A stretch of 64,000 nt of DNA from contig NZ_SZQA01000020.1 of assembly GCF_005233835.1 (NCBI RefSeq), positions 1 to 64,000 on the forward strand. Reading direction: 5' to 3'. The notes under the pieces were generated by a model. It searched no databases. It was given only the letters and a program-made list of their open reading frames with translations, and was not told the origin of the DNA. Positions within the stretch are counted from its first letter, which is position 1, and each line of letters opens with the position of its first letter. Source of the DNA: Herbidospora galbida. Lineage in GTDB: Bacteria > Actinomycetota > Actinomycetes > Streptosporangiales > Streptosporangiaceae. A program made the position numbers and the translations under genes. This document shows, in pieces, positions 1-64,000 of this stretch.

Positions 1-1108
1 CCCGCGACTCCACCGCGATCGTCGCCAGCAACCGCGCCCGCGCCGCCGGCTCCGCCCCGGCCCCCAGCCGCTCCAGCGTCCGCGCCGCCGCCCCGACCAC
101 CCGCCCCGCCTGCGCCGGATCGTCGGACCGCGTCCAGATCGCCGGCACGTCATAAGCGCCGATCACCCGCGCCACCAGCTCGGCGTCACCCAGCTCCTCG
201 GCCGCCTCCACCGCCGCCGCCCGATGCTCCCGCGCCGCCACCAGCCCCTCGCCCCCGGTCACCGCCAGCCCCCGCATCAGCCCGACCGCCGCCTCCAGCC
301 TCGGCCCCGCCCCCGGCGCCACCCGGTCATGCGCCGCCGCCGCGCTCGCCCACACCCGCGCCGCCGCGTCACCGAACGCCAGCCGATCGTCGTGCCGCAG
401 AATCGCCGCCTCCAGATCCCGCAACCCCGGCCCCGGATCGAGCCCCAGCCGCCCCGCCAGCTCCGCCCGCGCCCCCCGCACGACCGCCAACGCGTCGGCC
501 TGCCGCCCCGACCGGTACAGCGCCAGCGCCAGCAGCCGCCACATCTCCTCCCGCCACGGATGGGCCCGCGCGTGCGCGTCGAGATCCGGCACCACCTCGG
601 CGGCCCGGCCCAGATCCAGCAACGCCTGCGCCCTGCGCTCCACCACCCCCAGCCGCACCTCCGCCAGCCGCGCCCGCTCCCCCTCGGCCCACACCATCCC
701 CGCGTACGCCGGCCCCCGCCACGACGCCAGCGCCTTGTCGAGCCTCGCCAGCACCGCCGCAGGCGAGCCGCCCGCCTGGGCCGCCTCCTCGAACCGCCAC
801 ACGTCCGCCTCGGCCCGCAACGCATACCCCGGCCCCGCCGTCACGATCACCCGCGGCGGCGTCCGCGGCGGCCGGCCCGGCTCCAACGCCCGCCGCAACG
901 CCGCCACGAACGTCCGGATCGCCCCCACCGCGCCCTCCGGCGGGTCGACCCACAGATCGGCCGCCAACACCTCGACCGGCACCACCCGGCCCCCCGCCGC
1001 GACCAGCCGCGCCAGCACCTCACGATGGCGCGGCCCGCGCAACGCTATCGCCGCGCCCGCCGCGTCCCACGCCTCCACCGGCCCGAGGACCCCCACCACA
1101 ACGGACAC
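1..1108 (-). CDS. SARP/BTAD-family transcriptional regulator (partial, C-terminus off the window)
   Basis: Reading in from a GTG at 1108, the frame stays open to the left edge (369 codons). An N-terminal OmpR-like winged-helix region opens with VSVVVGVLGPVEAW and contains RGPRHREVLARLVA and a VDPPE turn followed by a helix leading to LRRALEPG. A bacterial transcriptional activation domain follows (EADVWRFEEAA, then DLDAHARAHPWREEMWRLL and ALYRSGRQADAL), then an Ala-rich helical region that continues beyond the window. An in-frame TAG lies four codons upstream of the GTG, which fixes the start closely. Regulators of this family activate adjacent genes. It is divergent from the hydrolase at 1163 with only 54 bp between, so the two probably share a control region. 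Other frames on this strand here are Arg- or Gly-rich shadows. Confidence 0.82.
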   Translation of the reverse strand, partial: MSVVVGVLGPVEAWDAAGAAIALRGPRHREVLARLVAAGGRVVPVEVLAADLWVDPPEGAVGAIRTFVAALRRALEPGRPPRTPPRVIVTAGPGYALRAEADVWRFEEAAQAGGSPAAVLARLDKALASWRGPAYAGMVWAEGERARLAEVRLGVVERRAQALLDLGRAAEVVPDLDAHARAHPWREEMWRLLALALYRSGRQADALAVVRGARAELAGRLGLDPGPGLRDLEAAILRHDDRLAFGDAAARVWASAAAAHDRVAPGAGPRLEAAVGLMRGLAVTGGEGLVAAREHRAAAVEAAEELGDAELVARVIGAYDVPAIWTRSDDPAQAGRVVGAAARTLERLGAGAEPAARARLLATIAVESR

Positions 1109-1162
1109 ACCGCCACGCTAACGCTCATCGGATGCTCATCCGCACCCGGCAACCTCGACCCC

Positions 1163-2017
1163 GTGATCGAGAACTTCACCCACCACCGCGTCCCCGTCGC
1201 CGACGGCGTCACCCTCACCGCCGCCGTCGGCGGCGCCGGACCCGCGATCGTCCTCCTGCACGGCTTCCCGCAGACCCGCCTCATGTGGCGGCACGTCGCC
1301 GCCGACCTCGCCACCACCCACACCGTCATCTGCCCCGACCTGCGCGGATACGGCGACAGCGACAAACCCGCCACCGGATACTCCAAACGCGAGATGGCCG
1401 CCGACATCATCGCCCTCGCCCACGCCCTCGGCCACGAGAGATTCGCCCTGGCCGGCCACGACCGCGGCGCCCTCGTCGCCTTCCGCGCCGCCCTCGACCA
1501 CCCCACCGCGATCACCCACCTGGCCTGCCTCGACGTCCTGCCCACCCTGGACATGTGGAACGTCCTGCACGGCGCCACCGCCGCGGTCGCCTGGCACCTC
1601 TACCTCATGGCCCAGCCGCCCGGCCTGCCGGAAACCCTCATCGCCGCCGACCCCGACGCCTTCTTCGGCCACTTCCTCGACGCCTGGGTCCGCGACCCCG
1701 AAGCCCTCCGCGACGTCCGCGACACCTACCTGACCGCCGCACGGCACGCGATCCCCTCGATCGTCGCCGACTACCGCGCCTCCGCAGGCGTCGACCTCGA
1801 CCACGACGCCGCCGACCGCGCCGACGGCACCCGGCTCACCATGCCCGTCACCGTCATCCAGCAGGACTGGGGCGCCGCCCTCGGCTACGACGCCGCCGCC
1901 CTCTGGCGGGCCTGGGCCCCCGACCTGCGCCACCACACCACCACCGCCGGCCACTTCATGGCCGAAGAGGCCCCCGCCGAGACGACCCGGCGAATCCGCG
2001 CGCTCCTCGCCCGCTGA
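1163..2017 (+). CDS. Alpha/beta-fold hydrolase, epoxide hydrolase/haloacetate dehalogenase type
   Basis: A 284-residue cytoplasmic alpha/beta hydrolase starting at GTG 1163. The oxyanion-hole motif HGFPQT, the strand DLRGYGDS and the nucleophile elbow GHDRGA are all visible, with Asp rather than Ser as nucleophile, as in epoxide hydrolases and haloacid/fluoroacetate dehalogenases. The catalytic His lies in AGHFMAEEAP near the C-terminus, and TVIQQDWG occupies the acid-strand region. The expected reaction is attack of Asp on an epoxide or C-halogen carbon followed by hydrolysis. The substrate cannot be told from sequence. Its divergent neighbour is a SARP regulator that may control it. Upstream in-frame sequence is low-complexity Arg/Pro shadow of that regulator, so the start is placed at the first codon giving a family-like N-terminus (VIENFTHHRV). 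Confidence 0.85.
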   Translation: MIENFTHHRVPVADGVTLTAAVGGAGPAIVLLHGFPQTRLMWRHVAADLATTHTVICPDLRGYGDSDKPATGYSKREMAADIIALAHALGHERFALAGHDRGALVAFRAALDHPTAITHLACLDVLPTLDMWNVLHGATAAVAWHLYLMAQPPGLPETLIAADPDAFFGHFLDAWVRDPEALRDVRDTYLTAARHAIPSIVADYRASAGVDLDHDAADRADGTRLTMPVTVIQQDWGAALGYDAAALWRAWAPDLRHHTTTAGHFMAEEAPAETTRRIRALLAR

Positions 2018-2120
2018 CCAGGTGAAATTCCGGCAAACCCCGCAGCCCCCTGGCACGTCGGCACGCCTCGGGGGCACCCGCCCGTGAACATCATGGAGCC
2101 CTTCGACAGAAGGGAAACCC

Positions 2121-2621
2121 ATGCGTCCGCTCCTGTGCGCCGCCGCCCTCGCGCTCACCCTCGCGCCCACCCTCGCGCCGCTCCAGCCGGCCGCGGCCGA
2201 CACCGGCGACATCACCTGCCACGGCGGCAGCCTCAACCTGACCTACGACCCCGGGCTCACCTACCGGAAGACCACCACCTGGATGGCCGGAACCGGCAAC
2301 CTCGGCGTCTGCTCCTCCGCCCGCCACCCGGCCATCACCGGCGGCTCCATCCGCGTCGAAGGCAACCTCACCACCCAGTGCCCCGGCCCCATCGGCCCCG
2401 GCTACGCCCGCATCGCCATCACCTGGAACGACGGCACCAAGACCACCATCAACCAGGTCCTCCACCGCGGCGACCTCACCTCCTACACCGTCGAAGGAGG
2501 CACCGCCCATCTCACCGGCCGCACCACCAGCAACCTCATCGACCTCGGCGCCGGCTGCGTCCTCAACGGCGTCACCCAGACCACCGCCACTATCGACACA
2601 CTCACCACCGACCACGGGTGA
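2121..2621 (+). CDS. Small secreted protein of unknown function
   Basis: A 166-residue protein with a clear Sec signal peptide: MRPLLCAAALALTLAP, a hydrophobic core, then likely cleavage after QPAAA. The mature part is rich in Thr and Gly and carries four Cys (ITCHG, GVCSS, TQCPG, AGCVL), enough for two disulfides in a beta-rich extracellular domain. A purine-rich site (AGAAGGG) sits just upstream of the ATG. I do not recognise a named family, although small Thr-rich secreted proteins of this kind are common in filamentous actinomycetes. It ends 4 bp before the convergent prenyltransferase gene. No function is assigned. Confidence 0.75.
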   Translation: MRPLLCAAALALTLAPTLAPLQPAAADTGDITCHGGSLNLTYDPGLTYRKTTTWMAGTGNLGVCSSARHPAITGGSIRVEGNLTTQCPGPIGPGYARIAITWNDGTKTTINQVLHRGDLTSYTVEGGTAHLTGRTTSNLIDLGAGCVLNGVTQTTATIDTLTTDHG

Positions 2622-2625
2622 CCGA

Positions 2626-3402
2626 TCACCGGCCGAAACGGCGACCCCGGCCCGCATACGAACGAAGCGCCCGCAGAAAGTCGATCTCCCGGAAATCCGG
2701 CCAATAGCACTCGCAGAAATGCATCTCCGCGTACGCCGACTGCCACAACATGAACCCCGACAGGCGCTGCTCGCCGCTGGTCCTGACGATCATGTCGAGC
2801 GGCGCCTGCGCAGCCGTGTACACATGCCGCGAGATCGACTCCGCGTCGAACCCCGCCAGGATCTCCTCCAACGGGACACCCGACGCCAGCTGCTCACCGA
2901 TCGCCGACCGGACCGCGTCGGCGATCTCCCGCTGACCCCCGTAACCGATCGCGACGTTCACCCTCACCCCACCCCGCCGGCCCACCGTCCGCGCCGCCGC
3001 ATCCTTGATCGCCCGAGCCGTGGCGTCCGGCAGCAGATCCAGACTCCCGATCGCGGTGACCTCCCACCGGCGACCCGGCGCGGCCAGTTCCTCGACGACG
3101 TCCTCGATGATCCCCAGCAGGGCCGCGACCTCCTCCTCACCGCGGCCCAGATTGTCGTCCGACAACAGATAGATCGTCACCTGCTCGATCCCGTACGCGT
3201 CACACCAGCGCAGGAACGTCGGGATCTTCGCACCACCCGCCCGATGACCGTCGGCCGGATCACGGAAACCCGCCGACCGCGCCCACCGCCGATTGCCGTC
3301 GACCATGATCCCGATATGACGCGGCATCGACTCCCGAGGAAGCCGCCCCGCCAGCCTGCGCACATAGATCCGGTCGAGGACACCCCTCAACCGCCGTCGC
3401 AT
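2626..3402 (-). CDS. Cis-prenyltransferase (short Z-isoprenyl diphosphate synthase, UppS family)
   Basis: About 258 residues of the undecaprenyl/Z-isoprenyl diphosphate synthase fold, which condenses isopentenyl diphosphate onto an allylic diphosphate. The family landmarks are present: HIGIMVDGNRRWAR with the catalytic Asp and diphosphate-binding Arg/Asn, then GHRAGG, YLLSDDN, NVAIGYGGQREI, and the C-terminal RTSGEQRLSGFMLWQS and ECYWPDF. Actinomycetes carry several paralogues; the short N-terminus (MRRRLRGVLDRIYVRRL) resembles the shorter accessory enzyme rather than the main cell-wall UppS. The start could be ATG 3402 or ATG 3411; neither has a strong ribosome site. It converges on the secreted-protein gene with a 4-bp gap. 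Confidence 0.88.
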   Translation of the reverse strand: MRRRLRGVLDRIYVRRLAGRLPRESMPRHIGIMVDGNRRWARSAGFRDPADGHRAGGAKIPTFLRWCDAYGIEQVTIYLLSDDNLGRGEEEVAALLGIIEDVVEELAAPGRRWEVTAIGSLDLLPDATARAIKDAAARTVGRRGGVRVNVAIGYGGQREIADAVRSAIGEQLASGVPLEEILAGFDAESISRHVYTAAQAPLDMIVRTSGEQRLSGFMLWQSAYAEMHFCECYWPDFREIDFLRALRSYAGRGRRFGR

Positions 3403-3529
3403 CCACACCATGGAGTCATCGTCGACCGGCCACGCTCCCCCGGACAACGGCCTGCACCGAACCCCCACCGAACAACCACACTCCACCCAGGCGACGAAGA
3501 GCGCGGCCTTCCGCTCTCGTGGCGGACTT

Positions 3530-3563
3530 TCGGGTTGTGATACGAGTCTTCGCCACAACCCGA
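3530..3563. repeat. Inverted repeat, 10-bp arms, next to the 18-bp element
   Basis: TCGGGTTGTG at 3530-3539 is the exact reverse complement of CACAACCCGA at 3554-3563, with a 14-nt loop. The right arm abuts the 18-bp repeat copy at 3564. It may be an operator or an RNA/DNA hairpin; there is no T-run to make it a terminator. Confidence 0.6.
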
Positions 3564-3581
3564 CGCCTTTACAAAGTAGAT
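3564..3581. repeat. 18-bp direct repeat, copy 1
   Basis: CGCCTTTACAAAGTAGAT, identical to 7397-7414. It contains an imperfect dyad CTTTAC-AAA-GTAgAt and is AT-rich against a very GC-rich background. This copy lies about 160 bp upstream of the prenyltransferase start and 190 bp upstream of the F420 reductase. It is either a shared regulator-binding site or a recombination footprint. Confidence 0.7.
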
Positions 3582-3773
3582 TTCTAAGCGCGTTGACGAG
3601 GCGACGGCCGGAAGATCTAATGGGCTCCGATGTCGCGTGACTCCGGCCAAAGAGCAGTGGGCCGGCCGGTGATCGGGCGAGCATCCTTCACGAGGGGGTC
3701 GGCGAAGAGTTCACACTCCCCCTGCCTCTGACTTCCCCCCTTTTTTTTCTGATCTCCGGAGACCCACATCCGC

Positions 3774-4613
3774 ATGCCCACGTCAGTCAACCGATCCGTC
3801 ATCGACTTCGAAGGCGGCGACCTGCTCCTGCTCACGACCACCGGCGCGAAGTCCGGAAAGCCGACCACCACTCCCCTGGGCTACGTCCGGCACGGCGATC
3901 TGCTGCTGGTTGTCGGCTCCAACCTGGGCGCCCCACGCCACCCCGACTGGTACCACAACCTGCTCGCCCATCCCTCTGTACGGGTGGAGCTCGGCGCCGA
4001 GGTCTTCGACGCCCTGGCCGTCCCCGCCGAAGGAGCCCGGCGCGACGAGCTGTTCGAGCAGGTCGTGAAGGTCTCCCCCGGCTACGGCGACTACCAGGCC
4101 CAGACCACCCGCCTCCTGCCGGTCGTCGTCCTGGAGCGCGCCGATCCCGGCGAGCCGCGCGAGGTCGCCACCCTCGCCGACAAGCTCCTGGAGGTCCACA
4201 CCTGGCTGCGCGGACAACTGCGCCACGTCAGGGCAGAGGTCGACGCCCATTTCGCCGCCCGGCCGGGCGAGCCCCCGAGCCTCGGCCTGCAGATCCGGCA
4301 GCGCTGCCTGGCCTTCTGCCAGGCGCTGGAGTTCCACCACACCAGCGAGGACGGCCACCTGTTCCCCGGCATGGCCCCGCACCACCCGCACCTGGCCGAG
4401 ACCTTCGACCGGCTCGCCGCCGAACACCGGACCGTCGCGCGCATCCAGGGGGACCTGGCCGCCCTGCTCGCCGACATCGGCGGCGCCGACCCCCGGCGCT
4501 TCCGCGCCGAACTCGACCGCATGTCGACGGAGCTGAACGCGCACCTCGACTACGAGGAGGCCGCGCTGCTGCCTCTCCTGGCGGAGATCCCCTGGCCTCC
4601 GGCACGCCCGTGA
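3774..4613 (+). CDS. Deazaflavin (F420)-dependent nitroreductase domain fused to a hemerythrin domain
   Basis: A 279-residue two-domain protein. Residues 1 to about 125 match the DDN/Rv3547-type F420H2-dependent reductase fold: LLLLTTTGAKSGKPTTTPLGY, then SNLGAPRHPDWYHNLLAHP and VRVELG. Residues about 130 to 275 form a helical hemerythrin/HHE domain with di-iron ligand spacing: H142, H188-xxx-E192, H195, H218 and H257-xxx-E261. F420 domains of this family reduce quinones or nitro compounds; hemerythrin domains bind O2, NO or peroxide, so a role in redox or oxygen sensing or defence is plausible (inference). An in-frame TGA just upstream rules out a longer N-terminus. The domain begins shorter than usual, lacking the N-terminal helix. 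It is followed by the trpBA operator. Confidence 0.85.
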   Translation: MPTSVNRSVIDFEGGDLLLLTTTGAKSGKPTTTPLGYVRHGDLLLVVGSNLGAPRHPDWYHNLLAHPSVRVELGAEVFDALAVPAEGARRDELFEQVVKVSPGYGDYQAQTTRLLPVVVLERADPGEPREVATLADKLLEVHTWLRGQLRHVRAEVDAHFAARPGEPPSLGLQIRQRCLAFCQALEFHHTSEDGHLFPGMAPHHPHLAETFDRLAAEHRTVARIQGDLAALLADIGGADPRRFRAELDRMSTELNAHLDYEEAALLPLLAEIPWPPARP

Positions 4614-4622
4614 CCTGAGGCG

Positions 4623-4653
4623 TTGACGCCCGGCGACACCTCTGGGGTACTGT
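4623..4653 (+). promoter_or_regulatory. Putative sigma-70-type promoter of trpBA
   Basis: TTGACG at 4623-4628 and TACTGT at 4648-4653 with a 19-bp spacer. The -10 overlaps the first palindrome of the operator, which fits repression. Confidence 0.5.
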
Positions 4654-4680
4654 TCTAGAACAGCAGCTGTTCTAGAACAG
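4650..4680. promoter_or_regulatory. Twin perfect palindrome operator upstream of trpBA
   Basis: Two identical 14-bp perfect palindromes, CTGTTCTAGAACAG, occupy 4650-4663 and 4667-4680, separated by CAG, with centres 17 bp apart. They overlap the -10 and end 3 bp before the GGAGG ribosome site. The obvious candidate ligand is the GntR/UTRA protein encoded at the end of the same operon (6663-7412), acting as an autoregulating repressor; this is inference from position and symmetry. Confidence 0.8.
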
Positions 4681-4697
4681 TCCGGAGGATGACGTCC

Positions 4698-5873
4698 ATG
4701 ACCGAACACGCCCTGATGAGCGATCCGGGAACCAGCGGCAGGTTCGGCGACTACGGCGGGCGGTACGTGCCGGAGTCGCTGATCCCCGCCTGCCACGAGA
4801 TCGAGGCCGCGTTCCGGGACGCCTGGGCCGACCCCGGATTCCGCGACCGGCTGACCACCCTGCTCACCGTCTACGCCGGCCGCCCCACGCCCCTGACCCC
4901 CGCCCACCGGCTCTCGCGGGAGCTCGGGATCACGCTGCTGCTCAAGCGCGAAGACCTCACCCACACCGGGTCCCACAAGATCAACAACGTGGTCGGCCAG
5001 GCGCTGCTCGCCCAGCGGATGGGCAAGCGGCGGCTGCTGGCCGAGACCGGCGCCGGTCAGCACGGCGTCGCCACCGCCACCGCCGCGGCGCTCCTCGGGC
5101 TGCGGGCCACCGTGTTCATGGGCGAGCGCGACATCGAACGGCAGGAGCTCAACGTCCTGCGGATGCACGTCCTCGGCGCCGAGGTCGTGCCCGTCACGAC
5201 CGGGAGCCGCACGCTCAAGGACGCCTGCAACGAGGCGATGCGGCACTGGGTGGCCTCCGTCGACGACTCCTACTACTGCCTCGGCTCGGTGATGGGCCCG
5301 CATCCCTACCCGTGGATGGTGCGCGAGTTCCAGCGGGTCATCGGCGAGGAGGCCCGCGCCCAGTGCGCCGCCGAACTCCCCGCCGCGGTGCCCGACTACG
5401 TGGTCGCCTGCATCGGCGGCGGATCCAACGCCGCCGGCACCTTCGCCGGGTTCGTCGACACCACCGCCCGGCTCGTCGGCGTCGAGGCCGAGGGCGGCGC
5501 GGCGGCCACCTTCGGCCGGGCCGGGGTGCTGCACGGCTTCCGCTCGCTCGTCCTCCAGGACGAGCACGGTCAGGTCCAGGAGGCCCACTCGGTCGCCGCC
5601 GGGCTCGACTACCCGGGCATCGGACCCGAGCACGCCCACCTCCGCGACGGCGGCCGCGCCCGCTACGAGACCGTCACCGACGCCGAGGTCGTCCGGGCGC
5701 TCGTCCGCCTGGCCCGCACCGAGGGGATCGTGGCCGCGCTGGAGTCCTCCCACGCCCTGGCCTGGGTGATCCGGGCCGCCGAATCCGGCGGGATCGCGCC
5801 GGGGTCGACCGTGCTGCTGACCCTCTCGGGCCGGGGCGACAAGGACATCGCGTCCATCAAGGAGCTGCTGTGA
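4698..5873 (+). CDS. trpB: Tryptophan synthase beta subunit
   Basis: A 391-residue TrpB, the PLP enzyme that joins indole and serine to make tryptophan. It begins with the family signature FGDYGGRYVPE. The PLP-binding Lys is K94 in HTGSHKINN, the catalytic Glu is E116 in LLAETGAGQHG, and the phosphate-binding loop is GGGSNAAG. Length is normal. ATG 4698 is preferred to ATG 4689 because GGAGG (4684-4688) directly abuts the latter. trpA follows with a 4-base GTGA overlap, so the alpha2-beta2 complex should be made stoichiometrically. No other trp gene is nearby, so this is a detached trpBA pair, either the only copy or a specialised second one. Expression is probably controlled by the twin palindrome upstream. 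Confidence 0.95.
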   Translation: MTEHALMSDPGTSGRFGDYGGRYVPESLIPACHEIEAAFRDAWADPGFRDRLTTLLTVYAGRPTPLTPAHRLSRELGITLLLKREDLTHTGSHKINNVVGQALLAQRMGKRRLLAETGAGQHGVATATAAALLGLRATVFMGERDIERQELNVLRMHVLGAEVVPVTTGSRTLKDACNEAMRHWVASVDDSYYCLGSVMGPHPYPWMVREFQRVIGEEARAQCAAELPAAVPDYVVACIGGGSNAAGTFAGFVDTTARLVGVEAEGGAAATFGRAGVLHGFRSLVLQDEHGQVQEAHSVAAGLDYPGIGPEHAHLRDGGRARYETVTDAEVVRALVRLARTEGIVAALESSHALAWVIRAAESGGIAPGSTVLLTLSGRGDKDIASIKELL

Positions 5874-6739
5874 CCACGTCGCTGGAGGAGTTCCTGACCG
5901 CCCGCCGCGCCGCCGGGCGCCGCCTGCTGGTGCCCTACGTCACCGCCGGGGCCGCGCCCGGCTGGACCGACGTCGTCCGGGCCTACGCCGACGCCGGAGC
6001 CGACGCCGTCGAGATCGGCTTCCCGTTCTCCGACCCCATGCTGGACGGGGTCACGATCCAGGAGGCCTCCGATCGGGCCATCGCCGCCGGGACCACGGTC
6101 ACCGAGATCCTCCGCGAGGTCACGGCGCTCGACGTGGGGGTGCCGCTCGTCGCGATGACGTACGGCAACCTGGTCTTCCAGCGCAGCGGCGCGGAGTTCT
6201 GCGCGGCGCTGGCCACGAGCGGGCTGCGCGGGCTCATCGTGCCCGACGTGCCCCTGGAGGAGGCCGGCGACCTGGCCGACGCCGCCGCGAAGGAGCACCT
6301 CGACCTCGTGCTGCTCGCCGCGCCGTCGACCTCCCGCGACCGGCTGCGCCAGATCGCCGGACGCAGCCGCGGCTTCGTCTACGCGCTGACCCGCATGGGC
6401 ACCACCGGCGAACGGGGCGAGGTCCCCGAACAGGCCGCCCGCCTCGGCCGCGACCTCAAGGAGCTCACCGACCTGCCCGTCCTGTTCGGCTTCGGGGTCT
6501 CCAGCCCCGCCCAGGCCGCCGAACTCGCGCGGCACGCCGACGGCGTCGTGGTCGCCTCGGCGCTCATGCGCCGGCTGCTCGACGGCGCCCGGCCCCGCGA
6601 GCTGGGAGAGTATGTGGCGAGCATCCGCCGCGCACTCGACGGCGCAGTCGACAGGGAGCCCGATGAGCACGCCACGCTACCGCGCCATCGCCGACGACCT
6701 GATCCACAAGATCAAGTCGGGCCACTACCGCGCGGGTGA
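5870..6739 (+). CDS. trpA: Tryptophan synthase alpha subunit
   Basis: A 289-residue TrpA, the TIM barrel that cleaves indole-3-glycerol phosphate. GTG 5870 overlaps the trpB stop. The catalytic Glu (E48) and Asp (D59) sit in VEIGFPFSDPMLDGVTIQ. Also visible are MTYGNLVFQ, the RGLIVPDVPLEE strand, the loop-6 region MGTTGERGEV and the phosphate-binding VLFGFGVSSP. The usual C-terminus is reached near SIRRALDG, after which the frame runs another 25 or so Arg/Pro-rich residues into the following gene, overlapping it by 77 nt. That tail is unlikely to be part of the barrel. Confidence 0.94.
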   Translation: MTTSLEEFLTARRAAGRRLLVPYVTAGAAPGWTDVVRAYADAGADAVEIGFPFSDPMLDGVTIQEASDRAIAAGTTVTEILREVTALDVGVPLVAMTYGNLVFQRSGAEFCAALATSGLRGLIVPDVPLEEAGDLADAAAKEHLDLVLLAAPSTSRDRLRQIAGRSRGFVYALTRMGTTGERGEVPEQAARLGRDLKELTDLPVLFGFGVSSPAQAAELARHADGVVVASALMRRLLDGARPRELGEYVASIRRALDGAVDREPDEHATLPRHRRRPDPQDQVGPLPRG

Positions 6740-7412
6740 GGCGCTGCCGGGGCAACGCGAGCTCAGCGCCTCCTACGGCGTGACGATGATGACGCTGCGG
6801 CAGGCGCTGCAGGTCCTCAGCGGCGAGGGCCTGATCGACCAGCGGGCCGGCCGCGGCACCTACGTGACCCAGCCCAGCGCCGAATACCCCCTCGACACCC
6901 TGCGCAGCCTCGGCGACGACCTGCGCAGGCAGGGTCATCCCCTGCGCACCGAGGTGCTCTCGGCCGCGCTGCGGCCGGCCCCGCGCTCCCTCACCCGGCT
7001 CCTCGGCGACGCGCCGGCCGGCCTGCGGGCCCTGCGGCTCGCCCGCGTGCGCCACCTGTCCGGCCGGCCCGCCGTCCACCAGATCTCCTGGATCGCCGAG
7101 CCCCACGCCTCGGCGATCAGAGGGGCCGATTTCACCGAGACCCCGCTCTACACCGCCCTCGCCGAGGCCGGGGCGCGCGTCCACCGGGCCACCGAACGGA
7201 TCAGACCGGCCCTGCTCACCGCCCCTGTGGCGGCCCGCCTGCGGCATCCGGCGGGCAGCCCGGTGTTCGTCAGCGAACGCGTCACCTACGACGACCGGGG
7301 CGCGCCGGTCGTCGTCGACCACGCCACGATCCTCGGTGAGTGGATGGAGATCCGGGCCGAGCGCAAGGCGGCCGACCTGTCGTTGCACTGGTCCGGCGCC
7401 TTTACAAAGTAG
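6663..7412 (+). CDS. GntR-family regulator, HutC/UTRA subfamily
   Basis: A 249-residue regulator. The N-terminal winged helix runs from YRAIADDLIHKIKSGHY through LPGQRELSASYGVTMMTLRQAL to the wing GLIDQRAGRGTYV. Residues about 85-245 form a UTRA-like ligand-binding domain (ALRLARVRHL, then HQISWIAEP, SERVTYDDRGAPVVV). The start at ATG 6663 has an AGGGAG site six bases upstream and places the gene inside the 3' end of trpA (77-nt overlap). UTRA domains sense small metabolites, so a tryptophan-pathway intermediate or a related compound could be the effector (inference). It probably binds the twin palindrome before trpB. The last codons lie within the 18-bp element repeated at 3564. Confidence 0.9.
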   Translation: MSTPRYRAIADDLIHKIKSGHYRAGEALPGQRELSASYGVTMMTLRQALQVLSGEGLIDQRAGRGTYVTQPSAEYPLDTLRSLGDDLRRQGHPLRTEVLSAALRPAPRSLTRLLGDAPAGLRALRLARVRHLSGRPAVHQISWIAEPHASAIRGADFTETPLYTALAEAGARVHRATERIRPALLTAPVAARLRHPAGSPVFVSERVTYDDRGAPVVVDHATILGEWMEIRAERKAADLSLHWSGAFTK

Positions 7413-7414
7413 AT
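7397..7414. repeat. 18-bp direct repeat, copy 2
   Basis: CGCCTTTACAAAGTAGAT, identical to 3564-3581. Here it spans the last three codons and stop of the GntR gene and lies just upstream of the riboswitch promoter. Confidence 0.7.
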
Positions 7415-7426
7415 CTGCAACCGGGC

Positions 7427-7457
7427 TTGCGTCCGGGCCGGGCCGTCGGGTTATAGT
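7427..7457 (+). promoter_or_regulatory. Putative promoter of the SAM riboswitch transcript
   Basis: TATAGT at 7452-7457 is a good -10. TTGCGT at 7427-7432 is a weak -35 with a 19-bp spacer. Transcription would start at about 7464, right at the first riboswitch stem. Confidence 0.45.
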
Positions 7458-7465
7458 TCCGGCGA

Positions 7466-7547
7466 AGGTCATGAGTGCCAGCGCACAGCCCCGGCTTGCT
7501 GGCCGGCAACCCTCGCGTCCGCGGCGGGGTGCCCCGGGTGAAGACCT
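7466..7547 (+). ncRNA. SAM-IV-type riboswitch
   Basis: The leader has the SAM-I/SAM-IV aptamer layout. P1 pairs AGGTC (7466-7470) with GACCT (7543-7547). It is followed by the conserved ATGAGTGCCAGCG core, the stem CCCCGGCTTGCTGGCCGG, then CAACCCTC, and a pseudoknot-like GGGGTGCCCCGGGTGAAGA. This arrangement is characteristic of the actinobacterial SAM-IV class. It should bind S-adenosylmethionine and repress the downstream PLP enzyme when sulfur amino acids are plentiful. There is no clear intrinsic terminator before the gene, so control by occluding translation is likely. Recognition is from memory of the family consensus, not from a covariance-model search. Confidence 0.83.
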
Positions 7548-7597
7548 GGTCCGTCGCGGGGTGCGGCGGGCAAGCGCGTGGCTTTCCTGGAGGCGTT

Positions 7598-8812
7598 GTG
7601 TCCCCCGTGTTGTCCCTTGACGTCCCCGTCCGCGACGGTGCCCTGGTCCCCTACGCCAATCTCGACTACGCCGCCAGCGCCCCCTGTCTCCAGGCGGTCA
7701 GCCAGGCCGTCGCCGAAGCGCTGCCCGCCTACTCCAGCGTCCACCGGGGCGCCGGCTACGCCTCCCAGCTCACCACCGCCCGCTACGAGCAGGCCAGGCA
7801 CACGATCAAGGCGTTCGCCCGCGCCCGGCCCGACGACGCGCTCGTGTTCACCCGCAACACCACCGACGCGATGAACCTGCTGGCCCGCAGCCTGCCCGAG
7901 GGCACCACGGCAGTGGTCTTCGACACCGAGCACCACGCCACGCTCCTCCCCTGGTCCGCGCCCGTCCGCCTCACGCCGCCGGCCCTGCCGGGCGAGGCCC
8001 TCCGCGCCGCCGACGAGGCGCTCGCCGCGATCGAGGGACCCGCGCTGCTGGTGGTCACCGCCGCCTCCAACGTCACCGGGGAGCTGTGGCCGATCGCCGG
8101 GCTGGCGCACATCGCCCACCGGCACGGCGCCCGGATCGCGGTCGACGCCGCCCAGCTGGCCCCGCACCGCCCGCTGAACGTCGCCGCCCTCGACCTCGAC
8201 TACGTCGCCTTCTCCGGCCACAAGCTGTACGCCCCCTTCGGCGCGGGCGTGCTGATCGGCCGGCGCGACTGGCTGGAGCGGGCGGAGCCCTACCTCAAGG
8301 GCGGCGGCGCGGTCGTCGCCGTCGGCGAGCAGACCGAATGGCAGTCCGACGTGGAGGCCCGGCACGAGGCCGGCACCCCCAACGTGCTGGGCGCCATCGC
8401 GCTCGCCGCGGCCTGCGACCACCTGACCTCGACCGGCTGGACGAGCCTGGTCGAAGAGGAGGAGCGCCTGCTCACCCGGCTGCGGACCGGGCTCGCCGCC
8501 ATCGACGGCGTGCACGAGCTGGCCCTGTGGCCCTCCGACCACCCCCGGGTGGGCATCGTCTCGTTCGTGGTCGACGGCCACACCGCCCGCGAGGTGGCCG
8601 AACGGCTGTCGGCCGACCACGGCATCGGCGTGCGCGACGGCAAGTTCTGCGCCCACCCGTTCGTCCGGCACCTGCTCGGCGTGGGCCAGGGCGGCTGCGA
8701 CGAGATCGGCGGCGCGGTCCGCGCCTCGATCGGCATCGGCAGCACCGAGGAACACGTCGACCGCCTGCTGTCGGCGCTCGGCGTCCTCACCGCGCGGCGG
8801 CAGGCCGCCTGA
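7598..8812 (+). CDS. Class V aminotransferase / cysteine-desulfurase-like PLP enzyme
   Basis: A 404-residue fold-type I PLP enzyme. The Schiff-base Lys is K209 in VAFSGHKLYAPFG; the cofactor Asp is in RIAVDAAQLAPH, and NLDYAASAP and SVHRGAGYAS match the NifS/class V substrate-binding segments. A conserved Cys lies in DGKFCAHPF near the C-terminus. The start is GTG 7598 with GGAGG eight bases upstream, downstream of the SAM-IV riboswitch. The family includes cysteine desulfurases and lyases; control by SAM argues for a role in sulfur amino acid turnover rather than generic transamination. The exact reaction is not known to me. The 3' end overlaps the convergent TetR gene by 26 bp. Confidence 0.88.
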   Translation: MSPVLSLDVPVRDGALVPYANLDYAASAPCLQAVSQAVAEALPAYSSVHRGAGYASQLTTARYEQARHTIKAFARARPDDALVFTRNTTDAMNLLARSLPEGTTAVVFDTEHHATLLPWSAPVRLTPPALPGEALRAADEALAAIEGPALLVVTAASNVTGELWPIAGLAHIAHRHGARIAVDAAQLAPHRPLNVAALDLDYVAFSGHKLYAPFGAGVLIGRRDWLERAEPYLKGGGAVVAVGEQTEWQSDVEARHEAGTPNVLGAIALAAACDHLTSTGWTSLVEEEERLLTRLRTGLAAIDGVHELALWPSDHPRVGIVSFVVDGHTAREVAERLSADHGIGVRDGKFCAHPFVRHLLGVGQGGCDEIGGAVRASIGIGSTEEHVDRLLSALGVLTARRQAA

Positions 8813-9359
8813 CCTCGCCCTGCGGGCTGAGACCCGCGACGGCCAGCGCGAACAGGCGGTTGGCCTCCGCCGCCGGGTCGGGGTGGTCCTCCGTGGCCAG
8901 GGCGATGCCGGTGATCAGCGCGAGCAGGTCGGCGATGGTGACGCCGGGAGCCAGGACGCCCGCCGCCTGACGGACCAGCGGTTCGCCCGCCTCGGTCAGC
9001 TGCGTCGTCGCGCAGTGCTCGTGTTCCGCGTCGGCCGCCCGGTCGCGGTTGAGGGCCATGGCCAGGCCCCGGATGGTCGCGGCCGAGGTGGTCACGGCGC
9101 TCAGCCACTCCAGGAGGGCCGCCCTGGCGTCGGTTCGGCCGACGCGGTCGCGGGCCTGCGCGCACAGGCTTTCGACCCGGTCGCGGAAGACGGCGGCGAG
9201 CAGGGCGTGCCGGGTGGGGAAGTGACGGCGGACCGTGCCCGAGCCGACGCCGGCGATCCGGGCGATCTGTTCCAGTGACGCGTCGGCGCCGTTGAGGGCG
9301 ATCTCCTCTTCGGCGACGGCGAGCAGGCGCGCGTAGTTGCGCTGGGCGTCGGCGCGCAT
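8787..9359 (-). CDS. TetR-family repressor of the adjacent NmrA gene
   Basis: A 190-residue TetR protein. The helix-turn-helix is LEQIARIAGVGSGTVRRHFPTRHALLAAVF at residues about 29-58; the remainder is the all-helical ligand domain. It is divergent from the NmrA-like gene at 9455 across 95 bp that holds a perfect palindrome, the classic arrangement in which the repressor controls both genes. The ligand is unknown. It overlaps the aminotransferase 3' end on the other strand by 26 bp. Confidence 0.9.
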   Translation of the reverse strand: MRADAQRNYARLLAVAEEEIALNGADASLEQIARIAGVGSGTVRRHFPTRHALLAAVFRDRVESLCAQARDRVGRTDARAALLEWLSAVTTSAATIRGLAMALNRDRAADAEHEHCATTQLTEAGEPLVRQAAGVLAPGVTIADLLALITGIALATEDHPDPAAEANRLFALAVAGLSPQGEVRRPAAAR

Positions 9360-9416
9360 CGGGCCTCACCTCGGGGATTGCTAAACGGCGGGGGTCTCCG
9401 TATCGTACCGGAACAG

Positions 9417-9437
9417 AAACGGCGGGGTCCGCCGTTT
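9417..9437. promoter_or_regulatory. Palindromic operator in the TetR/NmrA intergenic region
   Basis: AAACGGCGG (9417-9425) and CCGCCGTTT (9429-9437) form a perfect inverted repeat with a 3-bp centre. A second partial copy, AAACGGCGGGGGTCTCCG, begins at 9383. A TTTTT run follows the palindrome, so as RNA it would also resemble a small terminator in the NmrA leader. It most likely binds the TetR protein of 8787-9359. Confidence 0.7.
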
Positions 9438-9454
9438 TTCGAGAGGAGTTTGCC

Positions 9455-10342
9455 ATGTCCAGCGTTCTCGTCACCGGTGCCACCGGACAGCAGGGGGGCG
9501 CGACCGCCCGCGCCCTGATCGCGGCGGGGGTGCCCGTCCGGGCGCTGGTCCGCGACCCCGGCACCGCGAAGGCCAAGGCGGTGGCGGCCCTCGGGGCCGA
9601 GCTGGTGACCGGCGACCTCCACGACCGCGACTCACTGGTCGCGGCGGCGCAGGGGGTGCGGGCCGTGTTCTCGGTGCAGATGCCGCCGATGAAGGACGAC
9701 ACCATCGACTTCGACGGCGAACGCGCCCAGGCGGAGAACCTGATCGAGGCCGCGCTGGCCGCCGGGGTGCCGCAGTTCGTGCACACGTCCGTCTCCGGCG
9801 CGGGGCAGCGGGTGACCACCGAGCGGTGGGCCGGGCTCGATCCCTACTACGCCGCCAAGGGCGCCATCCAGGATCGTGTCCGTGAGGCCGGGTTCACCTA
9901 CTGGACGCTGATCAAGCCGGGCTTCTTCATGGAGAACTTCCTGCCCGACCAGGCCTACCTGTTCCCCCGAGGGGTCGAGGGCGGGCTGGCCACGGTGCTC
10001 AAGCCGCAGACCATGATGTCCCTGGTCGCGGTCGACGACGTCGGTCGGGCCGCCGCCGCGGCCATCGCCGACCCCCGGCGGTTCCACGGGATCGAGCTCG
10101 AGCTCGCGAGCGACTACCGCTCCATGACGGAGATCGCCGAGGCCCTCTCCGCCGCGCTCAAGACCGAGGTGGCCGCGCCCGACCTGACCGAGGAGGAGGC
10201 GGTCGCCAAGGGCATGCCCGCGTGGGCGGCCGTCGCGCACGAACGCAGCGGCGTCGTGGGGCAGCCCGCCCGCCCCGAGTACGCGCGCGCCTTCGGCATT
10301 CCGCTGACCACCTTCGAGGAGTGGACGCTCACGCACCTCTGA
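9455..10342 (+). CDS. NmrA/HSCARG-type NAD(P)-binding protein
   Basis: A 295-residue atypical short-chain dehydrogenase. The Rossmann motif VLVTGATGQQGGATARAL is at the N-terminus, NADP preference is suggested by RALVRDP after strand 2, and FVHTSVSGAG plus PYYAAKGAIQDRV follow. This subgroup often senses NADPH or has modest quinone/alkenal reductase activity. The start at ATG 9455 is supported by GAGAGGAG. It is divergently paired with a TetR repressor, suggesting induction by a toxic small molecule. It converges with the GH5 gene across a strong hairpin. Confidence 0.86.
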   Translation: MSSVLVTGATGQQGGATARALIAAGVPVRALVRDPGTAKAKAVAALGAELVTGDLHDRDSLVAAAQGVRAVFSVQMPPMKDDTIDFDGERAQAENLIEAALAAGVPQFVHTSVSGAGQRVTTERWAGLDPYYAAKGAIQDRVREAGFTYWTLIKPGFFMENFLPDQAYLFPRGVEGGLATVLKPQTMMSLVAVDDVGRAAAAAIADPRRFHGIELELASDYRSMTEIAEALSAALKTEVAAPDLTEEEAVAKGMPAWAAVAHERSGVVGQPARPEYARAFGIPLTTFEEWTLTHL

Positions 10343-10354
10343 CGACGTGGTGGA

Positions 10355-10389
10355 CCACGCCGGCCGAGGGTTGGCCCCGGCCGGCGTGG
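10355..10389. terminator. Bidirectional terminator-like hairpin
   Basis: CCACGCCGGCC (10355-10365) pairs perfectly with GGCCGGCGTGG (10379-10389), an 11-bp GC stem with a 13-nt loop between two convergent stop codons. There is no T-run, which is usual in actinomycetes. Confidence 0.65.
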
Positions 10390-10395
10390 AGGTCG

Positions 10396-11766
10396 CTAGC
10401 CCTCGATCATCTGGTCGCGCAGGGTGGTGCGGACGTCGCAGTTGGCCAGCGCGAACGAGTCGGCCAGGGCGATCAGCTCGTCGTCGGTGAGGCCGCGGAA
10501 GAGTTCGGCGTACTCGTAGGCGAGCGGCTGGGCCACCGTCAGGTTGAGCAGCAGGGTGCGGACCCAGTCGTACTGGCCCCACGGGTAGGGGTCGAAGTCC
10601 GGGAACTCGTCGGCGATCATCTGGTAGAACGGGCCGGTCACCTCGGCGACGCCCTTGCCGTCGCTCCCCCACTGGTCGGCGCCCAGGCGCACCTTCTTGG
10701 CGACGAAGTCGCCGAACCGCTTCAGGTACGGCGAGTCGGGGCGCACCATGACCAGGCCCTGGCGGCCCAGGTCCTTGTACATCCAGATCGACCAGCCGGC
10801 GTCGTCGCGCTTGAAGATGTCGAGCTGGTCGGCCAGCAGCTGGCGGAGCTCGGCGTCGCGGGGCTCGGAGCCGGTGTAGATGGGGCCGAACTCGCCGACC
10901 CACACGGGGGTGCCGGTGCGGCGGGAGTATTCGGTGCGCTCGGCGTACTTCTCCTCCAGGGCGGCCTTGTCCCAGTGCTTCCCGGCGGTCTCGCCCGGGT
11001 AGGGGCCGCCGCCGCCGAGGCCCGGGGCGGCGTAGTCGTGGGCGGCGTACACCGTGTTCTCCCACGGCTCGTCGAAGACGTCGAACTCGGTGGAGTAGGT
11101 GTTGCCGTCGAGGAACAGGATGTGCCGGTCGTCGATCGCCCGGATCGCGTTGACCAGGCGGGTGTAGAACGGGCCGACCACCTTGCGCGACTCGTCGGCG
11201 GGCTCGTTGATCGGGTTGTAGCCGGCCACCCAGGGGTTGCCCTTGTAGTGCTCGGCGATGTGCTCCCAGATCTTGACCACGCGGTCCTGGAAGTGGGGGT
11301 GGTCCCAGAACAGGGGGCGGTGGGTGATGTTGTCGGAGTGCCAGTGGTGGTTCTGCGAGCCGGGCAGGGCGTGCAGGTCGATCACGGTGTAGATGCCGTG
11401 CTTGGCGCAGGCCTCCACCGCCCGGTCGAGGTGCTTGAACCCTTCGGTCTTGAACTCGAACGGCCGCTCGTCGTCCTCGAAGTGGCGGTAGTTGACCGGG
11501 AGGCGGACGCAGTTCATGCCCATCTCGGCCAGCAGCTTGGCGTCGTCCTCGTTGAAGAACGCGGTCAGCAGGCGGTCGAAGAACAGCTCGTAGCGTTCGT
11601 CGCCGAGGACCTCACGCACCGTGCTGCGCATCAGCGCCTCGTTGGCCGAGTAGCCGGTGATGAAGTTCTCCATGTTCAGCCAGCCGCCGACCGCGACGCC
11701 GCGCAGGCGGATGGACGTGCCCGACTCGTCGACGAACTGACGTCCGTCGACCCGGAGGAAGGTCAT
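10396..11766 (-). CDS. Glycoside hydrolase family 5 protein (cytoplasmic)
   Basis: A 456-residue (beta/alpha)8 glycosidase of the GH5/cellulase family. The acid/base Glu is E188 in GYNPINEPAD and the nucleophile Glu is E292 in PVWVGEFGPIY; RLPVNYRHF and VIDLHALPGSQN match the barrel strands of exo-beta-glucanase-like GH5 members. There is no signal peptide, so it should act on oligosaccharides after import. It is the last gene of an operon with a binding protein and two permeases, 15 bp downstream of the permease. Substrate class (beta-glucan, glucoside or related) is inferred; the subfamily cannot be fixed by eye. Confidence 0.88.
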   Translation of the reverse strand: MTFLRVDGRQFVDESGTSIRLRGVAVGGWLNMENFITGYSANEALMRSTVREVLGDERYELFFDRLLTAFFNEDDAKLLAEMGMNCVRLPVNYRHFEDDERPFEFKTEGFKHLDRAVEACAKHGIYTVIDLHALPGSQNHHWHSDNITHRPLFWDHPHFQDRVVKIWEHIAEHYKGNPWVAGYNPINEPADESRKVVGPFYTRLVNAIRAIDDRHILFLDGNTYSTEFDVFDEPWENTVYAAHDYAAPGLGGGGPYPGETAGKHWDKAALEEKYAERTEYSRRTGTPVWVGEFGPIYTGSEPRDAELRQLLADQLDIFKRDDAGWSIWMYKDLGRQGLVMVRPDSPYLKRFGDFVAKKVRLGADQWGSDGKGVAEVTGPFYQMIADEFPDFDPYPWGQYDWVRTLLLNLTVAQPLAYEYAELFRGLTDDELIALADSFALANCDVRTTLRDQMIEG

Positions 11767-11781
11767 GGGGGAAGGGATCCT

Positions 11782-12579
11782 TTACTTGACGGCACCTGCC
11801 GCCAGGCCCCGCTCGAAGAGGCCCTGCAGGCAGAGGTAGGCGACGATCTCGGGGATCGCGGTGATGACCGCGCTGGCCAGCACCTTGGTCTGGTCGTTGC
11901 TGAACTGGCTGACGAAGAACTGCGGCAGCAGCGTGACGGTCTGCTGGGCGGGATCCTGGATGAGGACCAGCGGCAGCAGGTAGGCGTTCCACGAGCCGAT
12001 CAGCGTCAGCACCACGATCGCGGCGCCGATCGGCCGCGTCATCGGGATGATGATGTAGCGGAACGAGGTGAACGTGCTCGCGCCGTCGATGCGGGCGGCG
12101 TCGAACAGCGCGTCCGGCACCCCGTCGACGAACCGGCGGGCGATCAGGACGGTGAAGGGGATCTGCAGGGCGGCCAGCGGGAGCACGACCGCCCAGTACG
12201 TGTCGTACACGCCGAGGGCCAGCGTGGTGGCGAACAGCGGGGTGAGCAGGACGACCTCGGGCAGCGTCAGCGCCGCCAGGATCATCCAGAAGTAGACCTC
12301 CTTGCGGCGCACGCGCAGCTTGGAGAAGCCGAAGGCGGCGAGCATCGTCAGGACGTACACGATGATGATCGTCGAGACCGAGATGATGACGCTGCTCTTG
12401 AAGAAGGTGCCGATCGTGCCGACCTCGAAGACGGCGCGGTAGTTGCCCCAGCCCTCCCCCGCCAGCGAGCCCTGCACCATCACGACCAGGGGGAACAGGT
12501 AGGGGATGACCATCGCGGTGACCAGGATCTGCAGCAGCAGCCTGGCCGACGGGCGGCGGGCCTCAAACACCGCTCTCAC
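11782..12579 (-). CDS. Carbohydrate ABC transporter permease (MalG type)
   Basis: A 265-residue inner-membrane permease of the CUT1 family, with about six hydrophobic segments. The EAA loop is DALFDAARIDGASTFTSFRYIIIP, which docks an ATPase. The start is a GTG at 12579, 17 bp inside the upstream permease gene, so translation is coupled. No ATPase gene lies in this operon; a shared MsiK-like ATPase encoded elsewhere, as is usual in actinomycetes, must be used (inference). Confidence 0.93.
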   Translation of the reverse strand: MRAVFEARRPSARLLLQILVTAMVIPYLFPLVVMVQGSLAGEGWGNYRAVFEVGTIGTFFKSSVIISVSTIIIVYVLTMLAAFGFSKLRVRRKEVYFWMILAALTLPEVVLLTPLFATTLALGVYDTYWAVVLPLAALQIPFTVLIARRFVDGVPDALFDAARIDGASTFTSFRYIIIPMTRPIGAAIVVLTLIGSWNAYLLPLVLIQDPAQQTVTLLPQFFVSQFSNDQTKVLASAVITAIPEIVAYLCLQGLFERGLAAGAVK

Positions 12580-13516
12580 CGTCCTTCCGGTTGGAGCGCG
12601 CGGCGACGGCGATGGCGCCGAGCAGGGCCAGCACGAGGAGCATGATCGACAGCGCGGCCCCGTAGCCGACGTGGGCGCTGGGGATGCTGATCCGGTAGAT
12701 GTAGGTGCCGAGGAACTCGGTGGCGTAGTTGGGGCCGCCGATCGTCACCAGGTAGGGGATGTCGAAGGTCTTCAGCGCGCCGATCACGCTGAGCATGGCC
12801 AGCGCCACCGTGGTGCTGCGCACGCCGGGCCAGACGATGCTGACCAGGGTGCGGAGGTTGCTGGCCCCGTCGGTCCGCGCGGCCTCCAGCACCTCGGGGT
12901 CGATCTGGCCCATCGCGGCGTAGTAGAGCACGAAGGTCAGGCCGGTGAAGTTCCAGACGGTGATGAACATGATCACCGGCATCGCCGTGCTCGACTGCGC
13001 CAGCCAGGGCTGAGAGAGGAAGCCCAGGCCGACGTGGTCGAGGAACCAGTTGAGCTGGCCGTCGGCGGCGAACATCTGCCGGAACACCGGCGCCATCGTC
13101 GCCGGCGCGATGACCACCGGCGTGAAGACGATCACCTTGTAGACGGTGGCGAGCTTGACCTTCGAGTGCAGCAGCGCCGCGAACACGAAGCCGATCGCGG
13201 TCTGCGCGGTGAAGGTCACCAGGAAGAAGACGACGGTGTGCCAGATGGCCTGCCAGAAGATCGGGTCGACCAGGATGTCCTGGTAGTTCTGCAGGCCGAC
13301 CGACGTGGGGGTCGGGCTGGTGCCGTCCCAGTCGAGGGTCGACAGGTAACCGGTCTCGCCGATGCAGTAGTAGAGGATGCCGACCACGAAGACGAACGCG
13401 GGCAGGATCCAGGGAAGGCCGGAGGGGCGGATCGCCCCGCTCCGGGAACGCTGTCCCGGAGCGGAGGACCCGGAAGGACGGCGTGCCCCGGTCTTCGATG
13501 TGGTCGTGGAGGTCAA
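12563..13516 (-). CDS. Carbohydrate ABC transporter permease (MalF type)
   Basis: A 317-residue permease with a long, polar, Ser/Arg-rich N-terminus before the first membrane span (LPWILPAFVFVVGILYY). The EAA loop DPEVLEAARTDGASNLRTLVSIVWP is present. It forms the channel with the downstream MalG-type subunit, which it overlaps by 17 bp, and receives sugar from the lipoprotein encoded 18 bp upstream. Confidence 0.93.
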   Translation of the reverse strand: MTSTTTSKTGARRPSGSSAPGQRSRSGAIRPSGLPWILPAFVFVVGILYYCIGETGYLSTLDWDGTSPTPTSVGLQNYQDILVDPIFWQAIWHTVVFFLVTFTAQTAIGFVFAALLHSKVKLATVYKVIVFTPVVIAPATMAPVFRQMFAADGQLNWFLDHVGLGFLSQPWLAQSSTAMPVIMFITVWNFTGLTFVLYYAAMGQIDPEVLEAARTDGASNLRTLVSIVWPGVRSTTVALAMLSVIGALKTFDIPYLVTIGGPNYATEFLGTYIYRISIPSAHVGYGAALSIMLLVLALLGAIAVAARSNRKDGESGV

Positions 13517-13534
13517 GGGTTCCGTCCTCGGGGG

Positions 13535-14926
13535 TTACTTGATCTTCGAAGCGGTGTCCTGCAGCGTGGCCGCGGCCTCTTCGGGGGTGGCCTCACCGGC
13601 CGCCACCGTGGTGGACGCGACGCCGATGGCGGTCTGCAGGTCGGCGACCACCGTGGCGAGACGCGGCTCCGACGACTTGCCGGCGTCGGAGATCAGCTTC
13701 TCCAGCGCGGGCTTCTGCACCTCGGGGTTGACCAGCTTCACCGTGTCCCAGTTGGGCTGGGCGCTGACGAGGGCGGGGATGTCGTTGAGGATGTCGGCCA
13801 CCGCCTGCTGGCCCTCGGCGGAGGTGCCGAGCCAGGTCGCGAAGGTCGTGGCGGCGGCGATGTTCTTCGACTTCTGGTTCACCGCCAGGCCGAAGTCGGC
13901 GTCACCGTAGAGGGAGCCCACGTTGCCGGTGCCGGCGATGTCGGGGAAGGCGATCGGGATCTGGGTGAACGGCTTGGGGTCGGCGACGCCGGCGCCGGAG
14001 ATGGCGGCCGTCATGCCCTCGACGGTGGAGTACTGCATGTACCAGCTGCCCATCATGACCATGGCGTACTTGCCGGACATGAAGCCGTTGTTGGCGTCGG
14101 GGTACTGCTGGGTGCCGAGCGCGCCCTCCTGCATGATCCCGTCGTCGAACAGGCCCTTCCACAGGGTCAGCGCCTTGACGATCGTCGGGTCGGTCCAGGG
14201 CACCTCCTTCTTGAGGGCCTTCTCCCACACGCCCGGCTGGACGTTGTTGGAGATCGCCTGGAGGGTGTCCTCGTTGAAGGCGGTCTGGGCGGCGCCCTGC
14301 ACGAAGCAACCGACGTTGTTGGCCTTGAAGGTCGCGCAGACCTTCTTCCACTCGTCGTAGGTGGTCGGGGGCTGCAGGTTGTACTTGTCGAACAGGTCCT
14401 TGTTGATCCAGACCGTGCCGGAGAACACCGAGCCGACCGACAGGGCCGCGAGCTTGTCGCCGTTCTTCAGGCTGGACACCCCGATCGGGGCCAGTTTCGA
14501 CTCCCAGTCGGCGCCCAGGGTCTTCTCCACGGCGGGCTTCAGGTCGATCGCGTTGACGCCATAGATGTCGACCGACCCGTTGGCCGCGCCCGGGGCGACG
14601 TCGAAGACGTCCGGGCCGACCGACGAGGCGAGCGCGGGCCGGATGGCCGCGTCGTACCCGTCGATGGTGAGCTTCTTAAAAGTGACCTTGATGTTCGGGT
14701 AGACCTTGTTGAAGGCCTTGATATAGGCGTTGGCGGGCGCCGCGTCGGGCGTCCACCCCCACCAGGTGATCTCGCCCGAGTCGGCGGACCCCTGGTCGGC
14801 GCCCTGGGCGCCGTTCTGTGCGGGTGAGCCGCCGCCGGCGCATCCGGCGAGCACCAGCGCGCCGCTCATGAGCGCCGCGGCGAAGCCGAGGGGACGACGC
14901 TTCCAGATCCGCGAAGATCCCAGCAT
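13535..14926 (-). CDS. Extracellular sugar-binding lipoprotein of the ABC importer
   Basis: A 463-residue family 1 solute-binding protein. The signal peptide ends in the lipobox LVLAGC, so the mature protein is anchored by an acylated Cys, followed by a Gly/Ser/Gln-rich linker. Conserved SBP-1 features include TWWGWTPD, AFNKVYPNIKVTFK and the closing-hinge segment GSWYMQYSTVEGM. It captures the oligosaccharide and delivers it to the two permeases downstream. GAGAGAT lies just ahead of the ATG. Expression should be controlled by the LacI-type operators in the 360-bp region before it. Confidence 0.93.
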   Translation of the reverse strand: MLGSSRIWKRRPLGFAAALMSGALVLAGCAGGGSPAQNGAQGADQGSADSGEITWWGWTPDAAPANAYIKAFNKVYPNIKVTFKKLTIDGYDAAIRPALASSVGPDVFDVAPGAANGSVDIYGVNAIDLKPAVEKTLGADWESKLAPIGVSSLKNGDKLAALSVGSVFSGTVWINKDLFDKYNLQPPTTYDEWKKVCATFKANNVGCFVQGAAQTAFNEDTLQAISNNVQPGVWEKALKKEVPWTDPTIVKALTLWKGLFDDGIMQEGALGTQQYPDANNGFMSGKYAMVMMGSWYMQYSTVEGMTAAISGAGVADPKPFTQIPIAFPDIAGTGNVGSLYGDADFGLAVNQKSKNIAAATTFATWLGTSAEGQQAVADILNDIPALVSAQPNWDTVKLVNPEVQKPALEKLISDAGKSSEPRLATVVADLQTAIGVASTTVAAGEATPEEAAATLQDTASKIK

Positions 14927-15030
14927 GTGATCTCTCCTTGCGCGTGATAGGCACGCACCGTGGTACTGACGCCGGTCCGCGCCCAGCGAGAAGTGTCGAG
15001 AGCCGGATCAGGCAAGGCTTCCGAAAACTC

Positions 15031-15041
15031 CGAAAGTTTCG
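15031..15041. promoter_or_regulatory. LacI-type operator, importer promoter
   Basis: CGAAAGTTTCG, an 11-bp palindrome of the GAAAnTTTC type. Nearby CGAAAG repeats at about 15040 and 15052 extend the site. Confidence 0.65.
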
Positions 15042-15112
15042 AAAGCGGTCTCGAAAGAGAGAAACACCGAGCTCTCGGCAGTGTCAAGAATTTGGGCTAA
15101 ATTGTTTCCGTC

Positions 15113-15126
15113 GAGTTTCGAAACTC
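15113..15126. promoter_or_regulatory. LacI-type operator, perfect 14-bp palindrome
   Basis: GAGTTTCGAAACTC is a perfect palindrome upstream of the importer -35 candidate. It shares the GTTTCGAAAC core with the site at 27674. Confidence 0.7.
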
Positions 15127-15245
15127 CGGATCTTGTCAACCCCGTCCCCAGCGCCGCCCCGGACTGCCGTCCAGCGAAATGATTCAAGTTTTCCCAGTTC
15201 AAAAGCGCTCTGGACGGCACCGGGCCTGCCGGTGCTACGGTGATG

Positions 15246-15254
15246 GAAAGTTTC
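15246..15254. promoter_or_regulatory. LacI-type operator at the lacI start site
   Basis: GAAAGTTTC, five bases after the -10 candidate TACGGT of the lacI gene; its position suggests autorepression. Confidence 0.6.
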
Positions 15255-15285
15255 GACAGATCGAATCTACGCATGATGAGGTGTC

Positions 15286-16332
15286 GTGCCGAAGCGGGTC
15301 ACAGCCAGGCGGGCCGACCGGGTGACCATCGCGATGGTCGCCACGGCGGCGGGGGTATCCGTGCCGACCGTGAGCAAGGTGCTCAACGGCCGTGACGCCG
15401 TGGGCCCGGAGACCCGGCGACGCGTGCAGGATGCGTTGGAGGCCACAGGCTACCAGCGAAGGGCCAGGTCAGAGCCACGTAAAGTGGGTCTGGTCGACTT
15501 CGTGATCACCGAACTCGACACCGCGTGGGCGAGTGAACTGCTGCGCGGCGCCGAGCAGGAGGCCTACCGGCTGGGGGCCCGGCTGGTGCTCACCGTCACC
15601 CACGACCGGCAGGCCAATCCCCGCGAATGGCTGACGTCGATCGCCTCCCGGCCGACCGACGGAGTGGTTCTGGTGGGATCGGGCACCCAGCACCTGGGGG
15701 CGGCCCGGCTGCGCACCATCGACGCCCCCTTCGTGGTCGTCGACCAGGTCGGCGGCTTCGACAAGGACATCCCGACCATCGGGGCCACCAACTGGGCCGG
15801 CGGTTTCGCGGCCACCGAGCACCTCATCGACCTGGGCCACCGGCGCATAGGCATGATCACCGGGCCCGACGGCGTGCCGTGCAGCATGGAACGCCTCGAC
15901 GGCTACCGCGCCGCGCTGCGCCGGGCCGGGCTGCCGGTCGACGAGGCCCTGATCCGGCCGGGCGACTTCTACCCCGAGAGCGGCCGTCGCGGCGCCGCCG
16001 ACCTGCTTGACCTGCGAGAACCTCCGACCGCCGTGTTCGCCGCCTCCGACCAGCAGGCCGCCGGGGTGTACGAGGAGGTGCACGCCCGGGGCCTGCGCGT
16101 GCCCGACGACCTCAGCGTGGTCGGCTTCGACGACACCGAGGTCTGCGAGTGGACGACCCCGAAACTGACCACCATCCGGCAGCCCCTGGCGCAGATGGCG
16201 ATGCTGGCCGTCCGCAACGTCCTGGAGGCCGAGCACCCGGCCGAGGAGCCGCTGCGGCTGGAGCTCTCGACCAGCCTTGTGATCAGGGACAGCACCGCCG
16301 CGCCGTCCGAAACTTCCTCGAAACAGTCTTGA
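15286..16332 (+). CDS. LacI-family regulator of the sugar locus
   Basis: A 348-residue LacI/GalR protein. The DNA-binding domain is VTIAMVATAAGVSVPTVSKVLNGR with the hinge helix GPETRRRVQDALEATGY; the periplasmic-binding-protein-like sensor domain follows (VGLVDFVITE, HLIDLGHRRIGMITGP, SVVGFDDTEVCEWTTPKLTTIRQP). The GTG start at 15286 aligns with the family. It sits between the importer operon and the catabolic operon, both of which carry GAAAnTTTC-type palindromes, and is the likely repressor of both. It is paralogous to the LacI at 22960; the recognition helices are nearly identical, so the two may share operators. Confidence 0.92.
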   Translation: MPKRVTARRADRVTIAMVATAAGVSVPTVSKVLNGRDAVGPETRRRVQDALEATGYQRRARSEPRKVGLVDFVITELDTAWASELLRGAEQEAYRLGARLVLTVTHDRQANPREWLTSIASRPTDGVVLVGSGTQHLGAARLRTIDAPFVVVDQVGGFDKDIPTIGATNWAGGFAATEHLIDLGHRRIGMITGPDGVPCSMERLDGYRAALRRAGLPVDEALIRPGDFYPESGRRGAADLLDLREPPTAVFAASDQQAAGVYEEVHARGLRVPDDLSVVGFDDTEVCEWTTPKLTTIRQPLAQMAMLAVRNVLEAEHPAEEPLRLELSTSLVIRDSTAAPSETSSKQS

Positions 16333-16357
16333 CGTCCGGAAAAGTCGGCCCTACGGT
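16329..16357 (+). promoter_or_regulatory. Promoter of the tautomerase-to-dehydrogenase operon
   Basis: TTGACG at 16329-16334 and TACGGT at 16352-16357 with an ideal 17-bp spacer; the -35 overlaps the lacI stop codon. Transcription would start at about 16364, leaving a leader of about 50 nt that contains the operators. Confidence 0.7.
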
Positions 16358-16370
16358 GTCTCCGAATGCT

Positions 16371-16399
16371 CGGAGTTTCGGATAATTCCCGAAACTTTC
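16371..16399. promoter_or_regulatory. Paired LacI-type operator half-sites downstream of the promoter
   Basis: CGGAGTTTCGG (16371-16381) and CCGAAACTTTC (16389-16399) lie in inverted orientation just after the predicted start of transcription, where a bound repressor would block the polymerase. Confidence 0.65.
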
Positions 16400-16416
16400 T
16401 TTCAAAGGAGTCCCCG

Positions 16417-16782
16417 GTGCCTCTCGTGCAGATCGACCTCGACCGTTCCCTCGCCGAACGGCTCGGCCCGCAGATCAGCGAAGGCGTCCACCAGGCTCTG
16501 GTGGACGGGCTCGGGATGGACCCGACCGACAAGTTCCAGATCTTCCGCACGCACGCCCCCGGCGAGCTGGTCGCGGACCCCGGATACAACGGCGTCGACC
16601 GCCGCGACCTGATCAGCATCCAGATCCAGATGGTCCACATGTACGACGTGACGACCAAGTGGGCGACCTTCGACCTGATCGCGAAGAACCTGGCCGACCT
16701 CGGCATCCGCAACGACGACCTGTTGATCAGCGTCGTGGAGAACGGCTTCGAGGACTGGTACGCCGGCAAGTCCCGCAACTAG
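16417..16782 (+). CDS. Tautomerase-superfamily protein (4-OT/MIF-like)
   Basis: A 121-residue protein starting at GTG 16417, six bases after AAAGGAG. This start yields (M)PLVQIDLDRSL, so the mature protein has the N-terminal catalytic Pro that defines the 4-oxalocrotonate tautomerase superfamily; a longer in-frame start would bury it. Two beta-alpha-beta units are visible (PLVQIDLDRSLAERLGPQI and LISIQIQMVHMYDVTTK...ISVVENGFEDW). It would interconvert keto and enol forms of a substrate. Its place as first gene of a sugar operon is unusual; it could process a keto-sugar or keto-acid intermediate (inference). Confidence 0.85.
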   Translation: MPLVQIDLDRSLAERLGPQISEGVHQALVDGLGMDPTDKFQIFRTHAPGELVADPGYNGVDRRDLISIQIQMVHMYDVTTKWATFDLIAKNLADLGIRNDDLLISVVENGFEDWYAGKSRN

Positions 16783-16791
16783 GAGTTCACA

Positions 16792-17808
16792 ATGAAGGTT
16801 CTCTACATCGGCGGCACCGGCACGATCAGTTCGTCGTGCGTGGCCGAGTCGGTCCGCCAGGGTCAGGACGTGTACGTCCTCAACCGGGGCAAGACCAGCA
16901 AGCGCCCCCTGCCCGAGGGCGTCACGCCCATCACGGGCGACGTGCAGGACCCGGAGTCCCTCTCCGAGGTGTTCGAGGGCACGGCGTTCGACAGCGTGGT
17001 CAACTTCCTCAGCTTCGGTGCCGACGACGCCGCCGCCATGGTGGGCCTGCTGGAGGGCCGCGTCGGCCAGTACGTCCACATCAGCTCCGCCTCGATCTAC
17101 CACAAGCCGGTGCGGCAGTGGCCGGTCACCGAGTCGACCAACCGGCGCAACCCCTACCTGGCCTACGCCCGCGACAAGATCGCCGCCGAGGACGTGCTGC
17201 ACCGCGCCTACGAGGAGCGCGCGTTCCCGGTCACGATCGTGCGCCCGTCGCACACCTACGACGACGCCAACCCGCCGCTCCCCGGCGACTGGACGGCCTG
17301 GGACCGCATCGCGCGCGGCGACGAACTGCTCGTGCCCGGCGACGGCACCAGCCTGTGGACGCTCACCCACGCCCGCGACCTGGCCGTCGGCCTGGCGGGC
17401 CTGATCGGCAACTGGCAGGCGATCGGCGAGGACTTCCACATCACCTCCGACGAGTCGCTGACCTGGGACCAGATCTACGGCATCATCGCCCGGACCGAGA
17501 ACGTGGAACCGCGGCTGGTGCACCTGCCCTCGGAGTTCCTGCCGAAGGTGGCCCCCGACTGGTTCTGGTCCGACCTGATCCTCGGCGACCTCGCGCACAC
17601 CGCCGTCTTCGACAACAGCAAGATCAAGCGGTTCGTCCCGGCGTTCAACCCGACCACGACGTGGTCGGAGGGCGCCCGCCGCCTGCACGACTGGCGGGCG
17701 GCGCACCCGGAGCAGACCCGTCCCGACGCGGCCACCGACGCGGTGCTGGGCCGGCTGGTGGCGGCGCACCACGCCGCCGTCGCCGCGATCACGCCGCTGG
17801 CCCCCTGA
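16792..17808 (+). CDS. NAD-dependent epimerase/dehydratase (extended SDR)
   Basis: A 338-residue Rossmann protein. Nucleotide binding is at VLYIGGTGTISSSC; the catalytic Ser lies in HISSASIYHKP and the YxxxK pair in YARDK. The C-terminal half is the substrate-binding part. Extended SDRs of this type epimerise or oxidise sugars or nucleotide sugars. It follows the tautomerase by 9 bp and overlaps the lactonase start by 1 bp, so it belongs to the same transcript and probably acts on the imported sugar or its oxidation product. Confidence 0.85.
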   Translation: MKVLYIGGTGTISSSCVAESVRQGQDVYVLNRGKTSKRPLPEGVTPITGDVQDPESLSEVFEGTAFDSVVNFLSFGADDAAAMVGLLEGRVGQYVHISSASIYHKPVRQWPVTESTNRRNPYLAYARDKIAAEDVLHRAYEERAFPVTIVRPSHTYDDANPPLPGDWTAWDRIARGDELLVPGDGTSLWTLTHARDLAVGLAGLIGNWQAIGEDFHITSDESLTWDQIYGIIARTENVEPRLVHLPSEFLPKVAPDWFWSDLILGDLAHTAVFDNSKIKRFVPAFNPTTTWSEGARRLHDWRAAHPEQTRPDAATDAVLGRLVAAHHAAVAAITPLAP

Positions 17809-18653
17809 TGACCGACGTCTGGCTGGACGTCGACGGCGTCCACCTGGAGGGCGTGACCTGGGACGACGTCGCGGGCCGCCTGCGGTTCGTGGACATCCCG
17901 AGGGGCCGGGTCTTCGACGCCGGCCCCGAGGGAGACGTCCACTGGGTCGACCTGCCCGCGCCGGTCACGGCCGTGCACATGACCACCGACCCCGGCACCC
18001 TGCTGATCGCCGACGGCGACGGCATGGCCCTGACCTCGGGCGGCGTCGTCACCGAACGGCTCGCCGCGCCGCTGGCGGATCGTCCGGAGATCAGGATGAA
18101 CGACGGCAACGTCGACCCGGCCGGGCGCTACCTGGCCGGGAGCATGGCCTACGCCTTCACCACCGGCGCGGCCGCCCTCTACCGGCTCGACACCGACCGG
18201 ACCCTGCACACCGTGCTCACCGACGTGACGTGCAGCAACGGGATCGACTGGTCGCCCGACGGCGCCCGCTGCTACTACGTCGACACCCCGACCAGGCGGA
18301 TCGACGTCTTCGACGCCGACATGACCGGCCGCCGGACCTTCGCCGACACCTCCGACCAGCCCGGCATGCCCGACGGCCTGACCGTCGACGCCGAGGGCGG
18401 GGTGTGGGTCGCCTTCTGGGGCGGCGGCCGGGTGGTCCGCTACTGGGAGGGCGCACCCGACGTGGTCATCGAGCTGCCCGTCACCCAGGTCACCTCGTGC
18501 GCCTTCGGCGGGCCGGGCCTCGACCAGCTCTACATCTCCACCTCCACCGAGGAGCTCTCCCCCGCCCAGCTCCGTGACCAGCCCGCCGCCGGTGCGATCT
18601 TCCGGGCCCAGCCCGGCCACCGCGGCCGACCCGCGAACAGGTTCGTGATCTGA
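17808..18653 (+). CDS. SMP-30/gluconolactonase-family lactonase
   Basis: A 281-residue six-bladed beta-propeller of the SMP-30/regucalcin family. ATG 17808 shares its A with the TGA of the epimerase gene. Metal-binding positions are suggested by the Asn/Asp motifs RMNDGNVDPAGRYLAGSM, SNGIDWSPDG and PDGLTVDAEGGVWVA, which match the divalent-metal site of sugar lactonases. It would hydrolyse the aldonolactone formed by a neighbouring aldose dehydrogenase into the free aldonate. Two candidate dehydrogenases (18655 and 21986) and a candidate aldonate dehydratase (24037) are close by. Confidence 0.9.
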   Translation: MTDVWLDVDGVHLEGVTWDDVAGRLRFVDIPRGRVFDAGPEGDVHWVDLPAPVTAVHMTTDPGTLLIADGDGMALTSGGVVTERLAAPLADRPEIRMNDGNVDPAGRYLAGSMAYAFTTGAAALYRLDTDRTLHTVLTDVTCSNGIDWSPDGARCYYVDTPTRRIDVFDADMTGRRTFADTSDQPGMPDGLTVDAEGGVWVAFWGGGRVVRYWEGAPDVVIELPVTQVTSCAFGGPGLDQLYISTSTEELSPAQLRDQPAAGAIFRAQPGHRGRPANRFVI

Positions 18654-18654
18654 G

Positions 18655-19593
18655 ATGGACAGACGACCTTTCGGCCGGACGGGCCTCCGCGTGACGCCGA
18701 TCTGCGTCGGCACCAGCCCGCTGGCGAGCATGCCCGCCCTCTACGGCTACGCCGTCGACGACGCCCGCGCCGAGGCGACGGTGGAGGACGTGTTCGACGG
18801 CCCGGTCAACTTCCTCGACACCTCCAACAACTACGGCGCCGGCAGCGCCGAACGCCGCATCGGCGCGGTGATCCGCCGCCGGGGCCTGCCGGAGGGGTTC
18901 GTGCTGGCCACCAAGGCCGACGCCGACCCCGACACCGGCGACTTCTCCGGCGAGCGGGTGCGCCGCTCGGCCGAGGAGAGCCTGGAGCGCCTCGGCGTCG
19001 ACCACGTGCCGGTCATGTACCTGCACGACCCCGAGTACCACATCACCTTCGAGGAGGCGATGGCCCCCGGCGGGGCCGTCGAGGCGCTGGTCGCGCTCCG
19101 CGAGGAGGGCGTGGTCGGTCACATCGGCGTCGCGGGCGGCCCCGTGGACCTGATGCGGCGGTTCGTCGGCACCGACGTGTTCGACGCCGTGATCAACCAC
19201 AACCGCTGGACCCTGGTCGACCGCTCGGCGGAGCCGCTGATGGACGACGCCTCCTCGAAGGGGATCGCCTTCGTGAACGGCGCCCCCTACGGCGGCGGCA
19301 TGCTCGTCAAGGGCCCCGACGCCCAGCCCCGCTACGCCTACCGGGAGACCCCCGAGTCGATCCGCGAGGCGGTCAGGGCCATGGCGAAGGCGTGCGCCGC
19401 CCACGGCGTGCCCCTGCCGGCGGCGGCGCTCCAGTTCTCGCTGCGCGACCCCCGCGTGACCTCCACCATCGTCGGCGTCTCCGCACCCGGACGCGTCGCC
19501 GCGACGCTGGACCTCGCGACCATCCCGATCCCCGCCGAGCTGTGGGACGAACTCGACCGGCTGGCGCCCCCGTCAGGCGGATGGCCGGCATGA
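18655..19593 (+). CDS. Aldo/keto reductase, aldose 1-dehydrogenase type
   Basis: A 312-residue AKR with the full catalytic tetrad visible: Asp in FLDTSNNYG, Tyr in NNYGAGSAE, Lys in LATKAD and His in MYLHDPE. The N-terminus FGRTGLRVTPICVGTSPL and the C-terminal STIVGVSAPGRVAATL nucleotide-binding segment fit the branch containing L-fucose/D-threo-aldose dehydrogenases and pyridoxal dehydrogenases. Placed one base after the lactonase gene, it most likely oxidises an aldose at C1 to the lactone with NAD(P)+ (inference); reduction is also possible. Confidence 0.88.
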   Translation: MDRRPFGRTGLRVTPICVGTSPLASMPALYGYAVDDARAEATVEDVFDGPVNFLDTSNNYGAGSAERRIGAVIRRRGLPEGFVLATKADADPDTGDFSGERVRRSAEESLERLGVDHVPVMYLHDPEYHITFEEAMAPGGAVEALVALREEGVVGHIGVAGGPVDLMRRFVGTDVFDAVINHNRWTLVDRSAEPLMDDASSKGIAFVNGAPYGGGMLVKGPDAQPRYAYRETPESIREAVRAMAKACAAHGVPLPAAALQFSLRDPRVTSTIVGVSAPGRVAATLDLATIPIPAELWDELDRLAPPSGGWPA

Positions 19594-19618
19594 ACCGCCG
19601 TATCAACCGGAGAGACAC

Positions 19619-21922
19619 ATGACCATCGTGACCACCCCCGCCCCCTGGAAAGACGCGGGACGGTCTCCCGAGGAGCGGGCCGAGGCGCTGATGGCGCGGA
19701 TGAGCCTGCCGGAGAAGATCGCCCAGCTGTACGGGGTGTGGGTCGGCATCGACAACGCCGACGGTGAGATGGCGCCCCACCAGCACGAGTTCACCGCGCT
19801 GCCGGTCCCCTGGGACGACCTGGTGAAGGACGGCATCGGCCAGCTCACCCGGCCGTTCGGCACCACGCCGGTCGACCCGGTCAAAGGCGCGGCGACCCTC
19901 GCGGCCGCGCAGCGCTCCCTCATGACGGCCGGGCGGTGGGGCATCCCCGCCCTCGTGCACGAGGAGATCCTGACCGGCGTGGCCGCCTGGCAGGCGGGCG
20001 TCTATCCGAACCCGCTGTGCTGGGGAGCCACGTTCGACCCCGATCTCGTCGAGCAGATGGGCGCCCAGATCGGCGCGACCATGCGCCGCCTCGGCGTCCA
20101 GCAGGGGCTGGCCCCGGTCCTGGACGTCGCCCGCGACCTGCGCTGGGGCCGGGTCGAGGAGACCATCGGGGAGGACCCGCACCTCGTGGGCCTGATCGGG
20201 AGCGCCTACGTCAGGGGCGTGCAGTCGCAGGGCGTCGTCGCCACGCTGAAGCACTTCGTGGGCTACTCGGCGTCCAAGGGCGGCCGCAACCTCGCCCCCG
20301 TCTCGGCGGGCCGCCGTGAGGTCGCCGACGTGCTGCTGCCGCCGTTCGAGATGGCCCTGCGCGCGGGCGCGGGGTCGGTGATGAACTCGTACTCCGACAT
20401 CGACGGCACCCCCGTCGCGGCCGACGTGGCCCTGCTGACCGACCTGCTGCGCGACGCCTACGGCTTCACCGGCACGGTCGTGGCCGACTACTTCTCGGTG
20501 GCGTTCCTGCAGACCCTGCACCACGTGGCCGAGTCGCCCACCGACGCGGCCCGGCTGGCGCTGACCGCCGGGATCGACGTCGAGCTGCCCACCGTGAACA
20601 CCTTCGGGCCCGCGCTGGTCGAGGCGGTGGAGCGGGGCGAGGTCGACCTCGCGCTGATCGACCGCGCGCTGCGCCGGGTGCTGGTCCAGAAGGTCGAGCT
20701 CGGCCTGCTCGACGAGGACTGGAACCCCGAACCGCCCATCCTCGACGAGACCGACCCCGTGCTCGACGGCCCCGAGGTCCGGGCGCTGGCCGGCCGGCTG
20801 GCCCGCCGCTCCATCGTCCTGCTGCACAACCGGGAGGCGACGCTGCCGCTCTCCCCCGGCGTGAAGCTGGCCGTGGTCGGGCCGCGCGCCGACACCGCGC
20901 AGGCCATGATGGGCTGCTACTCCTTCCCGATGCACGTCGGCGTCCACCACCCGGAGACGGGCATGGGCGTCGAGATCCCCACGCTGCTCGACGCGCTCAA
21001 GAGCGAGTACGACGTGACCTACGCGCAGGGCGTGCCGGTGACCGGCGGCGACGACGAGGGCATCGCGGCGGCGGTCGCGGCCACCGCCGGCTCCGACGTG
21101 ATCGTGGCCGTGCTGGGCGACCAGGCCGGGTTGTTCGGGCGCGGCACCTCCGGCGAGGGCTGCGACGCCCCCGGCCTGGCGCTGCCCGGCCGTCAGGAGG
21201 AGCTGCTGGAGGCGCTGCTGGCCACCGGCAAGCCGGTCGTGCTGGTGCTGCTGGTCGGCCGCCCCTACGAGCTGGGCCGGCAGATCGACCGGCTGGCCGC
21301 CGTGGTGTGCGGGTTCTTCCCCGGCGAGGAGGGCGCGGCGGCGCTGGCCGACGTGCTGTCGGGCCGGGCCAACCCGGCCGGGCGCCTGCCGGTGAGCTTC
21401 CCGCGCGACGGCGGCAACCAGCCGGCCACCTACCTCGGCGCTCCCCTGGCCCAGAAGAGCGAGGTCAGCAACGTCGACCCGACCGCGCTGTTCGCCTTCG
21501 GCCACGGCCTGTCCTACGCCCCGGTCACCTGGGGGGAGGTCACCGGCTCCGGCGCGTGGACCACCGACGGCACGTTCGACGTGACGGTGACGCTGCGCAA
21601 CGAGTCCGAGCGGGAGTCCTCCGAGGTCGTCCAGGTCTACCTGCACGACCCGGTCGCCGAGGTGGCCCGGCCGGTGCAGGCGCTCATCGCGGCGCGGCGC
21701 GTCGACCTGGCCCCCGGCGAGAGCCGTGAGCTCATCCTCACCCTGCACGCCGACCAGACCTCCTACACGGGGTCGTCGTGGCGGCGGCAGGTCGACCCCG
21801 GCGATGTCGAGCTGCGGGTGGGCGCGTCCAGCGCCGACATCCGCGGCGTCCTCGCCGTCACAATGACCGGCTCGCGACGTTTTGTCGGTTTTGACCGAGT
21901 CATGGAAGCATCCGTCGTCTGA
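19619..21922 (+). CDS. Glycoside hydrolase family 3 (beta-glucosidase/beta-xylosidase type), cytoplasmic
   Basis: A 767-residue GH3 enzyme with the three-part layout. The TIM barrel carries WGRVEETIGEDP and KHFVGYSASKGGRN and the nucleophile D290 in GTVVADYFSVAF. The alpha/beta sandwich carries LLVGRPYELG and the acid/base candidate Glu in GRGTSGEGCD. The C-terminal fibronectin-III-like domain begins near GHGLSYAPV. There is no signal peptide. It removes sugars from the non-reducing end of imported oligosaccharides. ATG 19619 has CCGGAGAG upstream. Its position between aldose-oxidising genes suggests that the released monomer feeds the oxidative pathway. Confidence 0.93.
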   Translation: MTIVTTPAPWKDAGRSPEERAEALMARMSLPEKIAQLYGVWVGIDNADGEMAPHQHEFTALPVPWDDLVKDGIGQLTRPFGTTPVDPVKGAATLAAAQRSLMTAGRWGIPALVHEEILTGVAAWQAGVYPNPLCWGATFDPDLVEQMGAQIGATMRRLGVQQGLAPVLDVARDLRWGRVEETIGEDPHLVGLIGSAYVRGVQSQGVVATLKHFVGYSASKGGRNLAPVSAGRREVADVLLPPFEMALRAGAGSVMNSYSDIDGTPVAADVALLTDLLRDAYGFTGTVVADYFSVAFLQTLHHVAESPTDAARLALTAGIDVELPTVNTFGPALVEAVERGEVDLALIDRALRRVLVQKVELGLLDEDWNPEPPILDETDPVLDGPEVRALAGRLARRSIVLLHNREATLPLSPGVKLAVVGPRADTAQAMMGCYSFPMHVGVHHPETGMGVEIPTLLDALKSEYDVTYAQGVPVTGGDDEGIAAAVAATAGSDVIVAVLGDQAGLFGRGTSGEGCDAPGLALPGRQEELLEALLATGKPVVLVLLVGRPYELGRQIDRLAAVVCGFFPGEEGAAALADVLSGRANPAGRLPVSFPRDGGNQPATYLGAPLAQKSEVSNVDPTALFAFGHGLSYAPVTWGEVTGSGAWTTDGTFDVTVTLRNESERESSEVVQVYLHDPVAEVARPVQALIAARRVDLAPGESRELILTLHADQTSYTGSSWRRQVDPGDVELRVGASSADIRGVLAVTMTGSRRFVGFDRVMEASVV

Positions 21923-21933
21923 CGGACATCGGG

Positions 21934-21963
21934 GGCGGCCCGTCGCTCGGCGACGCGGCCGCC
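21934..21963 (+). terminator. Hairpin between GH3 and the Gfo/Idh gene
   Basis: GGCGGCC-CGTCGC (21934-21946) pairs with GCGACG-c-GGCCGCC (21950-21963), a 13-bp GC stem with one bulge and a 3-nt loop. No T-run follows; it may attenuate the last gene or stabilise the upstream mRNA. Confidence 0.5.
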
Positions 21964-21985
21964 TCCTTCGATTAGAGGAATTGTC

Positions 21986-22975
21986 ATGACATCTTCTGCA
22001 CCGCTGCGCTGGGCCGTCATCGGCACCGGAGGCATCGCCAAGCAGTTCGCCGACGACCTGCGCCTGTCGGAGGCCGGTGAACTGGTGGCGGTCGGCTCCC
22101 GGACCGCGGCCCGCGCCGAGGCCTTCGCCGCCGAAGTGGGCGCCCCCCGCGCCTACGGCGACCAGGCCGCGATGCTGGCGGCCGACGACGTCGACGCCGT
22201 GTACGTCGCCACCCCCCACCCCGCCCACCACGCCGGCGCCCTGGCCGCGATCGAGGCCGGCAAGGCCGTCCTGGTCGAGAAGCCGTTCACCATCAACCGG
22301 CGGGAGGCCGAGAAGCTCGTCGCGGCGGCCCGCGCCCGCGGCGTGTTCCTGATGGAGGCCATGTGGAGCCGGTTCCTGCCCCACATGGTCCGCATCCGCG
22401 AACTGCTCGCCGAAGGGCGGCTCGGCGACGTGCGCCTCGCGGTGGCCGAGCACGGCGTCTGGTTCCGCCATGACCCCGTCCACCGCATGTTCGACCCCGC
22501 CCTCGGCGGCGGCGCGCTGCTCGACCTGGGCGTCTACCCGGTCTCGTTCCTGTCGATGGTCTTCGGCCGGCCGCTCTCGGTCACCGCGTCGACCCAGTTC
22601 GGCGACACCGGCGTCGACGGCCAGACGGCCGTGATCGCCAAGTACGAGGACGGCCGGCAGGGCGTCGCGACCAGCAGCATGGAGGCGTTCCTGCCCAACC
22701 GGGCCTCCATCGCCGGGACCGAGGCGCGCATCGACATCGACCCCTGGTGGTACCGCCCGACGTCGTTCACGCTGACCACGCGCGGCGGCGCGGCCGAGCG
22801 GTACACCTTCGACGTGCCCGGCAACGGGCTGCGCTTCCAGACCGAGGAGGTCGCCCGCTGCGTGCGCGCCGGCCTGCTGGAGAGCCCGATCCTCACCCTT
22901 GAGGAGTCGTGCCAGATCATGGGCACCATGGACGAGGTCCGCGCCCAGGCCGGGCTGCGCTACCCCGGCGAATAG
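21986..22975 (+). CDS. Gfo/Idh/MocA oxidoreductase, dihydrodiol/D-xylose 1-dehydrogenase subgroup
   Basis: A 329-residue protein with an N-terminal Rossmann domain (WAVIGTGGIAKQF) and the catalytic-lysine motif VEKPFTINRREAE. The segment MEAMWSRFLPHM followed later by MFDPALGGGALLDLGVYPVSF is characteristic of the trans-1,2-dihydrobenzenediol/D-xylose 1-dehydrogenase branch. It would oxidise an aldopyranose at C1 with NADP+, giving a lactone for the SMP-30 enzyme. ATG 21986 follows AGAGGAA. It converges with the second LacI gene, overlapping by 16 bp. The subgroup assignment is from recalled sequence patterns, not from a tree. Confidence 0.88.
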   Translation: MTSSAPLRWAVIGTGGIAKQFADDLRLSEAGELVAVGSRTAARAEAFAAEVGAPRAYGDQAAMLAADDVDAVYVATPHPAHHAGALAAIEAGKAVLVEKPFTINRREAEKLVAAARARGVFLMEAMWSRFLPHMVRIRELLAEGRLGDVRLAVAEHGVWFRHDPVHRMFDPALGGGALLDLGVYPVSFLSMVFGRPLSVTASTQFGDTGVDGQTAVIAKYEDGRQGVATSSMEAFLPNRASIAGTEARIDIDPWWYRPTSFTLTTRGGAAERYTFDVPGNGLRFQTEEVARCVRAGLLESPILTLEESCQIMGTMDEVRAQAGLRYPGE

Positions 22976-24018
22976 GGGGCGGTGCTGGCCCGGACCACCA
23001 GCTTGGTCGACAGTTCGACCCGGCCCTCGGTCATCTCGGCGCCGTCCTGGTGGCCGAGCAGCGACCGGACCGCCAGCGCGGCCATCTTCGCGATCGGCTG
23101 CCGGACCGTCGTCAGCGGCGGGGCCATCCACTGCGCCATCGGCACGTCGTCGAACCCGACGACGCTCACGTCGGCGGGCACCCGCAGGCCCCGCTCCTGG
23201 ATCGCGGCGTAGACGCCGAGGGCCTGCTCGTCGTTGCCCGCGAAGATCGCCGTCGGCGGCTCGGGCCGGTCGAGCAGGGCCCCGGTCAGCGTCGACCCGC
23301 TGTGATAGTGGAAGTCGCCGTGCATGACGAGATCGTCGTCGAGGGCGATCCCGGCCCGCTCGACCGCCGCGCGGCACCCGGCCAGCCGCGCCTGACTGCA
23401 CAGCATGCGCATCGGCCCGGTGATCACGCCGATGCGGCGGTGGCCGAGCTCGATCAGGTGCTTCGCGGCGGCCATGCCGCCGCCCCAGTTGCCCGCGCCG
23501 ATCGACGGGATCGTGCCGTCGGCGTCGCCGACCGGATCGACCAGCACCGCGGGCAGCCCCAGTTTCGCGATGCGGGCCAGGTCGGCCGGGGTCAGCTCCG
23601 ACAGGGCCAGGATGACGCCGCCCGGCGCCCGGTCGGCGATGTCCTCCAGCCACTGCTGCCCGTGCCCCGGCGCGCCGTCGAACACCGACACCACCACGCC
23701 GACGCGGGCCGAGCGCGCCTCCTGCTCGGCCCCGCGGATCACCTCGGCCGACCACGGCGACCCCGCGTCGTTGACCACCAGCTCCAGCAGCCCGCCCCGC
23801 CGCCGGGTGGCGGCCCGGGGCAGGGGCAGGTGCAGCGGCCGTTTCGTGCGCTTGGTGGGGACGTATCCGCGCGTCGCGAGAAGGGCCTCGATCTGCGACC
23901 GGGTGGCGGGCGCCACGTCCGAACGGCCGTTGAGCACTTTCGACACCGTCGCGCGGGACACGCCCGCCTCAGCGGCGATGTCGGCGACGGTGACGCGCGA
24001 ATCTAACGAGTCGGACAT
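22960..24018 (-). CDS. LacI-family regulator, second copy
   Basis: A 352-residue LacI/GalR protein. The helix-turn-helix VTVADIAAEAGVSRATVSKVLNGRSDV is at the N-terminus and the sensor domain contains HLIELGHRRIGVITGP, AIFAGNDEQALGVYAAIQ and SVVGFDDVPMAQWMAPPLTTVRQP. ATG 24018 is preferred over the TTG three bases earlier. It is the last gene of the alcohol dehydrogenase-SDR-dehydratase operon, 18 bp after the dehydratase, and probably represses that operon through the palindrome at 27674. It closely resembles the LacI at 15286, suggesting local duplication. Confidence 0.92.
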   Translation of the reverse strand: MSDSLDSRVTVADIAAEAGVSRATVSKVLNGRSDVAPATRSQIEALLATRGYVPTKRTKRPLHLPLPRAATRRRGGLLELVVNDAGSPWSAEVIRGAEQEARSARVGVVVSVFDGAPGHGQQWLEDIADRAPGGVILALSELTPADLARIAKLGLPAVLVDPVGDADGTIPSIGAGNWGGGMAAAKHLIELGHRRIGVITGPMRMLCSQARLAGCRAAVERAGIALDDDLVMHGDFHYHSGSTLTGALLDRPEPPTAIFAGNDEQALGVYAAIQERGLRVPADVSVVGFDDVPMAQWMAPPLTTVRQPIAKMAALAVRSLLGHQDGAEMTEGRVELSTKLVVRASTAPYSPG

Positions 24019-24036
24019 CAACCGATCGTACCGAGG

Positions 24037-25779
24037 TCAGTGCGAATCGCGCGGCACCTCGCTGCCACGCCCTCCGCGCAGGAACCCGAAGTCGGCGCCC
24101 CCGTCGGCCCCGAGCACGTGCTCCCGGTAGAGCCACCGGTAACCGCCGACGTCCTCATGGGTCGCCGGCACCCACTCGGCCCTTCTCCGGGCGAGTTCGT
24201 CGTCCGGTACGAGCAGCGTCAGGCTCCGCTTCGGCACGTCGAGTTCGACCAGGTCACCGGTCTGGACGAGGGCCAGCGGGCCGCCGACGGCCGCCTCGGG
24301 CGAGACGTGCAGGACGACGGTCCCGAAACCGGTGCCGCTCATCCGGCCGTCGCTGATCCGCACCATGTCGGTCACCCCGGCGCGCAGCAGCTTGGCGGGC
24401 AGCGGCACGTTGGCCACCTCGGGCATGCCCGGGTAGCCCTTCGGCCCGGCGCCCCGGATGATCAGGACGTCGTCGGCGGTCACGTCGAGATCGTCGTCGT
24501 CGCAGACCGCGTGGTAGGCCTCCGGCGAGTCGAACACCAGCGCCCGGCCGACGTGGGTCATCAGCGCGGGCGAGGCCGCCGACTGCTTGATGACCGCGCC
24601 GTTCGGCGCGAGGTTGCCGCGCAGGATCGCGGTGCCGGTGCCGGCGGGCTGCAGCGGCGCGGCCATCGGCCGGATCACCTCGGTGTTCCAGTTGACCGCC
24701 GTCCGCACGTTCTCCCGCAGCGTCCGGCCCGTCACCGTGAGCGCGTCCGGATTGACCAGCCCGGCCTCGTCGAGCTGGTTCAGCACGACCGGCAGACCGC
24801 CCGCGTAGCAGAAGTCCTCCATCAGGAACCGGCCCGACGGCATCAGGTCGACGATCGTCGGCACGTCACGCGCCAGCGCGTCGAAGTCGTCGAGGGGCAG
24901 CTCGACGCCGAGCCGGCCCGCCAGCGCGGTCAGGTGGACGATCGCGTTGGTCGACCCGCCGATCGCCGCGTTCGCGCGGATGGCGTTCTCGAACGCCGCG
25001 CGGGTCATGATCTGGCTCGGTTTCAGGTCCTCCTCGACCATGGCCACGATCCGCTTGCCCGCCTCCTGCGCGACCTCGTAGCGGCGCGAGTCGACGGCCG
25101 GCCAGGTGGCCGAACCGGGCAGCTGCATGCCGAGCGCCTCGGCCAGGCACGCCATCGTCGAGGCGGTGCCCATCGTCATGCAGTGACCGTTCGACCGGGC
25201 CATGCAGCCCTCGGCGACGTAGCCGTCCTCGACCGACATGCGACCGGCCTTGATCTCGGCCTCGAACTTCCACACGTGGGTGCCCGAGCCGACGTCCTGC
25301 CCCCGGAACTTGCCGTTCAGCATCGGCCCGCCCGTCACCATGACGGCCGGCAGGTCGACGCTGGCCGCGCCCATGAGCAGCCCCGGCGTGGTCTTGTCAC
25401 ACCCCGACAGCAGCACGACGCCGTCGAGCGGGTTGGCCCGGATCAGCTCCTCGGCCTGCATGGCGAGCATGTTGCGGTAGAGCATCGCGGTCGGCCGCAG
25501 CAGCGTCTCACCGGTCGCCATCACCGGGAACACCAGCGGGAACCCGCCCGCCATCCAGACCCCGCGCTTGACCGCGTCGGCGACCCGGTCGAGGTGGGCG
25601 TTGCAGGGGGCCAGCTCCGACCACGTGCTGGCGATGCCGATGACCAGCCGGCCGTCGAACACCTCGGGCCCGAACCCCTGGTTGCGCATCCAGGAGCGGT
25701 AGAGCATCCCGGAACGCCCTTCGGCCCCGAACCAGTGCTGACTGCGTCGCGTCACGTTCTTCTCGTTCACATCATCCAT
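24037..25779 (-). CDS. IlvD/Edd-family sugar-acid dehydratase
   Basis: A 580-residue dehydratase. The Fe-S cysteines typical of the family are in WSELAPCNAHL, LLSGCDKTTPG and SNGHCMTMGTAST; DVGSGTHVWKF, MLNGKFRG and RISDGRMSGTGFGTVVLHVSPE are also conserved. The opening SQHWFGAEGRSGMLYRSWMRNQG matches aldonate dehydratases (D-xylonate, L-arabinonate, D-gluconate) rather than the branched-chain amino acid enzyme. It would convert an aldonate to a 2-keto-3-deoxy acid. ATG 25779 overlaps the SDR gene by 13 bp; GTG 25770, giving a 4-base overlap, is an equally good start. Confidence 0.9.
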   Translation of the reverse strand: MDDVNEKNVTRRSQHWFGAEGRSGMLYRSWMRNQGFGPEVFDGRLVIGIASTWSELAPCNAHLDRVADAVKRGVWMAGGFPLVFPVMATGETLLRPTAMLYRNMLAMQAEELIRANPLDGVVLLSGCDKTTPGLLMGAASVDLPAVMVTGGPMLNGKFRGQDVGSGTHVWKFEAEIKAGRMSVEDGYVAEGCMARSNGHCMTMGTASTMACLAEALGMQLPGSATWPAVDSRRYEVAQEAGKRIVAMVEEDLKPSQIMTRAAFENAIRANAAIGGSTNAIVHLTALAGRLGVELPLDDFDALARDVPTIVDLMPSGRFLMEDFCYAGGLPVVLNQLDEAGLVNPDALTVTGRTLRENVRTAVNWNTEVIRPMAAPLQPAGTGTAILRGNLAPNGAVIKQSAASPALMTHVGRALVFDSPEAYHAVCDDDDLDVTADDVLIIRGAGPKGYPGMPEVANVPLPAKLLRAGVTDMVRISDGRMSGTGFGTVVLHVSPEAAVGGPLALVQTGDLVELDVPKRSLTLLVPDDELARRRAEWVPATHEDVGGYRWLYREHVLGADGGADFGFLRGGRGSEVPRDSH

Positions 25780-26513
25780 CCGGCGTCCACGATCCAGTTC
25801 TGTCCGGTGCACATGGCACTGTCGTCGGCGGCCAGCCAGAGCACCAGCCGGGCCACGTCGGACGGCTCGAGGTTGTCGGGCAGGCACTGCACCTCCGCGA
25901 GTTTCTCGCGAACCTCGGGGGTGACCCAATGGGTGAGTTGCCGTTCGGTGAAGACCCAGCCGGGGATGACGCAGTTGACGCGGATGTGGTCGCCGCCGAG
26001 TTCGCGGGCCATCATCTTGGTCAGGCCCTCGATGGCGGACTTCGAGGAGACGTAGGCGGGCAGGCCGAGCAGGCCGACATGGGGGCTGACCGAGCCGAGG
26101 TTGATGATCGAGCCGCCGCCGAGCGAGCGCATGCCGGTCAGCACGGCCTGGGCGGCGAAGAACTGGTGGCGGAGGTTGACGGCGATCCCCCGGTCCCAGT
26201 CGGCGGGTTCGAGGGTCTCGATGCCGGTGCGGGTGTCGTTGGCGGCGTTGTTGACCAGGATGGAGACGGGGCCGAGGGCCTGTTCGACCATGACGATCGC
26301 GGTGCGCAGGGCGTCGATGTCGGTGACGTCGGCGTGGATGTAGAGGGCCCGGTCGGTCAGTTTCTGGGCGGCGGCGTCGTCGACGTCGACGAAGGCGACC
26401 TTGGCGCCCTGGGCGGCGAGCTGGGCGACGAACTCCGCGCCGAGGCCGGTGGAGCCTCCGGTGACGAGGGCGACTTTGCCGCGCAGGCTGGGGTAGACGG
26501 CGTACTCGCTCAT
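25767..26513 (-). CDS. Short-chain dehydrogenase/reductase
   Basis: A 248-residue classical SDR. The cofactor motif is VALVTGGSTGLGAEF, with DVDD after strand 2 suggesting NAD(H); NNAAND, the catalytic Ser in NLGSVSPHVG and YVSSK complete the active site. ATG 26513 overlaps the upstream alcohol dehydrogenase stop (ATGA). In sugar-acid pathways such SDRs oxidise an aldose or a 2-keto-3-deoxy acid, so it is probably a step on either side of the dehydratase encoded just downstream. Confidence 0.9.
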   Translation of the reverse strand: MSEYAVYPSLRGKVALVTGGSTGLGAEFVAQLAAQGAKVAFVDVDDAAAQKLTDRALYIHADVTDIDALRTAIVMVEQALGPVSILVNNAANDTRTGIETLEPADWDRGIAVNLRHQFFAAQAVLTGMRSLGGGSIINLGSVSPHVGLLGLPAYVSSKSAIEGLTKMMARELGGDHIRVNCVIPGWVFTERQLTHWVTPEVREKLAEVQCLPDNLEPSDVARLVLWLAADDSAMCTGQNWIVDAGWMM

Positions 26514-27604
26514 GGCACGATCACTCCACGGCCCACGGCGCCGCCGGTCAGGTCGGCGAACGCCTCGTTGATCTGGTCGAGCCGGTAGCGCCTGCCGATC
26601 AGGAGGTCGAGGGGCAGGCGTCCGGCGAGGTAGAGCTCGAAGATCTTGGGGAGGTCGACGAGGGGGTTGGCGGAGCCGTAGAGGCTGCCGATCACCCGCT
26701 TCTCGCGCTGGACCAGCAGGTTGACCGGCACGTTGAAGGTCTGGCCGACCTTGCCGAGGCCGACGGCGACCAGGGTGCCGCCGGGGCGGAGCGCCTCGAA
26801 GGCGGTCTCGAGGGTGTCGGGGCGGCCGATGGCCTCGATGGCCCATTCGGCGCCGCCGGGGCGGATGTCGGCCAGGGCGGCGGCGACGTCGGCGGCCGAG
26901 GCGTCGACGACGTGGGTGGCGCCGAGGCGTTCGGCCGTCTCGAGGCGCTCGGCGACGACGTCCACGACGATGATCGGGTTGGCGCCCGCCAGCACGGCGC
27001 CGAGGACGGCCGACAGGCCGACCCCGCCGGCGCCGAAGATGACGACGCCGTCGCCGGCGCACTCGCCGATGGCGTTGAGCACGGCGCCGACGCCGGTGAT
27101 GACGGCGCATCCGGCGATGGCGGCGATCTCCGGGGGGACGCCGTCGGGGACCGGGACGACGGCGCGTTCGGACACGACGCAGTATTCGGCGAAGCAGGAG
27201 ACGCCGAGCAGGTGGTGGACCTTCTCCCCTTCGGCGCTGAGCCGGGTGGTGCCGTCGAGCAGGCCGCCGGAGCCGACCATGATGCCGGCGGCCTCGCACA
27301 GGGCCGGGCGGCCTACCACGCAGTTGCGGCACTGGCCGCACCTCGGCCGCCACATGAGGCAGACGCGGTCGCCGGGCCGGAAGCGGGTCACGCCGGGGCC
27401 GACGGCCTCGATCACGCCGGCGCCCTCGTGCCCGGGGACGACCGGCAGCGGGCACTTCAGGTCGCCCGCGAGGTAGTGCTGGTCGCTGTGGCAGACCCCG
27501 GCGGCCTCGACCTTGACCAGCACCTCTTCGGGCCCGGGTGGGGCGAGGTCGAGGTCGCGCACCACGAGAGGCGCTCCGACCCGTTCCAGCAGCGCAGCTC
27601 TCAT
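26510..27604 (-). CDS. Zinc-dependent medium-chain alcohol dehydrogenase
   Basis: A 364-residue MDR enzyme. Catalytic zinc ligands are in GVCHSDQHYLAG and GHEGAGVIEAVG; the structural zinc loop has four Cys in RCGQCRNCVVGRPALC; the cofactor site is VVIFGAGGVGLSAV followed by VDVVAERLE, favouring NAD. It is the first gene of the minus-strand operon and has a good promoter with a LacI-type palindrome. It may oxidise a sugar-derived alcohol or aldehyde produced by the pathway; the substrate is unknown. Confidence 0.92.
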   Translation of the reverse strand: MRAALLERVGAPLVVRDLDLAPPGPEEVLVKVEAAGVCHSDQHYLAGDLKCPLPVVPGHEGAGVIEAVGPGVTRFRPGDRVCLMWRPRCGQCRNCVVGRPALCEAAGIMVGSGGLLDGTTRLSAEGEKVHHLLGVSCFAEYCVVSERAVVPVPDGVPPEIAAIAGCAVITGVGAVLNAIGECAGDGVVIFGAGGVGLSAVLGAVLAGANPIIVVDVVAERLETAERLGATHVVDASAADVAAALADIRPGGAEWAIEAIGRPDTLETAFEALRPGGTLVAVGLGKVGQTFNVPVNLLVQREKRVIGSLYGSANPLVDLPKIFELYLAGRLPLDLLIGRRYRLDQINEAFADLTGGAVGRGVIVP

Positions 27605-27643
27605 GTGACCCCGTCCCTCCGTCTGCCGTACTCGATCGCAGCA

Positions 27644-27672
27644 AACGTAGATGTAACGAACGTAGTGGTCAA
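27644..27672 (-). promoter_or_regulatory. Promoter of the alcohol dehydrogenase operon
   Basis: On the minus strand, TTGACC (27672-27667) and TACGTT (27649-27644) are separated by 17 bp. Transcription should begin near 27637, about 33 nt before the ATG. The palindrome at 27674 lies immediately upstream of the -35. Confidence 0.7.
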
Positions 27673-27673
27673 T

Positions 27674-27690
27674 AGTTTCGAAACTTTCAC
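27674..27690. promoter_or_regulatory. LacI-type operator of the alcohol dehydrogenase operon
   Basis: AGTTTCGAAACTTTCAC contains the perfect 12-bp palindrome AGTTTCGAAACT (27674-27685). A further CGAAACTTTC lies at 27781-27790. Both match the sites near 15.0-15.3 and 16.4 kb. Confidence 0.7.
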
Positions 27691-27792
27691 CGTCGTTCCG
27701 GTGCCGATCAGCCCGGTCAAGCCGCTTTCAGCTGCAGCTATTCGCTGATCCCGGGTTTCGGAACATCGCCGCCCGAGGACCGAAACTTTCCG

Positions 27793-28728
27793 TCAGGGCA
27801 CCAGCACGATCTTTCCGCCCGCGTGCCGGGTCTCGCCGAGTTCGTGCGCGGACACGACCTCGTCCAGCGGGAACGCCGCCGCGACCGGCACCCGCAGCCG
27901 CCCCTCCTCCGCCAGGCCGACGGCGACCGCGAGGCCGTGCCAGGCGAGCGGGTCGGCGGCGCCCGCCTCGGAGGCGGGCGCTCCGTGGGACAGGTGCACG
28001 CCGTGCTCCCGCGCGGTGAAGTCGGCGATCGTCACCACGTGCGCCGGGTCGCCGGCGAGGGCGATCAGATCGGGCAACGCGCCGCCCGCGCAGTCGACGA
28101 CCGCGTCGACCCCGGCGGGTGCCAGCGCGCCGACCCGGCCGACGAGGCCCGGCCCGTACGTCGTCGGCGCCACCCCCAGGGAGCGCAGGAAGGCGTGGTT
28201 GCGCTCGCTCGCGGTGCCGATCACCGTGGCTCCCCGTGCGAGGGCGAACTGGACGACGACCGAGCCCGTCGCCCCGGCGGCGCCCTGGACGAGCACGGTC
28301 TGCCCGGCGGCGACGGCGAGCCGGTCGAGGACCCGGGTGGCCGTCTCGGCCGCGCCCGCCGCGCCGCCCGCCTCCTCCCAGCTCCACGCGGCCGGTTTGG
28401 GCGCCCACGCGGTCAGCACCGCGAGGTCGGCGTTGGCCCCGCGCCGGGCGGGATGGGCCGCGCCGAACACCTCGTCGCCGACGCGCACGCCGGTGACGCC
28501 GTCGCTGACCTCGTCGACCACGCCCGCGGCGTCGAAGCCGGTCCGGAACGGGAAGGCGACGGGCACCAGGTCACGCAGCCGCCCGGAGCGGATCGCGACC
28601 TCGCCGGCCGCCACCCCCGACGCCCGCACGGCGACGCGGATCTCCCCCGGCCCGGCGTGCGGTTCCGGAACCTCGGTGACGTGGACGACGGAAGGCGGGC
28701 CGTATGCGGCGAACTGGACTGCTCTCAT
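27793..28728 (-). CDS. Zinc-free NADPH:quinone oxidoreductase-like protein
   Basis: A 311-residue MDR-superfamily enzyme lacking the zinc-ligand motifs. It has the quinone-reductase start MRAVQFAAYGPPSVVHVTEVPEP, GFDAAGVVDEV, and the NADPH-binding motif VLVQGAAGATGSVVVQFA. It likely reduces quinones or activated alkenes. It is divergent from a TetR gene across a 50-bp spacer containing a palindrome, a typical inducible detoxification pair, and is probably not part of the sugar regulon although a CGAAACTTTC site lies just beyond its stop. Confidence 0.88.
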   Translation of the reverse strand: MRAVQFAAYGPPSVVHVTEVPEPHAGPGEIRVAVRASGVAAGEVAIRSGRLRDLVPVAFPFRTGFDAAGVVDEVSDGVTGVRVGDEVFGAAHPARRGANADLAVLTAWAPKPAAWSWEEAGGAAGAAETATRVLDRLAVAAGQTVLVQGAAGATGSVVVQFALARGATVIGTASERNHAFLRSLGVAPTTYGPGLVGRVGALAPAGVDAVVDCAGGALPDLIALAGDPAHVVTIADFTAREHGVHLSHGAPASEAGAADPLAWHGLAVAVGLAEEGRLRVPVAAAFPLDEVVSAHELGETRHAGGKIVLVP

Positions 28729-28741
28729 GTCCGGGGACCGT

Positions 28742-28761
28742 AACGGAACACCCCGTCCGTT
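28742..28761. promoter_or_regulatory. Operator between the quinone oxidoreductase and tetR genes
   Basis: AACGGA (28742-28747) and TCCGTT (28756-28761) form an inverted repeat with an 8-bp centre. Its sequence is similar to the 9417 operator. Confidence 0.55.
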
Positions 28762-28778
28762 TGACTAAAGTGAGAGCG

Positions 28779-29399
28779 ATGACGGCACAAGTGGGAACGC
28801 GGCTGCGTTCCGACGCCCGCGACAACCGCGAACGCATCCTCGCGGTGGCCCGCCTCGCGTTCGCGACCGAGGGCATCGACGTGCCGATCCGTGAGATCGC
28901 CCGCCGCGCCGGGGTCGGCGCCGCGACCCTCTACCGCCACTTCGCGACCAAAGACGAGCTGCTGGCCGAGGCGTTCGCCGAGCAGATGGAGACGTGCTCG
29001 GCGATCGTGGCCGAGGGGCTGGCGGCGCCCGACCCGTGGCAGGGCTTCCGCCTGGTCGTCGAGCGGCTCATGGAGCTGCACGCCCTCGACCGGGGGTTCG
29101 CCCGGGTGTTCACCTCGCGGCTCCCCGAGGCCGTCTTCGCCGCCGACCGCGACCGCACGCTGCGGATGCTCCTCGAACTCGTCGGGCGGGCGAAGAAGGC
29201 GGGCCCGCTGCGCCGCGACTTCGTGGTCGAGGACCTCAGCCTGGCGTTGATGGCCAACGAGGGCATCCGCGCCGAGTCGCCCGAGATGAGGGTGGCGGCG
29301 TCCCGCCGGTTCGCGGCGCTGATGATCCAGTCGTTCATGGCCGACCCGGTCGCCGCGCCGCTGCCCCCGCCGGTCAGGCTGCCGCTGTCGCGGGCCTAA
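28779..29399 (+). CDS. TetR-family regulator
   Basis: A 206-residue TetR protein. The HTH is VPIREIARRAGVGAATLYRHFATKDELLAEAF; downstream is the helical sensor domain. ATG 28779 is preceded by GTGAGAG. An in-frame ATG further upstream lies in the divergent gene's coding sequence and is not needed. It is expected to repress the quinone oxidoreductase. Its stop overlaps the response-regulator gene on the other strand by 4 bp. Confidence 0.9.
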   Translation: MTAQVGTRLRSDARDNRERILAVARLAFATEGIDVPIREIARRAGVGAATLYRHFATKDELLAEAFAEQMETCSAIVAEGLAAPDPWQGFRLVVERLMELHALDRGFARVFTSRLPEAVFAADRDRTLRMLLELVGRAKKAGPLRRDFVVEDLSLALMANEGIRAESPEMRVAASRRFAALMIQSFMADPVAAPLPPPVRLPLSRA

Positions 29400-30019
29400 C
29401 GCGGGACGAGCAGGCCCCGGTTGAACGCCTCGGCGACGGCGGCGGCGCGGTCGTTGACGCCGAGCTTGGCGTAGATGTTCAGCAGGTGGCTCTTGACCGT
29501 GGCCTCGGTGACGAACAGCCGGGCCGCCACCTCGCGGTTGGTGTTCCCGGCCGCGACGAGTTCGAGGACCTCCAGCTCACGGGGGCTGAGCGGGGGCGGA
29601 GGCGTGCGCACGCGGCTCAGCAGCCGCGCCGCCACCGTCGGCGACAGCACGCTCTCGCCCCGGGCGGCGGCCCGCGCGCCGCGCAGCAGCTCCTCGCGGG
29701 GCGAGTCCTTCAGCAGGTAGCCGGTCGCGCCCGCCTCGATCGCCGGCAGCACGTGCGAGTCGGTGTCGTACGTCGTCAGCACCAGGATCTTCGACGGCAC
29801 GCCCAGCCTCGACAGCTCGGTGATCGCGCCCAGCCCGTCGAGCTCCGGCATGCGCAGGTCGAGCAGGATCACGTCGGGCCGCAGGTCGACGGCCAGCCGC
29901 ACCGCCTCGGCGCCGTCGGCCGCCTCGCCCACCACCTCGAAGCCGGGGGCCGCGGCGAACATGGCGCACAGGCCGTCTCTGACGATGGGGTGGTCGTCGG
30001 CGACCAGCAGCCGGATCAC
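29396..30019 (-). CDS. NarL/LuxR-type response regulator
   Basis: A 207-residue response regulator. The receiver has the acidic pair in LVADDHPIVRDG, the phospho-acceptor D54 in VILLDLRMPE, the Thr in LVLTTYD and the Lys in YLLKDSPRE. The C-terminal LuxR-type HTH is LSPRELEVLELVAAGNTNREVAARLFVTEATVKSHLLNIYAKLGV. GTG 30019 overlaps the kinase stop (GTGA). It is the last gene of an ABC exporter-kinase-regulator operon, which it probably activates. Confidence 0.93.
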   Translation of the reverse strand: MIRLLVADDHPIVRDGLCAMFAAAPGFEVVGEAADGAEAVRLAVDLRPDVILLDLRMPELDGLGAITELSRLGVPSKILVLTTYDTDSHVLPAIEAGATGYLLKDSPREELLRGARAAARGESVLSPTVAARLLSRVRTPPPPLSPRELEVLELVAAGNTNREVAARLFVTEATVKSHLLNIYAKLGVNDRAAAVAEAFNRGLLVPR

Positions 30020-31146
30020 GCGGACCTCCAGGGGACGCAGGCGGACACGCCGGTGCCGCCACCGGGCTCCGACTCGACGCGCAGGCTCCCGGAGAGCCCT
30101 TCGACGCGCTGCCGCATGATGCCCAACCCGAACCCTCCGGTCTGCTCTTGTCTGGGCGCCGAAAGATCGAAACCCTTCCCATCGTCCCGTACGTCCAGCG
30201 CCACCTCCTCCTCCAGGTAGGAGAGCGTCACCCCGACCCGGGTGGCCCCGGCGTGCTTGGCCACGTTGGCCAGCGCCTCCTGGGCCGTGCGCAGCAGCGC
30301 GACCTCGATGGCGGGGGCGAGCGGCCGGGCCGTGCCGGTGGCGGTGAACCGGACCGGGATCCCGTGCAGCGCCGACCACCTGCCGGAGACGGTCTCCAGG
30401 GCCTCGCCCAGCCGGGCGGTCTCCAGGTGGGCGGGCCGCAGCGCGTCGACCGAGCGTCGCGCCTCGGCCAGGCTCTCGCGGGCCAGCCCCATCACCGCGT
30501 CGAACGGCCGCCGCCAGGCGGCGGGCACCTCGTGCCGCTGCTCGGCGGCCTGGAGCTGGGTGATGATCCCGATCAGCCCCTGGGCGAGGGTGTCGTGGAT
30601 CTCCCGGGCCATGCGCTGCCGCTCGTCGAGGACGCCGGCCTCTCTCGCCTGGACGAGCAGCTGGGCGTGCAGCCCGGCGTTCTCCTCCAGCGCGGCCTCC
30701 AGTTTCGCCATGGCGGCCAGCCGCTGCTCCCGCTCGACGTCGGCGGTGTGCAGCACCCAGGCGGTGGTCACCATCATCACGACGTTGACCCCGATGATGA
30801 CCCCCTGGAGCACGACCATCCCCGGCGCGGCCGACGCCTGCGCCAGCCCCGCCACCACCGCGGTCAGTCCCACCCCGGCCAGCCGCCACGGCCAGGTCAG
30901 CACCGTGAAGGCGTAGATGTAGGGGACGGGGGTGAACAGCCCGTACAGCGGGTTCTGCAGCACCATCACGGCGGTGATCGCCAGCAGCCCGGCGAAGAAC
31001 GCCGGCTTCTCGCGCCACCGGTAGAGCACGACCATCCACACCGCCGCCGGGAGCAGCTCGGTCACCGGGAACCCGGCGGCCACGACCAGGACGGCGAGCC
31101 CGGCGAGCAGTGTGTACGGCACGACGGTGACCAGTAAGAACGGCAA
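30016..31146 (-). CDS. Sensor histidine kinase (NarL-type, HisKA_3)
   Basis: About 376 residues. The N-terminal part has roughly five membrane spans. The phospho-acceptor His is in MAREIHDTLAQGLIGI and the ATPase domain has EALANVAKHAGATRV and VRDDGKGFD. The likely start is TTG 31146, two bases after the permease stop, with GGGAG just upstream; GTG 31122 is an alternative. The TTG start would place a rare TTA codon at position 4. It senses an envelope or drug signal and phosphorylates the regulator at 29396. Confidence 0.85.
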   Translation of the reverse strand: MPFLLVTVVPYTLLAGLAVLVVAAGFPVTELLPAAVWMVVLYRWREKPAFFAGLLAITAVMVLQNPLYGLFTPVPYIYAFTVLTWPWRLAGVGLTAVVAGLAQASAAPGMVVLQGVIIGVNVVMMVTTAWVLHTADVEREQRLAAMAKLEAALEENAGLHAQLLVQAREAGVLDERQRMAREIHDTLAQGLIGIITQLQAAEQRHEVPAAWRRPFDAVMGLARESLAEARRSVDALRPAHLETARLGEALETVSGRWSALHGIPVRFTATGTARPLAPAIEVALLRTAQEALANVAKHAGATRVGVTLSYLEEEVALDVRDDGKGFDLSAPRQEQTGGFGLGIMRQRVEGLSGSLRVESEPGGGTGVSACVPWRSA

Positions 31147-31148
31147 CC

Positions 31149-31886
31149 CTACTCCCAGCGGAACCAGCGGACCGCGACGGCCGCGCACACCACCGCGTAG
31201 GCCACCAGGATCACCAGCGGCGGCCAGGAGGGAAAGCCGCCCAGGTAGGCGTCCTGGAAGGCGCCCATGCCGGCGCCGAGCGGCGTGTACGCGCTGATGT
31301 CCTGCAGCAGCGGCGGCATCTGCGCGATCGGCACCCAGAGGCCCGCGAAGAACATCATCGGGAAGAACAGCAGCGTGCCGATCGCCGTGGCCGCCGCCCG
31401 CGACGACACCAGCGCGGTGACCAGCAGCCCCATCGAGAGCAGCGCGGCGGTGGCCAGCAGCCAGGCGACCGCGAACCCGAGCGGGTGGCGCGGCGGGTCG
31501 ACCCCGAACCCTAGCCCGGCCACCAGGAGGAAGAACACCATCGCGACCAGCGCGATCGCGAAGTTGGCGGCGAGCTGGGCGGTGAGCACCCGCACCGGCC
31601 CGACCGGGGTGGTCCGCATCCTGCGCAGGACGCCGTTCTCCCGGTAGCCCGCCAGGGTGGTGGGCAGCGCGGTCATCGCCAGGATGGCGATGTTGAACAG
31701 GATCAGCACCGGGACGTAGACGTCGAAGATCGTCAGGTCGGCGGTGATGGGCTCGCGCAGCGCCGGGATGCTGCCCAGGATGACGAGCACCACCAGCGGA
31801 CAGGCCACGCCCCACACGGGCGCGACCTTGTCGCGCAGGCTCAGCTTTCCCTCGACGGCGATGAGCCGCCACGTTGCGCCGTTCAC
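31149..31886 (-). CDS. ABC-2-type transporter permease
   Basis: A 245-residue membrane protein with six predicted spans typical of ABC-2 drug/lipid exporters; MRTTPVGPVRVLTAQ is the conserved cytoplasmic segment and FPMMFFAGLWVPIAQMP the conserved late motif. GTG 31886 overlaps the ATPase stop by four bases, so the two are translationally coupled and form the exporter. Confidence 0.9.
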   Translation of the reverse strand: MNGATWRLIAVEGKLSLRDKVAPVWGVACPLVVLVILGSIPALREPITADLTIFDVYVPVLILFNIAILAMTALPTTLAGYRENGVLRRMRTTPVGPVRVLTAQLAANFAIALVAMVFFLLVAGLGFGVDPPRHPLGFAVAWLLATAALLSMGLLVTALVSSRAAATAIGTLLFFPMMFFAGLWVPIAQMPPLLQDISAYTPLGAGMGAFQDAYLGGFPSWPPLVILVAYAVVCAAVAVRWFRWE

Positions 31887-32785
31887 TGGACGTCCTTTCT
31901 GGTCAGCTGGACGAAGGCCTCTTCGAGGCCGGCCTGTTCGACGCGGAGCCGCTCGGCCGTGATCTGGTTCCTGGCCAGAACGGCCATGACGGAGTTCACG
32001 ACGGTGTCGTCGCCGGTCACGACGATCTGCTCGCCCCGGCGGGTGACGCCGGTGACCCCCGGGAGGTCGGCGAGCAGGGCGAGGTCGAGGTCGCGGGAGG
32101 GGCGGAACCGGAGGCGCTGTTCGATCTGGGCGCGGTCGGCCAGCCCGGCGGGGGTGTCTATGAGGACGACCCGGCCCGCGTCGATCAGGGCCACCCGGTC
32201 GCAGAGGCGTTCGGCCTCCTCCATGAAATGGGTGACGAGGACGATGGTCACCCCGCGCGCCCTGACGCCCTCGATCAGCGCCCACGTGTCGCGGCGCGCC
32301 TGGGGGTCGAGGCCGGTGGTCAGTTCGTCCAGGACGGCGATGTCGGGGTTGCCGATCAGGGCCAGCGCGATCGACAGCCGCTGCTTCTGGCCGCCGGAGA
32401 GGGCGGCGTACCGGGCCTTCGCGGGCAGGCCGAGGTCGTCGAGCAGCGCGCGCCAGTCGGCGGGGCGGGGGTAGAAGGAGCTGTACAGCTCCAGGGCCTC
32501 GCCCACGCGCAGGCTCTCGGGCAGCATGCCGGCCTGCAGCTGGACGCCGAGCCGGCGGGTCAGTTCGGTGTGGTCGCGCAGCGGGTCGAGGCCGAGGACG
32601 GAGACGGTGCCTCCGTCGGGGGTGCGGAGGCCTTCGACGCATTCGACCGTGGTGGTCTTCCCGGCGCCGTTGGGGCCGAGGATGCCGAAGATCTCGCCTT
32701 GTTCGACGGTGAAGGAGACGTCGTCCACGGCGATCTTGTCGCCGTAGCGCTTGTGGAGGTTGGTCACCTCGATCACGGAGGGCAT
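31883..32785 (-). CDS. ABC exporter ATP-binding protein
   Basis: A 300-residue ATPase of the DrrA/CcmA type. Walker A is GPNGAGKTT, the signature is LSGGQKQRLS and Walker B is IAVLDELTTGLD, where the usual Pro after Glu is Leu; the switch His is in VTHFMEEAE. The C-terminal extension (RLRVEQAGLEEAFVQLT) is typical of exporters. It is the first gene of the exporter-two-component operon. Confidence 0.93.
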   Translation of the reverse strand: MPSVIEVTNLHKRYGDKIAVDDVSFTVEQGEIFGILGPNGAGKTTTVECVEGLRTPDGGTVSVLGLDPLRDHTELTRRLGVQLQAGMLPESLRVGEALELYSSFYPRPADWRALLDDLGLPAKARYAALSGGQKQRLSIALALIGNPDIAVLDELTTGLDPQARRDTWALIEGVRARGVTIVLVTHFMEEAERLCDRVALIDAGRVVLIDTPAGLADRAQIEQRLRFRPSRDLDLALLADLPGVTGVTRRGEQIVVTGDDTVVNSVMAVLARNQITAERLRVEQAGLEEAFVQLTRKDVQ

Positions 32786-33013
32786 GGCCCAAGAGTGCTC
32801 CGGCGGGGGCGCCTTCCGGCACCGCCCGTCAGGCGGGATCCCGGCTCAGCCGATCGGTGGATTCCGCGCCGCCACCGGCCCGTGCGACGCTGGGCGGATA
32901 TGGACGAGCAGACGCGCCGCACGACCCGGGGACCGTGCTTCGTGTGCCGACCGAGCGGACGTACGCCATGAGCCTGGGCAGCCGGCCCTATGAGCGGCAG
33001 CAGTTCCACGCGC
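32786..33013. other. Intergenic stretch, 228 bp
   Basis: Lies upstream of the ABC exporter operon and downstream of the MFS gene. It should contain the exporter promoter, but no convincing -10/-35 pair or palindrome stands out. It contains most of the small reading frame listed separately at 32968. Confidence 0.4.
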
Positions 33014-33117
33014 TCATGTCCGAGAACGGGGTCCTTCCGCTGGACGAGGGCTTTCAGGCCGACCTGGCCCGCCGCGTGTGCGCGTCAGTGCGTACAGCGC
33101 CAGACCCGCCGAGGTGA
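32968..33117 (+). CDS. Small reading frame, possible gene remnant
   Basis: A 49-codon frame from ATG 32968. The product begins MSLGSRPYERQQFHAL and contains SENGVLPLDEGFQADLARR; its amino-acid composition is balanced, unlike the shadow frames around it. The last third overlaps the 3' end of the MFS gene on the other strand. There is no ribosome site. It may be a fragment of a decayed larger gene or chance. Confidence 0.2.
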   Translation: MSLGSRPYERQQFHALMSENGVLPLDEGFQADLARRVCASVRTAPDPPR

Positions 33118-34288
33118 GGACGAAGCCGGCCCACACCGTCGACAGGGTGCCCCAGCCGGCCGCCAGGGTGATCGCGCCGCCGATCGCGCCCAGGGAGTTG
33201 GCCAGGTTGAGCGCGGCCAGGTTGAGCGCGCCCATCAGGGTCGGGGCGTCGGGCGCGAGGGAGGTCAGCCTGACCTGGATGGTGGGGATGGCGTACATCA
33301 TGGTCGCGCCGACGCCGAACAGGCACGGCAGCAGCACGAGCCACTCGCCGCCCGCCACCCCGATCAGCGCCAGGAGGGCCAGCACTCCGCCGTAGCCCCA
33401 GGTCAGGCCGCGGTGCTCCCACCGGTCGGCGGCCCGCCCGCCGAAGTGGTTGCCGACCGCCATGCCGAGGCCGAAGACGGCCAGCGCCACGGGGATGAGC
33501 GCGGGGTCGCGCCGCGCGGCGTCGGTGACGAACGGGCCGATGAACGTGTAGACGGCGAAGATGCTGGAGATGCCGAGCGAGGCGACCGCGACCATCACCC
33601 AGACGCCGCCCCGGCGCAGCCCGTTCAGCTCGTTCCTGACCGGGCCGCCGTGCAGGTCGCCGGTGCGCGGCAGCCAGGCCACCAGCGCGAGCCCCGCCAG
33701 CAGGCCGACGGCGACCACCGCCCAGTACATGACCCGCCACCCGGCCTGCTGGCCGACGAACGTGGCGAGCGGCGACCCCGCGACGGTGGCGACGGTCAGT
33801 CCCCCCATCACGGTGGCGAACGCCTTGCCGCCCCGGCCGGGCCCGTAGACGTACGCCGCCACGACGGCCCCGGCGCCGAAGAACGCCCCTTGGACGCTGC
33901 CCGCCACGAAGCGGAAGACGACGAGCAGCGCGATGTCCGGCGCCAGGGCCGACAGGCCGTTGCCTGCGAGGAAGAGCACGGCCAGGCCGAGCAGCAGCGT
34001 GCGCCGGTTGACCCGGGCCGCGAGCAGCGTGATCAGCGGGGAGCCGATCACCACCCCGAGGGCGTAGGCGGTGATCGCGTGGGTGGCGACCGGGATGGAC
34101 ACGCCCAGGTCGGCGGCGAAGAGCTGGATGACGCCGTTGCTGCCGAACTCGCCGGTGCCGATGGCGAAGGTGCCCAGCGCCAGCGCGAACAGGGCGAGCC
34201 TGGGTCGCGCGGCGCTCTTCGCCGGGGAGACGTGCCGGTCCTCCTCGGCGGCGCACTGGGCTTCGTACGCGCGGATGTGCACGGTCAC
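33014..34288 (-). CDS. MFS transporter, AraJ/chloramphenicol-exporter type
   Basis: A 12-span major facilitator of about 424 residues. LALGTFAIGTGEFGSNGVI begins span 1, and GVVIGSPLITLLAARVNRRTLLLG is the motif A region between spans 2 and 3; both are typical of the DHA1 efflux branch (AraJ, Cmx). The C-terminus is Arg/Pro-rich and cytoplasmic. GTG 34288 or GTG 34282 is the likely start; longer forms add unlikely sequence. It is divergent from the BASS transporter. The substrate is probably a sugar or drug, not determinable here. Confidence 0.87.
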   Translation of the reverse strand: MTVHIRAYEAQCAAEEDRHVSPAKSAARPRLALFALALGTFAIGTGEFGSNGVIQLFAADLGVSIPVATHAITAYALGVVIGSPLITLLAARVNRRTLLLGLAVLFLAGNGLSALAPDIALLVVFRFVAGSVQGAFFGAGAVVAAYVYGPGRGGKAFATVMGGLTVATVAGSPLATFVGQQAGWRVMYWAVVAVGLLAGLALVAWLPRTGDLHGGPVRNELNGLRRGGVWVMVAVASLGISSIFAVYTFIGPFVTDAARRDPALIPVALAVFGLGMAVGNHFGGRAADRWEHRGLTWGYGGVLALLALIGVAGGEWLVLLPCLFGVGATMMYAIPTIQVRLTSLAPDAPTLMGALNLAALNLANSLGAIGGAITLAAGWGTLSTVWAGFVLTSAGLALYALTRTRGGPGRPESPRPAEGPRSRT

Positions 34289-34355
34289 CGGACCGGCACC
34301 GGTCGTCGGGTAGTCGTCATGGGTCCCATGCTGGGTCCCGGCACTGGACGCCCAC

Positions 34356-34370
34356 TGAACGGGCGGTTCA
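34356..34370. promoter_or_regulatory. Inverted repeat between the MFS and BASS genes
   Basis: TGAAC (34356-34360) and GTTCA (34366-34370) with a 5-bp centre, plus a direct repeat TGGGTCCC-ATGC-TGGGTCCC at 34319-34338. Candidate regulator sites for the divergent transporters; no regulator is adjacent. Confidence 0.4.
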
Positions 34371-34404
34371 CTCGGCGTCAAGACGGCCGGGCCCACACTG
34401 GACC

Positions 34405-35301
34405 ATGGATTCCCCTCTGATCTTGGCCAGCCTGCCGTTCGCCCTCGGGATCGTCATGCTCGGGCTGGGACTCGCGCTGACGCTCGACGACTTCCGGCGG
34501 GTGGGCCGTCACCCGAAGGCGGTCGTGGTCGCGCTGCTCTGCCAGATCGTGCTGCTGCCGGTGGTCTGCTTCGGCCTGGTGCTGGCCTTCCGGCTCCCGC
34601 CGGAGCTCGCCGTCGGCATGATGGTGGTCGCGGCCTCGCCCGGCGGCCCGACGGCCAACCTCTTCAGCCACCTGTTCGGCGGTAACGTCGCGCTGAACGT
34701 CACGCTCACCGCGGTCAACTCGGTGCTGGTCGTGGTCACCCTGCCGATCGTGGTGAACCTCTCGGCCCACCACCTCCTTCCCGGCGGGGCCGCCCTCGGG
34801 CTGCAGGCCGACAAGCTGCAGCAGCTCTTCGTGATGGTGCTCGGGCCGGTCGCGGCCGGGATGCTCGTCCGGGCGCTGGCGCCGGGGCTGGCGCGGCGGC
34901 TCAACCTGCCCGTCCGGGTGCTGTCGGTCGTGGTCCTGGTCACGGTCATCTCCGCCGTTCTGTACGCCGAGCGCCACGACCTCCCCGGCTACTTCGCGGC
35001 GGTCGGCCTGGCCGCGCTGACGTTCAACGTGGTGAGCGTGGCCGTCGGCTACGGCGTGCCGCGCCTGGCCGGCGTCGACCACGGCGCGGCCACCGCGGCC
35101 GGGTTCGAGATCGGCCTGCACAACACCGGGCTGGCCATCACGATCGCGCTGAGCCCCGCCCTGCTGAACAGCGCCGAGATGGCCGTTCCGGGCGCGGTCT
35201 ACGGCATCCTCATGTTCTTCACGGCGACCGCGTTCGGCTGGGCGATCAGCCGTCGTCAGAGTTCGGCGAGGAGCCTCTCGGCGCGGCCCGCGAACAGGTG
35301 A
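34405..35301 (+). CDS. Bile acid:sodium symporter family (BASS) transporter
   Basis: A 298-residue membrane protein with about nine spans. The family motif MVVAASPGGPTANLFSHLFGGNVALNVTLTAVNS and the later GFEIGLHNTGLAITIA are both present, forming the crossed discontinuous helices of the BASS fold. It probably imports an organic anion such as a keto acid with sodium. CACACT lies a few bases before the ATG and there is no ribosome site, so the mRNA may be leaderless. The 3' end overlaps the large SARP gene on the other strand by 46 bp. Confidence 0.88.
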   Translation: MDSPLILASLPFALGIVMLGLGLALTLDDFRRVGRHPKAVVVALLCQIVLLPVVCFGLVLAFRLPPELAVGMMVVAASPGGPTANLFSHLFGGNVALNVTLTAVNSVLVVVTLPIVVNLSAHHLLPGGAALGLQADKLQQLFVMVLGPVAAGMLVRALAPGLARRLNLPVRVLSVVVLVTVISAVLYAERHDLPGYFAAVGLAALTFNVVSVAVGYGVPRLAGVDHGAATAAGFEIGLHNTGLAITIALSPALLNSAEMAVPGAVYGILMFFTATAFGWAISRRQSSARSLSARPANR

Positions 35302-38300
35302 GACCCGCGTTCGGCCGACCGGTCGCGGGCCGCCTCGGCGGCCGCCCGCACCACGTCGGCGGGTTCGCCCCGGGCGCGCAGCAGGCGCGCCCGCAGGAAC
35401 AGGACCAGACCCTCGGCATAGCGCTGGCCGTGGGCCTCCAGGGCGTGGCCGGCCCGGTCGAGGGCGGCGGCGGCCCGGTCGGGGCTCCCGGCGGCCAGCC
35501 ACATCTCGGCGATGAGCGCGTGGTGGTAGGCGAGGCCCCAGCGCGGCGGGTCGGTCAGCCCCGCCTCCACCAGCCGTTCGGCCTCGGCCGCCACACCGGC
35601 CGGGTCGTCGCCGGTCAGGGCGCGGGCCCAGCACCAGTTCAGCCGGATGTAGAGCTCCTGCTGGATGGCGGCGCGGCCGGTGCCCACGGCGATCCACCGG
35701 TCGATGGTGCGGATCACCCGGTCCGCGTCACCGGCCATCGACGCGATGATGGTGACGTAGTAGGCCCAGGTCGCGACCGCGTAGGAGTCGTCGGGGCCGT
35801 TCCAGGCGTCGATCATGGCGCATGCCCCCGCGACGTCGCCGTGCATGGCCGTCACGACGGCCACCCAGCCGGGCCACTCCCCCGAGACGTCGCGCCTGAT
35901 CGGGGTGTCGCTGTACGCCGCCACGACCCCCTCCAGGAGGGCGGGGTCGTTGGCGCGGAAGACGCGGTAGGCCTCGCCGATCTCGCCGACGTCCCATTGG
36001 TGCAGGCCCCAGGCCTGGCGGCCGTACACGCGGACGATCGGGTTCGCGGCCGCCTCCCCCTGCTCGTGAAGGCGGCGGACCAGCGCGGCGCGGTCCCACT
36101 CCATGAACGTGTAGGCCCCGAACAGGCGGGCGAAGAGCAGGCCGGCCGCGTCGACGTCGCGGCCCAGCTCCCGGGCCAGCAGTTCGGCGCGCTCCAGCAG
36201 GTCGAACGTCGTGCCGCCGAACCCGGCCTGCCGGCGCGGCGCGATGGCCAGGAGCGAGAGGGCCGACAGTTCGAGTTCCGGGAGACCGGCGGTCCGGGCG
36301 AGCTGGGCGGCCGATTCGAGGTGGCGGTCGGCGGCGGCGAACGCGAGCTTGGCCGCCGCCCGCAGCCCCGCGCGCTTCAGCGCCTCCACGACGCGGACCG
36401 GGTCGGCCAGGACCCTGGCCGCCCACAGGTGGAAGGCGAGCCGCTCGGTGACGGACTCGTCGTCGGCCCGGCCCTCCTCCAGCGCGTCGGCGACCCGCAG
36501 GTGCAGCCCGACGGCCCGCCAGTGCTCCGTCGTCTCCGTGACGGACTCGCGGACCAGGTCGTGCGCGAACCGCCACGCGAACGGATCGTGCGGCTCGGCT
36601 TCGAGCAGGCCCAGCGCGCGCAGCGGTTCGAGGCGTTCGAGGCAGTCGGCGACGCCGGTCCCGGCGGCGCGGGCGAGCAGGCCGAGGTCGACGTCGCGGC
36701 CGATGACCGCCGCCAGGTGCACCAGGTCGCGGGCGTCGTCGTCGAGGCCGGCCATCCGGTCGCGGACGACGTCGCGCACGGTCGCCGGCACCCCCGGCCG
36801 GGCCGCCGCGTCGCCGAGCGCGCCCCGGTCGCTGAGCAGCCGCGACAGTTCGCGGACGAAGAAGGGGTTGCCCTCGGTGCGGGCCAGGATGTCGCGGGCG
36901 ACCTCGGCGCCGGGCCGGTGACCGGTCTCCCGGCGGACGAGCTCGGCCACGTCGGTCAGGCCGAGCGGGCCGAGCCGGATCCGGTGGTGGCCGGGCAGCC
37001 TGCTGGCGGCGGCCAGCGCGCGGGAGAGGTCGGAGCCGGGCGTGGGGGCGCGGTCGCGGAGCGCGCAGACGATCGCCGCGCCGCCGGGCAGCCGCCCGAC
37101 CACGTGGCCGAACATCTGGAGCGAGGCCGGGTCGATCCACTGGAGGTCGTCCATGACCAGCAGCACCGGCCGTTCGGCCGCCGCCTGGCCGATGACGCCG
37201 ACGGCCTGCTCGAACAGCCGGAACTGGGCGCGGCTTCCGGCGACCGGCGGGCCGGTCCGGTCGCCGCCGGACTCGAGGAGGCGGCCGAGTTCCCCGGCCC
37301 GCCACTTCTCCCGCGCCGGGGCGGGCAGGGCGTCGATGACCCCGGCGAGCGCCTGCTCCCACGGCCACATCGACGGCGTGCCGTCGCCCTCCAGGCAGGA
37401 GGCCCGGACGACGAGCGCGCCGCGCCGGCCGGCGAGGGCGGCGGCCTCCTCCAGCAGGCGCGTCTTCCCGGCCCCCGGTTCGCCCTCGACGACGGCGAGC
37501 CCGATGCCGCCGGTGAGCGCCGCCTCGACGGCCTGCCGCAGCACGGCCAGTTCCGCGCCCCGGCCGACCAGCCCGGCCGGGCGCCTCGGCCCGGCGCCTC
37601 CCCGGTCCGGCGGTTCCGGGGTCTGCGTCAGCACCCGCAGGTGGGCGGCCCGCAGCGCCGGTCCGGGGTCGATGCCGAGCTCCTCGGCGAGGCGGTCGCG
37701 GACGTCGTGGAAGGCCGTCAGCGCCTCGGCCTGCCGCCCCGCCGCGCCCAGGGCGGTGACGAGGGCGGCGTGCACCGGCTCGTGGAAGGGCGCCATCGAG
37801 GCGGCCAGCCGGACCGCCCTGATCACCCGCTCGGGCCGGTGTGCGGCCACGGCCAGGTCGGCCGCCGCCACGCAGGCGGCGTGGAACTCGTCGTCGAGCG
37901 CGGTCAGGACCGGTGCCGCGGCCGGTTCGAGCGACAGGCCGTCGCCCGCGTTGCCGTGCCAGAGGCCGAGCGCCGTCACGTAGTGGTCGAGCGCCGCGTC
38001 GGACGCCTGCCCGGCCAGGGCCGACCGGGCGGCGTCGAGGTGGTGGCGGAACTCCAGGAGGTCGAGTGTGCCGGGCCCGGCCTCGAAGACGTACGCGTCG
38101 CCGCGCCGGTGCAGGTAGTGGCCGGCCGCGCGGGCGGGGACGGCGGGTTCGAGCAGCCGCCGCAGCGCCCCGACGTACTTCTGGATGATGTTGAGCGCGC
38201 TGGCGGGGGCGTCGTCGCCCCAGATGAGGTCGATCAGTTCACGGGTGCTGACCGGACGGCCCGCGCGGGCCAGCAGCAGGGCCAGCAGCTGCGCCTGCTG

Positions 38301-38405
38301 CCGGGGGCCCGCGTCGAGTTCGACGCCGTCGCGCCACAGCCGGAGCGGGCCGAGGATCCGCAGGCGCAGAGGCCCTTGACCGTCGGGGTGGGCTGGCCCG
38401 GTCAC
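35256..38405 (-). CDS. Large SARP-BTAD-AAA ATPase transcriptional regulator
   Basis: A 1049-residue regulator. Residues about 13-110 are the OmpR-like DNA-binding domain (LRLRILGPLRLWRDG, ELIDLIWGDDAP) and about 115-260 the BTAD. After the linker RPAGLVGRGAELAVL comes an AAA/STAND ATPase: Walker A is EGEPGAGKTRLLEEA and Walker B is VLLVMDDLQWIDPAS. The C-terminal 450 residues are TPR-like helices. There is no LuxR HTH. Such proteins often act as pathway-specific activators of specialised metabolism or integrate nutritional signals. No biosynthetic cluster adjoins it directly. It is flanked by the WYL regulator 48 bp upstream on the same strand. Confidence 0.93.
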   Translation of the reverse strand: MTGPAHPDGQGPLRLRILGPLRLWRDGVELDAGPRQQAQLLALLLARAGRPVSTRELIDLIWGDDAPASALNIIQKYVGALRRLLEPAVPARAAGHYLHRRGDAYVFEAGPGTLDLLEFRHHLDAARSALAGQASDAALDHYVTALGLWHGNAGDGLSLEPAAAPVLTALDDEFHAACVAAADLAVAAHRPERVIRAVRLAASMAPFHEPVHAALVTALGAAGRQAEALTAFHDVRDRLAEELGIDPGPALRAAHLRVLTQTPEPPDRGGAGPRRPAGLVGRGAELAVLRQAVEAALTGGIGLAVVEGEPGAGKTRLLEEAAALAGRRGALVVRASCLEGDGTPSMWPWEQALAGVIDALPAPAREKWRAGELGRLLESGGDRTGPPVAGSRAQFRLFEQAVGVIGQAAAERPVLLVMDDLQWIDPASLQMFGHVVGRLPGGAAIVCALRDRAPTPGSDLSRALAAASRLPGHHRIRLGPLGLTDVAELVRRETGHRPGAEVARDILARTEGNPFFVRELSRLLSDRGALGDAAARPGVPATVRDVVRDRMAGLDDDARDLVHLAAVIGRDVDLGLLARAAGTGVADCLERLEPLRALGLLEAEPHDPFAWRFAHDLVRESVTETTEHWRAVGLHLRVADALEEGRADDESVTERLAFHLWAARVLADPVRVVEALKRAGLRAAAKLAFAAADRHLESAAQLARTAGLPELELSALSLLAIAPRRQAGFGGTTFDLLERAELLARELGRDVDAAGLLFARLFGAYTFMEWDRAALVRRLHEQGEAAANPIVRVYGRQAWGLHQWDVGEIGEAYRVFRANDPALLEGVVAAYSDTPIRRDVSGEWPGWVAVVTAMHGDVAGACAMIDAWNGPDDSYAVATWAYYVTIIASMAGDADRVIRTIDRWIAVGTGRAAIQQELYIRLNWCWARALTGDDPAGVAAEAERLVEAGLTDPPRWGLAYHHALIAEMWLAAGSPDRAAAALDRAGHALEAHGQRYAEGLVLFLRARLLRARGEPADVVRAAAEAARDRSAERGSHLFAGRAERLLAEL

Positions 38406-38453
38406 GTCTGTCGGCTCCCGAATGGAGATAACGGATCTTGGCGCCGAGTGTAC

Positions 38454-39386
38454 TCAGACTCGGGCGAACCGCTCCGCCAGACGGTGCAGGTACTCCGTCA
38501 GTTCCGGCGGGTCGAGCACGGTGAAGTCGACGCCCAGACTGCCGAGGAAGGCCGCCAGGTCGCCCAGCGAGTCGCCGCCCGTCTCCAGCACGCCGTCGTC
38601 GCCGAGCACCCCGGCCGCCGGGGTCAGCAGTTCGGTCAGCCGCTCCATCGGGGCGTGCAGCCGCACCCTGGCCGGGTGACGGTAGGCGGCCGAGCCGACC
38701 CCGCGCATGACCTGGGTCGCGGCGTCGGCCGGAGGTTCCCGGGGGACGAAGCGCGGCCCGTTCGGCACCCGGGGCCGCACCCGGTCGACGCGGAAGGTGC
38801 GCCAGTCGGCGCGGGCGACGTCCCAGGCGAGCAGGTACCAGCGGCGGCCGGTGTAGACGAGCCGGTGCGGTTCGACCTCGCGCACGCCGGGGGTGCCGTC
38901 GCGGAGGCGGTAGTCGAAGCGCAGGCGTTCGCGGTCGCGGACGGCGGCGGCGATGTGGGTGAGGGTGGCGGCGTCGACGGTCGGGCCGCGCCGGGCGACG
39001 GACACCGTGGCCATGCCGACGGCGTCGATGCGGTGCCGCAGCCGCGAGGGCAGCATCCGCTGCAGTTTCGTCAGCGCCCGCAGCGAGGTCTCCTCGATGC
39101 CGGTGACGGTGCCTCCGGCGGCGGCGTGCAGGCTGACGGCGACGGCCACCGCCTCCTCGTCGTCGAGCAGCAGCGGCGGCAGGGCCGCGCCCGCGCCGAG
39201 CCGGTAGCCGCCGGCCACGCCGGGGGTGGACCGGATCTCGTAGCCGAGGATCCGCAGGCGCTCCACGTCGTTGCGGACCGTCCGGCCGGTCACGCCGAGC
39301 CGGGCGGCGAGTTCGGGGCCGCCCCAGTCGGGGCGCGACTGGAGGAGCGACAGCAGGCGCAGCAGCCTGACGGAGGTTTCCAGCAT
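38454..39386 (-). CDS. YafY-type WYL-domain transcriptional regulator
   Basis: About 310 residues. The N-terminal HTH_11 winged helix is LSLLQSRPDWGGPELAARLGVTGRTVRNDVERLR, the middle WYL domain carries PHRLVYTGRRWYLLAWDVARADWRTFRVDRV and the C-terminal WCX domain ends at YLHRLAERFARV. WYL domains sense nucleic acid or small ligands and can activate or repress. ATG 39386 is chosen over a TTG four codons earlier. It is divergent from the VOC/YdeI genes and probably binds the perfect palindrome between them. Confidence 0.92.
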   Translation of the reverse strand: MLETSVRLLRLLSLLQSRPDWGGPELAARLGVTGRTVRNDVERLRILGYEIRSTPGVAGGYRLGAGAALPPLLLDDEEAVAVAVSLHAAAGGTVTGIEETSLRALTKLQRMLPSRLRHRIDAVGMATVSVARRGPTVDAATLTHIAAAVRDRERLRFDYRLRDGTPGVREVEPHRLVYTGRRWYLLAWDVARADWRTFRVDRVRPRVPNGPRFVPREPPADAATQVMRGVGSAAYRHPARVRLHAPMERLTELLTPAAGVLGDDGVLETGGDSLGDLAAFLGSLGVDFTVLDPPELTEYLHRLAERFARV

Positions 39387-39397
39387 GCCCCCAGTCA

Positions 39398-39422
39398 ATC
39401 GCGGAACCGTACGTTCCGCGAT
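39398..39422. promoter_or_regulatory. Perfect palindrome between the WYL regulator and VOC genes
   Basis: ATCGCGGAAC (39398-39407) and GTTCCGCGAT (39413-39422), 10-bp arms with a CGTAC centre, lie 11 bp upstream of the WYL start. A likely autoregulatory operator. Confidence 0.75.
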
Positions 39423-39460
39423 CGTGCCTAGTGTGCGGAGGGAGACGAAGGGAGCAACCC

Positions 39461-39850
39461 ATGTTGCGCGGACCGGCCACCATCACGTTCTGGGCCGACG
39501 ACCTGACGGCCGCCACGAAGTGGTACACCGAGGTGCTCGGGACCGGGCCTTACTTCGAGGTGCCCGGGTATGTGGAGTTCCGGATCGGCGACCACCTGGC
39601 GGAGCTGGGCCTCGCCGACTCCCGGTACGCCCCCGGCGGCGCCCCGGCCCGGCCCGGCGGCGCGGTGGTCCACTGGCACGTCGACGACGTGGCGGAGGCC
39701 CTCGACCGGCTGCTGAAGTTCGGCGCGAGGCCCCACATCCCGCTGACCGACCGCGGGGAGGGGTTCGTGACGGCCGCGGTCGCCGACCCGTTCGGGAACG
39801 TGCTGGGCGTCATGTACAACCCGCACTATCTGGAGATGCTGGGCCGATGA
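39461..39850 (+). CDS. VOC-family (glyoxalase/dioxygenase-like) protein
   Basis: A 129-residue vicinal-oxygen-chelate protein made of two beta-alpha-beta-beta-beta modules. Module 1 has ITFWADDLTAATKWYTEVLGTGPYF and ELGLADSRYAP; module 2 has VVHWHVDDVAEALDRLLKFGAR and AVADPFGNVLGVMYNP. Possible metal ligands are His in VHWHV and Glu in AELGL. Such proteins act as glyoxalases, dioxygenases or drug-binding resistance proteins. ATG 39461 follows AAGGGAG. It is coupled to the YdeI-like gene by an ATGA overlap and controlled with it by the divergent WYL regulator. Confidence 0.87.
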   Translation: MLRGPATITFWADDLTAATKWYTEVLGTGPYFEVPGYVEFRIGDHLAELGLADSRYAPGGAPARPGGAVVHWHVDDVAEALDRLLKFGARPHIPLTDRGEGFVTAAVADPFGNVLGVMYNPHYLEMLGR

Positions 39851-40434
39851 TGCACTTTCCGGACGCGGCGGCCTGGGAGGCCTGGCTCGCCGCCAACCAC
39901 GCCGGTGAGGGCGTGTGGCTGGTCATCGCCAAAAAGGGCGCGCCGCTGACCTCGGTCACCATCGGCCAGGCGCTCGACGTGGCGCTCTGCTACGGCTGGA
40001 TCGACAGCCAGCGCAAGGGTCACGACGAGCACAGCTACCTGCAGCGGTTCTCCCGGCGGCGGCGCGGCAGCCCGTGGTCGCGGGTGAACGTCCGCCGGGT
40101 CGAGGCCCTCACCGAGGCCGGGCGGATGCGCCCGCCGGGGCTGGCGGAGGTCGAACTGGCCCGCGCCGACGGCCGCTGGCAGGCCGCGTACGCGGCGCAG
40201 AGCGAGTTCGCGGTGCCCGCCGACCTGGAGGCGGCGCTCGATCCGGCGACGCGGGCGGTCTTCGAGGGGCTCGACCGGACGGCGCGCTACCTGCTGGTCC
40301 TGCCGCTGCTCAAGGCCCGGAGCCCTCAAGGGCGGGAAGCGCGACTGGCAAAGGTCCTCAGCGAGCTCCGCGCCCGTGGTCGCACCACGAGCGTGGCCGA
40401 ACGTGGTCGTGCGGCCGGCCAGGCGGAGCCGTGA
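39847..40434 (+). CDS. YdeI/OmpD-associated family protein
   Basis: A 195-residue protein. The motif AWEAWLAANHAGEGVWLVIAKKG, then ALDVALCYGWIDSQRKGHDEHSYLQRFSRRRRGSPWSRVNVRRVEAL, is diagnostic of the YdeI/bacteriocin-protection family. The C-terminal PADLEAALDPATRAVFEGL helix pair is also typical. The biochemical role is unknown; members are linked to peptide resistance. Translation starts at ATG 39847, overlapping the VOC stop, or at ATG 39850. Confidence 0.88.
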   Translation: MMHFPDAAAWEAWLAANHAGEGVWLVIAKKGAPLTSVTIGQALDVALCYGWIDSQRKGHDEHSYLQRFSRRRRGSPWSRVNVRRVEALTEAGRMRPPGLAEVELARADGRWQAAYAAQSEFAVPADLEAALDPATRAVFEGLDRTARYLLVLPLLKARSPQGREARLAKVLSELRARGRTTSVAERGRAAGQAEP

Positions 40435-40716
40435 CGGAGCGAAGCCGTTGACCCACGAACGGCGAGAAAGGGAGTTCCCGGGGTTGCGAAGACGACGCCC
40501 AGTCGTTATCGGGCGTTATAAAGGGACATCCGAGACCAGCGTGGCCCATGTGACCTGGTAATATGTCAGATACCACAGGTTCTGACAGTGTTTTGTTGAG
40601 TTTTCCTGTCCCTTGTCCCTTTTTTACCGTTCCATTACCGTCCGCAGTGGCTTTTGTACTCCCTCGGACGGGCTCCCTCTCCCGAGCGCCCCCGTCCCCT
40701 CCGCCCTGGAGGCGAC
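40435..40716 (+). promoter_or_regulatory. Leader/promoter region of the M14 peptidase gene
   Basis: A 282-bp region markedly richer in A and T than the neighbouring genes. TAATAT at 40559-40564 is a strong -10 and would give a leader of about 145 nt. TGGTA/TACCA form a small dyad around it (about 40557-40577). A pyrimidine-rich, T-rich stretch follows (about 40585-40640). I see no recognised riboswitch. Confidence 0.5.
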
Positions 40717-43506
40717 ATGCGGTTTCGCGCGATCATGCGCAGAAAATCCCCCTACGTCGCGGCACTGGGCGCCGCGGCCCTGGTGGCGGCCGGCCTCACC
40801 CTGACGCCGACCGCTTCGGCGCAGTCGGCGGCGGCCGACTGCTCCAGCGACCCCAACGCCCGCATCGCGTCGGTCCCGAGCCCCCAGCAGTTCTTCGGGT
40901 TCCCGCTGGGCGCGGGCCAGACCCGGATCCTGACCAGCCAGGAGCTCATCGACTACACCCACGCCGTGGGCGCCGCCTCCGACCGCGTGCGCCTCGGCGT
41001 GATGACGAACAGCGTGCTGGGCACCGAGATGCCCTACGCGATCGTCTCGAACGCGGCCAACGTGACGGACGCGCGGCTGAAGAAGATCGCGGACGACATC
41101 GTGTCGCTGCGGGACCCGCGCACCCAGACCGACGCCAAGGCCGCCAAGATCGCGCAGGACACCCCCGCGATCGTCTACGTCGCCGGCAACGTGCACGGCG
41201 GCGAGAAGAGCGGCGCCGACGCCTCGCTGCAGACGCTCTACGAGCTCGCCTCGGGCCTGTCGTGCGACGTCAAGTCGCGCAACGACAACCTGCTCACGAT
41301 CATCGTGCCCACTCAGAACCCCGACGGCCGCGACGCCAGCCGCCGGCAGAACGAGTACGGCTTCGACCTCAACCGTGACTGGTTCGCGCGCACCCAGAAG
41401 GAGACCGACGCCAAGCTGGAGCTGCTGCGGAAGTATCCGCCGCAGGTCTTCATCGACGCCCACGAGATGGGCGGCCGGCAGTACTTCTTCCCGCCGAACG
41501 CCGACCCGATCCACCACGAGATCGCCGACCAGCCGGTCGACTGGATCAACCGCATCGGCGAGGCCAACAAGGCCGGCTTCGGCTTCAACGGCGCCTGCGG
41601 CGGCTCGGTGACCGTCGAGTGCTACTTCAACTACGCCACGTACGACATGTTCTACATGGGCTACGGCGACACCGTCCCGGCCACCGGGTTCGGCGCCGCG
41701 GGCATGACGTTCGAGAAGGGCTCCTCCTCGGCCGTCCCCGACCGCGTGCAGCAGCAGTTCAACACCCAGTGGGCCACCACGGGCTGGGCCGCCGCCAACA
41801 AGCACGAGATCCTCGGCAGCTACTGGAACATCTGGAAGACCGCGCTGGCCGAGGGTCAGCAGGGCGTCCTGGAGCCGAACGAGGTCGTGCAGCCGACCAA
41901 CACCGTCCAGTTCCCGGTGCCGGACGTCAAGATCCGCTCGTACTTCCTGCTGAACGACCGTCAGCTCGGCGACGTGCGCAAGCTGGTCGAGCGCCTGCGT
42001 CAGATGGACGTCGAGGTCTACCGCCTCACCCAGCCGCTCACCGTCCCGAACGCCAAGATCTTCGGCGGCCGGTCCGAGAGCGGCAAGGTGATCCCCGAGG
42101 GCTCGTACTACATCCCGATGGCGCAGCCGCAGAAGCACTGGATCCAGGCGACGCTCGGCGAGGACCCGTACGTGCCGTTCCCGTACTTCTACGACGTCTC
42201 CTCCTGGAGCAACCCGCTCCTGGCGGGCGTGGACACGGTCTACACCGGTGACGAGCTGTCGCCGAAGGCCGAACTGGTCCGCAAGATGGAGGGCGGCGTC
42301 GCGCAGGGCGCGTCCAAGAAGGGCTCGTTCTCCTACCCGCTCGACTCCGCCGCCGCCTCGGAGCTGACCTTCAAGCTCCTCGGCCAGGGCGTCGCGCTGA
42401 AGCGTGACCTGTCGACCGGTGTCGTCAGCTTCTCGCCCGGCGACGTCAACCGCGCCGGCCTCGACGAGCTCGCCACCTCCCTCGGCGTGACCGTCGCCGG
42501 CAGCGGTGACGCTCCTTCGGGCACCCTCCTGAAGACCCCCGACGTCGGCCTCTACAACGGCACGGGCGTCTCCACCACCTCCGGCTCCTACGGCGAGGCC
42601 CGCTTCGTCCTGGGCGCCAAGTGGGGCCTGACCCTCAAGCCGGTCACCACCGCCGACATCAACAACAACACCGCCGCCTTCACCGAGCGCGGCGTCCTGC
42701 TGATGCCCGACGGCAGCAACGCCACCGGCGGTCTGACCGCCCAGGGCCAGGCCAACCTCAAGGCATGGGTCTCGACCGGCGGCACGTACATCGGCCTGCG
42801 CAACCAGGGCACCCGCGTCGCCCGCGCGGCCGGTCTGACCAGCACCACCGAGAAGACCAAGCCGACCGGCTACCAGGTCATCGGCTCGCACTTCCGGGTC
42901 GACACCGCGACGTCGGACGCGGTCGCCCTGGGCCGCCCGGCCGAGGACTTCCAGTTCAACAACGGTGACCCGATCCTCAACCCGTCGACCACCGGGACCA
43001 ACGTCCTGACCTACCCGACCGACGACACCTGGTGGGTCAACGGCACCACCAACGGCGCCGACGCGCTCAAGGGCTCGGTCGCGCTGACCAACGAGCCGAC
43101 CGGCGCCGGGCACGCGGTGCTGTTCGCGTACAACCCGCTCTTCCGGGCGTACAACGAGAACGGCATCCACCTGGTCGCCAACGCCCTGCTGATGCCGAAG
43201 GGCGCCGCCTCGCCCGCCGCGCAGAAGCGCTCGCTCGCCCGGACCGCCGCCCCCGCCGAGGAGACCCCGCTGATCGGCGGCGAGTGGCGTCCGTTCCAGA
43301 TCCAGGTGGCCGACGCCGACCTCGCCCGCACCCAGGCCGTGGTCGCGAAGTACACCGACACCGCGACGGTCGCCAGCGCGGCCGGGTCGTCGTACCTGAC
43401 GATCCCGAACCCGGAGGGCCTCGACATCCACGAGCACCCCTTCCTGCGTGACCTGGTCAACGAGCTGAACGTGGCGGGCATCCCGCTCCGCTCGGTCGTC
43501 GGCTGA
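40717..43506 (+). CDS. Secreted M14-family zinc carboxypeptidase
   Basis: A 929-residue exported metallopeptidase. The signal peptide runs MRFRAIMRRKSPYVAALGA to about ASAQS. The zinc site of the M14 family is H160 and E163 in GNVHGGEKSG with H249 in FIDAHEMGG; NPDGRDASRRQNEYGFDLNRDW supplies substrate-binding Asn/Arg. About 600 residues follow the catalytic domain, including beta-rich Thr/Asn segments and a region resembling a glutamine-amidotransferase-like or ThuA-like fold (LLMPDGSNATGGL, YIGLRNQGTR). It would trim C-terminal residues from extracellular peptides or cell-wall stems. GGAGG sits 6 bases before ATG 40717. Confidence 0.9.
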   Translation: MRFRAIMRRKSPYVAALGAAALVAAGLTLTPTASAQSAAADCSSDPNARIASVPSPQQFFGFPLGAGQTRILTSQELIDYTHAVGAASDRVRLGVMTNSVLGTEMPYAIVSNAANVTDARLKKIADDIVSLRDPRTQTDAKAAKIAQDTPAIVYVAGNVHGGEKSGADASLQTLYELASGLSCDVKSRNDNLLTIIVPTQNPDGRDASRRQNEYGFDLNRDWFARTQKETDAKLELLRKYPPQVFIDAHEMGGRQYFFPPNADPIHHEIADQPVDWINRIGEANKAGFGFNGACGGSVTVECYFNYATYDMFYMGYGDTVPATGFGAAGMTFEKGSSSAVPDRVQQQFNTQWATTGWAAANKHEILGSYWNIWKTALAEGQQGVLEPNEVVQPTNTVQFPVPDVKIRSYFLLNDRQLGDVRKLVERLRQMDVEVYRLTQPLTVPNAKIFGGRSESGKVIPEGSYYIPMAQPQKHWIQATLGEDPYVPFPYFYDVSSWSNPLLAGVDTVYTGDELSPKAELVRKMEGGVAQGASKKGSFSYPLDSAAASELTFKLLGQGVALKRDLSTGVVSFSPGDVNRAGLDELATSLGVTVAGSGDAPSGTLLKTPDVGLYNGTGVSTTSGSYGEARFVLGAKWGLTLKPVTTADINNNTAAFTERGVLLMPDGSNATGGLTAQGQANLKAWVSTGGTYIGLRNQGTRVARAAGLTSTTEKTKPTGYQVIGSHFRVDTATSDAVALGRPAEDFQFNNGDPILNPSTTGTNVLTYPTDDTWWVNGTTNGADALKGSVALTNEPTGAGHAVLFAYNPLFRAYNENGIHLVANALLMPKGAASPAAQKRSLARTAAPAEETPLIGGEWRPFQIQVADADLARTQAVVAKYTDTATVASAAGSSYLTIPNPEGLDIHEHPFLRDLVNELNVAGIPLRSVVG

Positions 43507-43523
43507 CCCGTGTGAGAAAGAGT

Positions 43524-43557
43524 CCGGCCGGGTGCCACCCCGGCCGGGCTTTTCCCT
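43524..43557 (+). terminator. Intrinsic terminator after the M14 peptidase
   Basis: CCGGCCGGG (43524-43532) pairs with CCCGGCCGG (43539-43547), loop TGCCAC, followed by CTTTTCCCTTTT. The clearest Rho-independent terminator in the window. Confidence 0.85.
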
Positions 43558-43612
43558 TTTCCTGTACGTCGCCTACGGGATCCACATGATCACCCAGGGT
43601 TATCGTCGCAGC

Positions 43613-43951
43613 ATGATTCGTTACGCCACCCTCGCCGGCCTGATCGCCTTCGCCTCCCTGACCGTCACGGCTCCCGCCGCCCAGGCCGGGCCCGGTGACA
43701 TCTGCATGTTCAGCGGCCGCGACTACAGGGGCTCGTCGTGGTGCTGGAACCCGGGCAACGGTTACGTGGACGTGCCCCCGGCGCTGCACGACAACGTGGG
43801 CTCCTTCCGGGCCACCTCCGACGGCTGCTTCATCAACTGGATCGAGGTGCCGTCGAAGAAGGAGACCCGCGTCGTCCGCAGCGGCGACTTCCGCAAGGTC
43901 TACGACGACGACTTCGGCGGGAAGATCGACGCCGTCGCCCCGAAGTGCTAG
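43613..43951 (+). CDS. Secreted peptidase-inhibitor family I36-like protein
   Basis: A 112-residue exported protein. The signal peptide is MIRYATLAGLIAFASLTVTAPAAQA; the mature domain GDICMFSGRDYRGSSWCWNPG then ALHDNVGSFRATSDGCFINW matches the I36/beta-gamma-crystallin-like inhibitors of Streptomyces (SMPI type), with four Cys and a C-terminal Cys. It likely binds an extracellular metallopeptidase or serves as a structural secreted protein. TATCGT at 43601-43606 lies 7 bp before ATG 43613 and there is no ribosome site, so the message is probably leaderless. It lies directly after the M14 peptidase, and its stop overlaps the convergent DUF5685 gene by 4 bp. Confidence 0.85.
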   Translation: MIRYATLAGLIAFASLTVTAPAAQAGPGDICMFSGRDYRGSSWCWNPGNGYVDVPPALHDNVGSFRATSDGCFINWIEVPSKKETRVVRSGDFRKVYDDDFGGKIDAVAPKC

Positions 43952-45033
43952 CAGTTGCAGGAGCAGTCACAACACTGGCAGCAGTTACAGCAGCCCGAGC
44001 ACCCCTCGCAGCAGTTGGAGCAGGCGTCGCACCCGCTGCAGTCGCAGCGCTCGGCGCATGACTTGTACCGCTCCTCGTCCCACGGGGGGCGGTACAGCCC
44101 GCAGGTGCAGCACGCGGCGGCCGAGCACACCAGCGAGATCAGCCCGCCGGGGTCGGGCTTGACGCGGCGGTCCTTCTTCGGGGCCTCCGCCTCGGCGAAG
44201 GTCCGCTCGACGGCCCGTCCGGTCTCCCTGACGAGCAGCGCCTTGACCAGCCCGCGCCGTTCGAGGTCGAGATCGGCCATCGCCAGCCTGAGCCCGCCGA
44301 TCGCGTCGTCGCAGTGCCGCCTGGCGGTGGCGAGGTCGGTGCCGGAGGCGACGAGCGGGTTGTAGGCGCCCTGCGCGCGGTCCCGGTCGAGGTCCTCGAC
44401 GGCGTCGAGCAGATGGGCCAGCCGCCCGAAGTAGCGCCCTGCCTCCTCCAGCGTCTCCCGGTTGCCCGGCTTCCCGGCGAGCACCGCCGTGTGCGCGAAC
44501 GCCGCCGCGACGGCGTCCTCCGTCGGGGCGGTCAACTGGAGCAGCGACATGCCCGGCAGCCGCTCCACCCGCGCCTGCTCCCGTACGGCGGCCAGCAGCG
44601 GCCCCGGATCGAACGCCAGCGCCCCGGCCGTGGTAGTCCCCGCCCGCTCCCACCTGTCGGCCAGCCGCCCGCCGCCCGCGGCGACGAACCGGCGGGCGAA
44701 GGGCCCGTCGCCGTCTTCGATGTGGTCCTTGAGCTTGCCCGAGGCGAGGATCAGCGACACCGCGGCGGCCAGCCGGACCCCTTCCGCCTCCGAGATGTCG
44801 GCGCCCTTGAACCCGCGCAGCGCGCAGGGGGCGGCGCGGCGGTGCCGGGTCTCCTTCGACTGGGCCTCGGTGAGCACCGAGACGAGCAGGCCGTCGTAGT
44901 TGGTGACGAGACGCGCGGCGTGGCCGTGCTCGTCACGGAGGGCCACGCAGAGGCCGCACAGGTGGGCCATCCACTCCGCGAACAGGTTGCCGCAGAGGTT
45001 GTGCTTGCAGGGGCGAACAATCCCGAACACCAT
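43948..45033 (-). CDS. DUF5685-family protein with an extreme Cys-rich C-terminal tail
   Basis: A 361-residue protein. The N-terminus VFGIVRPCKHNLCGNLFAEWMAHLCGLCVALRDEHG and NYDGLLVSVLTEAQ are hallmarks of the actinobacterial DUF5685 family; the body is mainly helical, with no signal peptide or membrane span. The last 59 residues, from about 303, hold 21 Cys in CxC, CC and CxxC arrangements and end in CNC. N-terminal Cys at four positions add to this. The tail looks like a metal or Fe-S binding or disulfide-rich appendage. The family function is not known to me. The start is ATG 45033. It converges on the I36 gene with a 4-bp overlap. Confidence 0.85.
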   Translation of the reverse strand: MVFGIVRPCKHNLCGNLFAEWMAHLCGLCVALRDEHGHAARLVTNYDGLLVSVLTEAQSKETRHRRAAPCALRGFKGADISEAEGVRLAAAVSLILASGKLKDHIEDGDGPFARRFVAAGGGRLADRWERAGTTTAGALAFDPGPLLAAVREQARVERLPGMSLLQLTAPTEDAVAAAFAHTAVLAGKPGNRETLEEAGRYFGRLAHLLDAVEDLDRDRAQGAYNPLVASGTDLATARRHCDDAIGGLRLAMADLDLERRGLVKALLVRETGRAVERTFAEAEAPKKDRRVKPDPGGLISLVCSAAACCTCGLYRPPWDEERYKSCAERCDCSGCDACSNCCEGCSGCCNCCQCCDCSCNC

Positions 45034-45100
45034 GATCCTTCCCGAAATTTCGGGATCAGCATGCCAGCATCGACTTGCACCCCGCTTGGAGTCCGCCGGG

Positions 45101-45595
45101 TCAGTCGGCTTCCGCGGCGGCGTCCAGGACGACGCCGGCCGCCACGGCCGCGAAGTCGTCGCCCGCTCTCAGTTCCTCCAGGACCCGGAGCGCCACGTCG
45201 GCCGGATGCAGCGCGACCGCGATCCGGTAGCGCACGCCCCGGTCCTCCTCCACCGCGAGCCGCGCCAGCAGCGCCCCGGTTGAGGCGCCCAGCGTCGCGG
45301 CGGCGCGGATGCGGAGGTCCGCGTCGGCCAGGGCGTGGTCGAACACCTCTCTATAGGCGCCCGGTGCGGCGAGGGCGACGAGGGATTCGATCGCGATGAG
45401 GCGGACCGGGGTGCGGGCCGACTCCGGGGGGTCGCTACATTCGTCCCGATCATCGAACTCGGCGCGGTCCTCGACGAGGGCCGCGACCGCCGCCGCGTCC
45501 GCCGGCTCGCCGTGGCGGGCCAGCCATCGGAGGGCGGCGGCCCGGACTCCGGGGTCCGCGGCGGCGAGGTTCGGCTGCACGGGCCGATGATTCAC
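45101..45595 (-). CDS. HEAT-repeat-like protein
   Basis: A 164-residue, Ala-rich, all-helical protein. At least three two-helix repeats are visible: DPGVRAAALRWLARHG, RLIAIESLVALAAPGAYREVFDHALADADLRIRAAATLG, and DRGVRYRIAVALHPADVALRVLEEL. Such alpha-solenoids mediate protein contacts. There is no catalytic motif. It lies upstream of the DUF5685 gene on the same strand with a 67-bp gap, so the two may be co-expressed. It is divergent from the ABC importer at 45643. Confidence 0.75.
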   Translation of the reverse strand: MNHRPVQPNLAAADPGVRAAALRWLARHGEPADAAAVAALVEDRAEFDDRDECSDPPESARTPVRLIAIESLVALAAPGAYREVFDHALADADLRIRAAATLGASTGALLARLAVEEDRGVRYRIAVALHPADVALRVLEELRAGDDFAAVAAGVVLDAAAEAD

Positions 45596-45612
45596 TGGGT
45601 ACCCCGTTATGT

Positions 45613-45635
45613 CTATCGGTTTGGTAGGATATAGT
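45613..45635 (+). promoter_or_regulatory. Promoter and dyad of the sulfonate-type ABC operon
   Basis: TATAGT at 45630-45635 is a -10 whose start site would coincide with the GTG at 45643, indicating a leaderless transcript. Just upstream, CTATC (45613-45617) and GGTAG (45623-45627) form a dyad with a 5-bp centre that could bind a repressor. Confidence 0.6.
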
Positions 45636-45642
45636 CCGATTC

Positions 45643-46428
45643 GTGACGATCACTACCGCACCCGCAGGTGTTTCGCTGCGCGGCGTCGGCCGGGCATTCG
45701 GCGACCATGTCGTGTTGCGCGACATCGATCTGGAGATCGCTCCCGGCGAAGTGGTCGCCCTGCTCGGCGCCTCGGGATGCGGCAAGTCCACGCTGCTCCG
45801 CATGGTCGGCGGGCTCGACCTCGCCACCTCGGGAAGCGTGCGGGTCGACGGGCGCGACGTCACCGGCATCGACCCCCGCTGCGCCGTCGTGTTCCAGGAG
45901 CCCCGGCTGCTGCCCTGGCGCACCCTCGCGGGCAACGTCGCCCTCGGGCTGCCCCGCGACCTGCCGCGCAACCGGCGTGACGCCGAGAGCCGCCAGTGGC
46001 TCGCCGAGGTCGAGCTGCGCGGGTTCGCCGACTACCGGCCCCGGCAGGTGTCGGGCGGCATGGCGCAGCGGACGGCGCTGGCCCGCGCGCTGGCACGGCG
46101 GCCCGGCGTGCTGCTGCTCGACGAGCCGTTCGCGGCGCTCGACGCGCTGACGCGGCTGCGGATGCAGGACCTCGTCGAGGACGTGCAGCGGCGATCGGGC
46201 ACCACCGTCATCCTCGTCACCCACGACGTCGACGAGGCGTTGAAGCTGGCCGACCGGGTCGTGCTTCTGGGCGGCGCTCCCACCGGAGTGAGCGTCGTCC
46301 TGGACGTGCCGGGCGATCGGCCCCGGGACCATCATCAGCCGGAACTGGCCGAGCTGAGGTCCGAACTGCTGGCAGGCCTCGGCGTGCCGCGACGTACCCC
46401 CCTGGAAAGAGAGACCCACGCACGATGA
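45643..46428 (+). CDS. ABC importer ATPase, nitrate/sulfonate/taurine type
   Basis: A 261-residue ATPase of the SsuB/TauB/NrtD group. Walker A is GASGCGKSTL, the Q-loop is VFQEPRLLPWRTL (the LLPW sequence is typical of this group), the signature is VSGGMAQR and Walker B is VLLLDEPFAALDALTR; the switch His is in VTHDVDEALKLADRV. It powers uptake of an organosulfur compound or oxyanion. GTG 45643 is probably read from a leaderless mRNA. The stop overlaps the next gene (ATGA). Confidence 0.92.
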   Translation: MTITTAPAGVSLRGVGRAFGDHVVLRDIDLEIAPGEVVALLGASGCGKSTLLRMVGGLDLATSGSVRVDGRDVTGIDPRCAVVFQEPRLLPWRTLAGNVALGLPRDLPRNRRDAESRQWLAEVELRGFADYRPRQVSGGMAQRTALARALARRPGVLLLDEPFAALDALTRLRMQDLVEDVQRRSGTTVILVTHDVDEALKLADRVVLLGGAPTGVSVVLDVPGDRPRDHHQPELAELRSELLAGLGVPRRTPLERETHAR

Positions 46429-47438
46429 GCAGACTCCGGATCACGCTGACCCTCGCCCTGGCCGCGACGCTCGCCACCGCCTGCGTCAGCGGGGAGGACG
46501 CCACGGGGCAGCCCGCCGCCGGGAACGCGGGCGGGCAGCAGACCGAACTGCGGCTCGACTACGCCTATTACAACCCCTCCAGCCTGGTCATCCGCGAGCA
46601 GAAGTGGCTGGAGACCGAGCTGGCCGCCAAGAACGTCAAGGTCACCTGGACGCTGTCGGCGGGCTCCAACAAGGCCAACGAGAACCTGCGCGGCAACGTG
46701 ATCGACCTCGGTTCGACGGCGGGCGCCGCAGCATTCCAGGCCCGCTCGAACGGGACGCCCATCAAGGCCGTCGGCATCTTCAGCCAGCCCGAGTGGGCGG
46801 CCGTCGTGGTGGCCAAGGACTCCCCCATCACCGACGTGGCGGGGCTGAAGGGCAAGCGGGTGGCCGCCACGAAGGGCACCGACCCGTACTTCTTCCTGCT
46901 GCAGTCGCTGCACGAGGCGGGCCTCGCGGCGACCGACGTCGAGGTCGTCAACCTGCAGCACGCCGACGGCAAGACCGCGCTGGAGCGCGGCGACGTCGAC
47001 GCGTGGGCGGGGCTCGACCCGCTGATGGCGCAGAGCCAGACCGACGCCGGGTCCAAGCTCGTCTACCGCAACCCGGGCTTCAACTCCTACGGCTTCCTCA
47101 ACGCCCGCGAGGCGTTCATCACCGAGCACCCCGACCTCGTCCAGGCGACGGTCAACGCCTACGAGAAGGCCCGCGACTGGATCCAGAAGAACCCCGACGC
47201 GGCCGTCGCGCTGCTGTCGAAGGAGTCGAAGGTGTCGCCCGAGGTCGCCAAGCTGGTGCTGACCGAGCGCACCAACCTGACCGTCAGCCCGGTGCCGGGC
47301 GCCGACCAGCGCGCGGTGCTGGAGCGCATCCTGCCGACCCTCGTCGAGGAGAAGCAGGTCAAGACCGAGCAGGACGCCAAGACCGCCCTCGACACCCTGC
47401 TCGAGCCGAAGTTCGCCGAGCAGGCGGCCAAGCCGTGA
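46425..47438 (+). CDS. ABC importer substrate-binding lipoprotein, SsuA/TauA type
   Basis: A 337-residue binding protein of the aliphatic sulfonate/nitrate family. The signal ends at the lipobox ATAC. LRLDYAYYNPSSLVIREQKWLE, GSNKANENLRGNVIDLGSTAGAAAF and VAGLKGKRVAATKGTDPYFFLLQSL are the usual family landmarks, and HADGKTALERGDVDAWAGLDP the hinge region. It captures a sulfonate-like anion. It is coupled to the ATPase and permease genes by 4-base overlaps on both sides. Confidence 0.9.
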   Translation: MSRLRITLTLALAATLATACVSGEDATGQPAAGNAGGQQTELRLDYAYYNPSSLVIREQKWLETELAAKNVKVTWTLSAGSNKANENLRGNVIDLGSTAGAAAFQARSNGTPIKAVGIFSQPEWAAVVVAKDSPITDVAGLKGKRVAATKGTDPYFFLLQSLHEAGLAATDVEVVNLQHADGKTALERGDVDAWAGLDPLMAQSQTDAGSKLVYRNPGFNSYGFLNAREAFITEHPDLVQATVNAYEKARDWIQKNPDAAVALLSKESKVSPEVAKLVLTERTNLTVSPVPGADQRAVLERILPTLVEEKQVKTEQDAKTALDTLLEPKFAEQAAKP

Positions 47439-48253
47439 CCCTGCTCGACACGACCGGATCGGCCGAGGAGTCGGAGCGGCCGATCCGCAAGCCTCCCGTC
47501 AAGAGACGGTGGCGGCCCCTCGCCGCCGGCCTGATCCTGCCGGTCGTGGTGCTGGTGGGCTGGCAGGCGGCCGCCTCGTCGGGGCTCTACTCGTCGGCCC
47601 AGCTCCCCCCGCCGCTGTCGGTCCTCGACGCGCTGGGCGAGCTGGCCGGTGACGGGTCGCTGTGGCAGCACCTGGCCATCAGCGTGCAGCGGGTGCTGAT
47701 CGGGTTCGCCGCCGGAGCCGGGCTCGGGTTCCTCCTGGGGGCCGTCGTCGGGCTGTCGGCGACGGTGCGGGCGGTCGTCGCGCCGAGCATCGCGGCGCTG
47801 CGGGCGGTTCCGTCGCTGGCCTGGGTGCCGCTGCTGGTGCTGTGGCTCGGCATCGGCGAGGGGCCGAAGATCACGCTGGTCGCGATCGGCAGCTTCTTCC
47901 CCGTCTACACCACGATCTCGGCGGCGCTCGCGCACGCCGACGCCCACCTGGTCGAGGTCGGCCGCGCCTACGGGCTGCGGGGCGGCGAGCTGCTGGGCCG
48001 CATCATGCTGCCCAGCGTCGCCCCGGCGATCTTCTCCGGGCTGCGGCTGGGGCTGGCCCAGGGCTGGCTGTTCCTGGTCGCCGCCGAGCTGATCGCGTCG
48101 TCGATGGGCCTGGGCTTCCTGCTCACCGACAGCCAGAACACCGGCCGGACCGACATCCTGCTACTGGCCATCCTGCTGCTCGCGGCGCTCGGCAAGCTGT
48201 GCGACGTGATCCTCGGGCTGGTCGAGAAGCGGGTGCTCCGCACCCACAAGTGA
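47435..48253 (+). CDS. ABC importer permease, SsuC/TauC type
   Basis: A 272-residue permease with about six spans. The EAA-like loop is HLVEVGRAYGLRGGELLGRIMLPSVAP, and ALRAVPSLAWVPLLVLWLGIGEGPKI is the signature of SsuC/TauC/NrtB permeases. GTG 47435 overlaps the binding-protein stop. The last 93 bp of the gene are also the 3' end of the MerR gene on the opposite strand. Confidence 0.92.
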   Translation: MTLLDTTGSAEESERPIRKPPVKRRWRPLAAGLILPVVVLVGWQAAASSGLYSSAQLPPPLSVLDALGELAGDGSLWQHLAISVQRVLIGFAAGAGLGFLLGAVVGLSATVRAVVAPSIAALRAVPSLAWVPLLVLWLGIGEGPKITLVAIGSFFPVYTTISAALAHADAHLVEVGRAYGLRGGELLGRIMLPSVAPAIFSGLRLGLAQGWLFLVAAELIASSMGLGFLLTDSQNTGRTDILLLAILLLAALGKLCDVILGLVEKRVLRTHK

Positions 48254-48931
48254 CCCCCTGACCGCCAGGTAGGAGCTGAGCCGCGCCGCCGCGTGCAGCG
48301 TGGCCAGCCCCCGGGCGGTGAGGCGGCGCCGCCAGTCGTCGAGGGCGCGGGCGAGCGAGCCGGCGCCGCCCGCCGTGCGGATCTGCCGGATTACCGTCGC
48401 GACGTGCGCCAGCGGGTAGCCGCCGCGCCGGAGCAAGTGGGCGAGTTCGGCGTCGCGGACGTCGTCGGCGCGGAAGAGCCGGTATCCGGTGGCCGGGTCG
48501 CGGGCCGGATCGAGGATCCCGGCCTCCTCCCATGTGCGCAGGGTGGCCGGGGTGAGCCCGAGCCGGCGCGCGAGCGCGCCGATGCTCTTCACGCCGGGGT
48601 TCCCCGGCCCCGTCGTCAGGTGGTGTACGGCTCCGCGCACCGCGTCGAGGGTCTCCCGGTCGCGGAGCAGCTGGACGTGGCCCGCGTCGACGAGGGCCAG
48701 CGCGTCGTCGAGCCGGTCGTCGTGGACGGCGTTCATGATCTGCACCGCCGTCGCGTGCCCGTACGCCGGGACCAGCCCCAGGAAGGCGTGCAGCGCCGCC
48801 GCGTGGGCCTCGGTGTAGACGCGGTAGCCGCTGGGGGTGCGCCCGGCGGGCGGCAGGCACCCGGCCTGTTCGTAGTTGCGGACCGCCTGGGTCGAGATGC
48901 CGTGCTCGCGGGCGAGGTCAGCTGGTCGCAA
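48161..48931 (-). CDS. Double-headed MerR regulator (TioE-like)
   Basis: A 256-residue regulator with two MerR-type winged helices: residues 1-70 (RPADLAREHGISTQAVRNYEQAGCLPPAGRTPSGYRVY) and about 115-180 (SIGALARRLGLTPATLRTWEEAGILDPARDPATGYRLF). No effector domain remains apart from short helices. This layout matches the TioE family, found near antibiotic-modification and transport genes. The start is TTG 48931; a TGA lies six bases before it. It is divergent from the erythromycin-esterase gene, which it probably controls. Its final 93 bp run antisense to the ABC permease gene. Confidence 0.87.
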   Translation of the reverse strand: MRPADLAREHGISTQAVRNYEQAGCLPPAGRTPSGYRVYTEAHAAALHAFLGLVPAYGHATAVQIMNAVHDDRLDDALALVDAGHVQLLRDRETLDAVRGAVHHLTTGPGNPGVKSIGALARRLGLTPATLRTWEEAGILDPARDPATGYRLFRADDVRDAELAHLLRRGGYPLAHVATVIRQIRTAGGAGSLARALDDWRRRLTARGLATLHAAARLSSYLAVRGSLVGAEHPLLDQPEDHVAQLAERREQQDGQ

Positions 48932-49004
48932 GGTTCATCACCGTTTGGAGACTTTAGCTCCCCGATCGACGACGAAAGCGGGAAAAGTCTCAACGGAGGC
49001 TTCA
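48932..49004. promoter_or_regulatory. Divergent promoter of the MerR and erythromycin-esterase genes
   Basis: A 73-bp region containing GGAGACTTTAGCTCC (48946-48960), an imperfect GGAG/CTCC dyad, the size of a MerR operator. The strong ribosome site GGAGG (48995-48999) belongs to the esterase. Confidence 0.5.
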
Positions 49005-50153
49005 ATGTTACGCTTGCGGCACATGAGTCAGGACATTCGAGACTTCGTCCCTCCGTCATGTGAACTGCTCGGGCTCGGCGAGCCCACCCACGGCGAGCCT
49101 GCCTTCGGATGGCTGCGCAACGACCTGTTCGACCGGCTGACCGGCCTCGGCTTCCGCTCGATCGCCCTGGAGATCGACCGCGTCGCGGCGCTGGCCGTCG
49201 ACGACTACGTCCAGGGCGGGCCCGGCTCCCTCGACGACGTCATGCGCGACGGCTTCTCCCACGGCTGGGGCGCGTACGCCCCCAACCGCGCCCTCGTCAC
49301 CTGGCTGCGCGACCACAACGCCACGCGGCCCCCGGAGGAGCGGCTGACCTTCCACGGCTTCGACGCCCCCACCGAGAACACCACGGCCCCCAGCCCGCGC
49401 GCCCACCTGGAACACGCCCGCGACCACCTGGGCCTCGACGTCGACCTGGCCGGGCTGCTGGGCGACGACGAACGCTGGGGCCACACCGACGCGATCATGG
49501 ATCCGGCCCGGTCGCCCGGCGCGACCCCGGAGGCCGGGAAGGTGCGGGTCATCGCCGACGACATGCTCGCCCGCCTCTACGAGCGGGCCCCGGAGAGCCC
49601 GCGCGCCGCGTGGCTGCGGGCCAAGACCCATCTGACGGCCGGGATCGGCCTGCTCCGCTACCACCGGCAGGCGGCGGTCCCCCTCGACGACCAGGGCGCG
49701 CGGATGTGCCTGCTGCTGGCCGTCCGCGACGCCATCATGGCCGAGAACCTCTTCGACATCCGCGACGCCGAGACCCGCCGGGGCCGGACCCTCGTCTTCT
49801 CCCACAACCTGCACCTGAAGAAGACCCCGAGCACCTGGCGCCTGGGCGACAAGGCCCTGACCTGGCACGGCGCCGGGGAGATCGTGGCGTCGCTGTGGGG
49901 CGACCGGTACGCCTTCATCGCGACGAGCCTCGGCCGCAGCCCGGTCCTCGGGCTGGGCGAACCGGCCGACGGCACCTACGAGGGCGACCTGCGGCGCCGG
50001 TTCCCCACCTGGGGCCTGACCACCGCGATGCCGTCGGGCGTCTCCCGCACCGACACCACCCCTCAGATGGGCTACTTCCCCCTGGCCCCCGACACCCTCG
50101 ACGGCGCCGACGCGCTCCTGCACGTCGGCGACGGAACGGCTTTGGGAAGATAG
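49005..50153 (+). CDS. Erythromycin-esterase family protein
   Basis: A 382-residue member of the EreA/EreB-like family. The active-site motif is GLGEPTHGEPAFGW (E26, H29), followed by IALEIDRVAALAVDDYV, and later SHNLHLKK supplies the second conserved His region. In EreA/B these residues activate water to open macrolide lactones; many family members have other unknown substrates. ATG 49005 has GGAGG five bases upstream. Codon 2 is TTA, the rarest Leu codon in such genomes, so expression may depend on a bldA-like tRNA. A MerR regulator is divergent. Confidence 0.88.
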   Translation: MLRLRHMSQDIRDFVPPSCELLGLGEPTHGEPAFGWLRNDLFDRLTGLGFRSIALEIDRVAALAVDDYVQGGPGSLDDVMRDGFSHGWGAYAPNRALVTWLRDHNATRPPEERLTFHGFDAPTENTTAPSPRAHLEHARDHLGLDVDLAGLLGDDERWGHTDAIMDPARSPGATPEAGKVRVIADDMLARLYERAPESPRAAWLRAKTHLTAGIGLLRYHRQAAVPLDDQGARMCLLLAVRDAIMAENLFDIRDAETRRGRTLVFSHNLHLKKTPSTWRLGDKALTWHGAGEIVASLWGDRYAFIATSLGRSPVLGLGEPADGTYEGDLRRRFPTWGLTTAMPSGVSRTDTTPQMGYFPLAPDTLDGADALLHVGDGTALGR

Positions 50154-50183
50154 CCCCGACGAACCACCCCAAAGGAGCAGATA

Positions 50184-51050
50184 GTGCACATCGTGCGATT
50201 CATCGGCCCGGTCACCGGCCAGGCCACGATCGGTCTCGACGACGGCGTCCACCTCACCGAGATCGACGGGACGATCGGCGACCTGCTCCGGCTCACCGTG
50301 GAGGAGCTGCGCGACCGGTGCGCCGCCGCCGACGGCCCCCGCCACGACCGCTCGTCGGTACGCCTCCTCCCGCCGCTCGACGACCGCATGGAGGTGTGGG
50401 CGGCCGGGGTGACCTACGAGCGCTCCAAGGCGGCCCGCATGGTCGAGAGCGAGAAGGCGGCCGACGTCTACGACCTCGTCTACGACGCCGACCGTCCCGA
50501 GCTGTTCTTCAAGTCGGCGGCCTGGCGGGCGACCGGCCACGGCGGGCACGTGTCGGTGCGGGGCGACTCCGAGATCGACGTGCCGGAGCCGGAACTGGGG
50601 CTGGTCGTCAACCGGCACGGCGAGATCGCCGGATACACCGTGGTCAACGACATGAGCTCGCGCACGATCGAGGGCGAGAACCCGCTCTACCTCCCCCAGG
50701 CCAAGATCTACCTGGGCGGCTGCGCCACCGGCCCGGCGATCAGGCCGTCATGGGAGGTGCCCGACCCGTACGCGCTCGGGATCGAACTGACGATCACCCG
50801 CGACGGCGGGCGGGCCTGGCACGGGGAGGCGAGCACCGGCCAGTTGCACCGCAGGCTCGACGACCTGGTCGGCTACCTGTTCCGCGAGGACGTCTTCCCC
50901 GACGGGGTGATCCTGGCGACCGGCACCTGCCTGGTGCCCGAGCTGCCGTTCACCCTCCGCGCGGGCGACGAGATCACCATCACGATCTCGGAGGTCGGCA
51001 CCCTCACCAGCACGGTCGTGGCCGGCAAGGCCGGGATGCCGGGCTTCTGA
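50184..51050 (+). CDS. Fumarylacetoacetate-hydrolase-family protein, 2-keto-3-deoxy-sugar-acid dehydratase type
   Basis: A 288-residue FAH-fold enzyme. Metal ligands are E135 and E137 in VPEPELGLVVN and D156 in VVNDMSSRTIEGENPLYLPQAKIY. The segment WAAGVTYERSKAARMVESEK...DVYDLVYDADRPELFFK resembles the 2-dehydro-3-deoxy-D-arabinonate/xylonate dehydratases more than true fumarylacetoacetases. It would convert a 2-keto-3-deoxypentonate to 2-oxoglutarate semialdehyde. GTG 50184 follows AAAGGAG. It is 25 kb from the sugar locus but would complete its oxidative pathway. The specific activity is inferred. Confidence 0.85.
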   Translation: MHIVRFIGPVTGQATIGLDDGVHLTEIDGTIGDLLRLTVEELRDRCAAADGPRHDRSSVRLLPPLDDRMEVWAAGVTYERSKAARMVESEKAADVYDLVYDADRPELFFKSAAWRATGHGGHVSVRGDSEIDVPEPELGLVVNRHGEIAGYTVVNDMSSRTIEGENPLYLPQAKIYLGGCATGPAIRPSWEVPDPYALGIELTITRDGGRAWHGEASTGQLHRRLDDLVGYLFREDVFPDGVILATGTCLVPELPFTLRAGDEITITISEVGTLTSTVVAGKAGMPGF

Positions 51051-51350
51051 TCAGACGACCAGGGGAAGCCGGTCGCTCAGCCCGGTGACCTCCAGCAGCC
51101 GGGCCATCCTCGGCGGGACGCCGGTCAGCGTCACCGTCGCGCCCAGCGCCCGGGCCCGGCGCTGGGCGTGCAGCAGCACACCCAGCCCGCCCGCGCCGCA
51201 GAAGGTCACCCCGGACATGTCCAGGACGAGCGCTCCGGCGCCGTCGTCGAGCGCGCCCAGCACCTGGCGGCGCAGCGCGGCCGTGGTGAAGATGTCGATG
51301 TCTCCCGACAGGTGGATGACGGTCGGCGCCGTGGTTTCCATGACGGTCAT
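51051..51350 (-). CDS. STAS-domain anti-sigma factor antagonist-like protein
   Basis: A 99-residue single STAS domain (ETTAPTVIHLSGDIDIFTTAALRRQVL, LVLDMSGVTFCGAGGLGVLLHAQRRARALG). Anti-anti-sigma factors free a sigma factor by binding its anti-sigma factor and are inactivated by phosphorylation of a Ser in a DSSG motif. Here residues 51-55 read CGAGG, so both Ser and the preceding Asp are absent and the usual switch should not operate. GGAAG lies 7 bases before the ATG. No anti-sigma kinase gene adjoins it. Confidence 0.88.
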   Translation of the reverse strand: MTVMETTAPTVIHLSGDIDIFTTAALRRQVLGALDDGAGALVLDMSGVTFCGAGGLGVLLHAQRRARALGATVTLTGVPPRMARLLEVTGLSDRLPLVV

Positions 51351-51383
51351 GGCGGATCTTCCTTACTGAAGGGCGGGATGGAG

Positions 51384-51453
51384 ATGCCTGCCGGCCGGAG
51401 ATCGGCCCGCCGCCAGGACGGGCGGTCTCTGGGCCGCTCGATCCAGCCGGCAG
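51384..51453. terminator. Long hairpin between the DUF5994 and STAS genes
   Basis: GCCTGCCGGC (51384-51393) and GCCGGCAGGC (51444-51453) are exact complements, enclosing an inner GGCCC/GGGCC pair. On the minus strand it follows the DUF5994 stop and precedes the STAS gene; probably a terminator or a structured leader. Confidence 0.5.
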
Positions 51454-51469
51454 GCGGTACAGGGGGGTG

Positions 51470-51919
51470 TCAGAGCGCCAGCTCGGCGGCCAGGGCGCGC
51501 AGTTGCTCGCCGGTGAGTTCCCCGGCGTCGGGCGCGCGCTCGGCGTCCGGCGGGACGACCAGCAGGGCGACCTCCTGACGTCCGTCGAGCGTGAGCGTGA
51601 TCATGCGTGGATCGGAGTGGCGGAACCAGCCGACGCGGATCTGCCGCCCCCGGGCCGGGATGCGGTGCGGGATGTCGTCCCACGCGTCCGCGTGGAGGCC
51701 GACCCGCATCGTCGCGCGGCCCATCCGCTGGTCGACGGCGGCGATCAGGCCGGGCAGCTCGGCCGTGGCGTCGCGGGAGCGGGGCCACCAGGCACCGTCG
51801 GCCACGGCCGTCCGGTCGAGCGCCGGGCTGAGGCTCAGCCGCACGGCGCTGTCGGCCTGCGGCATCGCCGAGGCGACGGACTTGATCGGTGTTCGTTGAG
51901 TGGTCACTGACGTCGTCAT
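51470..51919 (-). CDS. DUF5994-family protein
   Basis: A 149-residue cytoplasmic protein of an actinobacterial family I recognise as DUF5994 by VRLSLSPALDRTAVADGAWWPRSRDATAELPGLIAAVDQR, then LHADAWDDIPHRIPARGRQIRVGWFR and MITLTLDGRQEVALLVVPPD. The family often occurs near STAS and stress-signalling genes; its function is unknown. The C-terminus ends in a short acidic/Leu helix. It lies upstream of the STAS gene on the same strand. Confidence 0.82.
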   Translation of the reverse strand: MTTSVTTQRTPIKSVASAMPQADSAVRLSLSPALDRTAVADGAWWPRSRDATAELPGLIAAVDQRMGRATMRVGLHADAWDDIPHRIPARGRQIRVGWFRHSDPRMITLTLDGRQEVALLVVPPDAERAPDAGELTGEQLRALAAELAL

Positions 51920-52009
51920 CGTGCGCCTGGCCCATCCAGCCCCTCGGGGAGCCGGTCATGGTTCGCCGGGGGCGACGCCGACCTGAATGCCAACGCTCGA
52001 AATGTCCTC

Positions 52010-52064
52010 GGTATCTCCAGGATACCTCATGACTTCCGGAAATCCGTGTTTCCGGAAGTAGAAT
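52010..52064 (+). promoter_or_regulatory. Promoter with nested palindromes before the recombinase
   Basis: GGTATC/GATACC (52010-52015, 52021-52026) is followed by ACTTCCGGAAA (52032-52042) and its exact complement TTTCCGGAAGT (52049-52059); each arm itself contains the 8-bp palindrome TTCCGGAA. TAGAAT (52059-52064) is a -10 six bases before GTG 52071, implying a leaderless transcript. Confidence 0.7.
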
Positions 52065-52070
52065 GCAGGG

Positions 52071-52967
52071 GTGACTTACGGAAAGAGCCGGTCCGGAGCC
52101 GTCGCGCTCCCGGCCCCGCACACCACGGTGCTGGCCGAGTACGCCGCCGCGCTCGAGACCACCTCCCTGGCCGGCTCCACCCGCGCGAAATACGTCTCCC
52201 GCCTGCGCGGATACCTGTCGTGGCTGGCCGGGCAGACCTTCGACGCCGACCCGCTGACCGACCCGGCGACCGCGACCGGGGCCGTGCGCGGCTTCCGGCG
52301 CCACCTCAAGAGCGCCCACCGCGCCCCCACCACGATCGACACCTACCTGTCGGCCCTCGACGACTTCTACGCCCGGCGGGGTGTCGGCAAGCCCCGGGCC
52401 CGCCGCGAGCGCGACGTCCGCCGCCCGGCCCCCCGCACCCTCGACGCCCCGGGCGTCCGCCGCTACCTCGCCCAGGTACGCCGCACCGCGACCCCCCGCG
52501 ACCGGGCCATCGCCCTGCTCCCCTACCTCGCCGGTCTGCGCATCTCCGAGGTCGTCGGCCTCGACGTGGCCGACGTGCGTCCCGACGGCCTGAGCGTCCG
52601 GGGCGGCCGGAGCCGGCTGGTGCCCGTCCACCCCGACCTGGGTCAGGTCCTGACCGGCTGGCTGGAGGCCCGCGCCGGCTGGAAGGGGGCCGACGCCCAC
52701 CCGGCGATGTTCCTGAACCACCGGGGCTTCCGCCTGAGCGACCGGGCGGCCCGCGACATCGTCACCGGCTTCGCCGATCCCGCCGAGCCGGTCAGCCCCC
52801 TGGTGCTGCGGCACACCTTCGCCACCCAGCTCATCCACGACGGCGAAGACCCCGTTTTGGTCGCCGAGCTCCTCGGCCTCGAATCGCTCGACAGCACCCG
52901 CCGCTACGGCCCGACCCCCAAGGCCGACCGGCAGGCCGTGCTGAACTCCCTGATCACCGACGTCTGA
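52071..52967 (+). CDS. Tyrosine recombinase/integrase-like protein with altered active site
   Basis: A 298-residue XerC/D-type protein. The N-terminal SAM-like core-binding domain contains LAEYAAALETTSLAGSTRAKYVSRLRGYLSWLAG; the catalytic domain has R157 in YLAGLRISEVVGLD, R247 in SPLVLRHTFATQL and the nucleophile candidate Y279 in DSTRRYGP. Three conserved residues are replaced: His of HxLR is L244, the second His/Trp is L270 (LLGLESL), and the beta-hairpin Lys is missing (GGRSRLVP). Strand exchange may be impaired or the protein may only bind DNA. It is followed by the methyltransferase after 17 bp. No att sites or phage genes are near. Confidence 0.85.
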   Translation: MTYGKSRSGAVALPAPHTTVLAEYAAALETTSLAGSTRAKYVSRLRGYLSWLAGQTFDADPLTDPATATGAVRGFRRHLKSAHRAPTTIDTYLSALDDFYARRGVGKPRARRERDVRRPAPRTLDAPGVRRYLAQVRRTATPRDRAIALLPYLAGLRISEVVGLDVADVRPDGLSVRGGRSRLVPVHPDLGQVLTGWLEARAGWKGADAHPAMFLNHRGFRLSDRAARDIVTGFADPAEPVSPLVLRHTFATQLIHDGEDPVLVAELLGLESLDSTRRYGPTPKADRQAVLNSLITDV

Positions 52968-52984
52968 CCACGAAGGAGGGCGCG

Positions 52985-53965
52985 ATGACGGAGCCCTGGG
53001 GCGGCCGGCTCTGGCGGGCCGCCGACCTCTACACGCCGATGGCCCTGCGGGTCGCGGCCACGCTGCGGGTCGCCGACGAGATCACCGCCGGGGTCGCGAC
53101 CGGCCCGGCGCTGGCGGCCCGGCTGGGGGTCGCCGAAGACCCTCTCGTCCGCGTCCTCGACCACCTCGTCACGGCCGGCTTCCTCCACCGCGAGGAGGGC
53201 GGCTACGCGCTGACCGACGACGGGCAGTGGCTGCGCGACGACCACCCCGAGCGCGTCCGTGCCCAGCTCGACCTGACCGGCGCCATCGGCCGCGCCGACC
53301 TGTGCGCGGTGGAGCTGCTCCACACGGTCCGCACCGGCGAGGCGGCCTTCCCCCGGCGGTTCGGCCGGGGCTTCTGGGAGGACCTCGCGGCCGACCCCGG
53401 CGTGGCCGGGTCGTTCGACGCGTCCATGGGCGCCCAGAAGGTCGGCGAGGTCGCCGCGGCCTATGACTGGGCCGCCCTCGGCGAGGTCGTCGACGTGGGC
53501 GGCGGCGACGGCACCCTGCTGATCGCGCTGCTGCGGGCCCACCCCGGGCTGCGCGGGACGGTGGTCGACCTCCCGGCCCCCGCCGCCACCGCCGCGCGGG
53601 CCCTGGCCGACGCCGGTCTCGCCGATCGCGGGCGGGCGCTGGCCGGGAGCTTCTTCGACCCGCTGCCCGCCGGGGCGGGCGGCTACGTCCTGTCGCGCGT
53701 CGTGCACGACTGGAGCGACGCCGACGCGGGCCGCGTCCTGGCCGGCTGCGCCACCGCCGCCCGGCCCGGCGGCAGGGTGATCGTCATCGAGGAGGCGACC
53801 GGCGGCGCGGTCAGCACCGAGATGGACCTGCGCATGCTCGCCTACTGCCTGGGCCGCGAACGCGACGTCGAGCAGCTCACCGACCTGGCCGCGAAGGCGG
53901 GGCTGACGCGGGGCGCGGTCATCCCGACGGGCACCCGGCAGATCATCGAGTTCCTGCCGGTGTGA
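52985..53965 (+). CDS. SAM-dependent O-methyltransferase (AcrB/TcmN-type, class I)
   Basis: A 326-residue methyltransferase of the plant COMT-like bacterial family. The N-terminal dimerisation winged helix (LYTPMALRVAATLRVADEI, LVRVLDHLVTAGFLHREEG) is followed by a Rossmann domain: SAM motif I is VVDVGGGDGTLLIALL, the Asp is in GTVVDLPAP, and YVLSRVVHDWSDADAGRVL carries the catalytic His. It methylates a hydroxyl on a small aromatic or polyketide. AAGGAGGG precedes ATG 52985. The recombinase gene lies upstream; no biosynthetic partner is adjacent. Confidence 0.9.
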   Translation: MTEPWGGRLWRAADLYTPMALRVAATLRVADEITAGVATGPALAARLGVAEDPLVRVLDHLVTAGFLHREEGGYALTDDGQWLRDDHPERVRAQLDLTGAIGRADLCAVELLHTVRTGEAAFPRRFGRGFWEDLAADPGVAGSFDASMGAQKVGEVAAAYDWAALGEVVDVGGGDGTLLIALLRAHPGLRGTVVDLPAPAATAARALADAGLADRGRALAGSFFDPLPAGAGGYVLSRVVHDWSDADAGRVLAGCATAARPGGRVIVIEEATGGAVSTEMDLRMLAYCLGRERDVEQLTDLAAKAGLTRGAVIPTGTRQIIEFLPV

Positions 53966-53969
53966 CGCT

Positions 53970-53983
53970 ATGACATTCGTCAT
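53970..53983. promoter_or_regulatory. Palindromic operator upstream of the second ABC/two-component module
   Basis: ATGACATTCGTCAT: ATGAC/GTCAT arms with an ATTC centre, 60 bp before the ATPase ATG. This shape resembles sites of NarL-type regulators linked to ABC exporters, so the regulator at 56648 is the likely ligand. Confidence 0.7.
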
Positions 53984-54043
53984 CCGGGCCGGGCTGATCG
54001 GCGGCACTACAGGCCGCCACCCCCTCCCGGCGAGGCTGAACCC

Positions 54044-54895
54044 ATGCTGGAACTCACCGAACTGAAGAAGAACTACGGAGAGATCACCGCGCTCGACGGC
54101 GTGAGCCTGCGCGTCCGCGAGGGTGAGAAGGTCGCGCTGCTCGGGCCCAACGGGGCCGGGAAGACGACGCTGCTGTCGATCGCCCTCGGACTGCTCTCCC
54201 CCGATTCGGGCACCGCCCGGCTGCTCGGCCGTCCGCCCCGTGAGGCGCTGGCGGCCGGTCGGGTGGGGGTGCTGCTGCAGGACGCCGGGCTGCCCGACGA
54301 CGTCCGGGTCGGCGACCTGGTCGGGGCCGTGGCCGGGATGTATCCGACGCCGTCGATCCTGGCCGACCCCGAGCTCGAGGCGCTGGCCGGTCGCCGCGTG
54401 CTGGGGCTGTCGGGCGGCCAGCGGCAGCTCGTGCGGTTCGCGCTCGCGCTGGCGGGCGACCCCCGGCTGCTGATCCTCGACGAGCCCACGGTCGGGCTCG
54501 ACGTCGACGCCCGGCGGGCGCTGTGGCGGCAGGTCAGCGACCGCACCGTCGTGTTCGCCACCCACTACCTGGCCGAGGCCGACGACCACGCCGACCGGGT
54601 CGTGCTGCTGTCGGGCGGACGGGTGGTCGCCGACGGGCCGGTGGAGGAGATCAAGGCGCTGGTCGGGGGCACGGAGGTGCGGCTCACCCTCGATACGATG
54701 GACGAGCCCGGCCTGCGGTCGCTGCCGGGCGTGCACGCCATCGTGATCGAGGGCACCACGGCCACCCTGCGGACCGGCGACTCCGACGCGACGCTCCGCG
54801 CGCTGTTCGCCGGGTTCGGCGACGTGCGGAACGTGCGCACGTCGGGGGTCGACCTGGAGAGCGCGTTCGTCAGCCTGACCGGGAAGGGGGCGTGA
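54044..54895 (+). CDS. ABC exporter ATP-binding protein
   Basis: A 283-residue ATPase. Walker A is LLGPNGAGKTTLL, the Q-loop is VGVLLQDAGLPDDV, the signature is LSGGQRQLVRFA and Walker B is LLILDEPTVGLDVDAR; the switch His is in FATHYLAEADDHADRV. The C-terminal 70 residues (TSGVDLESAFVSLTGKG) are typical of exporters of the DrrA type. It is the first gene of a four-gene operon with a permease, kinase and regulator. Confidence 0.92.
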   Translation: MLELTELKKNYGEITALDGVSLRVREGEKVALLGPNGAGKTTLLSIALGLLSPDSGTARLLGRPPREALAAGRVGVLLQDAGLPDDVRVGDLVGAVAGMYPTPSILADPELEALAGRRVLGLSGGQRQLVRFALALAGDPRLLILDEPTVGLDVDARRALWRQVSDRTVVFATHYLAEADDHADRVVLLSGGRVVADGPVEEIKALVGGTEVRLTLDTMDEPGLRSLPGVHAIVIEGTTATLRTGDSDATLRALFAGFGDVRNVRTSGVDLESAFVSLTGKGA

Positions 54896-55602
54896 TGCGG
54901 TCCTTCCTGCGCTTCGAGGTGCGGCGCGCCATGTCCAACCCGGTCAACCTCGTCTTCCTGGCCGGGTTCCCGGTGCTGCTCTACCTGCTGTGGACGAAGG
55001 TGCTCGACCTGGCCTCCGGGCCGGTGTCGATGGTGTCGATGGCCACGTACGGCGCGATGGGCGGCGCGCTGTTCATCGGCGGGGCGATCGCGCTGGAGCG
55101 GTCGAGCGGCTGGCTGCGGCAGCTGGCCGTCACGCCGCTGCCCGCCCACGGCTACATCGTCGGCAAGCTCGTGGGCGGGATGCTGGCGGTGCTGCCGAGC
55201 GTGGTGATCGTGCTGGCGGCCGGGGCGCTGCTGGGCGGGGTGCGGCTGCCGGCCGGCACGTGGCTGGCGCTGCCGCTGCTGATCTGGGCCGGGGTGATCC
55301 CGTTCGCGGCTCTCGGGGTGGCGTTCGGCTACTCGCTGAAGGGCCAGTCGGCCAACATCGCCATGATGGTCGCCTACTTCCTGCTGGCGGTGCTCGGCGG
55401 CCTGTGGCTGCCGGTGTCGCGGATGCCCGAGGGGCTGCGGACGCCGGCGGAGTACAGCCCCGCCTACCAGGCGGGGTCGCTGGGCTGGCGGGCGCTCGAC
55501 GGGCTGGCGCCGACGGGGACCTCGGTGCTGGTGCTCGCGGGGTGGACGGCGCTGTTCGTCCTGCTCGGGGTGTGGCGCTACCGGAGTGCCGCGTGGAGGT
55601 GA
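54895..55602 (+). CDS. ABC-2-type exporter permease
   Basis: A 235-residue membrane protein with six spans; RRAMSNPVNLVFLAGFPVLLYLLW is the first, and RQLAVTPLPAHGYIVGKLVGGML is the conserved cytoplasmic coupling segment. WLPVSRMPEGLRTPAEYSPAYQ is a typical late loop. ATG 54895 overlaps the ATPase stop by one base. The cargo is unknown, perhaps a lipid or peptide antibiotic. Confidence 0.88.
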   Translation: MRSFLRFEVRRAMSNPVNLVFLAGFPVLLYLLWTKVLDLASGPVSMVSMATYGAMGGALFIGGAIALERSSGWLRQLAVTPLPAHGYIVGKLVGGMLAVLPSVVIVLAAGALLGGVRLPAGTWLALPLLIWAGVIPFAALGVAFGYSLKGQSANIAMMVAYFLLAVLGGLWLPVSRMPEGLRTPAEYSPAYQAGSLGWRALDGLAPTGTSVLVLAGWTALFVLLGVWRYRSAAWR

Positions 55603-56651
55603 GCCGCAGGGCGCTGACCGTCGCGCGGCTGGCCTCCCAGGTCTGGCTGCTCGTGCTGGTCTGGCCGCTGTGGGCCGCGTTCCGGACGCGGGGGCCCGCC
55701 GAGCTCGCCCTGATCGTGATCCTCGTCGGCGTGTTCGCCTTCTGCTGGGGGCGGATCATGTGGCGGGTCATGGGCGTCGGCGGGCCCGACCTGCGGAGCG
55801 TCGCGCTGCTGCTGACCTCGGCGGCGGCGCTCTATCCGCTGCTGGGGGCGCCGTGGGCGTACACCTCGTTCGTGCTCGTGATCTCCGTGCTGGGCACGCT
55901 GCCGCCGGTGTTCTTCGCGACCGGGCTGGCCGGGACGATGGTGGTGAACGTGGTGGCGCTGGCGGCGTTCGGCGAGGGGTTCGTGTGGTGGGTGCCGCTG
56001 GTGATGGCGCTGGAGGCGGGGGCGGTGGGGGCGCTCGTCCACATGCGGCGCCTGATCATGCGGCTCAGCCGGGCGACGGCCGAGAGCGAGCGGCTCGCGG
56101 TGGAGAACGAGCGGCTGCGGTTCGCCCGCGACCTGCACGACATCCTCGGCCACACGCTGACCTCGATCACCATCCGCAGCCAGCTCGCCGCCCGGCTGGC
56201 CGAGACCGACCCGGCGCGGGCCGCCGAGGAGATGGGCGGCGTCGAGCGCACCGCCCGCAAGGCCCTCGACGACGTGCGCGACGCGGTAGCCGGCTACCGC
56301 GCGGTGTCGCTGCCGGAGGAGCTGGGCAACGCGCGGGCCGCGCTCGACCTGGCCGGGATCCAGCTGACCGTCTCGGGCGCGGGTCCCGTTCCGTCCGGTT
56401 CCGAGTCGCTGCTCGCCTGGGTCGTACGCGAGGCGGTGACCAACGTGCTGCGGCACAGCGGGGCCACCCGCTGCTGGATCACCCTCGGCGCCCGGTCACT
56501 GGAGATCCGGGACGACGGCCGGGCCGGCACGGGGGCCGGGCCCGGCACCGGCCTGCTGGGCCTGGCCGAACGGGTCGAGGCGGCCGGTGGCACCCTGGAG
56601 GCCGGCGCCCGCCCCGAGGGCGGCTACCGGCTGCGGGTGGAGGTGCCGTGA
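55593..56651 (+). CDS. Sensor histidine kinase (HisKA_3 type)
   Basis: About 352 residues. Four to five membrane spans (WLLVLVWPLWAAF through WVPLVMALEAGAVGALV) lead into a coiled linker; the phospho-acceptor His is in FARDLHDILGHTLTSITI and the ATPase domain has VVREAVTNVLRHSGATRC and IRDDGRAG. This is the DesK/LiaS-like intramembrane-sensing layout. The start is GTG 55593, with GGAG seven bases upstream, or GTG 55599. It is coupled to the permease by a 10-bp overlap. Confidence 0.88.
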   Translation: MEVSRRALTVARLASQVWLLVLVWPLWAAFRTRGPAELALIVILVGVFAFCWGRIMWRVMGVGGPDLRSVALLLTSAAALYPLLGAPWAYTSFVLVISVLGTLPPVFFATGLAGTMVVNVVALAAFGEGFVWWVPLVMALEAGAVGALVHMRRLIMRLSRATAESERLAVENERLRFARDLHDILGHTLTSITIRSQLAARLAETDPARAAEEMGGVERTARKALDDVRDAVAGYRAVSLPEELGNARAALDLAGIQLTVSGAGPVPSGSESLLAWVVREAVTNVLRHSGATRCWITLGARSLEIRDDGRAGTGAGPGTGLLGLAERVEAAGGTLEAGARPEGGYRLRVEVP

Positions 56652-57244
56652 TCCGCGTGCTCATCGCCGACGACCAGGACCTCGTACGGGGCGGCCTGGC
56701 CGCGCTGCTCGGCCTCGAACCCGACATCGAGGTGGTCGCCGAGGTGGCGCGGGGCGACGAGGTCCTCGCCTCGGTGGCCGCCTGCCACCCCGACGTGGTG
56801 CTGCTCGACATCGAGATGCCGGGCCTGTCGGGCCTGGAGGTCGCCGAGCGGCTCAACGGCGTGGTGCGGGTCGTCATCGTGACGACGTTCGGCCGGCCCG
56901 GCTACCTGCGCCGCGCCCTCGACGCGGGGGCGGCCGGCTTCGTGGTGAAGGACGCGCCCGCCGCCGAACTGGCCGCCGCCGTCCGGCGGGTGATGGCGGG
57001 CGAGCGCGTGGTCGACCCGAAGCTCGCGGTGACGGCTCTGACGGTGGGGGCGAGCCCGCTGACCGTACGGGAGTGTGACGTCCTGCGCGCCGCCGACGGC
57101 GGGGCGAGCGTCGCCGACATCGCCCGGTCGCTGTTCCTGACCGAGGGGACGGTGCGCAACTACCTGTCGTCGGCGATCGGCAAGACGGGGGCGCGCAACC
57201 GGGCCGAGGCGGTCAGCACGGCGCGGTCCCGCGGCTGGCTCTGA
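56648..57244 (+). CDS. NarL/LuxR-type response regulator
   Basis: A 198-residue regulator. The receiver has IADDQDLVRGG, phospho-acceptor D54 in VVLLDIEMPG, Thr in VIVTTFG and Lys in FVVKDAP. The C-terminal HTH is LTVRECDVLRAADGGASVADIARSLFLTEGTVRNYLSSAIGKTGA. GTG 56648 overlaps the kinase stop. It probably binds ATGACATTCGTCAT at 53970 to activate the exporter operon. Confidence 0.92.
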   Translation: MIRVLIADDQDLVRGGLAALLGLEPDIEVVAEVARGDEVLASVAACHPDVVLLDIEMPGLSGLEVAERLNGVVRVVIVTTFGRPGYLRRALDAGAAGFVVKDAPAAELAAAVRRVMAGERVVDPKLAVTALTVGASPLTVRECDVLRAADGGASVADIARSLFLTEGTVRNYLSSAIGKTGARNRAEAVSTARSRGWL

Positions 57245-57293
57245 TACCTGGCCCTATACCGGGCGTATACGCGGGTGCCCCATGCTCGGAGAG

Positions 57294-57328
57294 GCCTCCG
57301 CCCGGCGTTCCCACCGTCGGGCGGAGGC
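57294..57328. terminator. Bidirectional terminator-like hairpin
   Basis: GCCTCCGCCCG (57294-57304) pairs exactly with CGGGCGGAGGC (57318-57328), 13-nt loop, between the convergent response-regulator and hydrolase stops. Confidence 0.75.
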
Positions 57329-57340
57329 GTCGGCCGAGGA

Positions 57341-59680
57341 TCAGTCGTCTTCGGTGACGACCAGACGGGCGAAGCCGTCGCCGACCGTCGCGCCGGCCGT
57401 GACGCCGGCCACGACCTGGTACGACTGCGCCGTCGTCGACCTGACCGTGTTACCGGTCACCGGGACCGTGAAGGTCCCGCCGAGCGATCCGGCCGGGATG
57501 GTGACCGACGTCGCCAGCGACGCGATCACCGGGTTGGTGCCGGCCGCCAGGGCCTGTACCGACAGGGTCACCGGCTGGGTGGAGACCCGCGACAGGGTGA
57601 GCGGGATCGTCGCGGTGCCCGGGCCGTCGCCCTCGACCACCGTCACGTCGCCCACCGACACCTGCGGCAGCGTGGCGATGGTCTCCTCGCCGACGCGGTA
57701 GCGGGTGAACGACAGGTCGGCCAGGTAGACGCCGCCGGTGGCGGAGGAGCCGGTCAGCGACACCTCCTTGATGTCCTTCTTGTCGATGCCGCTGAGCCCG
57801 GCCAGCGGCAGGCGTACCGCGCGGAGCCAGGTCTTCGGCAGCGGGGAGGCGAGGCCGGGCAGCGCCTCCAGGGCGGTGCTCAGCGAGGAGACCGGCACGG
57901 TGACGCTGCGGTCGCGGCCGTCGACCAGGGTGAGGTCGAGGTCGAGGGGCTGGGCGGCCGGGATGTTCTCGTCGCGGGCGACCCGGAAGGTCAGGTACTC
58001 GGCCCTGGAGATGTTCCGCTCGGCCAGCGGCACGGTGAGCTTGCCGGTGGTGTCGGTCCAGCCGAACCGCATGAGCGAGGTCGCCGTGGCGTTGGGCAGG
58101 TACGTCGCGGGGGTCCACGACGGCGCCTGCGAGGTGGTCAGCTTGGTCGCGCACGACGGCAGGCCGCTCTGGGGGGAGCGGTCGAGCATGCTGGCGCAGA
58201 CGACGCCGGTCGCCGACCCGCTGATCACCGCCTTCGTCGAGCCCGAGAAGGTGTCGACGTCGATCCGGCTGGAGGCCGGGGCCTGGGCGACGGAGTAGAC
58301 GACGGCGCGGCCGGTCGAGGCGACGGTCTTGTTGCTGCCGTCGAACAGCGGCAGCAGCGCCGTCTCCTGGCCCTGGACGAGCCGGAAGAACCCGGCCATC
58401 AGGGCGGTGCCGACGTCGTACTGCTCACTCGCCGACAGGCGGGAGGCCGCGCGGTTGCCGCAGACGGGGTCGTTGTTGTTCGACCAGTCGTCGGAGGCGG
58501 GGGCGGTGGCGGCGCCGGGCGTCCACTCGGTGTTGAAGAAGTTGTGGTCGGTGCCCATGACCATCTGGACCGAGCGGAAGGCGGTGTCGCCGGGGACGGC
58601 GTACAGGGAGTCGTCGTAGAAGTGCTGGCCCTGCTGGTTCGACACGTCGCCGTCGCAGTACGGCAGGATCGTCAGCGTCGGGATGCCGGGCAGCGAGGCC
58701 CGCGCGAAGTCGGTCGGCGCGAGCGGCAGCACGGCGCGGATGCCGTACGGCTTGGCCCGGCCGGCGTTCATCAGCACGGCCTTGGCCACGCCCTCGCCGC
58801 CGCGCGAGTGGCCCATCAGGCCGACGTTGTCGAGGTCGACGCGGCCCTGGAACAGGGAGACCAGCTGCGGGTCGCCCTTGCCCTTCTCGGCCTCGTTGAT
58901 GAGGTCGAGGTGGCGCATGACGACCTGGCCGCGCGCCAGCGCGCCCCGGTCCTCGGAGAAGTTGGCGTCGAAGGCGTTGACCGCGTTGGCGCTGACCGAC
59001 ACGACGATGTAGCCGTGGCTGGCCAGGGCGTCGGCCGGGCCCTTGTAGCCGGTGTAGCTGTCGATGGGGATCTGCGGCGCGGGGCAGGGCCAGGCGTTGT
59101 TGCTGGTCCGCCGCGTCACCGCGTCGTAGCAGGCGGAGTGCCGCCCGTGCAGGAACAGCACCAGCGGACGCCGGCCGGTCGCGCCCGTCGGGGCGTAGAC
59201 CCGGGCCTTCAGTTCGCCTGACCGCCCGCCGAGCCCTTCCAGGGCGATGGCCTGCGAGCCCAGGTCGTAGTCGGTCTCGGTGACCGGGAACGTTCCCAGG
59301 ACACCGGGGTCGGTCGCGATCGTCGTCGGCTGGGGGTCGGCCGGCGGGGTGTAGACGGCCCGCGACCGGACCTGCGCCGCCGACTCGACGACGCCGTTCC
59401 AGGCGACCTCGACGCTCTGCGCCCCGGCGGCGCGCGGGTCGTCGGTGAGCAGGGTCAGGGTGTGGCCGTCGGCGCTCTCGGTCGCGAACCCGAGGGACTC
59501 GCCGTCGACCGCCAGCTCGGGGACGGCGTTCCGGACGGGAAGGGGTTCGTCGAGCGTCAACGTCACCTTGTATCCCCCGTCGACCTCGACGACCGACCAG
59601 GTGTCGGCGGAGGCGGGGACGGGCAGGGCGAGGAGCCCCGTCACCACCGCCAGGATCGCGGTGGCTCTAGAAAGCCTCAT
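57341..59680 (-). CDS. Large secreted alpha/beta hydrolase with C-terminal beta domains
   Basis: A 779-residue exported protein. The signal peptide is MRLSRATAILAVVTGLLALPVPASA. An N-terminal beta domain of about 100 residues precedes an alpha/beta hydrolase: oxyanion segment LVLFLHGRHSACYDA, nucleophile Ser in NVGLMGHSRGGEGVAKA, likely acid in LTILPYCDGDVSNQQGQ, and His in MGTDHNFFNTEW. About 300 residues of beta-sandwich follow, ending in a Calx-beta-like domain (VSVGDVTVVEGDGPGTATIPLTLSR). It resembles secreted lipase/esterase or polyester-hydrolase-like proteins. ATG 59680 has GAGGA seven bases upstream. The natural substrate is not known. Confidence 0.85.
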   Translation of the reverse strand: MRLSRATAILAVVTGLLALPVPASADTWSVVEVDGGYKVTLTLDEPLPVRNAVPELAVDGESLGFATESADGHTLTLLTDDPRAAGAQSVEVAWNGVVESAAQVRSRAVYTPPADPQPTTIATDPGVLGTFPVTETDYDLGSQAIALEGLGGRSGELKARVYAPTGATGRRPLVLFLHGRHSACYDAVTRRTSNNAWPCPAPQIPIDSYTGYKGPADALASHGYIVVSVSANAVNAFDANFSEDRGALARGQVVMRHLDLINEAEKGKGDPQLVSLFQGRVDLDNVGLMGHSRGGEGVAKAVLMNAGRAKPYGIRAVLPLAPTDFARASLPGIPTLTILPYCDGDVSNQQGQHFYDDSLYAVPGDTAFRSVQMVMGTDHNFFNTEWTPGAATAPASDDWSNNNDPVCGNRAASRLSASEQYDVGTALMAGFFRLVQGQETALLPLFDGSNKTVASTGRAVVYSVAQAPASSRIDVDTFSGSTKAVISGSATGVVCASMLDRSPQSGLPSCATKLTTSQAPSWTPATYLPNATATSLMRFGWTDTTGKLTVPLAERNISRAEYLTFRVARDENIPAAQPLDLDLTLVDGRDRSVTVPVSSLSTALEALPGLASPLPKTWLRAVRLPLAGLSGIDKKDIKEVSLTGSSATGGVYLADLSFTRYRVGEETIATLPQVSVGDVTVVEGDGPGTATIPLTLSRVSTQPVTLSVQALAAGTNPVIASLATSVTIPAGSLGGTFTVPVTGNTVRSTTAQSYQVVAGVTAGATVGDGFARLVVTEDD

Positions 59681-59800
59681 GGCATTCCTCTCGTGCATTT
59701 ATGTCCCGCAAGCCACACAAAGCTCACGAAACAGCACGAGTTAAACTTTCAACTATTGTCCCGGCATTAACTTCCGTTGCACGGGCGTAAACGATCTACC

Positions 59801-60382
59801 TCATCGAGAGGTTTGATCAGGTGAGAAGACACACGCCAGCGCGCGCCGGATGACGTCGGCGAACGGCCGGTTCGCGGCCGGGGCCAGCCAGTTCCTCCCG
59901 GCGACCCTGATCGCGGCGACCACGGCCGCCGCCGTGACCTCGGGCCGCAGCCCGGTCTCGCCGGTGCGTTCGGCGATCGCCTCGGCGAGCGAGGCCTCCC
60001 CCACGCTGAAGGCGCGCAGCGCCTCGCCCTCCAGTTCGGGGGTCAGCATGATCATGCGCAGCCCGGCCCGGTCGGGCTCGGGGTCGGTGAACAGCCCGAC
60101 CATCGCCTCGGTCACGGCCACGTCGAGCGGTTCGCCGGCGGGCCGGGCGCGCAGCGCGTCGCCCGCGCGCCGCGACTGGTCGGCGTGCCCGCCGCAGATG
60201 GCCTCTTCCCTGCTGGAGAAGTAGTTGTTGTACGTCCGGGGCGACACCCCGGCCGCCGAGGCGATGTCGTTGACGCGGACGAGAGCCAGGCCGCTGGGGC
60301 CCTGTTCGACGGCCAGGCGCAGCGCGGCAGTGGTGATCGCCTCGCGGGTGGCCTGCCGGTTGCGGGCCCTCAGGTCGGTCAT
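59801..60382 (-). CDS. TetR-family regulator
   Basis: A 193-residue TetR protein: HTH VRVNDIASAAGVSPRTYNNYFSSREEAICGG, then a helical sensor domain ending FADVIRRALACVF. ATG 60382 overlaps the stop of the TIM-barrel gene upstream (ATGA), so the two are one operon. The likely operator is the large palindrome at 61405, which would let it control its own operon and the divergent PKS gene. Confidence 0.9.
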   Translation of the reverse strand: MTDLRARNRQATREAITTAALRLAVEQGPSGLALVRVNDIASAAGVSPRTYNNYFSSREEAICGGHADQSRRAGDALRARPAGEPLDVAVTEAMVGLFTDPEPDRAGLRMIMLTPELEGEALRAFSVGEASLAEAIAERTGETGLRPEVTAAAVVAAIRVAGRNWLAPAANRPFADVIRRALACVFSPDQTSR

Positions 60383-61383
60383 GACGGCAGCATATTCATG
60401 CGCCCGTAGACGTCGGCGAGGGCGGCGAAGGACGCCTTCGGCTCCCACCCGGCCCGGTCGCCCAGCACCTTCACCACACCCGGGCTCGCGACGTCGAAGC
60501 CGCCCGGCAGGTCCCACCGCGCGAAGGTGTACCAGAACGCCGCGTCGACCCCCTCACCGTCGAGGATCGCCAGCACCTCACGCAGGTAGCGGGCCTGCTC
60601 CTCCTCGTCGCGCACGACCTCCCGCGTCAGCCGGGCGGCCGGGCCGCGGTCGCTCCACTCGACGACCGAGTCGCCGCGCTCCCCCGCGTCGGCCGCGCCC
60701 CGGTAGGTCACGCAGCCGAACTCGTTGACCGAGACGGGCCTGCCCAGCGCCCTCCCCTGCTCGACCAGGGCCGAGACCGTCTCCCGGTAGGTCGCGGCGG
60801 TGGCCGCCGACCGGTATCCCGCGTCGGTGGCGACGATGTCGAAGATCGTCCAGTCGACCCGCTCGAACGGCAGCGACGAGTAGGTGACGCGGCCCCCGAA
60901 CCGTGCCCGCACCAGCGCGACCGCCTCGGCGAGGAACGCGTTCACCTTGTCCGGCACGTCGGCGATCCCCTCGCCCAGCCGGGGCAGCCGCTCGCGCAGC
61001 GTCTCCCCGGGCAGGAAGCCGGTGGTCATCATGCTCACCTCCGACCCGGTGACCATGACCACCTCGGCGCCGTCGAGCCGCAGCCGCTCGGCGTGCTCGG
61101 CGCAGTCGGCGATCACCGCGAGCAGTTCGCCGACGGTGAGGTCGCAGGTGAAGGGGGACAGCCAGACCTCCAGCCCGGCCTGGGCGGCGGCGGTGGCGGC
61201 GGCCTTCAGCCGGTCGGGATACTGCCCGCTGATCCGGACCGCCGTGCAGTGCAGGTCGTCGCGGATGACCCGCATGTCGCGGGCGACCTCGGCGAGGTCG
61301 AAGGGCTCGTGGGTGCTGTGCCCGGCGGCGCGGGCGTAGACGTCGGCGAAGCCGGTGTCGTAGTTGATGCCTTTGGTGCGCAT
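60379..61383 (-). CDS. TIM-barrel glycosidase-like protein of unknown function
   Basis: A 334-residue cytoplasmic protein. It begins MRTKGINYDTGFADVYARA; strand-like segments and Glu/Asp-bearing ends of a (beta/alpha)8 barrel are visible (CTAVRISGQYPDRL, LEVWLSPFTCDLT, EVVMVTGSEVSMM, WTIFDIVATDAGYR, PVSVNEFGCVTYRG, AAFWYTFARWDLPGG). The Glu in VNEFG resembles a glycosidase nucleophile. Actinomycete homologues are, from memory, sometimes labelled abortive-infection proteins without clear proof. It is co-transcribed with a TetR gene behind a strong palindrome. Confidence 0.75.
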   Translation of the reverse strand: MRTKGINYDTGFADVYARAAGHSTHEPFDLAEVARDMRVIRDDLHCTAVRISGQYPDRLKAAATAAAQAGLEVWLSPFTCDLTVGELLAVIADCAEHAERLRLDGAEVVMVTGSEVSMMTTGFLPGETLRERLPRLGEGIADVPDKVNAFLAEAVALVRARFGGRVTYSSLPFERVDWTIFDIVATDAGYRSAATAATYRETVSALVEQGRALGRPVSVNEFGCVTYRGAADAGERGDSVVEWSDRGPAARLTREVVRDEEEQARYLREVLAILDGEGVDAAFWYTFARWDLPGGFDVASPGVVKVLGDRAGWEPKASFAALADVYGRMNMLPS

Positions 61384-61404
61384 GCCGCCGAACCTACCAA
61401 TAAC

Positions 61405-61437
61405 TTGCGCGTCACGCACTATATGCGTGACGCGCAA
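61405..61437. promoter_or_regulatory. Large perfect palindrome between the TIM-barrel/TetR operon and the PKS gene
   Basis: TTGCGCGTCACGCA (61405-61418) and TGCGTGACGCGCAA (61424-61437): 14-bp arms around CTATA. Each arm contains a GCGTnACGC sub-palindrome, centres about 19 bp apart, so two repressor dimers could bind. It lies 22 bp from the TIM-barrel start and 55 bp from the PKS start. Confidence 0.82.
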
Positions 61438-61491
61438 TTCGCCCGGTCTCTGTCATCATGTCCCGGAATCCGCGAGAGCCGGGGGCGAACG

Positions 61492-64000
61492 ATGCTGCTT
61501 GATGTGCTGCTGGGGGCGGCCGACGACGCGCCGGACCAGGTCGTCGTGCACGTGCGCGGCGACGGGACCGAGCGGGTCGTCACCCACGCCGAACTGCGCG
61601 ACCAGGCGTTGCGCGTGGCGGGCGCGCTGTTACGGGAGGGCATCCCCCCGGGCACCCCGATTCCGCTGGTCGCCGACCGGAGCGAGGACTTCCAGCCGCT
61701 CTTCTGGGGGCTGGTCGCGGCCGGGCTCGTGCCCGTCCCGCTGGCCCCCGATCCGCGCCGGGTCCGGCCGGTGTGGGAGTTCCTCGGCCGCCCGCCGACG
61801 GTGGCCGACGAGCCGCCGATCCCGGAGGCGCGGGCGCTCTCCCCCGCCGCCCTGCTTCGGGGGGAGAAGGCCACCGAGTTGCCGGTACGGTCACCGCACG
61901 ACCTGGCCTTCCTCCAGTTCTCCTCCGGCAGCACCGGAGACCCGAAGGGCGTCGAGCTCACCCACGCGGCCGTCGTGGCGAACCTGGCGCAGATCCGGGC
62001 CGCCGCCGCGATCACCCCCGACGACGTCTCGGTCAGCTGGATGCCCTACTTCCACGACATGGGGCTCATCGGCACCCATCTCGCGCCGCTGGCGGCCCGG
62101 ATCAAACAGGTGAAGCTGGCGCCGCTGGCCTTCGCGAAGCGCCCCGCCGTGTGGCTGGAAACGGCCGCGCGGCACCGGGCGACCGTGCTGACGGCGGCCA
62201 ACTTCGCGCTGGCGCTGGTCGAGCGGCGGGTGCCCGACGAGGTGATCGCCCGGCTCGACCTGTCGAGCGTGCGGCTGATCCTGGTCGGCGCGGAGCCGAT
62301 CTCGCCGCGCGTCTGGCGGGCGTTCCTGGCCAAGACCGGGCTGCCGCCGCACGTGCCGCAGCCGGTCTACGGGCTGGCCGAGGCGACGCTCGCGGTGACC
62401 GTGCCGCCGCCGGGCGCCACGGCCGAACCGCTGGTGCTCGACCGGCGGGCGCTGGCCGAGGGCCGGGTCGAGTTCACCGCGGCCGGTCCGCACGCGGTCG
62501 AGTTCATGGACGTCGGCCCGCCGGTGCCGGGCTGCGAGGTCCGCATCGCCGGAGACGACCGGGTCGGGCCGATCCAGGTGCGGGGGCCCCAGGTCGCCCG
62601 CGGCTACCACCGCGCCGCGCCGTTCGGCGACTGGCTCGACACCGGTGACCTGGGGTTCCTGCACGAGGGCCGGTTGTGCGTGACCGGCCGGGCCAAGGAC
62701 GTCGTGTTCGTCAACGGCGCCACCTTCCACGCCGCCGACCTGGAGGAGGTCGCGGCGGGGGCCGTGCAGGGCCCGGTGGCGGTCGTCGGCTCGTCGGGGC
62801 CCGAGGGCGAGCGGGTCGTGGTGTTCGTCCGGGCGCCCGCGCCGGCCGGGGTCGTCGCCGAGGTGTGGCGGCGGGTCGCCGAGGCGTGCGGGCACGACGA
62901 CGTGGGCGTGGTGACGGTGCCGTCGACGGCGTTCGCCCGGACGACCAGCGGGAAGCTGCGGCGTTCGGTGCTGCGGGCCCGGTTCGAGGCCGGGGAGTTC
63001 AGCCCGGCCCCGCGCTCCCGGGCCGACGTCGAGGCGGCCGTCGCGGCGATCTGGGCCGACGTGCTCGGCGTCGAGGCCGTCGGGCCGTACGACCGGTTCG
63101 CCGCGCTGGGCGGGTCGTCGCTCAAGGCCATGCAGGTCCTGGCCGCCGTCGAGGACCGGTTCGGGGTGACGCTGCGTCCCTCGGACGTCCGCGACCACGA
63201 CACCGTCGCCGCCCTCGCGGCCCACCTGCTGGCCCCGCCCGCCCACGAACGAGCCTCGGTGCGCGGTGCCGGTGGGTCGCCGGTCGCGATCACCGGGATG
63301 GCCTGCCGGTTCCCCGGCGCCGACACCCCCGAGCGGTTCTGGGAGCGGCTCGACGGCGGCCACGACGCCATCGCCCGCATCACCCGCTTCGACCACCCCG
63401 GCCACGGCGGCTTCCTCGACGACCCGGCCCTGTTCGACGCGCGCTTCTTCGGGCTGTCCGACGAGGAGGCCGCCGCGACCGACCCCCAGGCCCGGCTCCT
63501 GCTCGAACTCGCCCACGAGGCGCTCGAACGGGCGGGCTACGCGGGCTCCCGCCGCCACGGCCGAAGGGTCGGCGTGTTCGCCGCCGCCGGAGAGAGCGGC
63601 TACCGGGAGATCCTGGAGGCCGCCCACGGCGCGACGGGGCTCCCGGCCGAGGCGCTGACCGGGAACCTGCCGAACCTGCTCGCCGCCCGCGTCGCCCACA
63701 CGCTCGACCTGACCGGCCCGGCGCTGGCCGTCGACACGGCCTGCTCGTCGGCGCTGGTTGCCCTCCACCTGGCCCGGCGCAGCCTCCAGCAGGGCGAATG
63801 CGACCTCGCGGTGGTGGCGGGGGTCAACCTCACCCTCACCCCGGCCGGATACCGGGCCCTCGGGAAGACCCAGGCGCTCTCCCCGACCGGGCGGTGCCGC
63901 GCGTTCGGCGCGGCGGCCGACGGGTTCGTGCCCGGCGAGGGCGGCGCGGCGCTGGTGCTGGCCCGGCTCGACGACGCGGAACGCTCCGGTGACACCGTCC
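61492..64000 (+). CDS. Type I polyketide synthase with FAAL loading domain (partial, FAAL-ACP-KS)
   Basis: The frame is open from ATG 61492 to the right edge (836 codons seen). Residues 1 to about 500 are an acyl-AMP ligase of the FAAL class: LQFSSGSTGDPKGVELTH, SWMPYFHDMGLIGTHL, VYGLAEATLAV, WLDTGDLGFLHEGRLCVTGRAKDVVFVNGATFHAADLE. About 505-590 is a carrier protein with the phosphopantetheine Ser S543 in LGGSSLKAMQVL. A ketosynthase starts at about 596 (VAITGMACRFPG), with active-site C751 in VDTACSSALVALH and GRCRAFGAAADGFVPGEGGAALVL before the edge. It should adenylate a free fatty or aryl acid, load it on its ACP and extend it. Codon 47 is TTA. Confidence 0.92.
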   Translation, partial: MLLDVLLGAADDAPDQVVVHVRGDGTERVVTHAELRDQALRVAGALLREGIPPGTPIPLVADRSEDFQPLFWGLVAAGLVPVPLAPDPRRVRPVWEFLGRPPTVADEPPIPEARALSPAALLRGEKATELPVRSPHDLAFLQFSSGSTGDPKGVELTHAAVVANLAQIRAAAAITPDDVSVSWMPYFHDMGLIGTHLAPLAARIKQVKLAPLAFAKRPAVWLETAARHRATVLTAANFALALVERRVPDEVIARLDLSSVRLILVGAEPISPRVWRAFLAKTGLPPHVPQPVYGLAEATLAVTVPPPGATAEPLVLDRRALAEGRVEFTAAGPHAVEFMDVGPPVPGCEVRIAGDDRVGPIQVRGPQVARGYHRAAPFGDWLDTGDLGFLHEGRLCVTGRAKDVVFVNGATFHAADLEEVAAGAVQGPVAVVGSSGPEGERVVVFVRAPAPAGVVAEVWRRVAEACGHDDVGVVTVPSTAFARTTSGKLRRSVLRARFEAGEFSPAPRSRADVEAAVAAIWADVLGVEAVGPYDRFAALGGSSLKAMQVLAAVEDRFGVTLRPSDVRDHDTVAALAAHLLAPPAHERASVRGAGGSPVAITGMACRFPGADTPERFWERLDGGHDAIARITRFDHPGHGGFLDDPALFDARFFGLSDEEAAATDPQARLLLELAHEALERAGYAGSRRHGRRVGVFAAAGESGYREILEAAHGATGLPAEALTGNLPNLLAARVAHTLDLTGPALAVDTACSSALVALHLARRSLQQGECDLAVVAGVNLTLTPAGYRALGKTQALSPTGRCRAFGAAADGFVPGEGGAALVLARLDDAERSGDTV

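What the first reader, a model, noticed from the sequence alone, without database searches (positions are those of the whole stretch)
61492..64000. Start of a FAAL-ACP-KS polyketide synthase cluster cut by the window edge
The first visible domains activate a free carboxylic acid through an AMP-ligase, load it on an ACP and hand it to a KS. This starter chemistry gives lipid-tailed or aryl-primed polyketides. A TTA at codon 47 hints at late, developmental expression. The rest of the cluster lies to the right.
Basis: partly seen in the sequence, partly recalled or inferred. Interest (0 to 1): 0.6.

Follow-up and report, generated by a model that had tools for sequence, protein, structure and literature searches.

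The report
Single-gene lipopeptide synthase, predicted aldehyde release
The window ends inside one very large gene that, read to its end in the same genome, looks like a complete one-gene assembly line that joins a fatty acid, a two-carbon unit and one amino acid and probably releases the product as an aldehyde through a release domain that the standard domain library does not list.

Summary
In detail: a frame starts at 61492 and encodes FAAL-ACP-KS up to the window edge. In the same contig it continues to 72036 (3514 aa): FAAL-ACP-KS-AT-KR-ACP-C-A-PCP-C-reductase. The "cluster" appears to be this one gene: its neighbours are not kept across genera. It is in 7 of 7 held genomes of the genus (Herbidospora, inferred) and, judged by frame length only, in 57 of 392 genomes of a second genus, probably Streptomyces. 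The interesting part lies outside the window. The last ~300 aa match no Pfam family and not the usual NRPS reductase PF07993. They are related to the PigE reductase model, to AAR-like stand-alone proteins and to a solved domain, 9e4x, with a Cys kept in 13 of 13 full-length proteins; the AAR model itself does not match directly. Best reading: a one-gene synthase releasing an N-(3-hydroxyacyl)-amino aldehyde. TTA codon 47 is not conserved. The product, the amino acid and the role of a second C domain before the reductase are unknown. New variant of a known kind.

The parts
61492..63003 (+). FAAL-type AMP ligase domain (aa 1-504); starter activation
   Evidence: NCBIfam best match PRK09192 fatty acyl-AMP ligase, 299 bits, below its whole-protein cut-off of 600; PDB matches 6ulw, 3pbk (fatty acyl-adenylate ligase), 3kxw, McyG, FadD32
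63004..63261 (+). ACP1 (aa about 506-590), LGGSSL attachment serine
   Evidence: Pfam PP-binding, 3 stretches in the whole protein; attachment Ser in 13 of 13
63271..64000 (+). KS domain, cut by the window edge. The same gene goes on with the rest of KS, then AT, KR, ACP, C, A, PCP, C and AAR-like reductase up to the stop at C30:72036
   Evidence: Pfam ketoacyl-synt 9.3e-74; Cys, His, His motifs in 13 of 13; continuation read
61630..61632 (+). TTA codon 47
   Evidence: not at this codon in any of 8 relatives
61405..61437 (+). perfect inverted repeat, 14-base arms, 5-base spacer, between the divergent gene and the synthase; possible operator, more likely of the divergent gene
   Evidence: 1 match, 0 in 100 shuffles; outer arms kept by eye in four relatives, absent in two; the script found no inverted repeat at its threshold in those four

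Best explanation
One gene, C30:61492-72036, encodes a whole assembly line. The FAAL adenylates a free fatty acid and loads ACP1. The KS extends it once with the unit chosen by the AT (AFHS motif, recalled as malonyl-type). The KR reduces it to a 3-hydroxyacyl chain on ACP2. The first C domain joins it to one amino acid activated by the A domain on the PCP. The C-terminal AAR-like domain takes the chain from the PCP onto Cys3469 and reduces the thioester with NAD(P)H, releasing an N-(3-hydroxyacyl)-amino aldehyde. Shown by sequence: domain order, conservation of active sites, relation of the reductase to the AAR/PigE group. Inferred: chain type, malonyl use, aldehyde as the released form, role of Cys3469. 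Unknown: the amino acid (pocket code DARSIVLINK by recalled numbering, matching no code I can recall) and what the second C domain does.
For: Domain order. FAAL rather than CoA ligase by model scores and by 48 residues from YG to xGxP against 27 in the amino-acid A domain of the same protein. Catalytic residues of KS, AT, KR (Ser, Tyr, Asn), ACPs, PCP, second C (HHxxxDG), the dinucleotide motif and the Cys kept in 13 of 13 full-length proteins. Reductase: 9e4x 3.5e-30 and 4ppm 1.4e-10 (4ppm is named Aminotransferase, recalled as PigE), profile 1.4e-38 and 3e-13, NCBIfam PigE 4.8e-17. Four stand-alone relatives scanned match both TIGR04058 (1.5e-37 to 5.5e-19) and PigE, and their C-x-x-E-T aligns with C-R-L-E-S here. 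Published for the group: acyl transfer to AAR Cys294 and PigE Cys296 (PMC8341465, passages); SeAAR C294 and PtTamH C887 (PMC9594044, passages). The genome has three phosphopantetheinyl-transferase-family matches.
Against: TIGR04058 does not match the domain directly (E up to 1; genome at 0.001), nor a homologue from genus g70 (L048). In the profile alignment 9e4x has no Cys at this column; its nearest Cys is four residues earlier. A relative in another genus (L032) lacks the Cys. The single-sequence fold was useless (mean pLDDT 40.3), so no structural test was made. The second C domain is unexplained. None of the 25 ligase models shown reached its curated cut-off. One homologue (G207) differs in the ligase P-loop, and the first His of HHxxxDG in the first C domain is Ser in the 7 Herbidospora.
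Confidence: 0.66

Rival explanations
1. The second C domain does the release: it condenses the PCP-bound chain with a free amine or alcohol, or closes a ring with the 3-hydroxyl, and the AAR-like domain acts before, after or not at all.
For: HHxxxDG of the second C domain is kept in 13 of 13 proteins and no A-PCP follows it; an A-PCP-reductase protein without a Pfam C domain between exists elsewhere (L032).
Against: The domain is short (about 330 aa by my reading) and most PDB matches cover only its first half. The reductase keeps its dinucleotide motif and Cys in 13 of 13, not expected of an idle domain.
Confidence: 0.15
2. The reductase works by four electrons and the product is a lipoamino alcohol.
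For: NRPS terminal reductases are said to do both two- and four-electron release (PMC12403116, passage).
Against: Passages on the AAR/PigE/TamH group describe aldehydes (PMC8341465 and PMC9594044).
Confidence: 0.12
3. The starter ligase takes an aryl or other short acid rather than a fatty acid.
For: The top PDB matches (6ulw, 6ulx) are named amino acid adenylation domain-containing protein, slightly ahead of the fatty acyl-adenylate ligase 3pbk.
Against: The best NCBIfam model is a fatty acyl-AMP ligase. Of 23 PDB sequences matched at 1e-20, 6 are named AMP or adenylate ligases of fatty acids, 5 are named acyl-CoA synthase or CoA ligase (FadD32/FadD28 type, recalled as FAALs), 5 are linear gramicidin synthase, 7 bear other names. 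The pocket was not modelled.
Confidence: 0.2

Closest known systems
S. fungicidicus TXX3120 plasmid p1 CNQ36_RS32950 (annotated NRPS/type I PKS, 3925 aa)
   Same: Same set of Pfam domains, same active sites and a related reductase; stands among unrelated genes
   Different: About 53% identical; no product given in the annotation
PigE / PtTamH thioester reductase domains (prodigiosin, tambjamine)
   Same: AAR-type reductase with a catalytic Cys acting on carrier-bound thioesters (PMC8341465 and PMC9594044, passages)
   Different: There fused to an aminotransferase; here the terminal domain of a PKS-NRPS
Domain in PDB 9e4x/9e4s (amino acid adenylation domain protein)
   Same: Closest solved relative by sequence, by its name part of an NRPS
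   Different: Cys not at the same aligned column; organism and paper not found
FAAL-primed PKS-NRPS lipopeptide starters (such as MycA, recalled)
   Same: FAAL-ACP-KS-AT start followed by an NRPS module
   Different: Here complete in one gene with its own release domain
Classical NRPS terminal reductase (PF07993)
   Same: Same expected chemistry
   Different: No PF07993 match at E up to 1

Membership tests
Fatty acyl-AMP ligase (FAAL) | Best match to FAAL rather than CoA-ligase models | tested here: met
   PRK09192 299 bits first; PRK07768, named CoA ligase, 281 bits second; all 25 shown below curated cut-offs. No tree made
Fatty acyl-AMP ligase (FAAL) | FAAL-type insertion after the YGLAE motif (feature recalled) | tested here: met
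   48 residues from YG to xGxP against 27 in the amino-acid A domain of the same protein; aligned with that stretch of 3pbk
Fatty acyl-AMP ligase (FAAL) | Transfers acyl-AMP to ACP, not CoA | not testable with these tools
   needs an assay
Type I PKS module (KS-AT-KR-ACP) | All domains with active-site residues | tested here: met
NRPS module (C-A-PCP) | C with catalytic His and Asp-Gly, A, PCP with Ser | tested here: met
   first His of HHxxxDG in the first C is Ser in all 7 Herbidospora, the second His is kept
NRPS terminal reductase (TD/R, PF07993) | PF07993 match | tested here: not met
   Pfam at E up to 1: no match
Long-chain acyl-ACP reductase (TIGR04058) | Direct match to the family model | tested here: not met
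   No match at E up to 1 for the domain, none at 0.001 in the genome; called AAR-like only
Long-chain acyl-ACP reductase (TIGR04058) | Cys and dinucleotide motif at aligned places | tested here: met
   Alignment with stand-alone proteins, four of which were scanned and match TIGR04058; no cyanobacterial AAR sequence itself was aligned
PigE/TamH-type thioester reductase | Sequence match to PigE | tested here: met
   NCBIfam PigE 4.8e-17, reductase part only, 61.6 bits against a whole-protein cut-off of 850
Multi-gene biosynthetic cluster | Further genes nearby, shared with relatives in other genera | tested here: not met
   9 neighbourhoods: no family in all nine. FecCD importer genes lay within 20 kb in 3 of 8 genomes but in 0 of 11 others

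The most novel reading that the evidence does not exclude
A widespread, chemically unassigned family of one-gene lipopeptide-aldehyde synthases in actinomycetes, in which an AAR-type, Cys-dependent reductase fused behind an orphan C domain replaces the usual PF07993-type reductase: a release route for PKS-NRPS assembly lines that Pfam does not list.
Probability: 0.5. Interest if true: 0.62.

Novelty: new variant of a known kind. Interest (0 to 1): 0.45.

Why it matters
Lipopeptide aldehydes are reactive and often inhibit proteases (recalled). A single gene that may make one, present in all 7 held Herbidospora genomes and by frame length in 57 of 392 sampled genomes of a second genus, is easy to express and test. 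It also carries a release domain that Pfam does not list, so such lines may be annotated as having no release step.

Tried and rejected
A larger cluster to the right was looked for and rejected. One search compared 249 flank proteins picked by composition in nine genomes (own, G109, G149, G009, G207, G403, G424, G457, S. fungicidicus), up to 20 kb a side, less for G109, G457 and S. fungicidicus. The widest family, ABC ATPases by my reading, was in 6 of 9. An aldo/keto-reductase-like family (my reading) was in 4 of 9, not in the window. One search repeated this with all 1732 stop-to-stop frames of at least 100 aa. Between genera the window shared ABC ATPases, the divergent gene (with G207) and two frames (with G403). 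G009 and G207 share a peptide-type ABC transporter (PF00496, PF00528), adjoining the synthase in G207 and about 11-16 kb away in G009.

A siderophore link was tested because G207, G403 and G457 had FecCD or Peripla_BP_2 genes nearby. FecCD matches lie within 20 kb of the synthase in 3 of 8 genomes. In 11 other genomes of g70, chosen before looking, the count is 0 of 11 (synthase places). Rejected as chance.

The palindrome at 61405-61437 as operator of the synthase: missing in G109 and G149, which keep the synthase. TTA as a developmental switch: not conserved. Structure: one AlphaFold job without alignment gave mean pLDDT 40.3; no fold search was run and the second job was not used. The A-domain pocket code led nowhere.

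Ten paper searches gave no paper that from its listing describes this synthase. Several lists were cut (25 of 2,270; 20 of 98; 15 of 18; 12 of 13), and the library lacks most subscription papers. Four papers were seen in passages only.

Full report
It starts at ATG 61492 and is open to the window edge. The window is C30:1-64000 of an 8.31-Mb, 116-contig genome, and contig 30 is 150,076 bases long. Reading on, the frame stops at 72036, 3514 aa in all.

Pfam gives AMP ligase, ACP, KS, AT, KR, ACP, C, A, PCP, C. The last 300 aa or so have no Pfam family; the best match at E up to 1 is 0.14. The first ligase scores best with a fatty acyl-AMP ligase model (299 bits) ahead of one named CoA ligase (281 bits), and none of the 25 models shown reaches its cut-off. 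The closest solved sequences are 6ulw and 6ulx (no FAAL name), then 3pbk, a fatty acyl-adenylate ligase. From YG to xGxP it has 48 residues against 27 in the amino-acid A domain of the same protein. No tree was made.

The C-terminal domain matches 9e4x, 9e4s (3.5e-30, 4.5e-30) and 4ppm (1.4e-10; named Aminotransferase, recalled as PigE) by phmmer, and with a nine-sequence profile 1.4e-38, 1.6e-38 and 3e-13. NCBIfam gives PigE at 4.8e-17 but not AAR TIGR04058 (none in the genome). Four stand-alone relatives scanned match TIGR04058 at 1.5e-37, 7.2e-27, 5.5e-19 and 8.9e-35, and PigE more strongly; the g70 homologue L048 matches PigE (1e-12) but not TIGR04058. In a 13-row alignment the Cys and a Glu three residues on are nearly invariant, with L032 lacking the Cys. 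A C-x-x-E-T/S/A motif occurs somewhere in 29 of 30 proteins tested, L032 being the miss. In published passages the acyl group goes first to Cys294 of AAR and Cys296 is conserved in PigE (PMC8341465), with C294 in SeAAR and C887 in PtTamH (PMC9594044). Against this, 9e4x has no Cys at the aligned column.

Thirteen full-length proteins (the window's, six more Herbidospora, two other members of the family, three of genus g70, and S. fungicidicus) were aligned; for the last four the start codon was not defined. Kept in 13 of 13: the attachment serines, KS Cys and His, AT Ser, KR Ser-Tyr-Asn, second C HHxxxDG, the dinucleotide motif and the Cys. Two departures: the ligase P-loop of G207 reads GSTE, and the first His of HHxxxDG in the first C domain is Ser in the 7 Herbidospora and His in the other 6. 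The A-domain pocket reads DARS[IV][VL]L[IV]N in 13 of 13, by recalled numbering, the final K being that of the TGK motif.

Distribution: 7 of 7 genus genomes have the ligase and the reductase. In the family sample 10 of 297 genomes match the reductase. In the order 14 of 345 match: 10 lie in frames of 3501 aa or more and 4, all genus g37, in frames of 1554-1974 aa. In the phylum sample 49 of 396 match, 4 of them in frames over 3800 aa including the window's own. In genus g70 73 of 392 match; 57 lie in frames of 3700 aa or more, and the other 16 are shorter (counted twice from its table). Domains were checked in three of these 57 only. That g70 is Streptomyces is inferred from the named S. fungicidicus homologue and genome sizes.

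One gene, not a cluster: in S. fungicidicus the gene lies between a WGR-domain gene and a TerB gene. Neighbourhoods of nine genomes share no family throughout. The four Herbidospora not in that comparison share the window's neighbours, as expected of close species. Results that looked like links were a peptide-type transporter shared by G009 and G207, an aldo/keto-reductase-like family in 4 of 9 neighbourhoods, not the window's, and FecCD importer genes within 20 kb in 3 of 8 genomes. The last was tested on 11 further genomes and found in 0. Regulator and neighbour families in the window's contig are; the hydrolase-like protein there matches PETase below its cut-off.

The rest makes it more interesting than the front suggested, through its release domain, but the logic is that of known assembly lines and no product is shown.

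Noticed in passing
61405-61437: Perfect 14-base inverted repeat between the divergent gene and the synthase, near a TetR gene (59801-60517, minus strand); the 25-base core occurs at one place in the genome at up to 3 mismatches.
   Followed up: partly
60379-61437, minus strand: 352-aa protein without Pfam match, found with the TetR gene also in G109 and G149, and a relative (about 38% identical) near the synthase in G207.
   Followed up: no
L019:6078-7277 (first C domain): First His of HHxxxDG is Ser in 7 of 7 Herbidospora, His in 6 of 6 other homologues.
   Followed up: no
L032:1-2619: Another NRPS of the same bacterial family (A-PCP then AAR-like domain, no Pfam C domain between), lacking the Cys.
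   Followed up: partly
L077:11566-12855: Hypothetical protein related to the reductase, beside NRPS, KS and luciferase-like monooxygenase genes on a Pantoea stewartii plasmid.
   Followed up: no
L050-L075: Stand-alone AAR-like proteins of about 280-430 aa in genomes of the same phylum, many of them small.
   Followed up: partly
L082:1685-5274 and L084:3619-9171: Peptide-type ABC transporter genes near the synthase in two genera, G207 and G009.
   Followed up: no
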